A program made the position numbers and the translations under genes. From Salicibibacter cibi (GTDB taxonomy: Bacteria; Bacillota; Bacilli; Bacillales; Marinococcaceae): a stretch of 64,000 bases of DNA. The stretch spans positions 2,418,001 to 2,482,000 of the forward strand of contig NZ_CP054706.1 of the NCBI RefSeq assembly GCF_016495865.1, given 5' to 3'. Position 1 is the stretch's first letter. Each line of letters opens with the position of its first letter. The notes beneath the pieces are model-generated. The model was not told the origin of the DNA. It made no database searches and saw only the letters and a list, made by a program, of their open reading frames with translations. Positions 1 through 64,000 of this stretch are shown piece by piece.

Positions 1-186
1 CGTAGACGCCTCCGCCTCCCGTCGAAATCGCCGCACAAACGCTTCATCATCGACGTGTTGGGGCTGAAGAACTTTGACAGCAACGTCCCGCTCAAGAATG
101 ATATCACGAGCTCGATAGACGTGGGCCATCCCGCCGCCAATGTAAGCTTTCACCTCATAACGTCCGTCGATACGCTCTCCAATCAT
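1..186 (-). CDS. prkC: Ser/Thr protein kinase PrkC, N-terminal part (runs off the window)
   Basis: Only the first 62 codons are present. The translation starts MIGERIDGRYEV and continues with a glycine-rich nucleotide loop (IGGGMAHVYRARD) and the VAVKVL segment carrying the ATP-binding lysine, the opening of a Hanks-type kinase domain. The family member PrkC is a membrane kinase with extracellular PASTA repeats that senses peptidoglycan fragments; those parts lie outside the window. The ATG overlaps the prpC stop codon as ATGA, so kinase and phosphatase are translationally coupled, as in B. subtilis. Confidence 0.93.
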   Translation of the reverse strand, partial: MIGERIDGRYEVKAYIGGGMAHVYRARDIILERDVAVKVLQPQHVDDEAFVRRFRREAEAST

Positions 187-929
187 GACTCGGCTCCCTC
201 CTCATCATGATGAACGAGAATGATACTGACGTTATCCTCGCCTCCACGCTCGAGTGCCTCTTGGATGAGGGCATCGGCAGCTTCAGCCATCGAATTTTCA
301 CCGCTCAACGTCGCGCCCACATCCATTTCCCCCAATTTATCCGAGAGACCGTCGGAACAGAGCAATAAGACGGCCCGCCCCGGAAAATCAAAGGTACCGA
401 CCTCGACCTCGATCTCTTCTTCGGTACCGATCGCGCGGGTGAGCACGTTCTTGCGCGGATGGTTTTCGGCTTCATCTGATGACAGCTGACCATTTCTGAC
501 AAGTTCATTCACGAGGGAATGATCACTCGTGATTTGTTCAAGCGTTTGCGATTGAAACCGATACGCGCGGCTGTCGCCGACATGAGCAATAATTATCGTG
601 TCATTGTACAGTACAGACGCAACAACCGTCGTTCCCATACCCTTAAAAGCGGCTTCGTCGATGGATTTGTTAAAAACGGCCCGATTCGCCCGTTTAATTT
701 CCGCTTGCAGCCAATCCTTAATTTCACTGATTTCGTTTTGGGGCGGATGATCTTGCCAGGAATCCCGCAACGCTTCGACGACCATTTTGCTCGCCACGTC
801 TCCGGCACGATGCCCGCCCATGCCGTCGGCAACGACGGCGAGCATCATGCCCTCGCCATAAAAAAGGCCTCCGGCGTCTTCATTATGGCGTCTAACGTTT
901 CCTACGTCTGTCCTGAACACTGTTTCCAT
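183..929 (-). CDS. prpC: PP2C-type Ser/Thr phosphatase PrpC (Stp)
   Basis: 248-residue PPM/PP2C phosphatase that opposes PrkC on shared phosphoprotein substrates. The metal-binding motifs are all visible: the early RRHNED segment, VADGMGGHRAGD, GMGTTVVA, HVGDSRAYR, CSDGLSD and GEDNVS near the end. I chose ATG 929 because METVFRTDVGN is the family start and a GGGGTGAGC ribosome site precedes it; the open frame extends about 55 codons further upstream into rlmN but that stretch is not phosphatase-like. It starts 4 bp after the rlmN stop and overlaps prkC. Confidence 0.95.
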   Translation of the reverse strand: METVFRTDVGNVRRHNEDAGGLFYGEGMMLAVVADGMGGHRAGDVASKMVVEALRDSWQDHPPQNEISEIKDWLQAEIKRANRAVFNKSIDEAAFKGMGTTVVASVLYNDTIIIAHVGDSRAYRFQSQTLEQITSDHSLVNELVRNGQLSSDEAENHPRKNVLTRAIGTEEEIEVEVGTFDFPGRAVLLLCSDGLSDKLGEMDVGATLSGENSMAEAADALIQEALERGGEDNVSIILVHHDEEGAES

Positions 930-933
930 CTGC

Positions 934-2001
934 TCACCCCGTTTCTTTCGCCCGCAATTGGCCGCAGGCAGCATCAATATCATGGCCTTGCTCCCGGCGG
1001 ATCGTAACATTGATTCCGCGGGCTTTGAGTGTACGTTCAAAAGCAAAAATATCGGCACGCGTCGAGCGCACATAGTCTTTTTCGGGCACATCATTAACGG
1101 GAATCAAATTTACATGCCCTTTCGTATGGCCGATTAAATCCGCGAGCTCCTCGGCGTGCTCCACTTGATCGTTCACGCCCCCGAAAAGTCCGTATTCATA
1201 CGTGATGCGCCGATTCGTTTTCTGTTGGTAATAGTCGATCGCATCCATCAATTTATGAACAGGGAAGGCACGGTTGATCGGCATCAAGCGACCTCTGATT
1301 TCCGAATTCGGCGCATGCAGGGAGACCGCAAAATTGATTTGCAATCCTTCGTCGGCAAATCGATAGATTTTCGGAACCATTCCGCTCGTGGAAACGGTAA
1401 TATGGCGAGCGCCGATATTCAACCCTTCGTCGTCGTTCACCGTGCGCAAGAACGCCATCAAGTTATCGTAGTTATCAAACGGTTCACCGATGCCCATCAC
1501 GACAATCGAATCAATTCGTTCTTCGCTTTGGTCAAGGGCACGCTGGACATCGAGCACTTGGGCGACAATTTCACCGGCTTCCAAATTCCGCTGCAAACCG
1601 CCAAGCCCAGACGCGCAAAATGTACATCCCAAACGGCAGCCGACCTGCGTCGTTACGCAAAGACTATTGCCGTAATCGTGGCGCATCAACACCGTCTCGA
1701 TGGAATAGTTATCCTCAAGCTCAAACAAGAACTTGATGGTACCGTCGGTGGACGTTTGCCGAAGTTTTTCGCGCAAGCGCGTCATTGTAAACGTTTCTTG
1801 CAGTTTCGCCCGTAACGCTTTCGGCAAGTTGGTCATTTCTTCCATGCTCTCTACCCGTTTTTGATACAGCCATTCGAAGACCTGTTTCGCGCGAAAGGCA
1901 GGTTCCCCGTTCTCTTTCATCCATTCCTTGCATCCCTCATAGGTTAACGACAGCAAGGAAGGCTTCATCGCTTTTGTCGCTTCTTTTTGCAATGCTTTCA
2001 T
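934..2001 (-). CDS. rlmN: 23S rRNA (A2503-C2)/tRNA (A37-C2) methyltransferase RlmN
   Basis: 355-residue radical SAM enzyme that methylates C2 of A2503 in 23S rRNA and A37 in some tRNAs. The cluster-binding cysteines [11 protein letters not shown] are near residue 125, followed by [14 protein letters not shown] (SAM binding) and the substrate-side region ISLHAPN-like FAVSLHAPN. The conserved C-terminal cysteine appears in [10 protein letters not shown]. The N-terminal accessory domain ([16 protein letters not shown]) matches B. subtilis RlmN. ATGA overlap with rsmB upstream and a 4-bp gap to prpC downstream indicate one operon. Confidence 0.95.
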
Positions 2002-3350
2002 GCTTGGCCCCCTCGTTTCTTCATGGCGGCAATAAAAAAACCGTCACTTCCATATTGCTGTGGAAAAATCAGCCTTTGGCCACGTTCCGCCTTCAGGCCG
2101 AGACGTGCATCAAGTGTGTCATCCGGTTCAAACGAAGCGTGTGTTTGCAAAAAGGCAGCGATTACGTCTTCGTTTTCCGCCGGCATTATCGTACACGTGC
2201 TGTACACAAGGATTCCGCCCGGCTTCAATGCATGGGCGGCCGCCTCCAAAATATTTAATTGCAACGCTGCAAGCGTTTCGATCTCTTTCGGATCGGTTTT
2301 CCATTTAATGTCGGGCTTTGCCCTTAAAACGCCGAGACCGCTGCACGGCGCATCCACGAGCACACGATCAAAGCTTTCCGCTTCAACGTTTGCGGAAAAT
2401 TCGGCGGCGTCACTAGTTTGGATGTGGATGCTTTTTAAACGCAAACGTTCTGCCTGTTCGGCGATGAGCGCGCGTTTATGGGGATGAATGTCATTGGCGA
2501 GCACCTCACCATCGTCTTCCATCCGTTCGGCGATATGGGTCGACTTCCCCCCCGGGGCGGCACAAGCATCAAGCACGCGCATCCCCGGCTGCGGATCCAA
2601 CGCGTAAGTCACGAGCATCGAACTTTCGTCCTGAAAAGAAAAAGCTCCTTTTTTGAACCATTCGCTGTGCAACGCTTGTCCTTTTGTAACGATTAAACTG
2701 TCAGGAGCAAGATTCCCCGAAGTTGTTTGCACACCATCTGCTTCCAAACCTGCCTGTAACGTCGAGCGATCCGTTTGCAGGCGATTCACGCGCAACGTCG
2801 TATACGCCCGCTCGACATTTGCCTCGCACATGGCGTATGTCTCCGCTTCCCCATAAGCGTGCATCCATTTACGCACGAGCCATTCCGGGTGCGATGTGGA
2901 AAGGGCGAGCTGTTTAACGGGATCGGCTAGATCACGATAGTCCGGAAGCCCTTGGCGGGCCACGTTTCGCAACACACCGTTGACGAACCCTTTCAATCCG
3001 CCCCTGCCCCATGTTTTTGCCAATTCCACCCCTTCATGGATGGCCGCGCGCTCCGGCACCCGATCCATAAAAAGCAATTGATAGACGCTCATGCGCAAAA
3101 TGGTTTTCACCCTGCGGTCGGTTTTTTGGAGCGGATTTTTCATGACGCGTCCGAGCACATCATCGATCGTATTCAAGCGTTTGATTGTTCCGTACACGAC
3201 TTCGGTGACAAAACGCGCGTCCACATCCGCTAACGGATGTTCACGAAATGCTTCATGCAAGGCAAGATGGCTGTACGCCCGTTCAAAAAACACGCGGTCA
3301 AGTATTTTTGCCGCCCGCATGCGCGGGGCTTTATCCGTCGTTTTCGCCAT
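1998..3350 (-). CDS. rsmB: 16S rRNA (C967-C5) methyltransferase RsmB
   Basis: 450-residue Sun/RsmB family m5C methyltransferase. The N-terminal NusB-like RNA-binding domain (about residues 1-140, [17 protein letters not shown]) is followed by the SAM-binding fold with [14 protein letters not shown] and the two catalytic cysteines in PCSGLG and YSTCT. Start at ATG 3350 ([15 protein letters not shown]) was chosen because upstream codons fall inside fmt. It overlaps fmt by 20 nt and rlmN by 4 nt. Confidence 0.94.
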
Positions 3351-4287
3351 TGCCGAATACCTCTCCTGCTGCCAAAGATTGTCCGCGTCCCCGCAGGAAA
3401 TCGCTGACAGCCATTTTTTTCTTTCCTGCCGGTTGCACTTCCTGTAAAGAGAGCCCGCATTCATCGCCACAAGCGACGATGATGCCTTCATCAGCGGCGA
3501 CGCGTACGATTTCGCCCGGTTGTTTCTGCGGATAGCGTTCGTTCACACGCGCGGCGCGCCAAATTTTCAAGCGCTCATCGCCCCAATGGGTATAGGCAAC
3601 GGGCCAAGGGTTCATGCCGCGAATCTGATTATACACAGCTTCGGCAGATTTATGCCAATCAATACGTTCCTGTCCGCGGGAAAGGTTTGGCGCATACGTC
3701 ACGTGCGCTTCCTTTTGCGGTTCGGGCGTGAGCGTCCCGGCGGCAATCGCTGGCAATGTTTTGTGAAGGAGATCGGCACCGAGGGTGCTTAACTTGTCAT
3801 GAAGCGTGCCAGCAGTGTCCGTCTCTTCAATGGGAATAGATGCTTGTGCGAGCATATCCCCAGCGTCCAGTTTTTTTACCATATACATAAGGGTCACACC
3901 CGTTTCGTTTTCCCCGTCGATCACAGCCTGGTGAATAGGAGCGCCGCCGCGGTATTTCGGCAAAAGGGAGGCGTGGACGTTCACGCAGCCGAAGGCAGGA
4001 ACGGTTAAAAGCGTTTCCGGCAGCAGTTGGCCGTAAGCGGCGGTGACGACCAGGTCCGGCTGCGGCTCCAAGATGTCCGCTACCGATCCCTTGACCTTTT
4101 CCGGCTGCAAAACCTCCAAGCCGAGCCGTTCTGCCTCTCCTTTGACCGGAGGTTCCGCCGGTTTTTGTTTTCGTCCCTTCGGCCGGTCCGGTTGGGTGAC
4201 GACTTTGAGGACCGTATGCCCTTCCTCCACAAGCATGTTAAGTATCGGAACGGCAAAATCGGGCGTTCCCATAAATACAATTTTCAC
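3331..4287 (-). CDS. fmt: Methionyl-tRNA formyltransferase
   Basis: 318-residue enzyme that formylates initiator Met-tRNA with 10-formyl-THF. The start is GTG 4287 (VKIVFMGTPDFAVP). The formyl-transfer signature NVHASLLPKYRGGAPI with catalytic Asn and His, and the later KLDAGDML with the catalytic Asp, are intact; a C-terminal OB-like tRNA-binding domain follows (about 205-318). In B. subtilis def lies between priA and fmt; here only 22 bp separate priA and fmt, so the deformylase gene is elsewhere. Confidence 0.95.
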   Translation of the reverse strand: MKIVFMGTPDFAVPILNMLVEEGHTVLKVVTQPDRPKGRKQKPAEPPVKGEAERLGLEVLQPEKVKGSVADILEPQPDLVVTAAYGQLLPETLLTVPAFGCVNVHASLLPKYRGGAPIHQAVIDGENETGVTLMYMVKKLDAGDMLAQASIPIEETDTAGTLHDKLSTLGADLLHKTLPAIAAGTLTPEPQKEAHVTYAPNLSRGQERIDWHKSAEAVYNQIRGMNPWPVAYTHWGDERLKIWRAARVNERYPQKQPGEIVRVAADEGIIVACGDECGLSLQEVQPAGKKKMAVSDFLRGRGQSLAAGEVFGNGENDG

Positions 4288-4309
4288 GCTGTCGCGTCCT
4301 CCTTCTTCA

Positions 4310-6706
4310 TTACATGAACATGTTCGGATGCCGATCGATGGTAATGAACCTTTGGTCTCGTTGCAATTCCTTTTGATAATAGCTGAATAATTCATGTAAA
4401 ACGTCCGTGATTTCCGGCTCATCCCTATATTTTATCATGCATTGGCAGCGATATCTATCTTTAATGCGCGCGATTGGCGAAGGGGTCGGACCGAGGATGA
4501 CGGCGGTGTCTCCCAGCCGCTCACGCAATAGTTTCGCCGCGTGCGTTCCCGCCTTCATCGCGGTCGCGTACGTGGCATGGGCAAATGTAATCAATGTAAG
4601 AAAATAGTACGGAGGGTACCCCGCTTGTTTTCGTTGCCCTAATTCCTTTTTAAAAAAAGACAAATAATCATGTGTTTGCGCATGTTGAATCGCATAGTGC
4701 TCCGGCGTGTACGATTGAATGATGACTTCCCCTGCTTTTTCAGCACGGCCGGCACGCCCGCTCACCTGTGTCAACAATTGAAACGTCCGCTCTTGCGCCC
4801 GAAAATCAGGGAGATGCAAAAGCGTATCAGCAGCAAGCACCCCTACGAGGGTAATATCCGGAAAATCCAAGCCCTTAGCGATCATTTGCGTCCCGAGCAA
4901 AATTTCGGCGTCACCGTTTCCGAATTGTTTTAACAACCGTTCATGGGCGCCTTTTCGTTTCGTCGTGTCATTGTCCATGCGAATGATGCGGGCTTCGGGG
5001 AGCAATTGCTGCAATTCTTCCTCTACCCGCTGGGTACCCGTGCCAAAATAACGAATATGCGTGCTTTCGCAACTGGGACAACGTTCATACACGCGTTCTT
5101 CGTGGCCGCAGTAGTGGCATTTCAACTGGCTATCGCGGCGATGAAACGTGAGCGAAATTTCGCAATGGGGACACATGCCCACATACCCGCAATTGCGGCA
5201 CATCACAAACGTTGAAAACCCGCGCCGGTTTAAAAAGAGAACCGCTTGTTCTCCTTTTTCGATGCGGTCACGCAATTTTTCCAATAGGTTTACGGAAAAA
5301 ACGGAACGGTTGCCTTCCCGCATTTCCTCGCGCATATCGACGGTATCAATGACCGGTAGCGGCTGTTGGTTGATTCGCGCCGGCAATGAAAGCAATTTAT
5401 ATACCCCTTTTGCTGCCCGCGCATAACTTTCCATCGAAGGGGTCGCGCTTCCGAGGAGCACCGGACAACGGTGGCGGCCGCTTCGCCAAATCGCGATTTC
5501 GCGGGCGTGATAACGGGGATGTTCTTCTTGCTTGTATGTGCTCTCGTGTTCTTCGTCGATGACGATGAGGCCGAGATTCGTAAACGGTGCGAACACGGCC
5601 GAGCGTGCGCCGACGGCGACTTGCACGCGTTGCTCTTGGATTTTTTTCCATTCGTCAAAGCGCTCGCCGACCGAAAGTGCACTGTGAAGAACGGCTACAT
5701 TCGCCCCGAACCGCCGTTTAAAACGTTCCACCATTTGCGGGGTGAGCGATATTTCCGGCACGAGCACGATCGCTTCTTTTCCTTGTTGAAGCACACGGTC
5801 AATGGCTTGTAAGTAGATTTCGGTTTTCCCGCTTCCGGTAACTCCGTGTAAAAGAAGCGGGGATGCTTTGCGTTGATCCATCGTTCCCTCGATTTGCGCA
5901 AGTGCACGGGACTGGTCAGCGGTGAGGGTTGCTTTTTCCTCGTCTCCGTCGCCTTCGGCACTTGTGTACGGGTTGCGGTCAATGATAATCTCATTTTCCT
6001 GTAAAAAACCGTTTTTGACGAGCGTATTAATTACGGCACGGGAGAGCGACAGCTCTTGCATAAGCGTCCGGATTGCTGCCGCTGTTTCTCCGTAATGATC
6101 GGCAATCAACGCGAGCGTCTCTTGCTGTTTTTTCGTTGCGGGCGTTTCTTTGAGGTCGGACGGTATCGTCACCGCTTTTGCTGTTCGGTGTTTGGCCTGG
6201 TCTTTGAGCTCGTAGCGTTCGGTTATTTGCCGTTGCTCCACGGCCGAGCGGATGTCACGCAAGAGGCGAGCGTCGCTTCGAAGGTCTGCCCAATTGATTT
6301 CGCCCGCTTGTCCGAAGAGCGCTTGCACACTCATGGGCAACTGCGACCGTTCGGCTTCAACGACTGCAATTTTTTTTACCGCCTTCGCGCGCATAGCCGC
6401 CGGGATCATGGCTTGATAAGCGGTAATTTGAAAGCAAATCGTTTCTCTCGACATCCACGTGCCTAACGCCAATAACTCTTCATTCAAAACAGGCGTAATG
6501 TCGAGCAGTTCAGCGACATTTTTTACTTTCTCCACGTTTGTTTCACGAACAATGTCCACGATAAAACCGGTCAGTTTTCGCTGTCCGAAAGGCACGAGGG
6601 CGCGCATTCCTATACTGGCCGTTTGTGCGAGCGCATCAGGCAAATGATAATCGAAAGGATGGTCGGTGCCGCCGCTCGGTACATCAACGATGATTTTCGC
6701 GTACAC
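4310..6706 (-). CDS. priA: Primosomal protein N' (replication restart helicase PriA)
   Basis: 798-residue 3'-5' DNA helicase that reloads the replisome at stalled forks. The N-terminal DNA-binding domain (YAKIIVDVPSGGTDHPFDY) is followed by Walker A GVTGSGKTEIYLQ, Walker B DEEHE, helicase motifs GSATPSMES, and the zinc cluster CRNCGYVGMCPHC...CHYCG...CPSC. GTG 6706 was chosen as start because AAGGAG lies nine bases upstream; another GTG at 6712 is too close to it. Overlaps coaBC by 23 nt. Confidence 0.95.
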   Translation of the reverse strand: MYAKIIVDVPSGGTDHPFDYHLPDALAQTASIGMRALVPFGQRKLTGFIVDIVRETNVEKVKNVAELLDITPVLNEELLALGTWMSRETICFQITAYQAMIPAAMRAKAVKKIAVVEAERSQLPMSVQALFGQAGEINWADLRSDARLLRDIRSAVEQRQITERYELKDQAKHRTAKAVTIPSDLKETPATKKQQETLALIADHYGETAAAIRTLMQELSLSRAVINTLVKNGFLQENEIIIDRNPYTSAEGDGDEEKATLTADQSRALAQIEGTMDQRKASPLLLHGVTGSGKTEIYLQAIDRVLQQGKEAIVLVPEISLTPQMVERFKRRFGANVAVLHSALSVGERFDEWKKIQEQRVQVAVGARSAVFAPFTNLGLIVIDEEHESTYKQEEHPRYHAREIAIWRSGRHRCPVLLGSATPSMESYARAAKGVYKLLSLPARINQQPLPVIDTVDMREEMREGNRSVFSVNLLEKLRDRIEKGEQAVLFLNRRGFSTFVMCRNCGYVGMCPHCEISLTFHRRDSQLKCHYCGHEERVYERCPSCESTHIRYFGTGTQRVEEELQQLLPEARIIRMDNDTTKRKGAHERLLKQFGNGDAEILLGTQMIAKGLDFPDITLVGVLAADTLLHLPDFRAQERTFQLLTQVSGRAGRAEKAGEVIIQSYTPEHYAIQHAQTHDYLSFFKKELGQRKQAGYPPYYFLTLITFAHATYATAMKAGTHAAKLLRERLGDTAVILGPTPSPIARIKDRYRCQCMIKYRDEPEITDVLHELFSYYQKELQRDQRFITIDRHPNMFM

Positions 6707-7910
6707 GTTCACCGTCTCCTTCAAAAAGCGGTTGGATCTCTTCCAATAAACGATCCGCCAAGCCTTCTTTGCTTTGTTTGTCGTAATTGATGCTTTCGTG
6801 GTCCCGGCGAAAGATCGTGATTTTGTTATCATCGCTGGCAAAGCCGATGCCTTTTTCATTTACATTGTTGGCAACGATCATGTCAAGATTTTTTTCCTGC
6901 ATCTTCTTTTCGGCATATTGAGCCAAATTTTTGGTCTCGGCAGCGAATCCGACGAGGATTTGTTTGTCTTTGCGGCGCCCGAGTTCACCGAGGATATCGA
7001 CCGTTCGGACCATATTTATGCTTAAGTCGCCGTCGTTTTTTTTCACTTTGTGCGCAAAGGTCTCATCCGGCGTATAATCGGCCACCGCCGCCGTTTTGAT
7101 GACGAGGTCGACCTCATCATATAATGGCGCAATCGCATCGAACATGTCTTTGGCGGACGTCACATCAATACGTTCCACGCCCGGCGGCGTCGACAACTCC
7201 ACCGGTCCGGTGACGAGTGTCACCTCCGCCCCTTGCGCCCGGGCCGCTTGGGCAACGGCAAAGCCTGTTTTTCCGGAAGAGCGATTGGACAAAAACCGAA
7301 CCGGGTCAATGATTTCACGCGTGGGCCCGGCGGAAACGAGTACTTTTTTTCCTCTTAGATATGGAAGGGGTGGGGTTTGAACGTTTTCTAAAATCGCGAA
7401 AATATCTTCCGGTTCCGCCATGCGCCCTTTGCCGATCCAGCCACAGGCCAAATAGCCGGAACCGGGCTCCATGAAACCGACCCCGCGCGCTTCCAACTTA
7501 CGAATATTTTCAACAACGGCAGGATGTTCGAACATGTTCACGTTCATGGCAGGCGCGATATAGACGGATGCCTGTGTCGCCAGTAACGTCGTCGTGAGCA
7601 TATCATCGGCAATTCCGTTCGCATATTTTCCGATGAGATCAGCCGTCGCCGGCGCAATCACAACATCATCCGCCCAATCGGCGACATCGATATGGGCGAC
7701 CTTGTCCACTTCTTCTTCAATAAATGTATCGATATAAACCTGCTCCCGCGTCAAAGCCTGAAACGTCAAAGGGGTAATAAATTCACGTGCACCTTCGGTC
7801 ATGATCACCTTTACGTTCGCGCCCGCCTGGCTCAACTTTGAAGCAAGCGCGGCCGCTTTAAACGCGGCAATCCCACCGGTAACACCGAGAATGATATTTC
7901 TGTCGTTCAT
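6684..7910 (-). CDS. coaBC: Bifunctional phosphopantothenoylcysteine decarboxylase/synthetase (Dfp)
   Basis: 408-residue coenzyme A biosynthesis enzyme. The N-terminal CoaC flavoprotein half (ILGVTGGIAAFKAA; APAMNVNM, the PXMNXXMW-type motif; substrate-clamp Cys in YLACGWIGKGRMAEP) decarboxylates PPC. The C-terminal CoaB half starts at about residue 185 (KKVLVSAGPTREIIDP) and contains KMQEKNLDMIVANNV. In B. subtilis rpoZ is directly upstream; here a 12-kb accessory block intervenes, so this gene probably needs its own promoter in 7911-8148. Confidence 0.95.
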   Translation of the reverse strand: MNDRNIILGVTGGIAAFKAAALASKLSQAGANVKVIMTEGAREFITPLTFQALTREQVYIDTFIEEEVDKVAHIDVADWADDVVIAPATADLIGKYANGIADDMLTTTLLATQASVYIAPAMNVNMFEHPAVVENIRKLEARGVGFMEPGSGYLACGWIGKGRMAEPEDIFAILENVQTPPLPYLRGKKVLVSAGPTREIIDPVRFLSNRSSGKTGFAVAQAARAQGAEVTLVTGPVELSTPPGVERIDVTSAKDMFDAIAPLYDEVDLVIKTAAVADYTPDETFAHKVKKNDGDLSINMVRTVDILGELGRRKDKQILVGFAAETKNLAQYAEKKMQEKNLDMIVANNVNEKGIGFASDDNKITIFRRDHESINYDKQSKEGLADRLLEEIQPLFEGDGERVRENHR

Positions 7911-8051
7911 CGTACGGTAAACTCCTTCCCCTATCCTTTTACACGCATTATATCATTCCAAGTGTCGAAATACAGCGATTTGGGTTGATTTGTCCTTGCG
8001 GGGGGATGGGTGGGGCGGTAGGTCTAACGTTCTATTTTTTGCCTTCATCTT

Positions 8052-8134
8052 AAAAATAGATCGTGAGCGGCGGGCTATCGATCTTCTTTTCAACTTTACC
8101 GCAAAAGTAGATCGTTGGTGGCCTGCTATCGATC
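8052..8134. repeat. Two imperfect 32-bp direct repeats in the coaBC/NERD interval
   Basis: Two copies of a unit reading roughly AGATCG-TGAGCGGCGGGC-TATCGATC lie at about 8052-8083 and 8102-8134, 50 bp apart. Each has GATCG and CGATC arms that could form a short hairpin. They sit in the 238-bp gap downstream of the broken NERD gene and upstream of coaBC. A regulatory site or a small decayed repeat are both possible. Confidence 0.5.
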
Positions 8135-8148
8135 ATATGGTTTAATCT

Positions 8149-9035
8149 TTAAACGTAATATGCAAACCTCCGGTTGCCAACCCGTTTATAATGATTCAAT
8201 AATATTTTTCTGACTTTTTGATTGGCTCCCTTCATCCCACACCATTCAGAAATCGAATTGGTGGTCATCTTTCTATCCGGGAAAAGAAACCGGTACGCTT
8301 CAATATTCCGCAACACCGCTGTTTCTGTTTTTTCCACTATGCCACACAAGGGACATAAACATTTTTGACCGCTGTAAACCATAAACGATTGGCAACCTGC
8401 ACACACCACACCCTTCTCCAGCCCGGCGTAATCATACTCGGGCACACGCATATGCGGATTATCATGCCGATGCAACGCGATCAATCGCTCGGCGAGTGTC
8501 TGTTGTTGCAATCCAATGCAGGAGCTAATTTTTTCAAAAACCGAGGCACTTGAGGTCGAAACACGGCAGGTAGGTCCGGGGGAGCATTGTACAGATAAAA
8601 TTCAGGGTGAGTAAAAACAAGGAAGTATCCAATCGGAAGATTTATTCGAAGCTGTTGCAGCAATTTTCGCAGGAGGGTGATGCTTCGTTTCATTTGGAGC
8701 AGAGGATCTTGGATCTCGGTGCCGGAGATGGCCTTCCACTTATCACCATCGATGTAAAAATCTCCAGCACTGTGCTTGGCATCCAACATATAAATCTTTT
8801 CTTGAAAAACAAGCAGCGAATCGATTTGAAAAATCCTACGGTTCTGTTCGAGCAAAAGGTCATCGATGAGAAGACAGTCATTAGACAATCCTTCCAACCA
8901 GCCATCCATGATTTGTTCTCCGGCATAGCCTTGCTCGAGATTTAAGTAATGCTGGTCGTCCGGAAGCGTCATGCGCGCGCGTAACATGCGCAAAACCTTT
9001 AATTCGCCAGGTGTTTCACGCGGTTTCAGATTCAT
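8149..9035 (-). pseudogene. NERD (nuclease-related) domain protein, frameshifted
   Basis: The first frame (9035-8481, 184 residues) holds a NERD-like domain: an E-Q-x-Y-A-G-E-Q-I start, DSLLVFQEKIYMLDAKHSAGDFY with the conserved D and K of the nuclease-like core, and IGYFLVFTHPEFYL. The second frame (TTG 8511-8149, 120 residues) carries the usual C-terminal part with a CxxC...CPLC zinc ribbon and FPDRKMTTNSISEW. Together they give the roughly 295-residue protein common in Bacillaceae. The break is a single-base shift between about 8481 and 8540, where an A/T run is present. Function of the family is unknown. Confidence 0.8.
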
Positions 9036-9086
9036 TGCCCACGTCCTTTCCCTATGTTTTTAATTTTCGCTCAATCTCATTATAGC

Positions 9087-9124
9087 ATAAAAGAGCTGGT
9101 TTCCTTTCGGAACCAGCTCTTTTA
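9087..9124. terminator. Bidirectional rho-independent terminator
   Basis: A perfect 17-bp stem (AAAAGAGCTGGTTTCC paired with GGAACCAGCTCTTTT) with a TTTC loop, A-rich on one side and U-rich on the other. It lies between the 3' end of copA and the promoter region of the NERD gene, and would end the csoR-copA transcript. Confidence 0.9.
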
Positions 9125-9166
9125 TCTTTATATTTAGGGTCAAGGCACTTCTACAAAACCTCCCCT

Positions 9167-11551
9167 TCAAATTTTCGCTCCTTTCAAACGAAGGGCGTTA
9201 GAGACAACACTGACCGAACTTAGTGCCATCGCTGCGCCGGCCACCCATGGGGCAAGTAATCCGACAGCTGCTATCGGGATGCCGGCCGTATTGTAGCCGA
9301 AAGCCCAGAAAAGATTTTGACGGATATTTTTAATCGTCGCGTGGCTGATTTTCATGGCTTTCGGTATGAGCAATAGCTCGCCGCCAAGAATCGTAACGTC
9401 AGCCGCTTCAATGGCCACTTCCGTGCCGGTTCCAATAGCAATGCCAATATCGGCGACAGCTAACGCAGGCGCATCGTTAACGCCATCCCCAACCATTGCA
9501 ACCTTTTTGCTTTGCAACTGAATGTCCTTGACTTTATCGGCTTTTTCTTCCGGCAACACTTGCGCAATGACTTGCTCAACGCCAATCTGCTTTGCAATGG
9601 CTTGTGCGGTTCGCTCGTTATCCCCTGTTAACATGATGACGTCTAAGCCGTCGTCTTTTAACTCTTTTATGGCTTGTGGGGCTGTTTCTTTAATCGTATC
9701 AGCAACGGCAACGATGCCGCGATACGTTCCATCAATCGCGATGACCATCGCTGTTTTTCCATCCACTTCATAATCGACCAATGCTTGTTCTGCTGCGCCA
9801 ACATCCACTTGGTGATCTTGCAGTAATTTTCGATTGCCGACGAGAATGTGCTGGCCGGAAATCGTCGCTTTGATCCCGTGTCCGGCGATCGCATTGAAAT
9901 CATCGACGTCAACCAAATCAATATTTTCATCTGTTGCGTAGGCAACAATGGCTTCTGCAAGGGGATGTTCCGAGCCTTTTTCCGCACTCGCGAGTAACTG
10001 CAGGGCTTCCTCATCCCCTGTAAAGTTTGTGACTTCAGGCTTTCCTTTTGTGATCGTTCCTGTTTTATCCAGCACAATCGCGTTTAGTTCATGCGTACGC
10101 TCGAGATGTTCGCCACCTTTAAAAAGGATCCCGGTTTCGGCAGCTTTGCCCGTCCCGACCATAATAGATGTCGGGGTTGCAAGGCCTAAAGCACAGGGAC
10201 ATGCAATGACAAGGACAGCAATCGAGGCAACTAAAGCAGGTGCCATTTGACCAGGTTGGACGAGTGTGATCCAAACCGTAAATGTCAGAATGGCAATAAC
10301 GACAACGATGGGGACGAAATAGCCGGAAATGATATCGACTAATCGTTGAATGGGTGCCTTTGATCCTTGCGCATCTTCAACGACTTTCACAATCGAGGCG
10401 AGGGCTGTATCTTTTCCTACTTTTGTTGCTTCCATTTCAATCGCGCCGTTTTTGTTGATTGTGGAGCCGATCACGTTTGCGTCCACGTCTTTTTCAATCG
10501 GGATGGATTCTCCGGTAATCATCGATTCGTCGATCGATGTTCTTCCTTTTACAACCCTACCGTCTACGGGTATTTTCTCCCCCGGTTTAACGACTAACCG
10601 ATCCCCAACGACAACGTCCTCCACCGGCATCATACTTTCTTCGCCGTTTCTTATGACGCGGGCTTCTTTTGCCTGTAAATTAAGCAAAGAGGATAATGCA
10701 TTCGTCGTCCGGTTTTTTGCAGTAGCTTCCAAATACTTTCCGAATAAAATCAACGTGATGATGACAGCACTTGTTTCAAAGTATAAATGTGGCATATAGG
10801 CAGGATTGCCAATGGTCCTGAATGCTTCATATAAACTATAGAAATAAGCGGCACTCGTCCCTAACGCAACGAGCACATCCATGTTTGCTCCGCCGCTCTT
10901 CAAGCTCTTATAGGCTCCAACATAAAATTGCCGGCCGATGTAAAATTGAACAGGTGTTGCCAACGCAAATTGGAACCACGGATTCATGAAGATATCCGGT
11001 ATATTCATGCCGAATAAATGCACCAACATGGTGACCAATAGCGGTGCCGTTAACACGGCCGAAATGATTAATTTCGTCTTCATCTTTTTGTTTTCTTTTT
11101 CTTTGTGTGTTTGCTTTTCTTCTGCTTCGGCTTTAGGTTTCGCGTCATAACCTAAGTTTTTGATTTTCTCAATGAATGCTTTAGGATCAGCTACTCCGGG
11201 GTTATATTCGATGGACGCCGTCTCTGTTGTTAAGTTGACCGTTGCATCTTTGACCCCCTCTTGCTTATTCAATACCTTTTCAATGCGGTTCGAACAAGCG
11301 GCACAGGTCATGCCAAAAACATCCAATTCTGTTTGTTCCATTTCAACTCCGTAGCCGACATTTTCAATTTTATCCGTAATGGCATCGATAGACGTTTTTT
11401 CCGCTTCATAGTCTACGGTTGCTTTTTCCGTTGTGAAATTGACTTGCGCTTCCACGCCATCCATTTTATTTAAAACTTTTTCGACACGATTGGAACAAGC
11501 GGCACAAGTCATGCCTGTCACACCAAGGGTGGCATGATTTTTTTCGCTCAT
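9167..11551 (-). CDS. copA: Copper-exporting P1B-1 ATPase CopA
   Basis: 794-residue Cu(I) efflux pump of the cytoplasmic membrane. Two N-terminal heavy-metal-associated domains each carry [10 protein letters not shown] (about residues 12 and 80). The transmembrane metal-binding motif CPC occurs in [13 protein letters not shown], with the phosphorylation loop DKTGTITKG, the HP motif SEHPLAEAI and hinge [13 protein letters not shown] 11551 was chosen because AGGAGG lies nine bases upstream; the ATG at 11560 abuts the Shine-Dalgarno. It follows csoR by 16 bp. A copZ chaperone gene, frequent in this operon, is not present here. Confidence 0.95.
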
Positions 11552-11567
11552 GATACACATCCCTCCT

Positions 11568-11879
11568 TCACTTCGAAAATTGCTTCAAGACCGTCATTAA
11601 TTCCTCAATGGTTTCTTTTCCTTCTCCTTGTTTAATCGCGTCACTGACACAATGTTTAATGTGTCGTTCCGTGATAGCGAAACCTACATTATCTAACGCG
11701 GATTGAATGGCGCTAATTTGCACTAAAATATCGACACAATAGCGATCATCTTCCACCATTTTTTGTATGCCGCGCACTTGACCTTCGATCCGTTTTAAAC
11801 GGTTATTGACTTTATCCATTTCATCTTGTGTTCTCGGTTTGCTTGGGTGATCGTGCAACGATTTATCCAATTTAATCAC
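11568..11879 (-). CDS. csoR: Copper-sensing transcriptional repressor CsoR
   Basis: 103-residue all-helical DUF156 repressor. The Cu(I) ligands of the family are present: Cys in DDRYCVDIL and the His-Cys pair in RHIKHC. The DNA-contacting region [17 protein letters not shown] is typical. Known members repress the cop operon and release DNA when Cu(I) binds. It is the first gene of csoR-copA and has a matching operator in its own promoter, pointing to autoregulation. Confidence 0.93.
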
Positions 11880-11899
11880 TTCCTTTTTGGTCTATTTAT

Positions 11900-11928
11900 A
11901 ATATACCCCTATACGGTATTTTTGTCAA
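11900..11928 (-). promoter_or_regulatory. csoR-copA promoter with CsoR-type operator in the spacer
   Basis: On the minus strand TTGACA (11928-11923) and TATATT (11905-11900) are separated by 17 bp. The spacer and -10 edge contain an imperfect inverted repeat read on the plus strand as ATACCCCTATACGGTAT (11903-11919), resembling CsoR operators. Repressor bound there would block RNA polymerase. Confidence 0.8.
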
Positions 11929-11987
11929 TCATTTGTTTTATGAGCGCCGGGCCAATGACCATGCGGAAGTATTATTAAACGTCAGAA

Positions 11988-12011
11988 AAACCCCCGGCGG
12001 GTTACCGGGAG
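11988..12011 (-). terminator. Probable terminator of the ATPase-DASS transcript
   Basis: Minus strand reads CCCGG-loop-CCGGG followed by GGTTTTT. It lies downstream of the DASS gene but is separated from it by the 282-bp repeat element, which therefore appears to have inserted between gene and terminator. Confidence 0.55.
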
Positions 12012-12023
12012 TCCATATTTAGA

Positions 12024-12305
12024 GACTGCTGAATAACGGAAAAAGACTGGCACATAAGCATTTTCCGTTGACGTTGCCAAAACTGGATGCAAGAAAATCT
12101 ATCCTAAAAGCAGAAAACCCTTGCACGTCTGGCAACACACGGAGGGACGGTGCTGCAATGGCGAGACTCCAGCGAAAAAACGGACGCGTCAAGCCCCCGC
12201 AGCGCCGATTTTGCGCGAGGAAGCTTGACCGTTCGTCCGCGGAAAGCGAAGCCATGGAAGCGGCATCCCGGCTTCAGCTGATAGCTGCAAGTTGTTCAGC
12301 ATTCC
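12024..12305. repeat. 282-bp MITE-like element, copy 1
   Basis: Begins GACTGCTGAATAAC and ends GTTGTTCAGCATTCC, so the termini form an imperfect inverted repeat around TGCTGAAnAAC. A second copy of exactly the same length is at 53095-53376; by eye they differ at about 17 positions (roughly 94% identical). No transposase is encoded. The interior (GCGAGACTCCAGCG ... CCGCGGAAAGCGAAGCCATGG) resembles GC-rich dispersed repeats common in Bacillaceae intergenic DNA. Confidence 0.8.
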
Positions 12306-12314
12306 CTATTTACC

Positions 12315-13769
12315 TTATAATAACCCAATCCATTGCCAATAAGTCGCGCTAAAGAGAACGATTAGCAAGTATCCAATCACAGTAATCGGAATGCCAGATT
12401 TGATGAATTGCTTAACAGTGAAGGTGTCTGTGCCATATGCCAACATCCCCTGCGGGGAATTGATTGGCAAAATAAATCCGAAACTGATGACAAATTGCAT
12501 GATTAATACTAGGCCCGGTCCATAAAATGAGGTCGGTTCCATGCCGGCGACTAACGCGATGACAATCGGGATGAAAACAGCCGCAAGGCTTGTTGCACTG
12601 GCAAATCCCAAGTGAAGCAAAATATTAAATAAGGCCAGCACAGCGACCATTAAAACCAATGGCATCGCGTCTATCCCCATGAGTTCAAACGAATTTGAAG
12701 AAAGCCAAGTCGCGCCTTCCGTTTCCAACAAAACCGTCCCAAGTGAAATCCCTGTGGCAAATACAACCAATGTGCCTAACGGTATTTTCGGCTGAACTTC
12801 TTTCCAACTAAAGATGCCGATCCCGGGGATAAGCATGACCGCGACTCCCATAATCATAAGCGTTGTCGAATCCAATGGATGCAAGACGCCCTCTGTCGTC
12901 CAGAGAATCAGCAGAGCTGCAGCAATGAAAATCAGGCGCCATTCTTTTCCGCCCATCTTCCCGAGATTCTGCAACTGTTGCTCAATACTGTTTCCTTCAG
13001 TGGTCTCGGGTAAATCCGGTTTGATCAGTTTTGTCATGACAAAATATAAAACAACCGACATGATAATAGACCAGGGGGCCGCGTATAAAAACCAGTTGCC
13101 CCAGGGAATATCAATGCCAAATTGACTTTCCATAAACCCGAGTGCCACCATATTTTGGGCGGCGGCGGTTTTGATGCCGATATTCCATATGGAAATCGAC
13201 TGCACAGCGGTGATCATTAACAACGCACCCAGCTTGCTCGTTTTCGCAAGTCCAAAAGCGGCGACAATTCCCAAAAGGATCGGAACGATCGTACCGGCAC
13301 GAGCTGTGGCGCTCGGCACAAATAAGGCAAGAACAAAACTAACGATAATCGTTCCGATCACAAGGTTCCCCGGTTTGCTCCCTACTTTGGACATAATCAG
13401 CAAGGCCACACGCCGGTGCAGCCCGGTGATTTCCATGGCTGCCGCCAAAACGAGCGCACCTGCAACGAGCAAGACAGCCGTTGAACTGAAACCGCTGATC
13501 GCCATTTCCAGCGCATCACTGGTTCCGTACATAACGGATGGGTCCTCGACCGTTGGCGAAAAACCGATGAGCACCGCCAGCAGACTGACAATCATAATCG
13601 CGCTAACCGGGTACGATACGGCTTCCGTCATCCAAAGAATAACCGCGAATGCCAAGACAGCCAAGGCACGTTGCCCGACAATCGGAAGTGTCTCGGGGTT
13701 TGGCAACAACAAAACGATGGCGAGAACAGCAATTGCTGCTAGCAAGCTGATAAAATTCTTTTTTTCCAC
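12315..13769 (-). CDS. DASS-family (SLC13-type) anion transporter
   Basis: 484-residue polytopic membrane protein with at least eleven hydrophobic segments. It matches the divalent anion:Na+ symporter superfamily by its layout and by segments such as ILWMTEAVSYPVSA near the N-terminus and FVPSATARAGTIVPIL in mid-protein. Family members import dicarboxylates, sulfate or phosphate; the substrate cannot be read here. The start is GTG 13769 with AGGGGG upstream. It lies 20 bp downstream of the P-type ATPase gene, probably in one transcript, although no functional link between the two is obvious. Confidence 0.8.
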   Translation of the reverse strand: MEKKNFISLLAAIAVLAIVLLLPNPETLPIVGQRALAVLAFAVILWMTEAVSYPVSAIMIVSLLAVLIGFSPTVEDPSVMYGTSDALEMAISGFSSTAVLLVAGALVLAAAMEITGLHRRVALLIMSKVGSKPGNLVIGTIIVSFVLALFVPSATARAGTIVPILLGIVAAFGLAKTSKLGALLMITAVQSISIWNIGIKTAAAQNMVALGFMESQFGIDIPWGNWFLYAAPWSIIMSVVLYFVMTKLIKPDLPETTEGNSIEQQLQNLGKMGGKEWRLIFIAAALLILWTTEGVLHPLDSTTLMIMGVAVMLIPGIGIFSWKEVQPKIPLGTLVVFATGISLGTVLLETEGATWLSSNSFELMGIDAMPLVLMVAVLALFNILLHLGFASATSLAAVFIPIVIALVAGMEPTSFYGPGLVLIMQFVISFGFILPINSPQGMLAYGTDTFTVKQFIKSGIPITVIGYLLIVLFSATYWQWIGLL

Positions 13770-13789
13770 TAAAAGACCCCCTGTGTTGG

Positions 13790-16480
13790 CTAACGCGCGT
13801 CTTTCCTTTTAACGATCTGCTTTGTAATTGACTTCTCAATTTCTACAACAATAAACACGACAATGCCCATGATAACCGGGAATGTCCAATATGCAAGTTC
13901 AATCGGACGGGTGCCGAAGACCATGTTCATAAACGGCACGTACGTGATCGCGAGCTGAAGTCCGATCAACAAGGCTGAAACGACAAAGACGGCTTTGTTT
14001 TTGAAAAAGTCTTTATTGAAAGCAAAATTAAGTTCGGAGCGACAATTAAACAAGTGAAACATTTGCGCCAGCACAATGGTTTGCAGCGTAACCGTATTAA
14101 CGATGCTTTGATCATACCCTTGTTCGACCATGGTGAGATTCATCGCCAACGTTCCGCCTCCGATCAAAATGGCGACGAACAAAATGCGAAAAATGTAGTA
14201 TCCACTCAAAAGCGGGGTTTTCGGATTGCGCGGTTGTTTGTCCATCGCGCCTTTATCCAGACCTTCAAAGGCCAGCGCCAGGGAGACGGTGACGGATGAC
14301 ACCATGTTCACCCAGAGAATTTGCACCGGCGTCAACGGCATTGCCACGCCAATGAGAATACTCGCCATGATTAAGAAGGCTTCGGCGGCGTTGGTCGGGA
14401 GAATAAACAGAATCGTTTTTTTTAAGTTGTCATAGACTCTGCGCCCTTCCTCCACGGCATTGACAATCGTTTTGAAATGATCATCCACAAGCACCATTTC
14501 GGAAGCGTCTTTGGCGACTTCGGTTCCTTTGATGCCCATCGCCACCCCGACATCCGCCCTTTTGAGCGCGGGGGCGTCGTTGACGCCATCGCCGGTCATG
14601 GCCGCAATTTTTCCTTTTGCCTGCAAAGCTTCCAGCAAGCGTAATTTGTTTTCCGGGCTCGTGCGGGCAAAAATTTGGTGCTTTTCGACCGCTTCTTCCA
14701 GTTCTGCTTGCGCCATGGCATCGAGATCCTTGCCTTCGAGGGCGGCTGCACCGGTCTCAATGCCCATCTGCTTACCAATTGCCATCGCGGTCTCGGCATG
14801 GTCGCCGGTAATCATCTTCACCTGGATGCCGGCTTTCTTGCATTCGGTAATCGCCGTGACCGCCGCTTCTCTCGGCGGATCAATAATTCCCGCGAGCCCA
14901 AGCATGGTCACCCCTTTTGAGAGATCGTCACGCGTAATTTTTTCCGTGCCTTCAGGCATGGGTTTGATAGCAACACCGAGAACGCGTTCGCCGCGTTTGG
15001 CGTGGACGCCCATCTTTTCTGTCCACGCTTTACGGTTAAACGGTTGCTTTGTGCCATCTTTCAAAGTTTCCTGATCGGCCATATCAAAAATGCGATCGGG
15101 CGCCCCTTTGATCAACATCATTTTTCGGCCTTCCAACGTAACCAATGTCGCCATATATTTATAATCGGAATCAAAAGGGATTTTCGATTCGACAGCTAAA
15201 TCATCAACTGCCGTGCTCGCTTTTTCCGCCAGCGTTACGAGACAGCCTTCGGTTGGCTCGCCCATGACGGTCCAGTGTTCTTCCTCATCCTGGTGCAACT
15301 CGGCATCGTTATTGTTTTTTACGCTTAAAAGAAAGTGATAAAGGGCTGTATCTTCATTTGTGTCCACTTCTTCCTTTTTATGAAAAATAGTGCCCATCGG
15401 CACATAACCGGTGCCGGATACGTTGTATTCCCTGTCGGCCGTCACGACTGACGTTACGGTCATTTCATTTTTGGTGAGCGTGCCGGTTTTGTCCGAACAA
15501 ATGACAGAAACGGAACCGAGGGTTTCCACGGAAGGAAGGTTTCGGACGATCGCGTTTCGCCCGGCCATATTTTGAACCCCGATTGCGAGGATAATCGATA
15601 AAATCGCCGGAAGCCCTTCGGGGATAGCAGCTACGGCAAGGCCAATGACCGAAAGCAATAATTCACCGATCTCATAATCCCGGAAAAAGAAACCGAAGAT
15701 AAACATCACGAGCGCGAGACCGACGATGGCGAAGGAAATCATCTTGCCGAATTGAGCTGTTTGCTTCAGCAGCGGTGTTTTTATGTCTTCAATATCGGAA
15801 ATGGAACGGTTGATTTTGCCGATTTCCGTATCCGTGCCGGTAGCCGCGACAATCCCGGCTCCTGTCCCCGAGACAACGGTTGTTCCGGAGAAGGTCATGT
15901 TAAGACGATCGGCTAAAACCGTGTCTTCTTCCAGTTGTTCCGTATGTTTAAGGACAGAAGTGGATTCTCCCGTTAACGCAGCTTCTTCAACATTTAATTC
16001 TTCGGCCCGGACCAACCGTAAATCCGCCGGCACTTTATCGCCCGGGGATAACATGACCAGATCCCCGACGACCAGTTCTGTAGAGGGAACGGTTTGTCGC
16101 TTCCCGTTTCTGCGAACGTTGGCTTCAAGGGAGAGCATATTTCGAATGCCTTCGAGCGCTTTTTCGGCTTTATTTTCCTGAAAATAACCAATGCTCGCGT
16201 TAACGATCGCGACAACGAGAATGACCGCTGTATCAATATAATGGCCGAGAACCAGCGTGACTGCCGCCGCCGCAAGCAAGACATAGATAAGGATGTCATG
16301 AAAATGCCTCATAAAAGCTTTCCAGCGCGGTTCTTTTTCTTCTCCCGGAAGTTCATTTTGTCCGTATTGGTCGAGGCGTTTACGCGCTTCCGCATGGCTA
16401 AGCCCCAACGTTGAATCCGTACCATACGCATCGACGAATTCATTTACATTCTGGTTAAACGGCGGTTTCTTTTTGTCCAT
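13790..16480 (-). CDS. P2-type cation-transporting ATPase, substrate uncertain
   Basis: 896-residue P-type ATPase with the IEEAALTGES-like actuator motif (VEEAALTGEST), PEGLP in M4, phosphorylation loop [15 protein letters not shown] and hinge [13 protein letters not shown]. Overall it resembles SERCA/PMR1-like pumps, but M6 reads NMVSSVTVSLAL where the Ca2+ ATPase YloB in this same window has NLVTDGLPA, so the key Ca2+-coordinating Asp is missing. Substrate is therefore open (Na+, K+ or other). Start ATG 16480 has AAGGAG at eight bases. The 271 bp upstream towards usp hold no recognised riboswitch or gene. Confidence 0.85.
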   Translation of the reverse strand: MDKKKPPFNQNVNEFVDAYGTDSTLGLSHAEARKRLDQYGQNELPGEEKEPRWKAFMRHFHDILIYVLLAAAAVTLVLGHYIDTAVILVVAIVNASIGYFQENKAEKALEGIRNMLSLEANVRRNGKRQTVPSTELVVGDLVMLSPGDKVPADLRLVRAEELNVEEAALTGESTSVLKHTEQLEEDTVLADRLNMTFSGTTVVSGTGAGIVAATGTDTEIGKINRSISDIEDIKTPLLKQTAQFGKMISFAIVGLALVMFIFGFFFRDYEIGELLLSVIGLAVAAIPEGLPAILSIILAIGVQNMAGRNAIVRNLPSVETLGSVSVICSDKTGTLTKNEMTVTSVVTADREYNVSGTGYVPMGTIFHKKEEVDTNEDTALYHFLLSVKNNNDAELHQDEEEHWTVMGEPTEGCLVTLAEKASTAVDDLAVESKIPFDSDYKYMATLVTLEGRKMMLIKGAPDRIFDMADQETLKDGTKQPFNRKAWTEKMGVHAKRGERVLGVAIKPMPEGTEKITRDDLSKGVTMLGLAGIIDPPREAAVTAITECKKAGIQVKMITGDHAETAMAIGKQMGIETGAAALEGKDLDAMAQAELEEAVEKHQIFARTSPENKLRLLEALQAKGKIAAMTGDGVNDAPALKRADVGVAMGIKGTEVAKDASEMVLVDDHFKTIVNAVEEGRRVYDNLKKTILFILPTNAAEAFLIMASILIGVAMPLTPVQILWVNMVSSVTVSLALAFEGLDKGAMDKQPRNPKTPLLSGYYIFRILFVAILIGGGTLAMNLTMVEQGYDQSIVNTVTLQTIVLAQMFHLFNCRSELNFAFNKDFFKNKAVFVVSALLIGLQLAITYVPFMNMVFGTRPIELAYWTFPVIMGIVVFIVVEIEKSITKQIVKRKDAR

Positions 16481-16751
16481 CCTTGATGCTCCTTTGTTCA
16501 CATCTTCTTTTCACGTTGTCCATCAAGACCGATCGTCCGGCATGTCCCCTTTCATGATAAAAATCTCGATCACAAGCATGAGCGGATTCGTCGATACGGT
16601 GCCTGCCAACAATACCCATTAGAATTCTCTTCAAAGCGAGATGGACCTACCATCACCTCCTTCTGCGGTTTTCTTGAAGAGCATTAAATTTTATTATTAT
16701 GAATTTTCCATCATATCCTTCTAAACATTCTGCCAAACCTTACCGGCGCGA

Positions 16752-17624
16752 CTATTTAACCGTGAGTACATCACACGGGGCTCGATGTACAGATGCTTCA
16801 GCGACACTGCCGGTAAAGATTTTTTCCACTGCATTGCGACCGGTTGCTGCGGTGATCAGGAGGTCGATTTCATGTTTGACCGTGAGTGCTTGCGGAACAT
16901 CTACGCGCGGATTCCCGATACGCGTGACGTTTTGTACATTTTTTATCCCTTTCTCTTCCGCTTGTTGCTTATAATTTTGAAGCATCTGCTCCGCGTTTTT
17001 TTGCGCTTCCGTTTCGTAATTTTGCGGATGAAATGCCATATCCGTCATAAGATTTCCTTCTTCAATCACATGCGCATTCGTTAGCGTGGAGGCGTTGCTG
17101 TTCGCGAACTGAATCGCTTTGGTCAACGCGTGCTCGGCTTGCGCAGATCCATCAACAGCCAGAAGAATGTTCTGATAAAGGTTCGCGTCTGTCTCCGTTT
17201 TTACAGTGAGAACATCGCAAGGTGCCCGGCGCATACTCGCTTCCGCCACACTTCCGATTAACATCCTTTCACCGCCGTTTTTTCCGCTTCCCCCAACGAT
17301 CAATAAATCGACATCATAGTCAGACACCAGCGCTTTTGGAATTTTAGCTCGCGGGTTCCCGGACCTTATGACGGTCTGAACATCATTCAACCCCAGGGAT
17401 TCAGCTTTCTTACGAGAGGTTTCAAGCAATTCTTCCGCCTCTGTCTGTATCTCGTCTTTCAATGTTTGATAATAAAAACCGGACGTTCCCGGTAAACCGC
17501 GCGTATCCACCACGTGGCCGATCAATAAGGCAGCGTCATAACGATTCGCCAAATAAATTGCTTTTGTTAGTGCATAGTCGGATGGAATCGAGCCATCTAC
17601 GACGACAAGCATTTGTTTATACAT
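16752..17624 (-). CDS. Tandem universal stress protein (UspA x2)
   Basis: 290 residues made of two UspA domains (about 1-140 and 148-290). The first has the ATP-binding signature G-2x-G-9x-G-S (GGSGKNGGERMLIGS); the second has the same frame with Ala at the first Gly (AATGRNAVEKIFTGS), so it may bind nucleotide less well. Both end RAPCDVLTVK. Usp proteins accumulate under stress or anaerobiosis. It is divergent from copB and followed by the P2-type ATPase gene. A perfect TGTGA-N6-TCACA palindrome lies about 70-90 bp upstream of the start. Confidence 0.92.
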   Translation of the reverse strand: MYKQMLVVVDGSIPSDYALTKAIYLANRYDAALLIGHVVDTRGLPGTSGFYYQTLKDEIQTEAEELLETSRKKAESLGLNDVQTVIRSGNPRAKIPKALVSDYDVDLLIVGGSGKNGGERMLIGSVAEASMRRAPCDVLTVKTETDANLYQNILLAVDGSAQAEHALTKAIQFANSNASTLTNAHVIEEGNLMTDMAFHPQNYETEAQKNAEQMLQNYKQQAEEKGIKNVQNVTRIGNPRVDVPQALTVKHEIDLLITAATGRNAVEKIFTGSVAEASVHRAPCDVLTVK

Positions 17625-17695
17625 CGTGAATTCCCTCCCTTTTTTTAACGGGGAAATAACTTCCCGTCTACTTTCCTATACCCTTTCTATTATAT

Positions 17696-17711
17696 TGTGA
17701 ATCATTTCACA
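17696..17711. promoter_or_regulatory. FNR/CRP-type palindrome upstream of usp
   Basis: TGTGA ATCATT TCACA is a perfect match to the FNR/CRP-family half-site arrangement (TGTGA-N6-TCACA). It lies in the 247-bp usp/copB divergent region, beside possible minus-strand -10 hexamers (TATAAT at 17694-17689, TATAGG at 17680-17675). Bacillus Fnr activates anaerobic genes from such sites; here the exact promoter is unclear. Confidence 0.6.
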
Positions 17712-17830
17712 TGATTCTTCACACAATATTCATATTACGGAGAACCGCGGAGCCACTGTTGCATCTCTTGAGCCGGGCCGCCATCAGTGAAGGTTTTTCA
17801 TCTTTCTGGATGAAATAACATGTTTCGCAT

Positions 17831-17847
17831 ATACCCATCATGGGTAT
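17831..17847. promoter_or_regulatory. Perfect ATACCCAT-C-ATGGGTAT palindrome upstream of copB
   Basis: An 8+1+8 perfect inverted repeat ending 24 bp before the copB start, with a possible -10 hexamer TATTAT overlapping its right edge. It shares ATACCC arms with the csoR operator at 11903-11919, so CsoR (or a relative) is the natural candidate regulator. GAAGGAGGAG follows as ribosome-binding site. Confidence 0.6.
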
Positions 17848-17871
17848 TATGTAGTTGAAGGAGGAGATATA

Positions 17872-19988
17872 ATGTCCGATAAAAATCAACATGAGCAAGA
17901 ACATCACCATCAAAAAGACGATGCTCATCATCATGATCACCACGAGCATCATGAGGAAAACCATCATCATGAACACCATGGGCATGGTGACCATCATCAC
18001 GGCGGCCATGGCGGACACTCCGGACATGGCCACCACGGGCATAGCGGACATGGAGAAATGATGGCTGATTTTAAGAAACGGTTTTTCGTCACGCTTATTT
18101 TGGCTATCCCTATTATCCTATTGTCCGATATGATCCAGATGTTCTTTAACTATTCCTTGACGTTTCCCGGAGATACAGCCGTTGAGCTTATCCTTTCCAC
18201 CGTTGTCTTCTTTTACGGGGGTGGCCTTTTTTAACGGGGCTTGTGAGTGAGATCAAGGATAAATCCCCGGGAATGATGACTCTCATCGGGTTTGCCATTG
18301 CCGTTGCGTATGTCTACAGTGCCGCTACAGTCTTCGGCCTTGAAGGGATGGATTTCTTCTGGGAACTGGCAACACTGATCGCAATCATGCTTCTTGGTCA
18401 TTGGATTGAGATGAAATCTGTGATGAAAGCTTCCGATTCGCTTGAATCTCTGGTAGAACTTATGCCCCAAGAAGCGAATAAACTGGATGATGATGATCAG
18501 GTTACAGCTGTCTCCGTATCTGAACTCAAAAAGGGAGACCGTCTGCTTATTAAGCCGGGCGAAAAAATACCGGCGGATGGATATATTTTAAATGGGAAAT
18601 CTTCTATCAATGAATCGATGCTTACCGGAGAGTCTGAACCAGTTGAAAAAAGCGCAGGGGAAGAAGTCATTGGCGGAGCGATCAACACCTCCGGTTCTTT
18701 GACGATCGAAGTCTCTAAGACGAGCGATGAAGGATACTTATCACAAGTCGTGCAACTGGTCAAGGAGGCACAGGAAAGCAAATCAAAAACACAGATGCTT
18801 TCCGATCGCGCCGCCAGTCTGCTGTTCTACGTCGCTGTTGTCGCCGGAATAGTGACCTTCAGCACTTGGATGGGCCTTGGGGTGGATACAGAGTTTGCGG
18901 TCACCCGCATGGTCACCGTGCTTGTCATCTCTTGTCCGCATGCTCTCGGTCTCGCGATCCCTTTAGTGGCTGCTCGTTCCACGGGAATTTCCGCACAAAA
19001 AGGATTATTTATCCGAAACCGCATCGGGTTTGAAAGTGCCAGACAGGTAGACACGATGATGTTTGACAAGACCGGAACGCTAACGCATGGGGAATTTGGG
19101 GTTACAGACATTCTCCCGGAGAAAGACGTATCCGAAGATGAGTTATTAAGATTGTCCGCCTCGCTTGAGTCACAATCGGAGCACCCAATCGCTGCCGGAA
19201 TGATGGCGAAAGTTAAAGAAAAACACATCGACATACCTCAACCGGAAAACTTTGATTCCCTGACAGGGGCAGGAATTACCGGAAACGTTGATGGGAAGGT
19301 TATCTCGGTCGTCAGCCCAGGGCATTTGCAAAGAGAAGGGATCCGTTATGACGAGGAACGTTTATCCAAACTCTCGGAAACCGGGAAGACTGTTGTTTTT
19401 GTCCTTCAGGAGCAAACCTTACTCGGTGCCATTGCTTTAGCTGACGTTGTTAAAGAATCCGCAAAAGAAGCCGTTAATCGCTTGCACGAAATGGGTATCG
19501 AAACTGTGATGCTTACCGGAGATAACGAGAAAGTAGCCCAGGAAGTGGCCAAACAAATTGGCATGGACCAAGTCATTGCCGAAGTTCTTCCTCATGAAAA
19601 AGCAGAAAAAGTAAAAGAACTAAAGAAAGACGGAAAACGTGTCGGCATGACCGGGGATGGCATTAATGATGCACCCGCGCTTGCCAATGCCGATCTCGGC
19701 GTTGCTGTTGGAGCAGGGACGGACGTCGCCATGGAGACGGCAGATGTTGTGCTCGTCAATAGCGATCCACTCGATGTTGTATCCATCGTTGATTTATCTA
19801 AAATCACATACCGCAAGATGATTCAAAACCTTTGGTGGGCCGCAGGCTACAACATTGTGGCGATTCCGCTCGCGGCGGGTGTGCTGGCTACATGGGGATT
19901 TCTCCTTGACCCGGCTTTAGGGGCTGTACTCATGTCATTAAGTACGGTTATTGTAGCGATCAATGCACAGACACTCAAAATGAAATAA
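17872..19988 (+). pseudogene. copB: CopB-type P1B-3 copper ATPase with a one-base frameshift
   Basis: The 5' frame (17872-18234) encodes an N-terminus with about thirty histidines followed by the first membrane helices. The 3' frame (to 19988) encodes the rest: TGES, the CPH metal site in SCPHALGLAIP, DKTGTLTHG, SEHPIAAGM and GDGINDAPAL. The join fails at a G run (18217-18221): adding one G gives Y-G-G-W-P-F-L-T-G-L, the expected M2 region, and a single 705-residue pump. CPH ATPases with His-rich tails export Cu(II)/Cu(I) or Ag. Excellent ribosome site; perfect palindrome upstream; strong terminator downstream. A sequencing error, a true mutation and a phase-variable tract are all possible. 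Confidence 0.85.
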
Positions 19989-19992
19989 CGTT

Positions 19993-20027
19993 AAAACCCC
20001 CGTGTTGTTCAACAACACGGGGGTTTT
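19993..20027. terminator. Bidirectional terminator between copB and rpoZ
   Basis: A 17-bp perfect stem AAAACCCCCGTGTTGTT with a one-base loop and its complement ending GGGGGTTTT. It serves the plus-strand copB transcript and the minus-strand gmk-rpoZ transcript, which converge here. Confidence 0.92.
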
Positions 20028-20029
20028 CG

Positions 20030-20230
20030 CTAATCTTTTTGTATCGTCAAATTTCCTTCATGCATCTCTTCAAGGGCGATGCCGACGAGTTTGTTAGAGG
20101 TGGGATTCTCGAGCGTTGACTGGCGTTCTTCATCTTCCTGAAGCTCACGCGCCCGTTGTGCGGCGATCGTGACGATGGAATACTTCGAATCGATCTTTGT
20201 GAGCAATGCGTCGATCGATGGATAAATCAT
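20030..20230 (-). CDS. rpoZ: RNA polymerase omega subunit
   Basis: 66 residues starting [18 protein letters not shown], followed by [12 protein letters not shown] and [13 protein letters not shown], the conserved omega core. It supports assembly and stability of core RNA polymerase. GGAGGTGAAG precedes the ATG. It follows gmk by 4 bp as in B. subtilis, but here ends at a terminator instead of continuing into coaBC. Confidence 0.95.
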
Positions 20231-20234
20231 AGGT

Positions 20235-20852
20235 TTACTTCACCTCCACGGATTGTCGATAGTAGTCAATGACGCGATCCTTGCGGCAATGTTCTGCTTC
20301 AACGATGGAACGGATTCGTTGTACCGCTTTGTCGACGTCATCATTTTCCACGACGTAATCATAGTTTGCCATCATTTCAATTTCTGCTTGGGCAACCGTC
20401 ATGCGCTCCTCAATAAGTTCGCTGTTTTCGGTGCCTCGTTCTTCGATGCGTTTGCGCAGTTCGGACAGATCCGGCGGTGCCAAAAAAATAAAGACCCCCT
20501 CCGGATAACGTTCCCTCACTTTCGCTGCACCTTGGACTTCAATTTCCAATATAATGTCGGTGCCCTTCTGCACGGTATCCGTGACATTTTGCAGGGGCGT
20601 ACCATAATAATTGTTCACGTACTTTGCCCATTCCAGCAGCTCGCCATTGGCGATCATTTCCTTAAACGCCGCTTCGTTTTTAAAAAAATAATTCACGCCG
20701 TCTTTTTCGCCTTCCCGCGGTGCGCGTGTCGTGGCGGACACCGAGTAGTTAATCGAATCATCGACGGCGCGCAATGCATTGCAAACCGTACCTTTTCCCA
20801 CCCCGGCAGGTCCGGAAAGAACGATGAGCAGCCCGTAATCTTTCTTCAACAT
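20235..20852 (-). CDS. gmk: Guanylate kinase
   Basis: 205-residue enzyme phosphorylating GMP to GDP. P-loop [11 protein letters not shown] at residues 12-22, GMP-binding [17 protein letters not shown], and [13 protein letters not shown] are present. The N-terminus [12 protein letters not shown] has GGAAGGATG upstream. It is part of yloC-remA-gmk-rpoZ. Confidence 0.96.
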
Positions 20853-20945
20853 TGTTCATCCTTCCATTGGCGTACGTTTTATCGGTCCCTTTAATCGTAT
20901 CACCAACATGTCCGATTGGGAAGTGGGATATACCTGCAAGGCTCG

Positions 20946-21206
20946 CTAATCGTCATCGTTCTCCTCTTTTGTCGTTAAGCGTTGGGCAACGGTTTCAGGT
21001 TGGACTGCCGAGAGGATGACATGATCGCTGTCCACAATCACGACCGCTCGCGTACGTCTGCCGTACGTCGCGTCAATGAGCATGTTGCGGTCTCGGCCTT
21101 CTTGAATGATGCGTTTGATCGGCGCAGACTCGGGGCTAACGATAGCGATGATACGGTTCGCGGAAACGATATTTCCAAAACCGATGTTAATCAATTTAAT
21201 ACTCAA
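20946..21206 (-). CDS. remA: Extracellular matrix regulator RemA
   Basis: 86-residue DUF370 protein ([34 protein letters not shown]). In B. subtilis RemA is a DNA-binding activator of biofilm matrix and osmoprotection genes. The start is TTG 21206 with AGAGGG upstream. It lies between yloC and gmk as in B. subtilis. Confidence 0.94.
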
Positions 21207-21221
21207 TGGTAACCCTCTTTT

Positions 21222-22103
21222 CTATTCGATATTCTGCACCTGTTCCTTCACCTTTTCAAGGATGCTCTTCATCTCGACGACTACTTTTGATAGGCTCTGG
21301 TCATTGCCTTTGGATCCGATCGTATTAGCTTCTCGATTCATTTCTTGTGTAATAAAATCAAGTTTGCGTCCGATGGCCCCCGGCTCACCTAACGTTTCCT
21401 TGCACTGCTTGACGTGCGCGTGCATTCTGGCCAACTCTTCGCTCACATCGCTTTTGTCGGCAAAAACCGCCACTTCCGTAAGCAAGCGCTCTTCGTCGAC
21501 CGTATCGACCATCGCTTTCATTTTTTGTTCTAACTTTTGCCGGTAGCGAGATTGCACCTCGGGTACACGCGTTTCCAATACTTCCAGGCATTGGGAAATA
21601 TGCTGCAAATAGCTTTCCAAATCCCGGGAAAGCAACCGCCCCTCTTTGTTTCTCATGCTCATTAAGCTATTGCATGCATTATGCATCGCATTCCAAAGCG
21701 CTTGATGGATGGCAGGAGCTTCCCTTGTTTCCTCCTGAACGGAAACGATCTGTTCATTAAACAAAAAATCATTCAATGACAGCTTTCCATCAAAGGCACC
21801 GAACGCTTGCATCTGTTTCGCCTCTTGCAAATATTGGCGCAACAGATGCCAATCGATATGTAGATGTTTTTCTACGCCAAGGGAGGAGGGATTCCCGGTC
21901 AACGTTACGGTTATATCCACCTTGCCTCTCTGCACCTTTTCGTTCACGATTTTGCGTGCTTCTTCTTCCTGGTTGCGGAGGACTGCCGGCAAGTGAAATT
22001 GGACATCAAGAAAACGGTGGTTCACGCTTTTCATTTCAACGCTGATTCGTCCATCTGCAATTTTTTCTTCCGCAAATCCGTAACCGGTCATACTTGTGAC
22101 CAT
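21222..22103 (-). CDS. yloC: YicC/YloC-family endoribonuclease
   Basis: 293 residues with the YicC N-terminal signature MVTSMTGYGFAEE, SVEMKSVNHRFLDVQFHLP, and the DUF1732 C-terminal end (IGRKLDFITQEMNREANTIGSKGND). E. coli YicC is an RNase acting on small RNAs. It is the first gene of the remA-gmk-rpoZ cluster; the 137-bp upstream gap contains the convergent-side terminator of yloB. Confidence 0.92.
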   Translation of the reverse strand: MVTSMTGYGFAEEKIADGRISVEMKSVNHRFLDVQFHLPAVLRNQEEEARKIVNEKVQRGKVDITVTLTGNPSSLGVEKHLHIDWHLLRQYLQEAKQMQAFGAFDGKLSLNDFLFNEQIVSVQEETREAPAIHQALWNAMHNACNSLMSMRNKEGRLLSRDLESYLQHISQCLEVLETRVPEVQSRYRQKLEQKMKAMVDTVDEERLLTEVAVFADKSDVSEELARMHAHVKQCKETLGEPGAIGRKLDFITQEMNREANTIGSKGNDQSLSKVVVEMKSILEKVKEQVQNIE

Positions 22104-22208
22104 CGTATATCACATCCACTATTTTCATTTTAAACAATTTCAACGTTGAGGACAAGGTGTTGGGCCACAAATCATCAATTCCGATGGAAAAACAATGGTT
22201 TTTGATTA

Positions 22209-22239
22209 GAAGAAAGAGCCCGGCATAGGCTCTTTCTTC
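22209..22239 (-). terminator. Terminator after yloB
   Basis: A 12-bp stem (GAAGAAAGAGCC / GGCTCTTTCTTC) with a 7-nt loop right after the yloB stop codon. The U-rich 3' arm substitutes for a long separate U tail. Confidence 0.65.
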
Positions 22240-22240
22240 A

Positions 22241-24943
22241 TTATCTTTCTTTTTTTCGCATGCCTCCCCCTGCGAGTGCGACGGTTGGAATCGCGGAAAG
22301 ACCCAGAATAAGGAGCCAATCGTTCAAGCCGAGTGCGGTTGTGTAAAAAATCGGTTGCAACACCGGAACATAGATGACGAGCAACATTAATACGACGGAA
22401 GATAGGACCGCCCACAACAAGGCTTTATTTTCAAATGGGGAACGGTGAAAAACGGAATACTCGCTGCGGCAATCGAACACATGAATGAGTTGGGCCATCA
22501 CGAGTGTGGCAAAAGCAATGGTTTGTGCGTGTGTGAGTTCAGGGATGCCGGTACCGTAAAGGGTGATGACAAATGCGGCAAGGGAGACGAGCCCAATTAA
22601 CAACCCGCGAGTCAACACTTTCGTTCCCAGTCCGCGTGCAAAAATCCCTTCCCGCGGATTGCGGGGATTCCGTTTCATCACATCGCTTTCCGCCCGGTCG
22701 ACGCCGAGAGCCATTGCCGGCAGTCCGTCCGTAACGAGATTGATCCAAAGGATTTGGATAGCAACGAGCGGCAAAGGCAAGCCTAGCAACAACGCGAACA
22801 ACATGACGAGAATTTCGCCGACGTTGGAAGCGAGCATGTAACGGATGAATTTGCGAATGTTATCATAGATGTTACGGCCTTCTTCAATGGCTGCTTTGAT
22901 CGTAGAAAATTTGTCATCGGCTAACACAAGCGCCGCCGCTTCTTTGGCTACGTCGGTACCGCTCCTCCCCATCGCTACGCCGATATCGGCCGCTTTCAAG
23001 GCGGGGGCGTCGTTCACACCGTCCCCGGTCATAGCCACAACGTGCCCGTTTTGTTGGACAGCCTTGACGATGCGGAGTTTGTGTTCGGGAGAAACTCTTG
23101 CAAACACATAGGTTTTCCCGACAACCCGATGAAGCGTCTGTTCATCCATGGCGTCCAGTTGCTCTCCGGTTAAGACTTCTCCGTGGACCGGGAGCATATC
23201 CAGGTCATGCGCAACCGCTCTTGCCGTTTCCATGTGGTCGCCGGTAATCATCACCGTCTTGATTCCCGCTTCCCGGCATTGTTTAATCGCCGCTTTCACA
23301 TCCGACCGGGGTGGGTCCATCATCGCTTGCAAGCCGATCAGTGTCATGTCCCTTTCCACATCGGCGGCCTCGTAATTCACGTCCTTCGGCAGTGGCTTGA
23401 TCGCGATTGCGATCGTTCTCAAGGCTTGTTTTGCCATGCGTGAAACCATTTTGTCCCATTGTGCTCGCAGCGCGGGGGTTAACGGACGATCTTCTCCTTC
23501 TATTCGCGCGGTGGCGCACTTGGAAATTAACACGTCGGGCGCCCCTTTTGTGATAACGAAACGTCGCCCGTTTTGATCTTTTACAATCACGGTCATGCGT
23601 TTTCTCGTTGAATCAAACGGCATTTCATCAAGCCGATGAAACTTCCGCGCTGCCTTTTCCGGAAACACCCCCGCCCGGGCGGCAGCCAAAACGAGTGCCG
23701 ATTCGGTCGGTTCTCCAGTAATTTCAACGTCTTCGTGCTTTTGGATTTTCGGTCCGCGTGTCGGTTCTGTTTTTATCATCTCCGCATTATTGCAAACGAG
23801 CCCATACATAAGTAATTCACTGGCTTCTTGGCTTTTTGCCGGGTTTGCGGCGCTTCGGTCCTTGCTAAAAGAAGCATCGAGCCCTTCTCCTTCGACGTCC
23901 CATTCTTCCGTCCATGTCCATAGTTTGGTGACGGTCATGTCATTTTTTGTTAGCGTGCCTGTTTTATCGGAACAAATCACCGATGCGCAGCCGAGCGTTT
24001 CCACGGCGGGCAGGCGGCGAACAATTGCTTTATGGCGAATCATCCGCTGGACGCCGAGGGCAAGGGCGACGGTGACGATCGCCGGCAACCCTTCGGGAAT
24101 CGCCGCTACTGCAAGGGAGACGCCAGCAATAAACATTTGATAAACCGGTTGCCCTTGAAGAATCCCTAAAAAGACAATGAGAGCCGTGAGCAAAATCGCA
24201 CCGACGATCAATATTTTTCCGAGTTGTGCCAAACGGTGTTGCAACGGCGTCATCTGCGTTTCCGTTGACTGTAACAAATGCGCGATTTTCCCCATTTCCG
24301 TTTTCATGCCCGTATCGACGACAATACCTTTTCCCCGCCCGCGGCTAACCATTGTGCCGGCAAATGCCATATTATGCCTGTCGGCAAGGGCTACCGATTC
24401 GGCAGCGATCGGGTCGGCATTTTTTTCGGCGGGAAGTGATTCTCCCGTCAGCGAGGATTCCTCAATGGCTAACCGCATCGATTCCACAAGACGAATATCG
24501 GCGCTAATGCGGGCGCCATTATCCAATTGAATAACGTCCCCCGGCACCACATCTGCGGATGGGAGGCTTTGCCATCTTCCGTCACGCAAGACGTTGACTT
24601 CCGGTGCCGACAATTCTTTCAATGCATGCAACGAGTTCTCCGCTTTTCGTTCTTGCGCAAATCCAAGGATGGCGTTGACGGTAACGATTCCGATAATGAC
24701 GAGCGCATCAATATACTCGCCGAGCAATCCGGAAACAAATGTCGCCACGAGCAAGATCAGGACCATGAAATCCTTGAACTGTTCGATAAAAAGAATCGGA
24801 CATGGCGTCCGTTTTTCTTCCAGCAATTTATTGGCACCGTATTTTTGCAATCGGCGCACGGCTTCTTTGCTGTCTAAGCCTGTGCCAACATCGGTGTTCA
24901 AAGACTTGTACAACGCATATGGATCGGTTTGATGCCACTTCAT
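22241..24943 (-). CDS. yloB: P2A-type calcium-transporting ATPase YloB
   Basis: 900-residue SERCA-like pump. [23 protein letters not shown] in M4, [15 protein letters not shown] and [22 protein letters not shown] are intact, and M5/M6 keep the Ca2+ ligands ([19 protein letters not shown]). B. subtilis YloB, at the same place between rqcH and yloC, is a Ca2+ ATPase expressed in sporulation. Start ATG 24943 ([15 protein letters not shown]) fits the family and has GGGGTG upstream; the frame runs 12 codons further without support. Confidence 0.93.
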
Positions 24944-25019
24944 CTGATTTACACCCCACAGCTCGGACTTCTTCTTCATCCTATTCAGCGGGTGGGGAAA
25001 ACATGCTATACTGTTAAAG

Positions 25020-25113
25020 GTTAGAAAACTTGGCTTTTCGCTAAGCTTTTATGGCGAAAAGTCTTCGTTGCACTTATGCGGGAAAGAAAGTTGAATTTAT
25101 CCTTCTTTCCTGC
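25020..25113 (+). repeat. Two-hairpin dispersed element, copy A
   Basis: GTTAGAAAACTTGGC start, a first hairpin (GGCTTTTCGC / GGCGAAAAGTC with an 11-nt loop TAAGCTTTTAT), the linker GTTGCACTTATGCG, and a second hairpin (GCGGGAAAGAAAG / CTTCTTTCCTGC). It lies directly upstream of rqcH in the same orientation and would be in its 5' leader. The same architecture occurs at 45356-45447 and 56272-56364. Confidence 0.8.
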
Positions 25114-25131
25114 TTAGAAAGGATGAGCACC

Positions 25132-26835
25132 ATGTCTTTTGATGGATTTGTCCTCCGCGCCGTTCTCCACGAATGGCAGGAAACGCTTAAAGGGGCACGA
25201 ATCACCAAAGTCAAACAACCGACCGCTACTGATTTGAATATGACCGTCCGAAAAAGCGGGCGCAACCATACGATTTTATTTTCCATCCACCCAAGTTTTG
25301 CGCGCTTGCATTTTAGTCCCGCGGCAGAATCGGGCCCGGCAGAGCCCCCTATGTTTTGCCGGATGCTTCGAAAAAATCTCGAAGGCGGATTTATACGCGG
25401 CATCGAACAAGACGGGCTCGAACGGATTACGACGTTACACATTGAAGGAACGGACGAGATTGGCGACCGGGAAAATAAACGGCTTATCATGGAATTGATG
25501 GGCAAGCACAGCAACCTTTTGCTTATTGATAATGACGACAAAATTGTGGAATGCATGAAGCACGTACCGGCGTCAGTCAACCGATACCGCACCCTTTTGC
25601 CGGGGCGGGCTTATGAAGCACCGCCCGACCAACAGAAAAAGAACCCGTTAGAGGCTGACGAAGATACCGTGTTGCGCACCCTCGATTTCAATCAGGGCAA
25701 ATTGGACCGGCAACTGGTGCAACAGTTTACGGGCATGTCGCCTTTGCTCGCGAAAGAAATCGTTCATCGGGCCGGCGTTGGGGAAAAACAGCGGCTTGTG
25801 GATAGCTTCATGGAAATGATGGACGCGATGAAAGACTTTCACCTGCAACCGACGATTGTATATGACGGGACGAAAGAATTTTTTCATGCCATTGATTTGA
25901 CGCATAAAGAAGGAAAAAAAGAGGTATTTTCGAGCGCCAATGAGATGATATTTGCCTTTTATGAAGGAAAAGCCGATCGCGATCGCGTGAAACAACGAGC
26001 GTTTGACTTGGAACGCTTTATCCGCAACCAGCGAAACCGCAACGAAAAAAAGCTCGAGAAACTAAAAGAAACGGCCGAACAAGCGGAAAAAGACTTGGAA
26101 AACCAAAAACTCGGCGAACTGCTTACCGCCCATATGCACACAATTCGCCCAGGGGACAGCGTTGCCGAAGTAACGGATTACTACGATGAAGAGGCTCCGA
26201 CGATTCACATTGAACTCGATCCGGAAAAATCACCGGCCGATAATGCGCAAGCCTATTTTCAACGCTACAACAAAGCGAAAAATGCCGGAAAAGCCGTGAA
26301 AAAACAACGGCAAGGCGCACTGCGTGAAATCGACTATTTTGACAGCCTCCTGCAACAGTTGGATAGCATAGAATCAAAGGATATTGCCGACATCCGCGAG
26401 GAATTGGAAGAGGGAGGATACCTGAAGGCCAAACCTTCCAAAAAGCAGAAAAAGAAACAGCAAAAACCGAGTCTCGACCGTTATGAATCCAGCGAAGGCA
26501 TCGACATTCTCGTCGGTAAAAACAACAAGCAAAACGAATACTTGACGGGACGGCTCGCGAGACGATCGGACACGTGGCTGCACACGAAAAACATTCCGGG
26601 GTCCCATGTCGTCATCCGCGCAGAAGCATTTAACGATGAAACGCTGGAAGAAGCAGCCGGGATCGCCGCTTATTATTCCAAAGCACGTGAATCCGGATCC
26701 GTACCGGTTGACTATACACTCATTCGCCACGTCAAGAAACCGAACGGCGCCAAACCGGGCTTTGTCACCTACGATGAGCAGAAAACGGTATTTGTCACCC
26801 CGGACGTGGATACCGTGCGGAAGCTGAAGCAGTGA
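25132..26835 (+). CDS. rqcH: Ribosome-associated quality control factor RqcH (Rqc2/FbpA, NFACT protein)
   Basis: 567 residues, like the 570 of B. subtilis RqcH (YloA). The NFACT-N domain (SFDGFVLRAVLHEWQETL) leads to HhH and a long coiled coil (about 290-410), then the NFACT-R domain with DILVGKNNKQNEYLT and WLHTKNIPGSHVVIR. RqcH binds stalled 50S subunits and recruits tRNA-Ala for C-terminal alanine tailing. ATG 25132 was chosen for AAAGG nine bases upstream; the open frame extends back into the repeat element, giving non-family residues. Confidence 0.93.
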   Translation: MSFDGFVLRAVLHEWQETLKGARITKVKQPTATDLNMTVRKSGRNHTILFSIHPSFARLHFSPAAESGPAEPPMFCRMLRKNLEGGFIRGIEQDGLERITTLHIEGTDEIGDRENKRLIMELMGKHSNLLLIDNDDKIVECMKHVPASVNRYRTLLPGRAYEAPPDQQKKNPLEADEDTVLRTLDFNQGKLDRQLVQQFTGMSPLLAKEIVHRAGVGEKQRLVDSFMEMMDAMKDFHLQPTIVYDGTKEFFHAIDLTHKEGKKEVFSSANEMIFAFYEGKADRDRVKQRAFDLERFIRNQRNRNEKKLEKLKETAEQAEKDLENQKLGELLTAHMHTIRPGDSVAEVTDYYDEEAPTIHIELDPEKSPADNAQAYFQRYNKAKNAGKAVKKQRQGALREIDYFDSLLQQLDSIESKDIADIREELEEGGYLKAKPSKKQKKKQQKPSLDRYESSEGIDILVGKNNKQNEYLTGRLARRSDTWLHTKNIPGSHVVIRAEAFNDETLEEAAGIAAYYSKARESGSVPVDYTLIRHVKKPNGAKPGFVTYDEQKTVFVTPDVDTVRKLKQ

Positions 26836-26904
26836 AGGGAGAGGGACCGAGGCGTTTGGGGTTTGGGGTTTAGGAACGGGTTCAGGTGGCGGGGGGCCGC
26901 TTTC

Positions 26905-26985
26905 CGGGCTTCATGACCGTTTCATGGTGCCCGAACCGGAGGGCACCCTCCTGATTCGGGCGTCATGGGCATCTCATGGTGACTC
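26905..26985. repeat. Two CATG-N7-CATG palindromes in the 340-bp gap after rqcH
   Basis: GGGCTTCATG-accgttt-CATGGTGCCC (about 26906-26932) and CGTCATG-ggcatct-CATGGTGAC (about 26961-26983) share a seven-base loop between CATG boxes. The same core recurs at 40220 and as an array at 52885-53068. The remainder of 26836-27175 shows only GC-rich degenerate repeats and two terminator-like hairpins. Confidence 0.6.
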
Positions 26986-27074
26986 TATGAAGCCGACCAC
27001 TCCCGATTCAGGCTCCATAAATGGTTCCGGGCAACCGTACAACTGTGTCTGCTCCAGGATTCGGGACTCATCTC

Positions 27075-27103
27075 AAAAAAGGGACTGGTCAATTCCCCTT
27101 TTT
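27075..27103 (+). terminator. Terminator-like hairpin after rqcH
   Basis: AAAAAGGGA-loop-TCCCCTTTTT on the plus strand. A second small hairpin with a T run (ATCTATG-TTAAG-CATAGAT-ATTTTTT, about 27112-27137) follows; either could end rqcH transcription before the transporter gene. Confidence 0.6.
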
Positions 27104-27175
27104 CTCTGGTAATCTATGTTAAGCATAGATATTTTTTAATTTTATGTAAATAATTAAGACAGGGAGAGGTTAAAA

Positions 27176-28318
27176 ATGAAGCTTATCCTGAAACTATTGG
27201 CAGGGGTTGTCGCCGGTATTGTCATCGGTCTCATCGTCAATGACACAGTCATGGAATACATCATGACGTTCCAGCTGATCTTTGGCCAATTTTTGGAATA
27301 TGTAGTTCCGTTCATTATTTTATTTTTTATCACAAGCGGTGTGAGTCAAATGGGAAAAGATGGCGGCAAACTGCTCGGTTGGGCCGCCGGGCTTTCTTAC
27401 GGTTCCTCCGTTATTGCAGGGGTGTTAGCCTTTATCGTGGCAGCTTTGATCCTTCCCTTGTTCATGAGCGGCGATGCCTCGGCCATTGATGAAGGAAACG
27501 GGTTTTCTTCCTTGTTGGAATTTGAAATCCCGCCTGCGATGGATATCTTAACCGCTCTTTTTACAGCGTTTATTTTCGGGATTGGCATCGCGAAAACGAA
27601 CGCGACAACCTTGCAGAAATTTTTCGATGAAGGAAAAAATATCATCGTCAAATTGCTTTGGGCGATTGTCATTCCCCTGTTGCCTTTTTACATCGCGAGT
27701 ATTTTTGCTGAATTGTCGGCCGAGGGAACCGTTTGGGAAACGCTTGCCTCCTTTGGACTAGTGCTGCTGCTCGTGTTGGCCAGCCATTGGTTGTACTTGA
27801 TCGGTGCGTTTTCCATCACCGGAGGCATCACGGGCCGTAGTCCTTTTGGATTATTAAAAACGATGCTGCCGGCTTATTTTACCGGGATCGGAACAATGTC
27901 GAGCGCGGCTACGATTCCCGTTACGACCGAGCAGGCAAAAAGAAACAACGTCGACGACAGCGTTGCGGAATCGGTCATTCCTTTAGGCGCAAACATTCAT
28001 CTTGCCGGCAGCACCATGACGATAACGATCGCGTCCATGGCGGTAATGATGCTGTTTGGCGAGTTGCCTGCGCCTACATTCGGTACAATATTTCCGTTTA
28101 TTCTCGCCCTCGGTGTCATCATGATCGCAGCTCCGGGTGTGCCCGGCGGCGCAATTATCGCCGCTTCCGGACTTTTGACGTCGATGCTCGGTTTTAATGA
28201 GGCGGCCGTCGGTGTCATGATTGCGCTATACATGGCGCAAGACAGTTTGGGCACGGGCTGTAACGTTACGGGCGACGGAGCGATCGCGCTCGTTATTAAC
28301 CGTTTTATCGGGAAATAA
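27176..28318 (+). CDS. DAACS-family (glutamate transporter fold) symporter with altered ligand motifs
   Basis: 380-residue membrane protein with the dicarboxylate/amino acid:cation symporter fold. The HP1 loop is SSAATIPVT and the TM8 motif D-x-x-x-T-x-x-N-V-T-G-D is present. Aligned on the PLGA and NVTGD anchors, the Na+-site motif NMDGT of GltPh reads HLAGS here (about residues 273-277), and the TM8 Arg that binds acidic side chains is Gly. It probably does not transport Glu/Asp in the classical Na+-coupled way. GGGAGAGG precedes ATG 27176. It is single-gene, on the plus strand, ending at a strong terminator. Confidence 0.85.
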   Translation: MKLILKLLAGVVAGIVIGLIVNDTVMEYIMTFQLIFGQFLEYVVPFIILFFITSGVSQMGKDGGKLLGWAAGLSYGSSVIAGVLAFIVAALILPLFMSGDASAIDEGNGFSSLLEFEIPPAMDILTALFTAFIFGIGIAKTNATTLQKFFDEGKNIIVKLLWAIVIPLLPFYIASIFAELSAEGTVWETLASFGLVLLLVLASHWLYLIGAFSITGGITGRSPFGLLKTMLPAYFTGIGTMSSAATIPVTTEQAKRNNVDDSVAESVIPLGANIHLAGSTMTITIASMAVMMLFGELPAPTFGTIFPFILALGVIMIAAPGVPGGAIIAASGLLTSMLGFNEAAVGVMIALYMAQDSLGTGCNVTGDGAIALVINRFIGK

Positions 28319-28344
28319 AAAGAATACTGATCTTGGCGAAAAAT

Positions 28345-28377
28345 GGGGAACTCACTTTTTAGTGATGTTCCCCTCTT
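28345..28377 (+). terminator. Terminator after the DAACS transporter
   Basis: GGGGAAC-TCACT-tttt-AGTGA-T-GTTCCCC followed by TCTTT, 27 bp after the stop codon. Confidence 0.88.
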
Positions 28378-28634
28378 TCGTAAGCAACAAGCCCTCAAGC
28401 CTTTTCAGCTAACCCATCCCCGACAGAGGGAGCCAAAAAACCGGCTAAACGATGATCGGCCACAGTAATAGGGGATGTCTGTTTGTGTTTCTTGATAATT
28501 GTCTCAAACAGAGTGATGGGAGACAAAATCGTCGCTTACCCCTGCGATTTTGTCTTTATTCATTCTTTTGCGGACAAAACGCTCCCGTCCCTTATCAGTT
28601 TTGCCTTGAACAATCTGTCTGCCTTATTCAACCG
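28378..28634. other. Convergent gap downstream of pyrE; one strong hairpin
   Basis: No gene is seen. GACAAAATCG-13 nt-CGATTTTGTC (28513-28545 region) followed by TTTATT on the plus strand forms a 10-bp stem; short GACAAAA/TTTTGTC words recur nearby. It may terminate the pyr operon or be a separate element. Confidence 0.4.
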
Positions 28635-29245
28635 CTATCCCCACGTTTCCGGATTTTTTTGCCATTCAAGAAGAACGCCTCGATCTTTTTCCCTAATCTC
28701 CCCATTTTTAATGGACGCATCAATGAGCGCGTCAAAATCCGTTAGTGTCTCCAGACTCAAGCCCGCTTCTTCAAGCTTACGTTCGCCGATCGCGAGTCCG
28801 TAGGAAAAAATCGCGATAATGCCCAATACTTCAACGCCTTCCGCTTCAAGCGCTTTGGCCGCCTCGATCGCGCTCCCCCCCGTAGAGATCAAATCTTCGA
28901 CGACGACCGCTTTTTGCCCGGCGCTCACAGACCCCTCAATGAGATTTTCTTTGCCGTGGCCTTTTGCCTTCCCGCGCACGTACACCATCGGCAGTTCCAT
29001 GCGATCAGCCACGAGTGCCGCGTGAGGAATGCCCGCGGTGGCCGTGCCGGCGATGATATCCGCTTCCGAAAAATGTGCACGGATGTTATCGCTATACGCC
29101 TCGGCGATTTTCGTTCGCAATACGGGAAACGACAGTGTTAAACGATTATCACAATAAATAGGCGCTTTCAGCCCGGAAGACCAGGTGAACGGTTCGTTGG
29201 GCTGCAACGACACGGCACCGATACCGAGCAGCTCACTTGCCAGTT

Positions 29246-29261
<16 letters not shown>
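28635..29261 (-). CDS. pyrE: Orotate phosphoribosyltransferase
   Basis: About 208 residues; converts orotate and PRPP to OMP. The PRPP-binding motif VVVEDLISTGGSAIEAA is intact, as are FTWSSGLKAPIYCDNRL and GTATAGIPHAAL. ATG 29261 (MGKQIEL) was preferred, with GGATGGG upstream; an alternative ATG is at 29279. Last gene of the pyr operon, overlapping pyrF. Confidence 0.95.
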
Positions 29262-31670
<2,409 letters not shown>

Positions 31671-31823
31671 CGACTTTCGGCAAGGATGCCCCCACCTCTT
31701 AGCGTTAGCGTAGGTGGGGGAGGAATTGCCGTTGGCGTTAGCCAACTCCTTGCCTTCCTCCTTTCTAATTTAAATTTCACTAAATAATTGATATAATATG
31801 ATTAATGAAAGATGGTGAACCAT

Positions 31824-32942
31824 ATGAAGTTGACTTTGACGGCTAAGATCAAAATTATCCCTACATCAGAACAAGAAAATACCCTTCGTCAAACAGCTCA
31901 TGCTTATCGTGATGCCTGTAATAATGTTTCAGAAGTTGTATTCAACGAAAATACGTTGGTACAGGCTAAACTGCATAAATTAACGTACAAGGAACTACGT
32001 TCCACTTTTGGCTTGAAGTCACAAATGGCACAATCTGTGTTAAAAACGGTGATTGCAAAATACAAAACAACTAAGAGCAATGGGTATGAACGATCAAAAG
32101 TCCAATTTAAGAAACCGCAATTTGACTTGGTGTTTAACCGTGATTATTCTTTAACAAAAGGGTTGTTCTCCGTTAATACCCTTGCAGGGCGTATTAAAAT
32201 CCCTTTCCACACCAAAGGTCTTGAATCTTATTTCGATGGCACATGGACATTCGGAACAGCTAAATTGGTTAATAAATACGGAAATTGGTTCCTCCACATT
32301 CCTGTGTCAAAAGAGGTTGAAGAAACGAATCTCCACACCACCAATCAAGTTGTCGGGATTGATATGGGTGTCAATTTTACAGCCACAACGTTTGATTCAA
32401 AAGGGAAATCATGTTTCTTTAACGGTAAACAGATTAAACATAAACGTGCGAAGTATAAGCAAATGCGTAAAGAACTTCAAGAGAAGCAAACCCCTTCTGC
32501 CCGTAAACGATTAAAAGAAATCGGTCAACGAGAAAACCGTTGGATGCAAGACGTGAATCATTGTATCAGCAAGGCACTCGTTGATACTTACGGAAAAGAT
32601 ACGTTGTTTGTGATGGAAAATTTAACAGGTGTCCGTAACGCCACGGAAAAAGTGCGGGTGAAAGACCGTTATCAAACGGTATCATGGTCATTCTATGATC
32701 TTCGGCAAAAAATCGAATACAAAGCCCTGAAAAACGAGTCGTTAGGTATTGCTGTTGATCCGAAATACACGTCTCAAACGTGTCCGAAATGCGGTCACAC
32801 GGAAAAGGCGAACCGAAACAAAAAGACACATACATTTTGTTGTCAAACGTGCCGTTACACATCAAACGATGATCGTATTGGTGCGATGAATCTTCAACGA
32901 AAAGGAATTGAGTACATCGTTGAAGAAACTGCCCGAACATGA
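31824..32942 (+). CDS. tnpB: TnpB RNA-guided endonuclease (OrfB, IS605 family)
   Basis: 372 residues. The RuvC-like catalytic acids are all visible: D in VVGIDMGVNF (about residue 174), E in FVMENLTGV (about 275) and D in SNDDRIGAMN (about 350). The zinc finger CPKCGHTEKANRN...CCQTC lies between the last two. Family members form a complex with an omega RNA from the element's 3' end and cut targets next to a TAM. The N-terminus (MKLTLTAKIKIIPT) is intact, so the nuclease is probably active. Start 31824 fits the family; 31812 is the alternative. It lies opposite to the pyr genes. Confidence 0.92.
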   Translation: MKLTLTAKIKIIPTSEQENTLRQTAHAYRDACNNVSEVVFNENTLVQAKLHKLTYKELRSTFGLKSQMAQSVLKTVIAKYKTTKSNGYERSKVQFKKPQFDLVFNRDYSLTKGLFSVNTLAGRIKIPFHTKGLESYFDGTWTFGTAKLVNKYGNWFLHIPVSKEVEETNLHTTNQVVGIDMGVNFTATTFDSKGKSCFFNGKQIKHKRAKYKQMRKELQEKQTPSARKRLKEIGQRENRWMQDVNHCISKALVDTYGKDTLFVMENLTGVRNATEKVRVKDRYQTVSWSFYDLRQKIEYKALKNESLGIAVDPKYTSQTCPKCGHTEKANRNKKTHTFCCQTCRYTSNDDRIGAMNLQRKGIEYIVEETART

Positions 32943-33077
32943 TTCGGGTGGTTGGGTAGCTGTCAACCTGCCTGATGTGACACCACACTAAGATAGGAGG
33001 TCGCAAGACCGTTCGCACTATTGGGTCGTCACAAGCCCCCACTTCAAAATCTGTTAGGATTTAAGTGGTGGGTCGTT
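32800..33077 (+). ncRNA. Putative omega RNA (reRNA) scaffold at the tnpB 3' end
   Basis: By family precedent the guide RNA overlaps the tnpB 3' end and the right end and runs into flanking DNA, which becomes the guide. Here the region after the stop contains a GACCGTTCGCACTATTGGGTC hairpin-like segment (33006-33026) and the right-end stem at 33036-33073. The predicted guide would begin at 33078 (GACGCCTTCACCCC). Boundaries are inferred. Confidence 0.45.
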
Positions 33078-36000
33078 GACGCCTTCACCCCTTGAAGCGC
33101 CGGTACCGGTTCGGCGGCAAAAGACATCATTTCCAGCACGTGCAACAGTGCGAAAGCCGTGTCCATGGACGTTAAACAGACGATTTCATGTTCCACCGCT
33201 TCCCGGCGGATACGGAAACCGTCACGGGCGGGTTGCTTGCCTTTCGTTAAGGTGTTAATGACGAGTTGGGCGCCGCCGGATTGGATACGCTCGACGATGT
33301 TCGGAGAGCCTTCGCCGATTTTATGGACGCGTTCCGCATCGATGCCTCGTTCGTTTAAAAAGGCAGCCGTTCCTGCCGTTGCCATCACCTGAAACCCGAG
33401 GCGTTCAAAGCGGGCAGCGAGTTTTATCGCTTCTTCCTTGTCTTTATCGGCGATTGTGAACAGTACTCGCCCTTCACGGGGAATGTTCATGCCGGAAGCG
33501 ACCAATCCTTTATACAGCGCCTTTTCCAGCGTCAGATCCCGGCCTAGCACTTCGCCGGTTGATTTCATCTCCGGTCCGAGATGGATATCGACACGGCGAA
33601 GCTTCGTGAACGAAAAGACAGGCGCTTTTACAGCTACACGATCCGGTTCAGGCTGGATACGTTCATGATAGCCCAGCGCAGGCAATGTTTGCCCCAAAAT
33701 CACGTGAGTCGCAATCTGCGCCATCGGCACACCGGTCATTTTGCTTAAAAACGGCACTGTTCGGCTCGCGCGCGGGTTCACTTCAATGACGTACACGTCA
33801 TTTTCATAAAACACAAATTGAATATTTAAAAGCCCGATAATGTTTAACCCTGTGGCAAGCTTCTCGGTTTGGTCGATGACTTTTGCCTTCACCTGATCGG
33901 TGAGGGTTTGCGGAGGATACACGGCGATCGAGTCGCCGGAATGAACGCCCGCCCGTTCAATATGTTCCATCATGCCCGGGATAAAGACGTTTTTTCCGTC
34001 GGAGATGGCGTCGACTTCAATCTCTTTTCCGAAAAAGTAGCGGTCAATCAATACCGGATGCTCGGCGTGTACGTGAACGGCTTCCGCCATGTAGCGTTTA
34101 AGTTCTTGTTCATTCTCGACAATTTCCATCGCCCGCCCGCCGAGCACATAAGATGGGCGGACGAGGACCGGATATCCGAGAGTGACAGCGGCGTCAATCG
34201 CCCCCTCCACCGACGTGGCCGTTTTTCCCGGCGGCATCGGGACGTCCAATTTCCTTAGCGCCTGTTCAAACTTGTCTCGGTCTTCGGCGCGGTCCATATC
34301 TTCAAGGGAAGTTCCGAGAATGGGCACGCCCGCATCTGCCAGTTGTTCGGCAAGATTGATCGCCGTTTGTCCGCCGAATTGCACAACGACGCCTTCCGGC
34401 TGTTCATGATCGACGACATTCATGACTTCTTCGAAGGTGAGCGGTTCAAAATACAACTTATCGGAAACGCTGAAATCGGTTGAAACCGTCTCCGGATTAT
34501 TGTTCATAATAATCGATTCATAACCGGCTTCCTGGATCGCCCATACCGTATGGACGGTAGCATAGTCGAATTCAACGCCTTGTCCGATGCGAATCGGTCC
34601 GGACCCGAGGACGAGAACCGAAGGTTTACTGCTTTTTCTTGATTTATTTTCCCCTTTGTAGGTGCTGTAAAAATAAGGCATTTCCGCCGCGCGTCCATCC
34701 GAAAACGTGTCGACCTTTTTAAACGTTGAGACGATCTGGTTTTCTTTTCTGAAGCTGCGAAGACGCGCTTCGCTCGTATCCCAAAGTTTCGCGATTTGTT
34801 GATCGGAAAACCCGTTGCTTTTTGCCTCTTCCAGAATCGCTTCATCCCATGGGGCATCCGCGAGCTTTTCGTGCAAGCGCACGAGCGTTTCCATGTGCAA
34901 AAGGAAGAAACGGTCGATGGCGGTTGCGGCGTGAATGGCCTCGACGCTATAGCCGCGGCGAAAGCCTTCCGTGAGGGCGTAAAGCCGTTCATCATCGGCG
35001 GTCCGCCATTTTCCTTCCAACTCTTCATCGTTCATTTCCCGATAATCGTCGACGAGCAAGTGATTTTCTTTCGTATCGAGGGAACGAATGCCTTTTAAGA
35101 GCGATTCTCCGAATGTGCGGCCGATCGCCATGATTTCGCCGGTCGCTTTCATTTGCGTCCCGAGCTTGCGGTTGGCGGACGCGAATTTATCAAACGGCCA
35201 GCGCGGAATTTTTGTAACGATGTAATCAAGACTCGGTTCAACATTGGCTTGCAATTCTTCCAAATGATAGCCGATAGCGATCTTTGCCGCTACTTTCGCG
35301 ATCGGGTAGCCGGTTGCTTTGGACGCAAGGGCCGAGGAACGGCTCACGCGAGGATTCACTTCGATGACGTAGTAATCGTCGCTATCGGGCGCTTGGGCAA
35401 ACTGCACGTTACACCCGCCTTCGATGCCGAGGGCGCGCACGATCGTGAGCGAGGCTTCTCGAAGCCGTTGTTGATCACCGTCCCTTAACGTCTGACTCGG
35501 CGCGACAACGATCGAGTCGCCCGTGTGGACACCGACGGGATCGATATTTTCCATGTCACAGACGATCATCGCGTCGTCACTCGCATCGCGGATCACTTCG
35601 TACTCCATCTCTTTCATGCCGGCGATGCTTTTTTCAACGAGGCATTGGTGCACGGGGCTGTTTGCCAGTCCTGTTTCCAAGATTTCGCGAAATTGTCCCC
35701 ACGTATCGACGAGGCCGCCACCTGTGCCACCAAGCGTATAAGCCGGCCGGACGATCACCGGCAAACCGATTTTTTCCAGGAATGCCTCGCCCTCTTCGAG
35801 CGTATGCACGATGTCGCTGGCGGGTACGGGTTGGCCGAGTTTATACATTAATGACCGGAAGGCGTCGCGATCTTCTGCTTCGCGTATCGCTTCCAAATCC
35901 GTGCCGAGCAATTCGACGCCGAATTGTTCCAACACGCCTTCGCCATGCAATTCCATCGCCAAGTTCAACCCTGTCTGCCCGCCCATCGTGGCGATAACAC

Positions 36001-36253
36001 CGTCGGGGCGCTCCTGGCGAATGATGCGGCTAACAAATTCAAATGTCAGCGGTTCTATATAGACGCTGTCGGCCATGTTCGTATCCGTCATAATCGTCGC
36101 CGGGTTCGAATTGATCAGGACCGTTTCATAGCCTTCTTCTTTCAATGCCTGGCAAGCCTGCGTGCCGGAGTAATCAAATTCGGCCGCCTGTCCGATAATG
36201 ATCGGACCGGACCCGAGTACGAGCACTTTTTTGATATCATCGCGTTTTGGCAT
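33044..36253 (-). CDS. carB: Carbamoyl-phosphate synthase large subunit (3' end altered by the IS)
   Basis: 1,069 residues with two ATP-grasp synthetase halves ([21 protein letters not shown] near the start, [19 protein letters not shown] in mid-protein), the oligomerisation region, and a C-terminal MGS-like allosteric domain (about 930-1055). It makes carbamoyl phosphate with the glutaminase CarA, whose gene is not in this operon. The last ten residues ([10 protein letters not shown]) come from the IS right end; the native protein would have ended ...GVKAS. AAAGGAGATGAAGG precedes ATG 36253. Confidence 0.96.
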
Positions 36254-36285
36254 GTTCCTTCATCTCCTTTATTAGTTCCGCAAAA

Positions 36286-37212
36286 TTACAGGGCGCCTTT
36301 AAACGCAAAATCGTGTGATTTTGAGCGTTCAAATACATGTTTTAGTATCGCCATCCGTACGTACACCCCGTTCTCCACTTGTTTGAAAATACGCGAGCGC
36401 GGCGATTCAACGAGGGAAGTAGCAATCTCCACCCCTCGATTGAAGGGACCCGGATGCATAATGATCGCGCCCGGTTTCATCATTTTTTCCCGTTTTTCCG
36501 TTAGACCGAATTGCTCATGATAATGTACGGCATTTTGACTTGCTGTTTGCTCTGCGTGGCGCTCGTGTTGCACCCGGAGCAACATGACCACATCGGCTTG
36601 TTTAATGGCCGTATCGACAGAAACGTGGGCGCACCCTAAGGAGGGTTCCATCCAGTCATCCGGACCGGCCATCTGAACGTTCGCCCCTAGCCGCTTTAGC
36701 GCGCTAATATTGGAGCGGGCAACCCGGCTATGCCGGATATCTCCAATCATTGCCACATTCACCCCGGCGAAAGTGTGAAATTCCTCTTTGATCGTCATTA
36801 AATCGAGCATGCATTGCGACGGATGTTCCCCCTCTCCGTCACCGGCGTTAATCACGGGAATGGACAACCCGCCCAGTTGCTCGTAAAACTGTTTCTCAAC
36901 ATGCCGGACAACGACGGCGGAAGCACCGATCGCTTGCAGGGTACGAACGGTATCGTACAGCGATTCCCCTTTTTGCACACTGGACGTGTCGGCATCAATA
37001 TCAAGCACGTGGCATCCAAGGCGTTTTTGCGCGACTTCAAACGACATTTTCGTCCGTGTGCTCGGTTCGTAAAAAAGATTGGCAACGTAGGGACGTTCGG
37101 GAATCGTCCATGAGTTCCCTTCCTTAAAAGCAGCTGCGTCTTGCAGCAACGCGTGAATCGACCCAACGGATAACTCGTCAACGGTCGAAAAATGATGTGT
37201 TTGTTGATTCAT
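36286..37212 (-). CDS. pyrB: Aspartate carbamoyltransferase catalytic subunit
   Basis: 308 residues. The carbamoyl-phosphate motif FYEPSTRTKMSFE and the aspartate-loop region HPGPFNRGVE are present. ATGA overlap with the permease gene upstream; 32 bp to carB downstream. In B. subtilis pyrC and pyrAA (carA) lie between pyrB and pyrAB; both are absent here. Confidence 0.96.
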   Translation of the reverse strand: MNQQTHHFSTVDELSVGSIHALLQDAAAFKEGNSWTIPERPYVANLFYEPSTRTKMSFEVAQKRLGCHVLDIDADTSSVQKGESLYDTVRTLQAIGASAVVVRHVEKQFYEQLGGLSIPVINAGDGEGEHPSQCMLDLMTIKEEFHTFAGVNVAMIGDIRHSRVARSNISALKRLGANVQMAGPDDWMEPSLGCAHVSVDTAIKQADVVMLLRVQHERHAEQTASQNAVHYHEQFGLTEKREKMMKPGAIIMHPGPFNRGVEIATSLVESPRSRIFKQVENGVYVRMAILKHVFERSKSHDFAFKGAL

Positions 37213-38549
37213 TTCGGCCCACCTCCGCTGTCGTATTTTTCTTCTTCAAGGCTGGCGAATAATTGTCCGTTTCCATACCCGAGCGATTTATTTGGCATAA
37301 TGGCATGGAGGATCATGCCGATGATCGTTGCCAGCGCCATCGCGGGGATTTCCAGGTATTCCGTGATTGGGATGAACGCACCGCCGATCCCGATGACAAG
37401 GACGGTTGCGACGATGACGAGGTTGCGGTTCTCACCGAGATTAATCTCGTTTTCAATCAGCAAGCGCATACCGGCCGAGGCGATAATGCCGAACAAGAGA
37501 ATGGAGACACCGCCCATGACCGCATCCGGGATACTGGCAATCAAGGCTTCGATTTTCCCCGAAAATCCAAACAGAATCGCGAGTACAGCGGCGCCGCCGA
37601 TCACGAACACGCTGAAAATTTTTGTGATGGCAAGCACACCGATGTTTTCCCCGTACGTCGTATTCGGGGGACCGCCGACGAGGGAGGCGACGATGGAAGC
37701 CACGCCGTCCCCGAGCAACGAACGGTCCAACCCCGGATTGCGCAAAAAATTCCTTCCGACAATTTTGCTTAATACCATTTGGTCGCCGATATGTTCAGCC
37801 ATGGTAACAAGGGCGATCGGTGCCATAATGATAATGACCGTAAGCGACCATGTTGGCGTTACCGTTACAAACGGAATGGCGAAATCTGGGATGTGAAACC
37901 ACGGAGCGGCGGTCACTGCAGAAAGATCGACGATACCGGCCATGTACGCGATGATATAGCCCCCGACAAGACCGGTTAAAACGGGAATAACCCGGAGAAA
38001 ACCTTTAAAAAACACCGAAGTCACGATCGTAATCGCGAGCGTGGCAAGCGCGACGCTCAAATGGCGAAGGCTGTCCACGTATTGGCCCGTATCCTCGTCG
38101 AAATTCATCGCCATATCAATGGCGGTGGAAGCAAGCCCCAAGCCGATCACCATAATGACGGGACCGACGACGACCGGCGGCAAGAGGCGCATCAGCCAGC
38201 CGACACCGAAGACTCTGATAAGGACGGCGGTAAGGCCGTAAACAACGCCGGCGGTAAACGTCCCGAGCATCACGGCTGCCGCGCCTCCGAAGGACATGGC
38301 GGCAACTAACGGGAAGATAAACGCAAACGAAGATCCGATATAAGCCGGAATTTGCCCGCGGGTGACGAGCAGATAAGCGAGCGTTCCCAACCCGCTCGCG
38401 ATCAAAGCGATCGACGGGCTAAGTCCCGTCAAAATGGGCACGAGAATCGTCGCTCCGAACATGGCAAACAAATGCTGCAAACTGAGGATGATCCATTGGT
38501 GCCAAGCAGGTCGTTCTTGTACATCGAGTACCGGTTTTGTGTTTGTCAT
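37209..38549 (-). CDS. pyrP: Uracil permease (NCS2 family)
   Basis: 446-residue membrane protein of the nucleobase:cation symporter-2 family, with about fourteen hydrophobic segments. QHLFAMFGATILVP in TM1 and NTTYGENIGVLAITK in TM10 are family signatures; the acidic residues of AEHIGDQ and ENIG bind uracil in UraA. The second PyrR attenuator lies upstream; the gene overlaps pyrB. Confidence 0.95.
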   Translation of the reverse strand: MTNTKPVLDVQERPAWHQWIILSLQHLFAMFGATILVPILTGLSPSIALIASGLGTLAYLLVTRGQIPAYIGSSFAFIFPLVAAMSFGGAAAVMLGTFTAGVVYGLTAVLIRVFGVGWLMRLLPPVVVGPVIMVIGLGLASTAIDMAMNFDEDTGQYVDSLRHLSVALATLAITIVTSVFFKGFLRVIPVLTGLVGGYIIAYMAGIVDLSAVTAAPWFHIPDFAIPFVTVTPTWSLTVIIIMAPIALVTMAEHIGDQMVLSKIVGRNFLRNPGLDRSLLGDGVASIVASLVGGPPNTTYGENIGVLAITKIFSVFVIGGAAVLAILFGFSGKIEALIASIPDAVMGGVSILLFGIIASAGMRLLIENEINLGENRNLVIVATVLVIGIGGAFIPITEYLEIPAMALATIIGMILHAIMPNKSLGYGNGQLFASLEEEKYDSGGGPK

Positions 38550-38586
38550 GCTGTCGTCGCCTCCTGTTTGAAAACCTTTTTTTCAT

Positions 38587-38704
38587 AAAAAAACCCTTTG
38601 TCCGTGACAAAGAGGAAGGCGGCATGGGCAGACGGTCGTACGGCGCACCCCACGGGTTAGCGTCATGCCGTGTTCCTCTTATCAGCCTCACGGGACCGTT
38701 TTAA
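38587..38704 (-). promoter_or_regulatory. PyrR-binding attenuator between pyrR and pyrP
   Basis: The PyrR anti-antiterminator loop reads GGTCCCGTGAGGCTGATAAG on the minus strand (38698-38679), matching the ARUCCNGNGAGGYU type consensus. It is followed by an antiterminator region and a terminator CTTTGTC-acg-GACAAAG with a T run (38612-38587). UMP-bound PyrR would favour termination before pyrP. Confidence 0.9.
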
Positions 38705-38710
38705 AGAGGG

Positions 38711-39400
<690 letters not shown>

Positions 39401-39422
39401 GGGATTGATTTAATTGTAGTTA

Positions 39423-39450
39423 TTATTACAGAAAAAACGTAAGGTGTCAA
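39423..39450 (-). promoter_or_regulatory. pyr operon sigma-A promoter
   Basis: TTGACA (39450-39445) and TAATAA (39428-39423) with a 16-bp spacer, 20-30 bp upstream of the attenuator. Confidence 0.7.
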
Positions 39451-39767
39451 GATGAATTGCTAAAATAAATATCGTTTATATAAGTGGTCGTCCGTGAATC
39501 ATTCATGGCGCACGAAGCGGGTAGATACTAGCGATCTTTTTCAGAAAATGCTTTCCTTAATGGAGTTTATTAAATCGACCATCGTTTTGATGCAGTTCGG
39601 TCATATTTGTGAAATAAGGTTCCGATCTAAGAATTTTGTCTTGAAAAGCGTTAAAGGAAAACCAGGCGCGTTGATTATCTAAATTCATTTTTAAATAACT
39701 CTTCGTTACACCCTTAAAAAATGAAATAGTTGGTAAGTATGCCGTATTATGTTGCATTTGCGGACTC
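39451..39767. other. 317-bp gap with no recognised gene
   Basis: AT-rich sequence between the pyr promoter and the tandem array. A 76-codon minus-strand frame (39787-39557) exists but starts inside the repeats, has no clear ribosome site and resembles no family I know. Confidence 0.5.
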
Positions 39768-39769
39768 AT

Positions 39770-40128
39770 TTGCCGTTCGGCAACCATTATGAGTCCCCAA
39801 AACCCGAGCCTGAAGACTCACCTGGCTCTTATTCACCGTTTGGCGTCCTCAGATCCTGGTTCTGAGGACTCACCTGGCTCTTATTCACCGTTTAGAGTCC
39901 GCTGATCCCGTGCCTGAGGACTCACCTGGCTCTTATTCACCGTTTAGAGTCCGCAGATCCCGTGCCTGAAGACTCACCTGGCTCTTACTCATCGTTTAGA
40001 GTCCGCTGATCCCGTGCCTGAGGACTCACCTGGCTCTTATTCATCGTTTAGAGTCCGCAGATCCTGATTCTGAGGACTCATTTAGCTCTTTAGGTACCGT
40101 TAGAGTCCGCAGATCTCATTTGAGCTCA
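39770..40128. repeat. 52-bp tandem repeat array, about 6.5 units
   Basis: The word CCTGGCTCTT recurs at 39821, 39873, 39925, 39977 and 40029, with a degenerate copy at 40081: exactly 52 bp apart. Each unit contains GAGTCC and GGACTC, so hairpins can form within a unit or between neighbours. The centre units are nearly identical and the edges decay. A related hairpin GGACTCAT-TTGCCG-TT-CGGCAA-...ATGAGTCC flanks the left side. The array lies between rluD and the pyr promoter. Confidence 0.9.
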
Positions 40129-40219
40129 CTTTTTGCCTTAAAAAACTAGGGATAAATGATTAACTCTCTGCTTTGAATACTGTGAATTTCTGACACGTAG
40201 CACTAACGCCTGACGGCGT

Positions 40220-40234
40220 CATGAACCGCTCATG
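40220..40234. repeat. CATG-N7-CATG palindrome downstream of rluD
   Basis: GCGTCATG-aaccgct-CATGGC, sharing the seven-base loop and CATG boxes with the palindromes at 26905-26985 and 52885-53068. Confidence 0.55.
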
Positions 40235-40304
40235 GCTTCCCGAAATTCGGTAACGCGAGACGATTCGGGCGCTATAATTCAATTTTGGCACCTAAAAGAC
40301 ACAC

Positions 40305-41221
40305 TCACTCCCCTCGCCGTATCCCCTCAATCACTTTTTCCATATCGTCCGGGAGCGGCGCGTAGAATGTACACGTCTTCCCATCGTGCGGATGTGCCAG
40401 TGTTAGCTCCTCGGCATGAAGCGCCTGGCCGGAAAGCAGCTGCGAATGTCGGCGGTTTCCATACTTTGGATCCGCCACGACCGGGTGGCCAATATAAGCC
40501 ATGTGCACACGTATTTGATGGGTCCGACCGGTTTCCAAACGGCAACGGACGAGCGTATAATCCGAAAGCCGTTCCAATACGTCAAAATGCGTGACCGCTT
40601 CCTTGGCATGCACATCGGTAACAGTCATTTTTTGCCGATCCCAGGGGTCCCTTCCGATCGGCGCATCGATCGTTCCCTCCTCATGGGATACATTCCCGTG
40701 CACGAGCGCCCGATACACCCGTGACAACGAGTGCCTTTGCAATTGCTTCACGAGATGGGTGTGCGCGTGATTCGTTTTGGCAACGACCATCAAACCGCTC
40801 GTATCCTTGTCGATGCGATGGACGATGCCCGGTCGCAATTCTCCGCCTAAATCTGATAACGCATCCGTGTAATAAAGAAGCGCATTGACAAGGGTCCCGC
40901 CTGAATAATGGCCGGGAGCCGGATGGACGACCATCCCCCGCGCTTTGTTCACGACGAGCAAATCATCATCTTCATACCGTACATCAAGAGGGATGTCTTC
41001 GGCCTCTAACGTCAACGGCTCTTCGGCAGGGGATCCACCTGAATGTGATCTCCCTTTTGCAATTTATAATTGCTTTTCACCCTTCCGCCGCCGACCGACA
41101 CGTTCCCATCGTGAATCCATTGTTGGATCGACGTTCTTGATACGCCCAACGCTTTCGCCAGCCATTTGTCGATGCGTTCGTTTTTGTCCTCTTCAGGCAC
41201 GAGCCAGTTTTCAGGATTCAT
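40305..41221 (-). pseudogene. rluD: RluD-type 23S rRNA pseudouridine synthase (YlyB), frameshifted
   Basis: The S4 RNA-binding part (41221-41012, NERIDKWLAKALGVSRTSIQQW) and the catalytic part (to 40305) lie in different frames. The catalytic half is intact: HRIDKDTSGLMV with the active-site Asp, and LETGRTHQIRVHM. Adding one base to the four-base G/C run at 41029-41032 gives ...VDPPAEEPLTLEAEDIPL, the expected join, for a product of about 305 residues. The start ATG 41221 has AGGAG upstream and overlaps lspA. The catalytic half could still be made from TTG 41015. Confidence 0.88.
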
Positions 41222-41693
41222 TGGCTTTCTCCTTTTTCTCCCTGCGTTCATCGATAAACAATTTTATAATGAGCAAAATAACACCGACGGTTAGCGCACT
41301 ATCGGCAACATTAAAAATCGGAAAGCTGTATGTGCCAATGTAAACATCAACAAAATCAATCACTTCCCCATATAACATACGGTCGATAAAATTTCCAATC
41401 GTGCCGCCAAGCAATATGCCGAGTGGGATGCCGATCCACTTGTCTGTTCGCCCCATTTTCTTTATAAAATAAACAATACCGACGGTGACGATAATCGTCA
41501 CAATATAAAACAACCACATCTGCCCTTGCAAGATACCAAAAGCTGCACCGGCATTTCGATGGGACGTGATATGTATGACGTCTTCGATGATCGGGATCGT
41601 TTCGCCAATCTCCATATAAGCCGCTATAAGCCATTTCGTGAGCTGATCGGCGATAATCACGACCAGTGCGAGCAAATAGTAAATAAAAATCAC
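41211..41693 (-). CDS. lspA: Lipoprotein signal peptidase (signal peptidase II)
   Basis: 160-residue membrane aspartyl protease with four transmembrane helices. The catalytic Asps lie in GNFIDRMLYGEVIDFVDV and FNVADSALTVG; RNAGAAFGIL is also conserved. It cleaves diacylglyceryl-modified prolipoproteins. Located between ylyA and rluD as in B. subtilis. Confidence 0.95.
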   Translation of the reverse strand: MIFIYYLLALVVIIADQLTKWLIAAYMEIGETIPIIEDVIHITSHRNAGAAFGILQGQMWLFYIVTIIVTVGIVYFIKKMGRTDKWIGIPLGILLGGTIGNFIDRMLYGEVIDFVDVYIGTYSFPIFNVADSALTVGVILLIIKLFIDERREKKEKANES

Positions 41694-41737
41694 TCGGTTC
41701 CCCCCTTATCGTCATGGGTAAAAGAAAAGGCGGTGGG

Positions 41738-42385
41738 TTACCGCCAGTTCTTCTCTTCCTCCATTAGAGCGTCGTATGCCTCGTTACGGTAAATATCGAC
41801 GTGATCGCTTCCTGTATAGCCTTCGATGCCCGTCGCAAGAAAGCGTTCCATATCCTCTGTATAACCTGGTGCTTCTTCGACCCAAAAATCCGTCGTTGCC
41901 GTCTCCCGGTACCCTCGGTCTTCGGTCGTATTCATGAGCGCTTCCCACATATCCACGCCATCAAGGGCAGCGTCCCCGTTCACATATAAATCACGGTTAA
42001 CCTCAGGACTCGCTGCATTTGACGGTGGATCAACGAAGAATTCAGGGTCGCCATCAATCACTGCGTGTTCGCTCACCGTACGCGCAGTCGGATGGGCGCG
42101 CAATCGTTCGCCAGGAATCTCGGCACCCGTTTTTTCACACAGGCCGTACGTTCCATCCCTCACTCTATCCAATGCTTGAAGGATTGCATCGTATTCGTGG
42201 TGACGGTGGCGGCGCAGAGCCTTATCCTTGCTGGCCTCATAAAAAATGTCGGCGGCGTCGGCAGGATGGTTATCATAGACGGACAATTCATTGTCACGGC
42301 TGTCTTGGTTTTTAATCGTTTCCTGCTCATCCATTTTGGATTTTCGCTCGTAAAGCCACTGAATGGCTGCTTCTTTATCGTTCAC
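41738..42385 (-). CDS. ylyA: DksA/TraR-like protein YlyA/YteA family
   Basis: About 215 residues, strongly acidic. The N-terminal coiled coil (NELSVYDNHPADAADIFYEASKD) and the YDAILQALDRVRDGTYGLCEKTGAEIPGERL region identify the family. The zinc finger is degenerate: only one Cys remains of the usual four (CEKTG, then HPTA). B. subtilis YlyA, at the same locus, binds RNA polymerase and affects sporulation/germination genes. GTG 42385 was chosen because GGAAGGGGA lies nine bases upstream. Confidence 0.85.
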   Translation of the reverse strand: MNDKEAAIQWLYERKSKMDEQETIKNQDSRDNELSVYDNHPADAADIFYEASKDKALRRHRHHEYDAILQALDRVRDGTYGLCEKTGAEIPGERLRAHPTARTVSEHAVIDGDPEFFVDPPSNAASPEVNRDLYVNGDAALDGVDMWEALMNTTEDRGYRETATTDFWVEEAPGYTEDMERFLATGIEGYTGSDHVDIYRNEAYDALMEEEKNWR

Positions 42386-42463
42386 CGCAAACACTCCCCT
42401 TCCTCTTCACCCGCCTTTTTAGTTTCTGGTGAAAAGAAGGGGAATACCCGCATGAATCACTGG

Positions 42464-45232
42464 TTAAACTTCCAAATCCGCGGGGTCATACGTAGCGACA
42501 ACGTCGGCACAGCGTTTACACACATCAGGGTGTTCGTGATCGGCGCCGACATCTTCCCTTACGTTCCAGCAACGTGCACACGTGCTCCCCTTTGCTTCTT
42601 CAACATGAACGACAGCCGTTTGTCCTTCCGGCACATCATCGCTTTTTTGGAGTTCCACTTGAGAAACGATAAACAGTTTTTCCACGTCCTCCTGCGCCAA
42701 AAGGAGCTCATATGCAGTTTCCGGCACGGAAACCGTTACTTTTGCTTCCAGAGATTTTCCGATCACCCGCTCTTCGCGGGCTGTTTCCAACGCTTTTAAC
42801 ACATCGTCACGCACAGCGAGCAGTGTCTCCCAACGATTGATCAGCGCGTCGTGATCATCAATCACGACTAACTCGGGAAGATCCGTCAGTTGAACGAAAT
42901 GCCTATTATCTGTACCCGGAATATGCGCCCACGTCTCCTCCGCAGTATGTGGCGTGATTGGCGTGATTAATTTCGTAATGGCGATAACCGTGTCATGCAT
43001 CACCGTCTGCAAAGAGCGGCGACGAGGGTCATCGGCATGATCGCAATACAAACAATCTTTTGCCACATCCATATAAAACGCACTCAATTCAACCGCGCAG
43101 AAATGGTGAATCGCTTGATAGGCGTTGCTGAATACGTAATTGCGGTACTCTTCTTGCGCACGTTCGATCACGTTGTTCAGTCTTGCCCGCATGTAGCGAT
43201 CCATGTCTTCCAATTGATGGGCCGGCACACGGTGAACGGCAGGGTCAAAGTCGTGAAGGTTGCCGAGCAGAAAACGAAGCGTGTTGCGGACTTTTCGATA
43301 GTTTTCTGATACCTGTTTTAAAATGTCATCCGAAAGGCGCACATCGGCTTGAAAATCAACGGAACCTGCCCAAAGTCGCAAAATATCGGCACCCAGCTGT
43401 TTCATGACATTGGCCGGATCAATCACATTCCCTAAGGATTTGGACATTTTTTGCCCCTGGCCATCCATTGTAAATCCGTGGCTTAACACTTGTTTATACG
43501 GCGCTTCGCCCGTGACGGCAACAGCTGTCGTCAGCGAAGAATTGAACCAACCCCGGTATTGGTCCGACCCTTCCAGATAAAGATCAGCCGGCCGCTGTGC
43601 ATCCGCTCGCTCCTTGAGCACCCCTTCATGCGTAGAGCCGGAATCGAACCAGACGTCCATAATGTCCATCTCACGGGTAAAGGTTCCATTCGGGCTATGC
43701 GCAGACGTATAGCCTTCCGGCAACAAATCTTTTGTTTCCCATTCAAACCAAATGTTGGAGCCGTGTTCTCTAAACAATTGGGCGACATGATCAATCGTGT
43801 CATCGTCAACGATGGCCGTCCCGTCTTCGCCGTAAAAAACCGGGATCGGCACGCCCCAAGATCGCTGCCTGGAAATACACCAGTCGCCGCGGTCACGCAC
43901 CATGTTATACAGTCGCGTTTCTCCCCATTTCGGCTGCCATTTCACACGGCCGATGGCTTCCAATAGCTCGTTTCTAATATTATCCACGGATACGAACCAT
44001 TGCTCCGTCGCACGGTAAATGACGGGTTTCTTCGTGCGCCAATCATGCGGATACGAATGGGTGATGAACGTCAGTTTCAGCAAGGATCCGGCTTCTTCTA
44101 GTTTTTCGGTAATTTGTTTATTTGCCTTATCATAAAACACCCCTTCAAATCCGGGTGCTTCTTCTGTGAATACCCCTTTGTCATTGACCGGAGAGAGTGC
44201 TTCAAGCCCATATTCCTTCCCGATGAAAAAGTCTTCTTCCCCGTGTCCGGGCGCGGTATGGACGGCACCGGTTCCCGCGTCCACGGTCACATGTTCACCG
44301 GTCATAACGAGGGAATCGCGATCATAAAAAGGGTGTTTGGCGACAACGTTTTCAAGCGCTTCCCCTTTCACCGTGTCCACGATTTCGGCATCTCCTTGCC
44401 ATCCCAATTCTTCAATGACGGTTTCATACAGTTTGCCGGCAACGACGTAGCGTCTGTTTTCATGGGAGAACACGCTGTATTCATACTCGGGATGCACCGA
44501 AATGCCCAAGTTTCCCGGAATCGTCCAAGGCGTCGTCGTCCAGATGATCACCTGATCTCCTTCCTTTAAAACCTCTTTTCCATCGGTAACCGAAAAGGAC
44601 ACATAAATCGACGGCGAACGCTTGTCATGGTATTCAATTTCCGCTTCGGCGAGTGCAGATTCGGATGATGGCGACCAATACACCGGTCGTTTCCCTTGAT
44701 AGACGTGACCCTGCTTCGCCATTTCCCCGAAAACACGAATCTGGTTCGCTTCAAAGTCCGGTGTCAGTGTTACATAAGGGTTTTCCCAGTCCCCAATCAT
44801 GCCGAGCCGTTTAAATTGATTTCGTTGTTTTTCCAGTTGTTCCCAAGCGTAATCTTCACATGCTTTGCGAAATTCAGCAACCGACATTTTTTTGCGGTCG
44901 ATTTTTTTATTTTTCGTCAGTGCCGTTTCAATCGGTAACCCATGGGCATCCCACCCGGGAATATAAGGCGCGTTATAGCCATCCATGGAACGATGCCGAA
45001 CGATGATGTCTTTTAAAATTCGATTCAACGCATGGCCGACGTGAATGTCGCCATTCGCATAAATCGGCCCGTCATGCAAGACGAAAAGCGGTTTGTCGGT
45101 ATTTTTTTCAATCAGTTGGTGATATAAACCTTCTTCTTCCCACGTCTCCTGCCGTTTCGGCTCTTGACTCGGGAGCTTTCCCCTCATCGGAAAAGCGGTT
45201 TTCGGCATCAAAAGGGTTTGTTTGTAATTCAT
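42464..45232 (-). CDS. ileS: Isoleucyl-tRNA synthetase
   Basis: 922-residue class I synthetase. [18 protein letters not shown] carries the HIGH-type motif (HVGH), KMSKSLGNV is the KMSKS loop, the CP1 editing domain lies in between (about 190-390), and the C-terminal zinc site is [10 protein letters not shown]...CKRC. Expression is controlled by an upstream T-box leader with an Ile specifier. Confidence 0.97.
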
Positions 45233-45299
45233 TTCGTTTTTCCTCCATTCCGTTGTGTGTTTCCAAAGATCAGATGTCCGATTTCTTTTTTATTCACAT

Positions 45300-45642
45300 A
45301 AAAAACCCCGTCCTGCTTAGGGACGAGGTTTACCCGCGGTACCACCCTGATAGCTGTTAGAAAACTTGGCTTTCGCCAAGCTTTTATGGCGAAAGCCAAG
45401 TTGCACTTATGCAGGTAAGAAAGTTGATTTATATTTTCTTACCTGCCAAAAAATGCAATGCCACTCGGATCAAGTAACGTTTGATGGACGCCGGCGCCTA
45501 CTAAACCAAAGTCGTTTCGGACCGGTGCTTGAGGGTGATCTTCATGAAGGGGGTTGATCAGGCTCACACCATCCCTGACTCGCTTGACAACGGATTCCTT
45601 CACTACTGTCCCTGTCATTGCTTACACTTTTTCATGTTTGTT
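45300..45642 (-). promoter_or_regulatory. T-box riboswitch leader of ileS (carrying an inserted repeat)
   Basis: On the minus strand the leader starts near 45642. Stem I features include GCGAGTCAGGGATGGTGTGA and a candidate specifier ATC within GAAGATCACCC; the T-box AGGGTGGTACCGCG is at 45348-45335, with TGGT matching a tRNA-Ile acceptor end. The terminator CCTCGTCC-ctaagca-GGACGGGG-TTTTTT is at about 45328-45300. A 92-bp two-hairpin repeat lies between the stem I/III part and the antiterminator. Confidence 0.92.
45356..45447 (+). repeat. Two-hairpin dispersed element, copy B, inside the ileS T-box leader
   Basis: Hairpin 1: CTTGGCTTTCGCC (45365-45377) pairs perfectly with GGCGAAAGCCAAG (45388-45400). 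Hairpin 2: GCAGGTAAGAAA (45411-45422) pairs perfectly with TTTCTTACCTGC (45435-45446). The element reads on the strand opposite to ileS. Conserved linker TTGCACTTAT as in copy A. Confidence 0.88.
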
Positions 45643-45648
45643 TTCAAA

Positions 45649-45677
45649 ATTATATGGGAGATGACCGCTTTCGTCAA
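45649..45677 (-). promoter_or_regulatory. ileS sigma-A promoter
   Basis: TTGACG (45677-45672), 17-bp spacer, TATAAT (45654-45649). The -35 begins two bases past the divIVA stop codon. Transcription would start near 45642 and enter the T-box leader. Confidence 0.85.
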
Positions 45678-45678
45678 G

Positions 45679-46206
45679 TTAACGGCTCTCTGTTTCTTCG
45701 GTTGTTTGTTCGGCCGTGTTTTCTTCCTCTTCATCTTCTTCGATGGCGTCGGCAAGATTGTCCCATTCCTCATCGTTGAGCAATTCCAACTGTGATTCAA
45801 TCAGCATTTTAAAACGCATGCGATACACCGACGCTTGTTTTTTTAATTCTTCTATCTCCAATGCAATTTTCCGGGATTTGGCGAGTGCATCATTGATGAT
45901 TCGATCGGCGTTTTTTTCCGATTCCCGAATAATAAGCTGCGACTCCTTATTCGCACTGCGTTTGATATCTTCGGCCGATTCTTGGGCAACGTAGATAGAT
46001 TTATTCAACGTTTCTTCCATGTTGGAAAAATGATTCAGCCGATCTTCCAACTCATTCACTTTTTCAAACAATTCATTTTTTTGTCGAATCGTACTTTCGT
46101 AATCCTTGATCACTTGATTGAGAAATTCATTGACTTCATCTTCATCGTAACCGCGAAACGCTTTCGTAAACTGTTTGTTGTGAATATCTACCGGGGTTAG
46201 CGACAT
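45679..46206 (-). CDS. divIVA: Cell division/polarity protein DivIVA
   Basis: 175 residues. The membrane-binding N-terminal domain (LTPVDIHNKQFTKAFRGYDEDEVNEFL) and long coiled coil (about 30-150) are typical, with an acidic C-terminal tail. DivIVA marks curved membrane at septa and poles. GGAGGTGG precedes the ATG. Confidence 0.96.
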   Translation of the reverse strand: MSLTPVDIHNKQFTKAFRGYDEDEVNEFLNQVIKDYESTIRQKNELFEKVNELEDRLNHFSNMEETLNKSIYVAQESAEDIKRSANKESQLIIRESEKNADRIINDALAKSRKIALEIEELKKQASVYRMRFKMLIESQLELLNDEEWDNLADAIEEDEEEENTAEQTTEETESR

Positions 46207-46232
46207 TGCCAGCCACCTCCAAAAATGTTTGC

Positions 46233-47009
46233 CTAGTCTTTTATTCGCCCAAACACGATCCGTTGACGCCCCTTTCGGGAACGTTCCTCTACGGCAATCA
46301 GCGTGCTTCTCCCTTTGCCGCGGACAGAAATAACATCTCCCTCTTCAACGAACGTCGCCGGGTGATCGGTCGTTTTCCAATTCAATTTCACGCGTTCCCG
46401 TTCTATGTACGGCTTCACCTTCGAACGAGGCAGACGATAAATTGCCGCGATCACTACATCCAGCCGCAACGAAGAGACGAAGGCGGTGTCTTCCTGCCAT
46501 TCCTCTTCGACACCCACGGCTTCCGAAAGAGGTTTTGAACTTGTTTTGAGCGAAGTATTGCCCGCTTTCGTCAGATTCAATTGGATAAAATCCGCGAGCT
46601 CTTTGGCACAAAAAAATTGTAACACATCTTGCGTCACCGTGATATCGCCGAAAAGTTCCCTTTTCATCCCTAGCGAAGTGAGCGCACCGAGAAGGTCACG
46701 GTGATGAATTTCCGCAAATTTGCGCGCATAATCGACATCGAACAATTCCACCTGAAACCTGTGTTCTTCTGCCTCTTCATAGAAAGGGTACAGAAGTGCC
46801 CGTTGTCGTTCTGCACCCGGTATTCCTCCGAAAAAAGCGACATGGACCGTTTCATCCCGGCCAACAACCGCTGTTGCGATTTCTCGTTCCCTAGGGTCCA
46901 AAAAACCGCTTAATTTTGCCTCATACATCGTGCCAACACGGGATTTCCAATCTTCCACTTGCTGGATAAACGGGAATTCCTCTTTGCGAAAATGTTGATA
47001 AATCTCCAT
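46233..47009 (-). CDS. ylmH: S4-domain RNA-binding protein YlmH
   Basis: 258 residues with an N-terminal globular region (FIQQVEDWKSRVG; FLDPREREIA) and a C-terminal S4 domain (LRLDVVIAAIYRLPRSKVKPYI). Members bind stalled 50S-peptidyl-tRNA complexes and act alongside RqcH, which is also in this window. Located between ylmG and divIVA as in B. subtilis. Confidence 0.92.
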   Translation of the reverse strand: MEIYQHFRKEEFPFIQQVEDWKSRVGTMYEAKLSGFLDPREREIATAVVGRDETVHVAFFGGIPGAERQRALLYPFYEEAEEHRFQVELFDVDYARKFAEIHHRDLLGALTSLGMKRELFGDITVTQDVLQFFCAKELADFIQLNLTKAGNTSLKTSSKPLSEAVGVEEEWQEDTAFVSSLRLDVVIAAIYRLPRSKVKPYIERERVKLNWKTTDHPATFVEEGDVISVRGKGRSTLIAVEERSRKGRQRIVFGRIKD

Positions 47010-47031
47010 TAACCTAACCGGCTCCTGTCGT

Positions 47032-47289
47032 TTAAAAGAAAATAGCGATGACGCCAGTGTGCGCGAGTCGCAAAGCGATTAGCGCGACAATCGGGGAAAA
47101 GTCCATCACGCCACCGATCGGGGGAATGATTTTACGGAAAGGTTCCAAATATGGCTCTACGATCTTGCCAAGCATTTGGCCGAAATTCGATTCCCGCAAA
47201 TTCGGAATCCAGCTGGATAAGACGTAAATAAAAACAGCAATGGTATATAAATTAATGCCCATGTTTAAAAGTTGGCCAATCATTTGCAT
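47032..47289 (-). CDS. ylmG: YggT-family membrane protein YlmG
   Basis: 85 residues with two hydrophobic segments (INLYTIAVFIYVLSSWIP; FSPIVALIALRLAH) and the YLEPFRKIIPPIGGVMDFSP family signature between them. Role in division or osmotic protection is proposed but not settled. Part of the ylm cluster. Confidence 0.92.
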   Translation of the reverse strand: MQMIGQLLNMGINLYTIAVFIYVLSSWIPNLRESNFGQMLGKIVEPYLEPFRKIIPPIGGVMDFSPIVALIALRLAHTGVIAIFF

Positions 47290-47317
47290 CGGATGCTCAC
47301 CTGCCTTCTATCTTTAG

Positions 47318-47734
47318 CTACCATTCTGCACTTTCCTGGTGGAGAAATTCGGAAATCGCACCGCTTACATCGACGTTTTCCGGGGTGCAAAGGAACGTGC
47401 CCGTGCCTATCTTTTGGATGTCCCCGCCGATCGCGTATACCGTCCCGCTCAAAAAATCCACGATTCTTTTGGCCTGATCGTTCGGGATCCGCTGCATATT
47501 AATAACACACGAACGCCTGTTTTTCAAGTGATCCGCCACATCTTGCGCTTCATCGTACGTGCGCGGTTCGATTAAAACCATCTTCGCAGACTGTTGCACA
47601 CTTTGCAAGCTGACCACATTTTTTCCATGCTTGGCCGTTGTCCCTGTTTCTTCATCGGCAGGGACTTCTTCTTCCTCCTCATAATACTCTTCATCAAAAT
47701 CAAAAAATCGTTTAAACCTTGTTTTAAAGCCCAT
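47318..47734 (-). CDS. sepF: Cell division protein SepF
   Basis: 138 residues. The N-terminal amphipathic membrane helix ([13 protein letters not shown]), an acidic linker and the C-terminal DUF552 domain ([28 protein letters not shown] ordering; [17 protein letters not shown]) are present. SepF anchors and bundles FtsZ. SD GGAGG precedes the ATG. Confidence 0.95.
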
Positions 47735-47736
47735 GC

Positions 47737-48432
47737 TTACGCCTCCCTTCCCGTTTCATTGCCGACAAGGCTTGTCCCCAAACGAATCATCGTGGCGCCT
47801 TCCTCCACCGCCTGTTCAAAATCATTGGACATCCCCATGGACAAATGATGACAAGGGGCATGAGGCAATTGCAAACGTTTGATATCGTCGCGAAGCTTAC
47901 GCAATTGCCGAAAATAAGGGCGTACGTCTTCCGGGTTTTTCGCATGCGGAGCCATCGTCATTAATCCCGTCACGCGAATGTGTTCATAAGTTTCGAGGGA
48001 GCGCACGAAATTTTCCAATTTATCGGGGGTTACCCCCGCCTTTGTTTCCTCTCCGGAAACATTTACCTGGACCAAACAATCAATCGGTGTTTCCCCTTGA
48101 TAACGTTTATGAATTTCTTTCGCTAAGGACGCGCGATCGAGGGAATGGATCACGTCACACTCATGGACGATTTCTTTCACTTTCCGGCTTTGCAAACGCC
48201 CGACAAAATGCCAGTATACGGGAGCTTTTATGGCATGTTTTTTTTCCAGCAAACCGTCGTTCCGGCTTTCGCCAAAATGTTTCACTCCCGCGGCTATCGA
48301 TTTTTCCACACGTTCGGCCGATACGTATTTCGTTACGGCCATAACGATGACATCTTCCGAGCTTCGCCCTGCGCGTGCACAAGCCGCAGACACCCTCGCC
48401 ATGATCGATTCATAATTTTCCTTGATGTTCAT
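47737..48432 (-). CDS. ylmE: PLP homeostasis protein YggS/YlmE
   Basis: 231 residues of the single-domain PLP-binding family. [12 protein letters not shown] carries the PLP-lysine, with [26 protein letters not shown] and [23 protein letters not shown] in order. It abuts ylmD by one base. Confidence 0.94.
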
Positions 48433-49263
48433 CTAACCATTTTCACTCCTCGCGTTCATCAACCCTATATAGGCCATCATGCGACCGGTTTTTCCGGAAT
48501 CACGCCGATGTGAAAAAAATAGTTCTTCGTTTTCATAGGTGCATGCGTTGCTTGTATACATATGCGCGCGTTTAATGCCTGCTTTTTCCAGCAACAGCGC
48601 GTTTGCTTCTTTTAAATCCAAGTGATAGGCTCCGGATCCGTTTTGTGTCCACGGTTCTTTTCCATATGGCAATATTCCCCTCAGTGCAGAGACCACCTTG
48701 TCGTCCACTTCGTAAGCTGCCTTTCCGATGGACGGACCGATCGACACATAGATGTCTTCGGCGAGGATTCCTTCCCATTCTCTCCACAGCCTGACCATCT
48801 CGCCCCCGATATTTGCAGCGGTCCCTTTCCAACCGGCATGGGCGATGCCCACGATCGTTTGTCCGCGGGTATAAAAATAAAGCGGAACACAATCGGCGTA
48901 TAAACTCATTAACCACAGGTTTTTCGTTGTCGTATACAGGCCATCCGCATCGGGAACCGTATCGGCAAGGGTAAAGCCGCCGCGGCCACCGTCGGTTTCA
49001 TCAACCTTCCGGACCGCGCCGCCATGCACTTGCTCGGCGAACACCGCATCCGCAAGCGAAATATCGAGGGTACTGGCAAGTTGCTTGCGGTTAGCCATGA
49101 CTTGTTCGGGATCATCTCCGACATGAAGGCCGTAATTCGCCTCATTATATGGTTCACGGCTGATGCCGCCGAGCCGTGTGGTAAACCCGGCACGCACCTG
49201 TTCTAAGCCGCGATGCTCAAGCAATGTTTTCGTTGGGTGTAAGGCAAAAGGTTCTCTAATCAT
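48433..49263 (-). CDS. ylmD: Purine nucleoside phosphorylase/laccase-domain protein YfiH family (YlmD)
   Basis: 276 residues of the YfiH/LACC1 family. Zinc ligands are visible in FAEQVHGG, YADCVPLYF and GIAHAGWKGTAANI (His, Cys, His). Family members have adenosine deaminase/phosphorylase activity or act on peptidoglycan precursors (PgeF). AGAGGTAGG precedes ATG 49263. Confidence 0.92.
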   Translation of the reverse strand: MIREPFALHPTKTLLEHRGLEQVRAGFTTRLGGISREPYNEANYGLHVGDDPEQVMANRKQLASTLDISLADAVFAEQVHGGAVRKVDETDGGRGGFTLADTVPDADGLYTTTKNLWLMSLYADCVPLYFYTRGQTIVGIAHAGWKGTAANIGGEMVRLWREWEGILAEDIYVSIGPSIGKAAYEVDDKVVSALRGILPYGKEPWTQNGSGAYHLDLKEANALLLEKAGIKRAHMYTSNACTYENEELFFSHRRDSGKTGRMMAYIGLMNARSENG

Positions 49264-49329
49264 AAGGCCTACCTCTAATTCTTTTGTTACTCTTTATTTT
49301 ACCACATATTCCTTCATATTCGATAGTTA

Positions 49330-49587
49330 TTATTGAAAACTCGACGTTTCCGTCCCATGTACATAAACGAGGATGACATCGGTTCCGATTTTTGCGATTT
49401 GAGTCCAGGGAACAATCAATTCATCATCGCGTCCGAACATCCCCAACAACCGTCCCGACCCGGTAATGATCAAGGATTCTATGTTCCCGGTCGTCAAATT
49501 AATGTCCACATCTCCAAGCGAACCCAATCTTTTGCCCGTTTGTACGTTCACCACTTCTTTTGATTGCAGATCACTGATTTTCAACAT
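49330..49587 (-). CDS. ylmC: PRC-barrel protein YlmC/YmxH
   Basis: 85 residues (MLKISDLQSKEVVN; GKRLGSLGDVDINL; IVPWTQIAKIGTDVILV), the PRC-barrel family linked to sporulation in Firmicutes. ATG 49587 has GGAGGGAGG upstream. It lies between sigG and ylmD, as in B. subtilis. Confidence 0.9.
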   Translation of the reverse strand: MLKISDLQSKEVVNVQTGKRLGSLGDVDINLTTGNIESLIITGSGRLLGMFGRDDELIVPWTQIAKIGTDVILVYVHGTETSSFQ

Positions 49588-49722
49588 GTCAGGCGCCTCC
49601 CTCCTATCCTGATCGTTGCCCTCTTTTATTTGTATGAGCGAAGACAACCGTTTATCTCTCCGGATCTGGTTCGTTTCATGGCGATCGGAACAGTGATTCG
49701 GGCGTCATAAACCCTCGCAACT

Positions 49723-49764
49723 AAAAAAACTCCAACAGGGCGCGGGGCACCCCATCGGAGTTTG
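49723..49764 (-). terminator. Terminator after sigG
   Basis: AAACTCC-GATGGGGTGCCCCGCGCCCTGTT-GGAGTTTTTTT on the minus strand, with an inner GGGGTGCCCC fold, just after the sigG stop codon. Confidence 0.85.
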
Positions 49765-49768
49765 CTTC

Positions 49769-50551
49769 TTATTGGCTATGTTTGTTCATTTGTTGAACGG
49801 CTGCCTTTTCCAGCCGGGATACTTGGGCTTGGGAAATCCCGATTTCTTCGGCAACTTCCATTTGCGTTTTCCCTTGAAAAAAACGCATGTCGAGTATTTT
49901 TTTCTCGCGGTCATTAAGTCGAATCATCGCTTCCTGCAAAGCAATATGTTCGACCCAAGATGTATCGCTTACTTTTTCATCGCTTACTTGGTCCATGACA
50001 TAGATCGGATCCCCGCCATCGTTGTAGATCGGTTCAAACAACGAAACCGGATCTTGAATGGCATCAAGAGCAAAAACGACGTCTTCTTTCGGCGTGTCAA
50101 GCTCTTTTGCAATTTCCTGAACGGTCGGTTCCGTTGCCCGGTTTTTTTCCGACATGAGACGGTCGCGAACTTGCAATGCTTTGTACGCCGTATCGCGAAG
50201 AGAACGGGAGACCCTGATCGGATTGTTATCGCGTAAGTAACGGCGAATTTCACCAATAATCATAGGCACGGCATAAGTAGAAAATTTCACGTTATGGCTG
50301 AGATCGAAATTATCAATGCTTTTCATCAAGCCGATACAGCCAACTTGAAATAAATCATCAACAAACTCACCTCGATTATTGAAACGTTGAATGACGCTAA
50401 GGACGAGTCGCAAGTTTCCATTCACCAATGTCTCTCTTGCTGTTTCATCACCGGATTGCAGGCGTTCGAATAACACTCGCATTTCATTATTTTTCAAAAC
50501 GGGCAGCTTCGATGTGTCCACACCGCAGATCTCTACTTTGTTGCGTGTCAT
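49769..50551 (-). CDS. sigG: RNA polymerase forespore-specific sigma-G factor
   Basis: 260 residues. Region 2 (NLRLVLSVIQRFNNRGEFVDDLFQVGCIGLMKSID order) and the region 4 helix-turn-helix (TQMEVAEEIGISQAQVSRLE) are conserved, and the N-terminus EICGVDTSKLPVL is the sigma-G hallmark that binds the anti-sigma factor. GGGAGGG precedes the ATG. It sits downstream of sigE with its own forespore promoter. Confidence 0.97.
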   Translation of the reverse strand: MTRNKVEICGVDTSKLPVLKNNEMRVLFERLQSGDETARETLVNGNLRLVLSVIQRFNNRGEFVDDLFQVGCIGLMKSIDNFDLSHNVKFSTYAVPMIIGEIRRYLRDNNPIRVSRSLRDTAYKALQVRDRLMSEKNRATEPTVQEIAKELDTPKEDVVFALDAIQDPVSLFEPIYNDGGDPIYVMDQVSDEKVSDTSWVEHIALQEAMIRLNDREKKILDMRFFQGKTQMEVAEEIGISQAQVSRLEKAAVQQMNKHSQ

Positions 50552-50606
50552 GTCTTCCCTCCCACGGTGGCTTACGGAGAACTACGATTCCTCCTTCTTA
50601 CACGTT

Positions 50607-50635
50607 CAGTATGTCCGTGTGAAGAAAAAATATGC
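50607..50635 (-). promoter_or_regulatory. Sigma-F/sigma-G-type promoter of sigG
   Basis: GCATATT (50635-50629) and CATACTG (50613-50607) with a 15-bp spacer, matching the forespore promoter class. It lies 56 bp upstream of the sigG start. Confidence 0.75.
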
Positions 50636-50710
50636 GTCGGTCTACGTCCGCCTAATCTGTGGGAGGATGCCCATATGATGCAAAACCCGCGTGCGTCCGC
50701 CTGTTTGTTT

Positions 50711-51433
50711 TTACACCATTTTATTAAATTCTTTTTTCAGTCTGCGAATAATGCGTTTTTCCAGCCGGGAAATGTAAGATTGTGAGATCCCGAGCATATC
50801 TGCCACATCTTTTTGTGTTTTTTCCTTCTGGCCGGCAAGCCCAAACCGAAGTTCCATGATTTGTTTTTCCCGGGGATTGAGCGTCTTTAGTGCCCGCCGC
50901 AGCAGGGATTTATCGACTTTATCCTCGATGCCCCGGGTGATGATGTCTTCTTCCGTCCCCATCACATCCGAGAGTAGCAACTCATTGCCGTCCCAATCGA
51001 CATTTAGCGGTTCATCAAAAGAAATTTCAAAGCGTGTTTTATTGTTCCTTCGCAAATACATCAAAATCTCATTTTCAATACAGCGTGAGGCGTAAGTGGC
51101 CAACTTTATCTTTTTTTCCGGATTAAATGTGTTGACCCCTTTGATGAGACCGATCGTTCCAATGCTAATCAAATCTTCAATATTAATGCCGGTGTTCTCA
51201 AATTTACGGGCAATGTAAACAACGAGCCGGAGGTTGCGCTCGATCAAAATGCCGCGCACTTCCTCGTCTCCATCCGGCAGTTTGGCAAGTAGGTCCGCTT
51301 CCTCTTCTTTTGAAAGCGGCGGTGGCAAAGCCTCGCTCCCACCGATATAATAAATGCTGTCCGATTTAATGCCGAAAAAGGCAAGGATTTTATACCAGCG
51401 TTTCAAAAAGTGCATTTTTATTTTTTTCCACAA
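50711..51433 (-). CDS. sigE: RNA polymerase mother-cell sigma-E factor (pro-sigma-E)
   Basis: 240 residues. The first ~28 residues ([20 protein letters not shown]) form the membrane-binding pro-sequence removed by SpoIIGA near [14 protein letters not shown]. Region 2 ([20 protein letters not shown]) and region 4 ([21 protein letters not shown]) are highly conserved. A 214-bp gap separates it from spoIIGA. Confidence 0.97.
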
Positions 51434-51647
51434 AACATTTCTCCCCTTTTATCCCGGTGGTAAGCGCCCGCTTTTCCGGAAGTCAGACACATCGGAAACC
51501 GGAAATCGGAAGACCCTGAAAAAAGCCTTTTCCGACCTCTGGCATCTGAAATCTGACCTCTGTCTAAACGAGCACAGGATGTGCTAGTGTCGGCATTGTC
51601 ACAGGAGGTGACGGTTTTAGCCGACTTCCTTACTTGGAAGTTTCACT

Positions 51648-52574
51648 TTACGATGCAGTATTAAAGTTCGCTGTATTTGGAAGCAAGTCGGGAGGTGTTA
51701 TACATTGAAAACGTCCTTCTGCAGAAAGCGCACGATTTTCAAATCCGATCAACACGTTTTTATGGTCCTGCCGCTCGCCGTCGACAATAATGACGACTTC
51801 AGCCGCAGAAACAGCGAAGATAAAGCCGTGATCACGGCCGACGGTGCGATACGGAATCAATTTCATCCGCGCTTCCCATTTCAATTTTCCCTTCTTTCCC
51901 TCTGAATCGAGCCATTCGAGCGTTTCTTTCCACTCCTCTTCTGCAAACTGTGATTGAAACAACGCAATCTCGGCTAACAAAACAGGAGCCCTGGAGATGG
52001 GATCGCGTAAATGATTGCCGGTATCGATAAGGGTCGTTGCCTTGATTGTCTCCGCCCGGTCATCCATTTTGATGATCACATCCGCAAACTGGGCAGCCGT
52101 TTTCTTTTCCTGTTTAAGCACGCGCTTGCTTAATTCGGCAAAAAGGATAACGACCGGTAGCGCGGATAAGACGAGCAGTCCGTGCATATCATCAAACAGT
52201 ACCCAACGGGCAGAAGAACGCCACGTTTCCAAAAGTTCAGACGTTTGCCAAAACATTGCCATGGCCATAACGACACCGCCTGTCAGCCAGGAGATAAAAT
52301 AAAACAATAAGACGGCTTTTGCGAAGCGAGTAAATGTTTGAAAACCGAACGCCAGCAAAATCGTAACCATGCAAATGATCGCTTGTGCGAACGGATGCAA
52401 CAAAAGCTCTCCGTAAGCAGTTAGCCACATAAACAACGGGAGCCCTGAACAGGCTGCGGCGATAAACAGCCGCTTTTTTTTTACGTGATAACCGATCCAT
52501 TTAGCGGTCATATAAAGCAAACTGACAGTCACGACCGTGTTCAATGCATAGATGATATCTATGTACAGCGTCAA
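51648..52574 (-). CDS. spoIIGA: Sporulation sigma-E processing peptidase SpoIIGA
   Basis: 308 residues: five hydrophobic segments in the first half, then a cytosolic aspartic protease-like domain with the catalytic triplet in TTLIDTGNHLRDPI. It cleaves pro-sigma-E at the septum after activation by SpoIIR. The start is TTG 52574. The C-terminus (DLLPNTANFNTAS) is complete. Confidence 0.94.
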   Translation of the reverse strand: MTLYIDIIYALNTVVTVSLLYMTAKWIGYHVKKKRLFIAAACSGLPLFMWLTAYGELLLHPFAQAIICMVTILLAFGFQTFTRFAKAVLLFYFISWLTGGVVMAMAMFWQTSELLETWRSSARWVLFDDMHGLLVLSALPVVILFAELSKRVLKQEKKTAAQFADVIIKMDDRAETIKATTLIDTGNHLRDPISRAPVLLAEIALFQSQFAEEEWKETLEWLDSEGKKGKLKWEARMKLIPYRTVGRDHGFIFAVSAAEVVIIVDGERQDHKNVLIGFENRALSAEGRFQCITPPDLLPNTANFNTAS

Positions 52575-52617
52575 AACACCCTTCGGCCCCCCTTTCTTGT
52601 TGACCTCTCTTTTTAAC

Positions 52618-52650
52618 AGTATAAGCGTATGGGCATTCGAAGTATGTCAC
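52618..52650 (-). promoter_or_regulatory. Probable Spo0A-dependent spoIIG promoter
   Basis: GTGACA (52650-52645) and TATACT (52623-52618) are 21 bp apart, an overlong spacer like that of the B. subtilis spoIIG promoter, which needs Spo0A. A TTCGAA core (52636-52641) within the spacer resembles a 0A box. Confidence 0.6.
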
Positions 52651-52884
52651 TTTATCAGTGGTTGTCACACTCTGATTTTCATTGATTTGATAAAAAACTG
52701 TCGAGGGGTTGTGGGGTGGAGGTTTGGGTATTTTTATTGATTTTTCAGATATTTTTTAGTGTAAAACATCGATCTGGGGAGATTGGGCATCATTTGCATG
52801 ATAACCGATCTAATCGATGTAACCTGATTGGGCCTATAGGGACTGTCATACCGACTGGACGAAACGCGATAATTTTCTCCCAGC

Positions 52885-53068
52885 CTTCATAACTGTTTTA
52901 TGACGACCGAATTCATCTCTGTTTCCATTGCTCAGCCACCATGAGCACTTTATGCTGACGGAATCGCTTGGTTTCGATCCCATTCGGGCTTCATGGACGC
53001 TTCATGAAGCCCGAATCGTTTTGATTGGCTTTCATTAGGTCGCCATAGCCGCTTTATGGCGACCTAAT
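52885..53068. repeat. Array of four palindromes with seven-base loops
   Basis: The last two are perfect 14-bp stems: ATTCGGGCTTCATG-gacgctt-CATGAAGCCCGAAT (52982-53016) and ATTAGGTCGCCATA-gccgctt-TATGGCGACCTAAT (53034-53068). Two weaker ones precede, with loops actgttt and agcactt. Stems differ in sequence but keep pairing. The rest of 52651-52884 holds no recognisable gene. Confidence 0.8.
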
Positions 53069-53094
53069 CGCTTATTTTTTCTTTGTTAGGGTAG

Positions 53095-53376
53095 GGACTG
53101 CTGAATAACGGAAAAAGATTGGCACATAAGCATTGTCCGTTGATGTTGTCAAAACTGGATGCAAGAAAATCTATCCTAAAAGCAGAAAACCCTTGCACGT
53201 CTGGCAACCCACGGAGGGACGGTGCTGCAATGGCGAGACTCCAGCGGAAAAACGGACGCGTCAAGCCCCCGAAGCGCCGGTTTTACGCGAGGAGGCTTGA
53301 CCGTTCGTCCGCGGAAAGCGAAGCCATGGAAGCGGCATCCCGGCTCCAACTAATATATGTAAGTTGTTCAGCAATC
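53095..53376. repeat. 282-bp MITE-like element, copy 2
   Basis: Same length and ends as the element at 12024-12305, same orientation, about 94% identical by eye. It lies between the palindrome array and the ftsZ terminator. Confidence 0.8.
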
Positions 53377-53462
53377 CATAGGGTAATCATGATCGCCCAA
53401 GCAGATCATGTCGATACGTGGCGGTACCAACATCTGAACAATTTATCCTCTCTGTTAGTGCG

Positions 53463-53499
53463 AAAAAAACCCAAACGGAGATCTCCGTTTGGGTTTTTT
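53463..53499 (-). terminator. Terminator after ftsZ
   Basis: Perfect palindrome AAAAAACCCAAACGGAGA and its complement TCTCCGTTTGGGTTTTTT. It follows the ftsZ stop by about 10 bp. Confidence 0.93.
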
Positions 53500-53510
53500 C
53501 TTTCCCGATT

Positions 53511-54671
53511 TTATCGATTCCGACGGCGGTTCCGTAAAAATGCCGGGATATCAAGGGAATCTTGGTCTTCTTCTTGTCTGCCGGACGAACGTTCCGGTTC
53601 TTCTTCAAAGGCCGGTTGTTGCTGTGTTTGCTGCGGACGTTGCGGCGCCTGTTGCTGCGGGCTTGTCCGTCTGCCCCCCGTTTCTTGGCTTTTGCCGGGA
53701 CGTCCCCGTTTTTCCGTACCTTCGTTGAATCCCGTTGCAATCACTGTCACCAGAACTTCATCTTTCAAATTTTCATTGATGACGGAACCAAAAATCATAT
53801 TGACTTCCGGATCCGATGCATCCGAAACGATTTCGGCTGCTTCATGCACCTCAAACAAACTTAAATCGCTTCCGCCGGTTATGTTCATTAACACCCCTTG
53901 GGCGCCATCAACGGAAGTTTCCAACAATGGGCTGGAAATTGCCTTTTTCGCAGCTTCTCCGGCTCGGCTTTCACCGGTGGCGATGCCGATCCCCATGAGC
54001 GCTGAACCTTTTTCGCTCATAATTGTTTTTACGTCGGCAAAATCCAGGTTGATCAGCCCGGGCGTTGCGATCAAATCTGAAATGCCCTGCACTCCTTGTC
54101 TTAGTACATTATCTGCTTCTCGAAATGCTTCCAACATCGGCGTGCTTTTATCAACAATTTCCAGCAAACGATCGTTCGGGATGACAATCAAGGTGTCAAC
54201 ATTTTCTTTAAGCGTTTCAATTCCTTCAGATGCATGGGTGGAGCGTTTTTTCCCTTCAAAAGTAAACGGGCGTGTAACGACACCTACGGTGAGAGCGCCT
54301 ATTTCTCTAGCCACTTCTGCAATGACGGGAGCCGCACCTGTTCCGGTGCCTCCGCCCATGCCCGCCGTGATAAATACCATATCTGCCCCGGTCAGTGATT
54401 CTTCCATTTGCTCTTTGCTTTCTTCCGCCGCTTTTTTGCCAATTTCGGGGTTTGCGCCTGCGCCCAGTCCACGCGTTAACTTCCCGCCCAGTTGAAGTTT
54501 TGTATCAGCCTGGGAGAGGGATAACGCTTGGGAATCCGTATTTACGGCGATAAATTCTACACCTTGCAAGCCATTTTCAATCATGCGGTTCACTGCATTG
54601 GAGCCGCCGCCTCCAACCCCAATGACTTTGATTTGAGCGAGTTGATCCATGTCCATTTCAAACTCTAGCAT
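53511..54671 (-). CDS. ftsZ: Cell division protein FtsZ
   Basis: 386-residue tubulin-like GTPase that forms the Z ring. The GTP-binding signature [15 protein letters not shown]-terminal [17 protein letters not shown] and the T7 loop [11 protein letters not shown] are intact. A Gln/Arg-rich linker leads to the C-terminal conserved peptide [13 protein letters not shown], which binds FtsA and SepF, both encoded nearby. Confidence 0.97.
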
Positions 54672-54724
54672 CTCGGGTCCCCCTCATCAGTCAATTGTCT
54701 GGTATATCCCTTTTTGTTTCGTTA

Positions 54725-56011
54725 CTATTCAAAAAACACTTTGAAAAAACTACGAACTCGCTTCTTGACTCCGAGTGATTCCTTTTCCTCTTGCGGTACT
54801 CGCTGCTTTTCCGGATTTCTTGTTTTACGATAGGCCGGTGGCTCTTCTTCGTCATGAGTTGCAACGACCATTTCGTCCATCTCGTTCATTCTAACATGAA
54901 GATGGGTAAATTCAATGAGTCCAACGCCATTGGTGTATCTCGGTTCCCTTACCCCGATATAGTCCGGAATCGCCATTCGGATATTGCGGCCGATAATTTC
55001 CCTAGCAAGTTCAAGGGTGCCAGGCATCATCACCGTACCGCCGGTCAATACGACTCCACCCGGGATATCACCAATGCCGGTTAATTCTTCGGCAATGATT
55101 TCGAAAATCTCTTCCATGCGCGGTTCAATGATATGCGCCAAGTCCCGTTGCGAATACTCTTCCGGTTCATGACCTCCCATTGGATGAACGGTGGCAAACA
55201 CTTCATCGGAAGTATCATCGATATACGCATGCCCATGTTCTACTTTCACACGTTCCGCTTCCGCTTTGGTTACGCGAAGTCCTACAGATAGATCATTTGT
55301 GACATGCGCCCCTCCGATGGGAGCGACATTCAACGTTTCCAGTGAACCGTCTTTAAACGTAGAGATCGTCGTTTGGCTTCCGCCAATATCGACAAGCGCA
55401 ACACCGAGTGAGCGTTCATCTTTTGATACAGCAATTTCACCTGCCGCCAGCGGCTGCAGATAAATATCCGAAATGACCAAACCCGCCTTTTCCACACAAC
55501 GCAAAAGGTTATGTAAGACCGTTTTTGATCCGGTAATAAGCATTCCTTCCATTTCCAGCCGTACACCGATCATCCCTGTGGGATCGTTGATTTCATCGTA
55601 ACCGTCTACAATAAACTGATTCGGTACGATATCGACAACTTCCCGGTCTCGTGGGATGGATACCACTTGCGCTGCATCCATGACCCGATCAATATCTTCC
55701 TGGTCAATTTCTTTATTCGGGTTCGATACGGCAACGATACCTTGACACGGCTGCAATTCAATATGATTTCCATTAATGCCGACGACGACTTGGTTAATGG
55801 AAACGCCGACCATCCTTTCCGCTTCTTCGGTAGCTTGGCGGATAGATGCGACTGTGGCGTCAATGTCAACAACGGTGCCTTTTTTAATACCGGTGGACGG
55901 CGCTTTTCCGACACCGATAATATTTAGTATTCCCGCTGAGATTTCTCCGATCATTACTTTTACTTCAGTTGTACCAACATCCAAACTGACATAAATCTCA
56001 TTATTGTCCAC
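54725..56011 (-). CDS. ftsA: Cell division protein FtsA
   Basis: 428-residue actin-like ATPase tethering FtsZ to the membrane. SLDVGTTEVKVMIGE is the first phosphate loop; VALVDIGGSQTTIS and GVVLTGGTVMMPG complete the ATP site; the C-terminal amphipathic helix (KKRVRSFFKVFF) binds membrane. GTG 56011 (MDNNEIYVSL) was chosen since AGGAGG is eight bases upstream; the GTG at 56020 overlaps that Shine-Dalgarno. Confidence 0.95.
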   Translation of the reverse strand: MDNNEIYVSLDVGTTEVKVMIGEISAGILNIIGVGKAPSTGIKKGTVVDIDATVASIRQATEEAERMVGVSINQVVVGINGNHIELQPCQGIVAVSNPNKEIDQEDIDRVMDAAQVVSIPRDREVVDIVPNQFIVDGYDEINDPTGMIGVRLEMEGMLITGSKTVLHNLLRCVEKAGLVISDIYLQPLAAGEIAVSKDERSLGVALVDIGGSQTTISTFKDGSLETLNVAPIGGAHVTNDLSVGLRVTKAEAERVKVEHGHAYIDDTSDEVFATVHPMGGHEPEEYSQRDLAHIIEPRMEEIFEIIAEELTGIGDIPGGVVLTGGTVMMPGTLELAREIIGRNIRMAIPDYIGVREPRYTNGVGLIEFTHLHVRMNEMDEMVVATHDEEEPPAYRKTRNPEKQRVPQEEKESLGVKKRVRSFFKVFFE

Positions 56012-56517
56012 GAATGGCACCTCCTACTGCAATAATGTTCTGCCCATAACATGCCAGGCTTGTGATGTGTTGGGCGCGCCCGTGCGGACGGGAGGTAACC
56101 GCAGCAAAGCGGGTCATCACCATTCTTTAAAGCCGTGACTACATCAGCAAAATTTATCCCGGTTGTCACTGCATGTTAGATTACTAGTTTCACTGGATAG
56201 CTCCACAGCTTATTAAGCTAGTTCACGAATGATGCTGACGAGTCTACGCATATTGCGAAAAAACTTTTTTCAGTAGGTAAGAAAGCATACATCACTCTCT
56301 TACCTACACAAGTCGGGCGAAGGCTTTCGCCATTAATGCTTGGCGAAAAGCCAAGTTTTCTAATGAATAGGAAAGATCCAATCTCTTCTTTTCGGTTAAA
56401 AAAAGGATCTTATGTACAAGTTTACACCAATATAGGCTTGGAGAAAAGCGAAAATCGCCTCAATTCCTAGAAGTCCTTTATATCATGCATCTAACCTCTG
56501 GCTTCTGGTCTCTGTTA
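56012..56517. other. Leader/intergenic region between divIB and ftsA
   Basis: About 500 bp with no gene. B. subtilis has ylxW, ylxX and sbp between divIB and ftsA; these are missing. Contents seen: the two-hairpin repeat (56272-56364) and AT-rich sequence where a ftsA promoter is expected. No clear -35/-10 pair could be assigned with confidence. Confidence 0.6.
56272..56364 (-). repeat. Two-hairpin dispersed element, copy C
   Basis: On the minus strand: TTAGAAAACTTGGC, hairpin 1 (GGCTTTTCGCC / GGCGAAAGCC), linker, then hairpin 2 (GTAGGTAAG / CTTACCTAC arms). Compared with copies A and B several stem positions change in pairs. It points toward ftsA, about 260 bp upstream of its start. Confidence 0.82.
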
Positions 56518-57309
56518 TCAGCTGTTTTCCTCATCCGAGTCGTCTTCATCGTCTTCTTCATCCGTCGCTGATGAACTTTCAAAATACGGCCGCATTTTCA
56601 TGTGCAAAACCCCTGAATCTTCGGGATCAATCTCTTCCGCGACAGAAGGATAGCCGGACATGTATTCAGCAAATTGGTCAACCATTGTTTCCACTTCAAT
56701 CCCGTCATTCATATACAATCGTAGTCCTTCATGGTTTTCATCAAGCGGGTGCACTTCCGATATACGGTTGACGACCCCGTCTGTAAGTTTTTCCATCTCA
56801 TCCAGCAACGTCTCCAGCCGGGATTCATCGTTCCACTCATAGATTACGGGCGCATCACCGGGAAGTTGATCCAAATTCTGGTCGGGACTTTGCTCCCCAT
56901 TTGCAAACACAGGGATGTACTCCTCGTTCTCTTCCATATAAGCGATACGCTCCTGTTCAGTGACGGCGATATGTATCGTGTTCGGAAATGATCGCGAAAC
57001 AGAAGCCTCCATGACGTGAGGGAGCGTTTCTGCAATTCTTTCTTCTGCATCCCGAACATCGGCCGCCCAGATATTATCCCCCTGTTCCAAACCACTTTGC
57101 GCAATCACTTCGCCCTCTTCTCCGGTAACAATCCCTTCCACATGAATGGCTTGAATGTCACTCAATGGGGATTGCAAATAGACGACAAATCCAACCAACA
57201 AAAAGATCGTGATCAAAGAAATGATCAGCCGGCGATTGGCACGTTTTTTTCGTTGTTCTTTTAATGCGGGGATTCGTTCATTTGCGGATACGACTTTTCG
57301 ATCTCCCAC
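56518..57309 (-). CDS. divIB: Cell division protein DivIB (FtsQ)
   Basis: 263-residue bitopic membrane protein: a basic cytoplasmic tail, one transmembrane helix (LIISLITIFLLVGFVVYL, about 28-48), POTRA domain (LSDIQAIHVEGIVTGEEGEV), beta domain and a very acidic C-terminal tail. It forms a complex with DivIC and FtsL at the septum. GTG 57309 has AAAGGAGG six to seven bases upstream; the earlier GTG 57330 lacks one. In B. subtilis murB lies before it; here murG does. Confidence 0.93.
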   Translation of the reverse strand: MGDRKVVSANERIPALKEQRKKRANRRLIISLITIFLLVGFVVYLQSPLSDIQAIHVEGIVTGEEGEVIAQSGLEQGDNIWAADVRDAEERIAETLPHVMEASVSRSFPNTIHIAVTEQERIAYMEENEEYIPVFANGEQSPDQNLDQLPGDAPVIYEWNDESRLETLLDEMEKLTDGVVNRISEVHPLDENHEGLRLYMNDGIEVETMVDQFAEYMSGYPSVAEEIDPEDSGVLHMKMRPYFESSSATDEEDDEDDSDEENS

Positions 57310-57349
57310 ACGCCAACCTCCTTTTGACACCGGTTTGTCCCGTATTTCC

Positions 57350-58444
57350 TCACGGCATTTTTGCGGCTGTTTTCAGAACGTCTCGTAATCGGCCGGCAGC
57401 ATCCGGAACAGCGATGGATGTTGCCGCCGTTTGCATCTCGAGTGCTTTGCCATTTTGAAAAAGCTTATTTATATCCGCTTCGAGTTTATCTGCCGACCAA
57501 TCCGTTTCTTTGTGCACCATTGCAGCACCAACATCTTCCAATGCTCTGGCATTCATTTCCTGATGATTTTTCGTGACGTAAGGGCTGGGAATTAAGATGG
57601 AGGGAATGCCAAGTGCCGTAATTTCCGCCAATGTTGTGGCACCGGCACGGCTAACAACTGCGTCCACACTTGCAAGTACATTTGGCATATCGTGAATGAA
57701 TGGACGGACGACGACGTGCGCGCGCGTTTTTTCATTGGCAATGCTTGTCTTTACTTTATCATAATGAACACTTCCTGTGATATATAAGTATTGACAATGT
57801 TTGTCGGATAATTGCGGAAGTGCTTGCAAAAAAGCATCATGAATGGGTTGTGCCCCGCGACTGCCGCCGACAAGCAACACAACGGGAAGATCTTTTTTCA
57901 ACCCAAATTCGGTCACCAAATTGGTTTTTTCGGCGTGAACGACTTCGGAGGCACGCGGGTTCCCTGTGAATACCGTTTTGTCTTTCGGAAAATAACCGGA
58001 GGCTTCCTGAAAAGAAATCGCGACGTTTGTGGCATATCTGCTTAAAAATTTGTTGGTAAGGCCCGGAATGCTGTTTTGCTCATGGATAACTGTCGGCACT
58101 CCCAATCGGGCAGCCGCATACATCACGGGACCCGCCACATAACCCCCTGTCCCGAGAGCAACGTCAGGCTTAAATGCACGAATCAACTGCTTCGCACGGG
58201 AGGTTCCTTTCAAAAACCGCCGCACAGTTTTTACGTTTTCAAAAGACAATTTCCGTTTAAAACCACTGATTTCGATCGTCTGAAAGGGGATGTCATAGTT
58301 CGGTACAATCTCGCTTTCCAATCCATTTTCCGTCCCCACGTATAAAAAGGAGGCAGACGGCTCCTCCTCGCGAATCGCTTTAATCATAGCAATCGCGGGA
58401 TAAATGTGCCCTCCCGTGCCTCCGCCGGTGACTAAAACTTTCAT
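57350..58444 (-). CDS. murG: UDP-GlcNAc:lipid I N-acetylglucosaminyltransferase MurG
   Basis: 364-residue GT28 enzyme making lipid II at the inner face of the membrane. TGGGTGGHIYPAIA, GTGGYVAGPVMYAA, the HEQNSIPGLTNK loop, and the UDP-GlcNAc site SRAGATTLAEI are all present. GAGGTG precedes the ATG. Confidence 0.96.
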   Translation of the reverse strand: MKVLVTGGGTGGHIYPAIAMIKAIREEEPSASFLYVGTENGLESEIVPNYDIPFQTIEISGFKRKLSFENVKTVRRFLKGTSRAKQLIRAFKPDVALGTGGYVAGPVMYAAARLGVPTVIHEQNSIPGLTNKFLSRYATNVAISFQEASGYFPKDKTVFTGNPRASEVVHAEKTNLVTEFGLKKDLPVVLLVGGSRGAQPIHDAFLQALPQLSDKHCQYLYITGSVHYDKVKTSIANEKTRAHVVVRPFIHDMPNVLASVDAVVSRAGATTLAEITALGIPSILIPSPYVTKNHQEMNARALEDVGAAMVHKETDWSADKLEADINKLFQNGKALEMQTAATSIAVPDAAGRLRDVLKTAAKMP

Positions 58445-58475
58445 CTATTTCACCTCAGGTTTTAGATGTACATGT

Positions 58476-59579
58476 TTACGTGACTCTTGTGTGTGCGCTG
58501 ATGTTTAACAATATGCCGAGTGCGACGAGCATGAGCGTGAGGGACGATCCGCCATAACTGAGCAAAGGCAGAGTGATGCCGGTAACCGGAAACAAACCGA
58601 TGACGACACCGATATTGATCATCACCTGCACAAACAACATGCCGATAATCCCGACAGCCAATAACGTCCCAAATAGATCAGGGGCAAGCAAAGCCGTACG
58701 CAACCCTCGCCACATAATGACCGCGAACAAAAGAATGACAACGACTCCGGCAATGAAGCCTCCTTCTTCCGCGATCACGGCAAAAATAAAATCCGTTTGC
58801 GGTTCAGGCAGATAAAAATATTTTTGCCTGCTTTCCCCGAATCCCATGCCGAATAGACCGCCGGGGCCGATCGCATAGAGGGATTGGATAATTTGAAAAC
58901 CGCTTCCGAGCGGATCATTCCAAGGGTCAAAAAAAGACGTGATCCGATCGATTCGATACGGCGCCGAGGCAATCAAGCCTACGAATCCGGCCGCTCCAAT
59001 CGCTCCCAACCATGCAAAATGGGCTTTTTTGGCACCGGCAATAAACAGCATAATAAACGACGTCACTACCATTACCGCCCCCGTACCGAGGTCCGGTTGT
59101 AGCATGATTAATGCAAACGCGGTAAAAATAATTGCAAGGAGCGGCAACATGCCTGTTCGAAATTGCGCGATCTGTTGCTGATTTCTGGTTAGCCAGTGGG
59201 CCAAAAACAAAATCATGCCCAACTTCATAAATTCCGACGGTTGGATCGAAAAAGCGCCGACGCCAATCCAGCTTTGCGCACCTCCTCGAATCAATCCCAC
59301 CCCGGGAATCAAAACGAGAATCAAAAGGGCAAAACAGACCAAAACCGTCGTGAGCACATAGTTTCGCCATCGCCAGTACCCGAAACGCATCATGAACAGC
59401 ATTCCGACACATCCCGCTCCCGCAAACAGCAATTGCCGTTTGGCAAAATGATAAGGGTCGGAAAAGCGGTATTCTCCCCAAGCTGCGCTCGCGCTATAGA
59501 CCATAATGACCCCGATAATCAACAATGCGCAAATGGCAAACAGTAAAATTCCGTCAACCGCTTGTTTATTTTCTTTCAC
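58476..59579 (-). CDS. spoVE: SEDS-family peptidoglycan polymerase SpoVE/FtsW
   Basis: 367-residue membrane protein with ten transmembrane segments. SEDS signatures: GAQSWIGVGAFSIQPSEFMK, LQPDLGTG, the conserved Asp in PQTDFIFAVIAEE, and GITLPLLSYGGSSL. By position between murD and murG it corresponds to spore-cortex SpoVE; a vegetative FtsW role is not excluded. GTG 59579 has GGGGTGAAG upstream. Confidence 0.93.
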   Translation of the reverse strand: MKENKQAVDGILLFAICALLIIGVIMVYSASAAWGEYRFSDPYHFAKRQLLFAGAGCVGMLFMMRFGYWRWRNYVLTTVLVCFALLILVLIPGVGLIRGGAQSWIGVGAFSIQPSEFMKLGMILFLAHWLTRNQQQIAQFRTGMLPLLAIIFTAFALIMLQPDLGTGAVMVVTSFIMLFIAGAKKAHFAWLGAIGAAGFVGLIASAPYRIDRITSFFDPWNDPLGSGFQIIQSLYAIGPGGLFGMGFGESRQKYFYLPEPQTDFIFAVIAEEGGFIAGVVVILLFAVIMWRGLRTALLAPDLFGTLLAVGIIGMLFVQVMINIGVVIGLFPVTGITLPLLSYGGSSLTLMLVALGILLNISAHTRVT

Positions 59580-59704
59580 ATCTTCACCCCGCCACCCGCA
59601 ATTCAAGTCCTGTCCGATACAAGGCTTTATTCATACGTATGACGGTTTGTCCATTTTAGAAGTGAGATGTGGGAAATGAGAGGCGAGAACCCCTCGTTAC
59701 TCTT

Positions 59705-61063
59705 TTATAGCTCTTCAATGGCGTTGACGAAGCATTCCCCTCGTTCTTCGAATGTTTTAAACTGGTCCCAGCTGGCACAAGCCGGCGACAGCAGCAAAAT
59801 ATCTCCCTCGGCGGAAGCATCATACGCTGCTTTTACCGCTTCCTGTAAACGGCCGGTATGTTTGATCACCGGAATACCCGCTCGTGTTCCCGCTTCTTTC
59901 AGCTTCTCGCCCGTTTCGCCATACACTGCCATTGCCCTCACATTTGTTAAACTTTCGACCAGCGCAAAAAAATCATTTCCCCGGTCCAACCCTCCTGCAA
60001 TCAATACGACGGGTTGTTCAAATGCGTTCAAGGCTCGTGATGTCGCCAATATGTTGGTTGCTTTGGAATCGTTGTACACTTTTCGCCCATCCAACTCTTT
60101 GACAAATTGCAAGCGGTGTTCAACACCTGTAAATGTTGTCAATACGCTTTTCAGCGTATCAGTCGATACGTTTAGAAGTTTGGCAATCGCGACCGCAGCC
60201 AACACGTTTTCGAGATTGTGAATGCCGGGAAGGGCAATGTCCCCCGTTTGCAGCAAAGGTTGGTTCTGCCAATATACCGTTCCCGCTTCATGAGAGGCGC
60301 CTTCGGCTCGTCTATGTTTCACGGAAAATGGGATATTTGTTCCTTTTTGAGCCACTGCCAATCCTTTCACAACCTCATCATCAGCATTGTACACAAAATA
60401 ATCATCAGCAGTCAGGTTACCGGCAATGTTGGCTTTTGAATGGATGTAATCGGCTCGCGTTCCGTGGTAATCAAGGTGGGCATCGAAAATATTCAAAAGC
60501 ACGGCGATATGGGGGCGAAAATAAACGGTTCCCTTCAATTGAAAACTGGATACTTCTGTTACCATGTATTCATTTTCGCCCACCGATTCTGCTACTTCAC
60601 AAGCGGGCAAACCGATATTGCCCGCGATTTTTGCGCTTTTATGATCGGCGAGCAACATTTCATGGACCAACTTCGTAGTCGTTGTTTTTCCGTTCGAACC
60701 TGTAATGGCGATAAGCTCTCCCTGCACGATCCAATACGCCAGTTCGAGTTCCGTTACGATCGGGATTTCCCTGTGCATGCCTTCCCGGACAATTGGATTG
60801 TCATACCGAATGCCCGGGTTTTTAACGATCAGATGAAGCGGGGTGTCAAACATCCGTAAAGGGTGCCCGCCGGTCACAAATTGAACGCCATAAGCTTCCA
60901 GCTCTTTTGTTCCCGTTAACGCCCCATACGATTTCGCGTCGTTTACGATGACTCGGGCTCCATGTTTGGCTAACAATTGGGCCGCTGCTTTTCCGCTCTT
61001 TGCAAAGCCGAGGACGAGCACCGTTTTATTTTTCAAATTGGAAAGTAATGGATGGTTTGTCAT
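59705..61063 (-). CDS. murD: UDP-N-acetylmuramoyl-L-alanine:D-glutamate ligase
   Basis: 452 residues. The N-terminal UDP-binding fold ([17 protein letters not shown]), the ATP loop [21 protein letters not shown] and YNDSKATN are conserved. Start ATG 61063 overlaps the mraY stop as ATGA. A 125-bp gap to spoVE follows. Confidence 0.96.
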
Positions 61064-62043
61064 ATTGCCCACACCTCGATATAAACGCCGATTACTGCAA
61101 AGACGATGCCGCAAAGCCAGAAGACGACAACCACTTTCCACTCCGACCAACCGGATAGTTCATAATGGTGGTGCAGCGGGCTCATTTTGAACACGCGCCT
61201 TCCTTTCCATTTAAACACGATGACTTGAATCATCACCGATATGGTCTCAATGACAAAGACACCGCCGATGATGATTAAGAGAATTTCCATTTTCAAAATA
61301 ATCGCGACTGCGGCAATCGCCCCGCCAAGGGCCAGTGAACCTGTATCCCCCATAAAAACTTTCGCCGGATGGGCATTGAAGACGAGGAAACCGAGGACCG
61401 CTCCTACGACAGCTGCGCAAAAAACAGCGACTTCGGGGAAGCCTGCATACCAGGCAAGAACGACATAAGCCCCGAAAGCAATCGCCGACGTTCCGGCGAG
61501 CAACCCATCCAGGCCATCAGTTAAATTGACAGCGTTGGAAGCCCCCACGAGCATGACCGCCACGAGTAACAAATAAAGAATGCCGATGTCCACACTAAAA
61601 TCGGTGGCCGGTATTTGCACGACCGTGGAAAATTCGTATTGCTGCAAAACAAAATAAAAAACGGCAGCGACGACTAATTGCGCGAGTAATTTTTGTTTCG
61701 AGTTTAAACCAAGGTTTCTTTTTAAAACGACTTTAATAAAATCATCCAAAAAACCGACAAGGCCAAAGGCGATGGTCACGAGCATTAACAACCCGATTTG
61801 ATAATTAAATTCCAAATCGGTAAAAATCGACACGACGAGAAGTACGGACAAAGCCAATGCCAAAATGACGACAATGCCGCCCATCGTCGGTGTGCCGCTC
61901 TTTTTTTGATGGCTGGAGGGGCCCTCTTCGCGAATGCTTTGCCCAAATTTCAACCGATGCAACATCGGGATGAACAAGGGAGAAAGGAGTACGCTTAGTA
62001 CAAACGCTGCTACGATGGCTGCTAATATCGATGGTTCACTCAA
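61060..62043 (-). CDS. mraY: Phospho-N-acetylmuramoyl-pentapeptide transferase MraY
   Basis: 327-residue polytopic enzyme making lipid [16 protein letters not shown] with the metal-binding Asps, [12 protein letters not shown], and the [14 protein letters not shown] loop are intact. TTG 62043 is the best start (AAAGGAGTG upstream); upstream open codons continue but are not MraY-like. Confidence 0.96.
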
Positions 62044-62328
62044 GATGTTCACTCCTTTCGTTTCATTTCGGTAAGGTTTTGAGGTGCCCGGAGGTCCTGC
62101 ACAGCACCTAAGATTGTGAATTTCGTGCTTTGGAGGTGATTGTGATTCACGTTTCAGGGGGTACATTAGACCTTCCATCGAACCCCGAATCGCTGATTCT
62201 CGCACCTCAGGGGTACCTTGTTTCTCGATTTGGTGTCCCTGCAATACAGATGTTTTATGTTCTGTTTAGCCACTTTCAAGACTTAGCATCCTTTGAGCGC
62301 TCGCTACTTTCTTTTTTCCACCGTATGT
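62044..62328. other. Gap between murE and mraY
   Basis: 285 bp with no convincing gene. Short GC-rich words (GAGGTGC, AGGTGCC, GCACCTC) recur as partial inverted repeats. The plus-strand open frames across it are antisense to murE and have no family resemblance. Confidence 0.5.
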
Positions 62329-63801
62329 CTATTTTTCACCTTTCTGCCGGTCGTGTATCGCTATCTTTGCTTCAATGCGATCGTCGAACGTATGGTAGGT
62401 TCCGTCGACCTCTTGATAGGGCTCATGCCCTTTGCCGGCAATCACGATGACATCTTTGCTTTTTGCTTTACGAACAGCGTAACGAATGGCTTCTTTTCGG
62501 TCCACGATCGTCCGGAAGGATTGGCCTTCCACCCCTGCTTCCATATCCCGAAGAATGGTTCGCGGGTCTTCACTGCGTGGATTATCCGTCGTGAAAATCG
62601 CTTCATCCGCGTATGCAGCAGCGATTCTTGCCATCTCGGGTCGTTTCGTACGGTCCCGATCCCCACCGCATCCGACAATCACGTAGACATCTTGTTCTGT
62701 CAGCTCCCGGACCGTTTGCAATATGTTATCCAAGCTGTCGGGCGTATGGGCATAATCGACAATCACCGCGAAATTCTGCCCTTCTTCAACCGGCTCAAAG
62801 CGCCCGGGGACCGGTTTCGCAGATTCCAGGCTCTGTTTAATGACCGACAAGGAAACCCCGGACGCATATGCTGCCGCCGCTGCAGCCAACGCATTATATA
62901 CGCTGAAACGACCGATCATTTTCAAGTTTAATTCAATCGATGCTTCGCCTATTACAAGCGTAAAAAATGTTCCCGTCGGCCGCGCGTGCAAATCACGGGC
63001 ACGAACATCCACTCCGTCCCGCAGGCCGTACGTGAGGACCGGCGCTGCGGTTACATCCATCATGTAGCGGGCGTAAGGATCGTCGTTATTGACAATTGCC
63101 ACCTTCAAATCCTGATCATAAGCGTTGCCAAGTTGTGAAAACAAGAGTCCCTTGGCCTGTTTATAATCGTCCATCGTTTCATGATAATCCAGGTGTTCGA
63201 CACTTAAATTGGTAAACACAGCGATATTAAACGTCGTTCCGCGAACTCTGCCGAGGGATAGGGCGTGCGAAGAGACTTCCATCGTCACATCGGTTACGCC
63301 CGTTTCCTTCATTTCCGAAAAGGTTTGTTGCAACACTAATGATTCCGGGGTCGTATTTTTGGCTTCGAAGACTTCGTCATTATATTGCGTATAAAGGGTA
63401 CCAATCAAGCCTGTATTTCGATTGTCCTCTTGTAATATTTGATTCAATAGATGCGTAGTTGTCGTCTTCCCGTTCGTTCCGGTGACACCTATGATGTTTA
63501 GATCGTGGGTTGGGCTATGGTAAAAACGGTTGGCGATTTGCGCAAGGGCCCGTTTGCTGTCAGATACAATGATGGTTGGAACATCGACGTTCACATCTTC
63601 CTCGGCAACAATCGCGACTGCCCCCTTTTTAACAGCTTCTCGCGCATACCGGTGGCCATCGACCGTAAAGCCGCGAATGGCAACAAATAATGTGCCTGCT
63701 TGTGCAAGGCGAGAATCCATTTCCACGGAAGTGATGATTGGATTTTCAGTTTTCGTTTTGGTATATGCGAGCAAGCCCGCCAAGCATTCCTGCAAATACA
63801 T
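62329..63801 (-). CDS. murE: UDP-MurNAc-tripeptide synthetase (meso-DAP adding)
   Basis: 490 residues. GVTGTNGKTTTTHLL is the ATP loop; NLSVEHLDYHETMDDY contains the conserved His; TTDNPRSEDP is the DNPR motif that selects meso-diaminopimelate rather than lysine, so the wall is of the DAP type. Confidence 0.96.
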   Translation of the reverse strand: MYLQECLAGLLAYTKTKTENPIITSVEMDSRLAQAGTLFVAIRGFTVDGHRYAREAVKKGAVAIVAEEDVNVDVPTIIVSDSKRALAQIANRFYHSPTHDLNIIGVTGTNGKTTTTHLLNQILQEDNRNTGLIGTLYTQYNDEVFEAKNTTPESLVLQQTFSEMKETGVTDVTMEVSSHALSLGRVRGTTFNIAVFTNLSVEHLDYHETMDDYKQAKGLLFSQLGNAYDQDLKVAIVNNDDPYARYMMDVTAAPVLTYGLRDGVDVRARDLHARPTGTFFTLVIGEASIELNLKMIGRFSVYNALAAAAAAYASGVSLSVIKQSLESAKPVPGRFEPVEEGQNFAVIVDYAHTPDSLDNILQTVRELTEQDVYVIVGCGGDRDRTKRPEMARIAAAYADEAIFTTDNPRSEDPRTILRDMEAGVEGQSFRTIVDRKEAIRYAVRKAKSKDVIVIAGKGHEPYQEVDGTYHTFDDRIEAKIAIHDRQKGEK

Positions 63802-63850
63802 ACATTTTTCTTCCTTTCAGTCCCTGACTTCCACTATCAACATGTGAGAA

Positions 63851-63872
63851 CAGCCAAGGCTTTCCTTGGCTG
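63851..63872 (-). terminator. Hairpin between spoVD/pbpB and murE
   Basis: CAGCCAAGG-cttt-CCTTGGCTG, a perfect 9-bp stem 18 bp past the PBP stop codon. There is no strong U tail, so it may be a weak terminator or an mRNA-stabilising stem. Confidence 0.45.
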
Positions 63873-63889
63873 AGCATATATTAACTATT

Positions 63890-64000
63890 TTAATCGCTTT
63901 CGTCCCTCATGTACAGACGAAGCGTGGAGCCTTCTTCTACTCTCTCGCCTGCAGCGGGGGATTGGCGGTAAATTTCTTCCCCTTCTCCTGAAATTTCCAG
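63890..64000 (-). CDS. spoVD: PASTA-domain penicillin-binding protein, C-terminal end (partial)
   Basis: The last 36 codons are in the window. The translation (RQSPAAGERVEEGSTLRLYM then RDESD stop) is the end of a PASTA domain. By position before murE it is SpoVD or the vegetative PbpB; both carry C-terminal PASTA domains and cannot be told apart from this piece. Confidence 0.8.
   Translation of the reverse strand: MEISGEGEEIYRQSPAAGERVEEGSTLRLYMRDESD

Follow-up and report, generated by a model that had tools for sequence, protein, structure and literature searches.

Copies without tnpA are known in the IS200/IS605 family, and we take IS1341-like to be the label for such TnpB elements. Retention of TnpB elements by RNA-guided cutting of the empty site was reportedly described by Meers in 2023. 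Gene drive and retention by TnpB likewise involve RNA-guided cutting of the empty site (PMC11870625). IStrons are related to IS200/IS605 and make their insertion harmless by group I self-splicing; 118 of 202 IStron insertions were intragenic (PMC4227781). For the T4 genes 25 and 38, RNA structures have been described that bring a distant SD to the AUG and shorten the gap from 27 to 11 and from 22 to 5 nt (PMC3014915).

The DNA analysed here (the window, 64,000 nucleotides, positions 2418001-2482000 of the 3.81-Mb genome G000) carries a tnpB element between carB and pyrK. It resembles IS200/IS605 TnpB elements without tnpA in its TnpB, in a TAM 5' of the left end, in the lack of a target duplication, in its structured right end and in a guide that equals the right flank. 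In contrast, an excess of start-codon insertions and an SD-bearing left end were seen here and not in the passages and entries among the matches listed. As in the two T4 genes, a far SD would be brought close by structure (here predicted), but the candidate described here resides on a mobile element and spans 86 nt. With IStrons it shares the kinship to IS200/IS605 and, in our proposal, the ability to render its own insertion harmless; group I self-splicing is used there, whereas the window element has no Rfam match. Cutting of the empty site would be the same as in the published account of TnpB retention, and there is nothing new in that part. A literature search, with most subscription papers outside its coverage, gave no description of start-codon or portable-RBS placement among the matches listed. 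The initial annotation of the insertion is largely right and describes something ordinary; the real news is the recurrent placement on start codons across the family. Neither this recurrence nor the SD of the left end was part of that annotation.

The element at the carB/pyrK junction

The following features were assigned at the junction:

30891..31670, minus strand: pyrK, 259 aa, intact, start codon abutting the element (PF10418; 229/259 amino acids identical to G001)
31666..31670, plus strand: TAM TTCAT, complement of ATGAA at the pyrK start (sequence reading; empty site of G001; relatives)
31671..33080, plus strand: tnpB element with IS200/IS605-type ends and without tnpA (empty site of G001; right-end TTGAC in relatives)
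31812..32942, plus strand: tnpB, 376 aa; the start used in relatives is the codon matching 31824 (Pfam PF01385 and PF07282; TnpB alignment; PDB kin)
32940..33080, plus strand: omega-RNA-like scaffold at the right end (compensated pairs in 12 aligned rows)
33044..36253, minus strand: carB, C-terminus lengthened by 11 element-encoded residues (ORF reading; comparison with G001)
33076..33080, plus strand: TTGAC right-end cleavage motif, shared by related elements
33081..33100, plus strand: guide, complementary to the SD region of pyrK (20/20 bases as in the empty site of G001)

TTCAT occupies 31666-31670 and the element follows from 31671. Three genomes of the same genus (G001, G002, G003) are uninterrupted at the carB/pyrK junction, and the empty site of G001 consists of TTCAT plus GCCTTCACCCCTTGAAGCGC. 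Thus, the insertion proposed in the initial annotation was confirmed, but the right end, which had been set to 33077, lies three bases further on. The sequence of G001 across the junction is TTCATGCCTTCACCCCTTGAAGCGC, and GAC at 33078-33080 therefore belongs to the element. TTGAC is also the right terminus of the related elements L007 and L010 and of most others that were read, a few of which end with TTGAT or TTGAA; together with the empty site, this places the right end at 33080. The uninterrupted junction reads TTCATGCCTTCACCCC in G001 and not TTCATGACGCCTTCACCCC as predicted, an outcome that had been named in advance as refuting; it refutes the exact boundary but leaves the insertion standing. 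The expected ATGA overlap of carB and pyrK after removal of the element is actually present in G001, and both versions of the ends restore it since they differ by three bases. TTCAT left of the element is indeed the reverse complement of the pyrK start region ATGAA, and the element contains one tnpB and no second gene of tnpA size. Insertion 3' of a pentanucleotide, absence of a target duplication and palindromic subterminal ends are as in the IS200/IS605 family.

In TnpB, PF01385 and PF07282 score above their Pfam cut-offs, and the PDB kin of the protein are TnpB and Cas12f. Asp184, Glu269, Asp353 and Asp354, to which we presumptively assign the RuvC roles, are invariant in 7/7 alignment rows; the six relatives, which are 60-79% identical to the window TnpB, have the same RuvC acids, as the initial annotation had assumed for the window protein. 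Both the RuvC acids and a zinc-ribbon domain are present, as in TnpB of IS200/IS605. TldR is a TnpB-like protein that has lost the RuvC acids, and a TldR repressor was ruled out since the window TnpB keeps them.

A consensus fold of the 3' region among 12 relatives showed compensatory changes in 14 of 30 predicted pairs, and this covarying structure fits what would be expected for an omega RNA. TAM plus guide had been predicted to equal the empty site. This holds for a guide at 33081-33100 (20/20 bases, G001) and fails for one starting at 33078. Immediately past TTCAT, G002 and G003 carry a sequence unlike that of G001 and differ from the guide. A guide that matches its own empty site is general among TnpB elements and is not the special feature here. 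Retention by homing is plausible for this copy and fits the published TnpB model as ordinary behaviour. No Rfam match was obtained at E<=1 in 31600-33200, so that a group I intron as in IStrons was not found there. Neither the ORFs of the element nor G000 contain an intact Y1 TnpA: a Y1_Tnp survey of 12 genomes gave just two partial matches in G000. Since tnpA-less copies are known, the missing transposase limits mobility, not kinship, and with only two partial matches in its genome the window copy looks stranded. For G001, 23 Y1 transposase matches (fragments included) were counted.

Through the insertion, carB lost its own stop and reads 12 codons (11 residues plus stop) into the minus strand of the element. 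The native SD of pyrK, AAGGGGTG, lay in carB and is now located past the right end of the element, separated from the pyrK start at 31670, which adjoins the left end. Relative to G001, 47 codons of pyrK differ synonymously and 30 with a change of the amino acid, numbers that cannot date the insertion.

Left ends of related elements and their insertion sites

On the gene's strand, the left end of the window element carries the following parts:

31671..31678, minus strand: 8-nt tail from the stem to the pyrK AUG, GAAAGUCG in mRNA sense (left-end reading)
31679..31686, minus strand: 3' arm of the outer stem, UCCUUGCC in mRNA sense (left-end comparison)
31747..31754, minus strand: 5' arm of the outer stem, GGCAAGGA in mRNA sense (left-end comparison)
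31757..31764, minus strand: candidate portable SD AAAGGAGG facing pyrK (duplex energy -11.9)

Relatives were collected with a TnpB profile (E<=1e-100), which matched in 22/397 genomes of the order, 24/398 of the class, 9/398 of the phylum and 3/39 and 2/24 genomes of two families; these genome samples overlap. Named genome contigs contributed 8 and viral contigs 10 further loci. A search with a left-end pattern that includes one stem arm and excludes the TAM, the SD and the arm beside the SD gave 18 matches in 10/397 genomes. For the phylum and viral batch, the TAM was picked mostly blind to the flank, which was partly visible where a stretch contained several TTCAT. From 31 plasmid records we took three among the closest, of which L102 and L104 were scored and L103 had no readable left end. 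Starts were called by hand on the basis of ORFs and flanking sequence. L056 and L078, with frames of 132 and 110 aa without Pfam match, were scored as non-start. In total, 68 elements whose left end was readable were scored (67 plus L063, a non-start element without SD and stem), and the combined SD and stem criterion was defined when 49 elements had already been inspected.

Left ends that were lost, cut or not confidently readable were excluded (L037, L043, L044, L052, L053, L064, L066, L070, L072, L073, L085, L088, L090-L092, L095, L097, L100, L101, L103, L107, L115-L122), as were duplicates (L105 = L040, L112 = L041, L137-L139) and chance pattern matches inside genes (L132, L133). Four cases with a recognisable left end lacked TTCAT before it (L022/L047, L080, L135, L146); two of the four carry SD and stem, and all would be non-start. 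The closest phage record (H32) and L125-L129 (four plasmid loci and one phage locus, TnpB less than 50% identical) stayed outside the count. For L157 and L173, TnpA-bearing loci near similar right ends in G002/G003, the pattern scan gave no left end of this kind with TTCAT.

In 24 of these 68 insertions the element occupies the start codon of a gene on the opposite strand, and 44 copies are non-start. The first cases seen were a Ham1/RdgB-type gene, a secreted protein and an ABC ATPase (G000, G001) and tmk (G020). Named by Pfam match or by look, the start genes are pyrK, Ham1, a secreted protein, an ABC ATPase, Tmk, ATPase_gene1, VanZ-like, BioY, response regulator/SpoIIE, DUF350, pseudouridine synthase, Amj, another secreted protein, GTP_EFTU (PrfC-like), a histidine kinase, OppC_N, Radical_SAM/BATS (BioB-like), HTH_3, two unnamed membrane proteins, NosD-like, GH16, DsbB and TcaA-like. 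A Pfam match was found for 20/24 (14/16 of the first and 6/8 of the later cases), and L007, L076, L124 and L142 were called from ORF length and flanks. Where the right end was readable, start cases have a native SD just past it (median -7.8 kcal/mol in 12 elements against -3.0 kcal/mol in 29 elements; P 1e-5), and the result was the same with L076, L093 and L098 left out.

Many left ends have, on the gene's strand, an SD beside a stem that finishes 5-12 nt before the AUG. Among the first 16 start cases, 15 carry an SD (duplex energy <= -5.6) directly before a stem of 5-11 bp, the 3' arm of which ends 5-11 nt ahead of the AUG. In the whole set, 39/68 elements have SD and stem as defined; 22 of these 39 are at starts and 17 are not, vs 2/29 at starts among the others (Fisher 2.3e-5). 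The two start cases outside the definition are L124, whose shortened left end keeps just the SD, a hairpin of both arms and the tail, and L002, with extra DNA within the left end. Since any stem returned by the search has at least 5 pairs by design, the informative observations are that shuffled left ends satisfy the definition in 30/402 cases and that the arm sequences differ, the pairs changing together (GGCAAGGA/UCCUUGCC, GGUAAGGG/UCCUUACC, GCAUGGGG/UUCCAUGC, UCAGUGGA/UCCACUGA). On the TnpB tree (52 rows) the SD and stem label changes 15 times, and its carriers are thus not one clade. The hold-out elements alone gave 7/14 with SD and stem vs 1/4 without at starts, which is not significant (P 0.59), and neither is the comparison of phylogenetically independent pairs (about 4 the same way, 0 opposite; median P 0.125).

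As background we counted TTCAT in the window, with home-made gene calls and in this one genome: 263 sites, 9 of them at predicted starts and 49 at other non-coding positions. Elements with SD and stem exceed both background rates (9/263 and 9/58; 22/39 against 9/58, binomial P 5e-9). Ends without SD and stem were not significantly rarer at starts than this background (2/28 vs 9/58, P 0.17, before L063 was added).

Proposed mechanism and rival explanations

An IS200/IS605 element of the TnpB type has inserted 3' of TTCAT, precisely at the pyrK start codon, and we propose that its left end now serves this gene. The SD AAAGGAGG, the stem and the 8-nt tail stand in this order ahead of the same pyrK AUG. 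The left-end RNA would fold so that the SD reaches the AUG, with an effective gap of about 10 nt instead of 86, and pyrK would be transcribed by read-through of the operon. Such a portable split ribosome-binding site could make insertions at ATGAA start codons tolerable. If published TnpB work applies, TnpB and the right-end RNA would cut the empty site, which is here the RBS and start region of the host gene, and this would favour retention. Judged from the sequences, we consider this explanation as a whole somewhat probable. A broader reading, which we hold tentatively and with less than even confidence, is that in a TnpB lineage widespread in the phylum of the window the left end is a portable structure-bridged RBS, which completes an initiation region together with the TAM. 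The lineage could so colonise start codons, even of essential genes, and the guide would there address the RBS of the host gene, locking host translation to the element. If true, this would be a new route to transposon harmlessness, in which the host translation start is replaced rather than the element spliced out or genes avoided. It would also explain the TAM by its coding meaning and make the host dependent on a transposon end.

Structure prediction gave a mixed picture. The mean outer-stem probability for the window was 0.89 over 15 contexts. For a 142-nt window segment, the MFE fold buries the SD in UUCCUCC and the stem appears in the centroid only. One may speculate that these folds are in competition and perhaps form a switch. 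Among elements with SD and stem, the mean outer-stem probability was at least 0.5 in 11/22 start cases and equally often (9/17) in non-start cases. In the prediction for L124 the hairpin forms, but some bases of the SD are paired to the start of the gene.

The element might also be an ordinary one that reached start sites as tolerated TTCAT by chance, with an SD-like tract without any role. Because TTCAT is the complement of ATGAA, starts are available as targets and make up 9 of the 58 non-coding TTCAT in the window; most copies are non-start, and the hold-out and tree-aware tests lack significance. However, insertion at a start severs the native SD from the AUG, so that starts should rank among the worst non-coding sites, and yet elements with SD and stem are found there far more often than others. 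The tmk gene of G020 speaks against chance tolerance as well. Tmk is essential in other bacteria, and G020 has a single thymidylate kinase match genome-wide, with the element at its start, so that, given a correct assembly and an essential Tmk, translation survives there. We regard chance placement as rather unlikely. That the genes at the insertion sites have been silenced and just have not decayed so far appears very improbable. The OppC-like frame of L096, which stops mid-domain, would fit silencing; against it stand the Pfam matches of several start genes, which reach or nearly reach the model end (e.g., Ham1, Tmk, Amj, DUF350), the single tmk of G020 and the identity of PyrK to its G001 counterpart (229/259), though the codon differences cannot date the insertion.

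Two further explanations assign the left end a different task. The CCTCC tract is complementary to SDs and could serve tnpB by pairing with the tnpB SD in read-through RNA and blocking translation, and an inverted repeat of the TTTCACTAA/TTAGTGAAA type surrounds the tnpB promoter region. The lineages of L038 and L045, which have no CCTCC tract, still have this repeat, and a tract acting on tnpB leaves both the start-codon excess and the shortened left end of L124 unexplained, which makes this role improbable. Reading of the host gene as a fusion that starts inside the element is conceivable for the window, where an in-frame TTG at 31745 could yield a PyrK fusion. In 15/24 start cases, however, an in-frame stop codon separates the SD from the AUG; fusion proteins are thus not the general answer and were rejected as such, and we give this reading hardly any credence.

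Further copies and repeats

A second, decayed copy in G000 (L002/L005, 2902946-2903772) occupies the start codon of a Ham1/RdgB-like gene, and other DNA (about 300 bases) interrupts its left end. G211 has four left ends (L136, L142, L145, L147), each of them on a start codon; at three of the loci the sequence stops about 150-190 bases past the match to the pattern, probably because the contig ends there. L113 apparently inserted at codon 4 of a GTG-started gene and narrowly missed the start. The close relative L022 (G020:C12, 76% identical DNA) has TTCCGT at its left end in the place of TTCAT, which may be a changed TAM or a rearranged site. In the window, the inverted repeat at 31775-31811 around the tnpB promoter region (TTTCACTAA ... 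TTAATGAAA, one mismatch) is kept in several relatives and could prevent the translation of tnpB from read-through transcripts. Seven short matches, apparently right ends of other elements, had been left out of the collection (L025-L027, L031-L033, L035). Among them, L025, L026, L031 and L033 (G005, G007, G025) are short repeats that share the CCCCCACCTCTTAGC hairpin but end with GTAGTTCAA, and they appear to be the right ends of a further, related family of elements.
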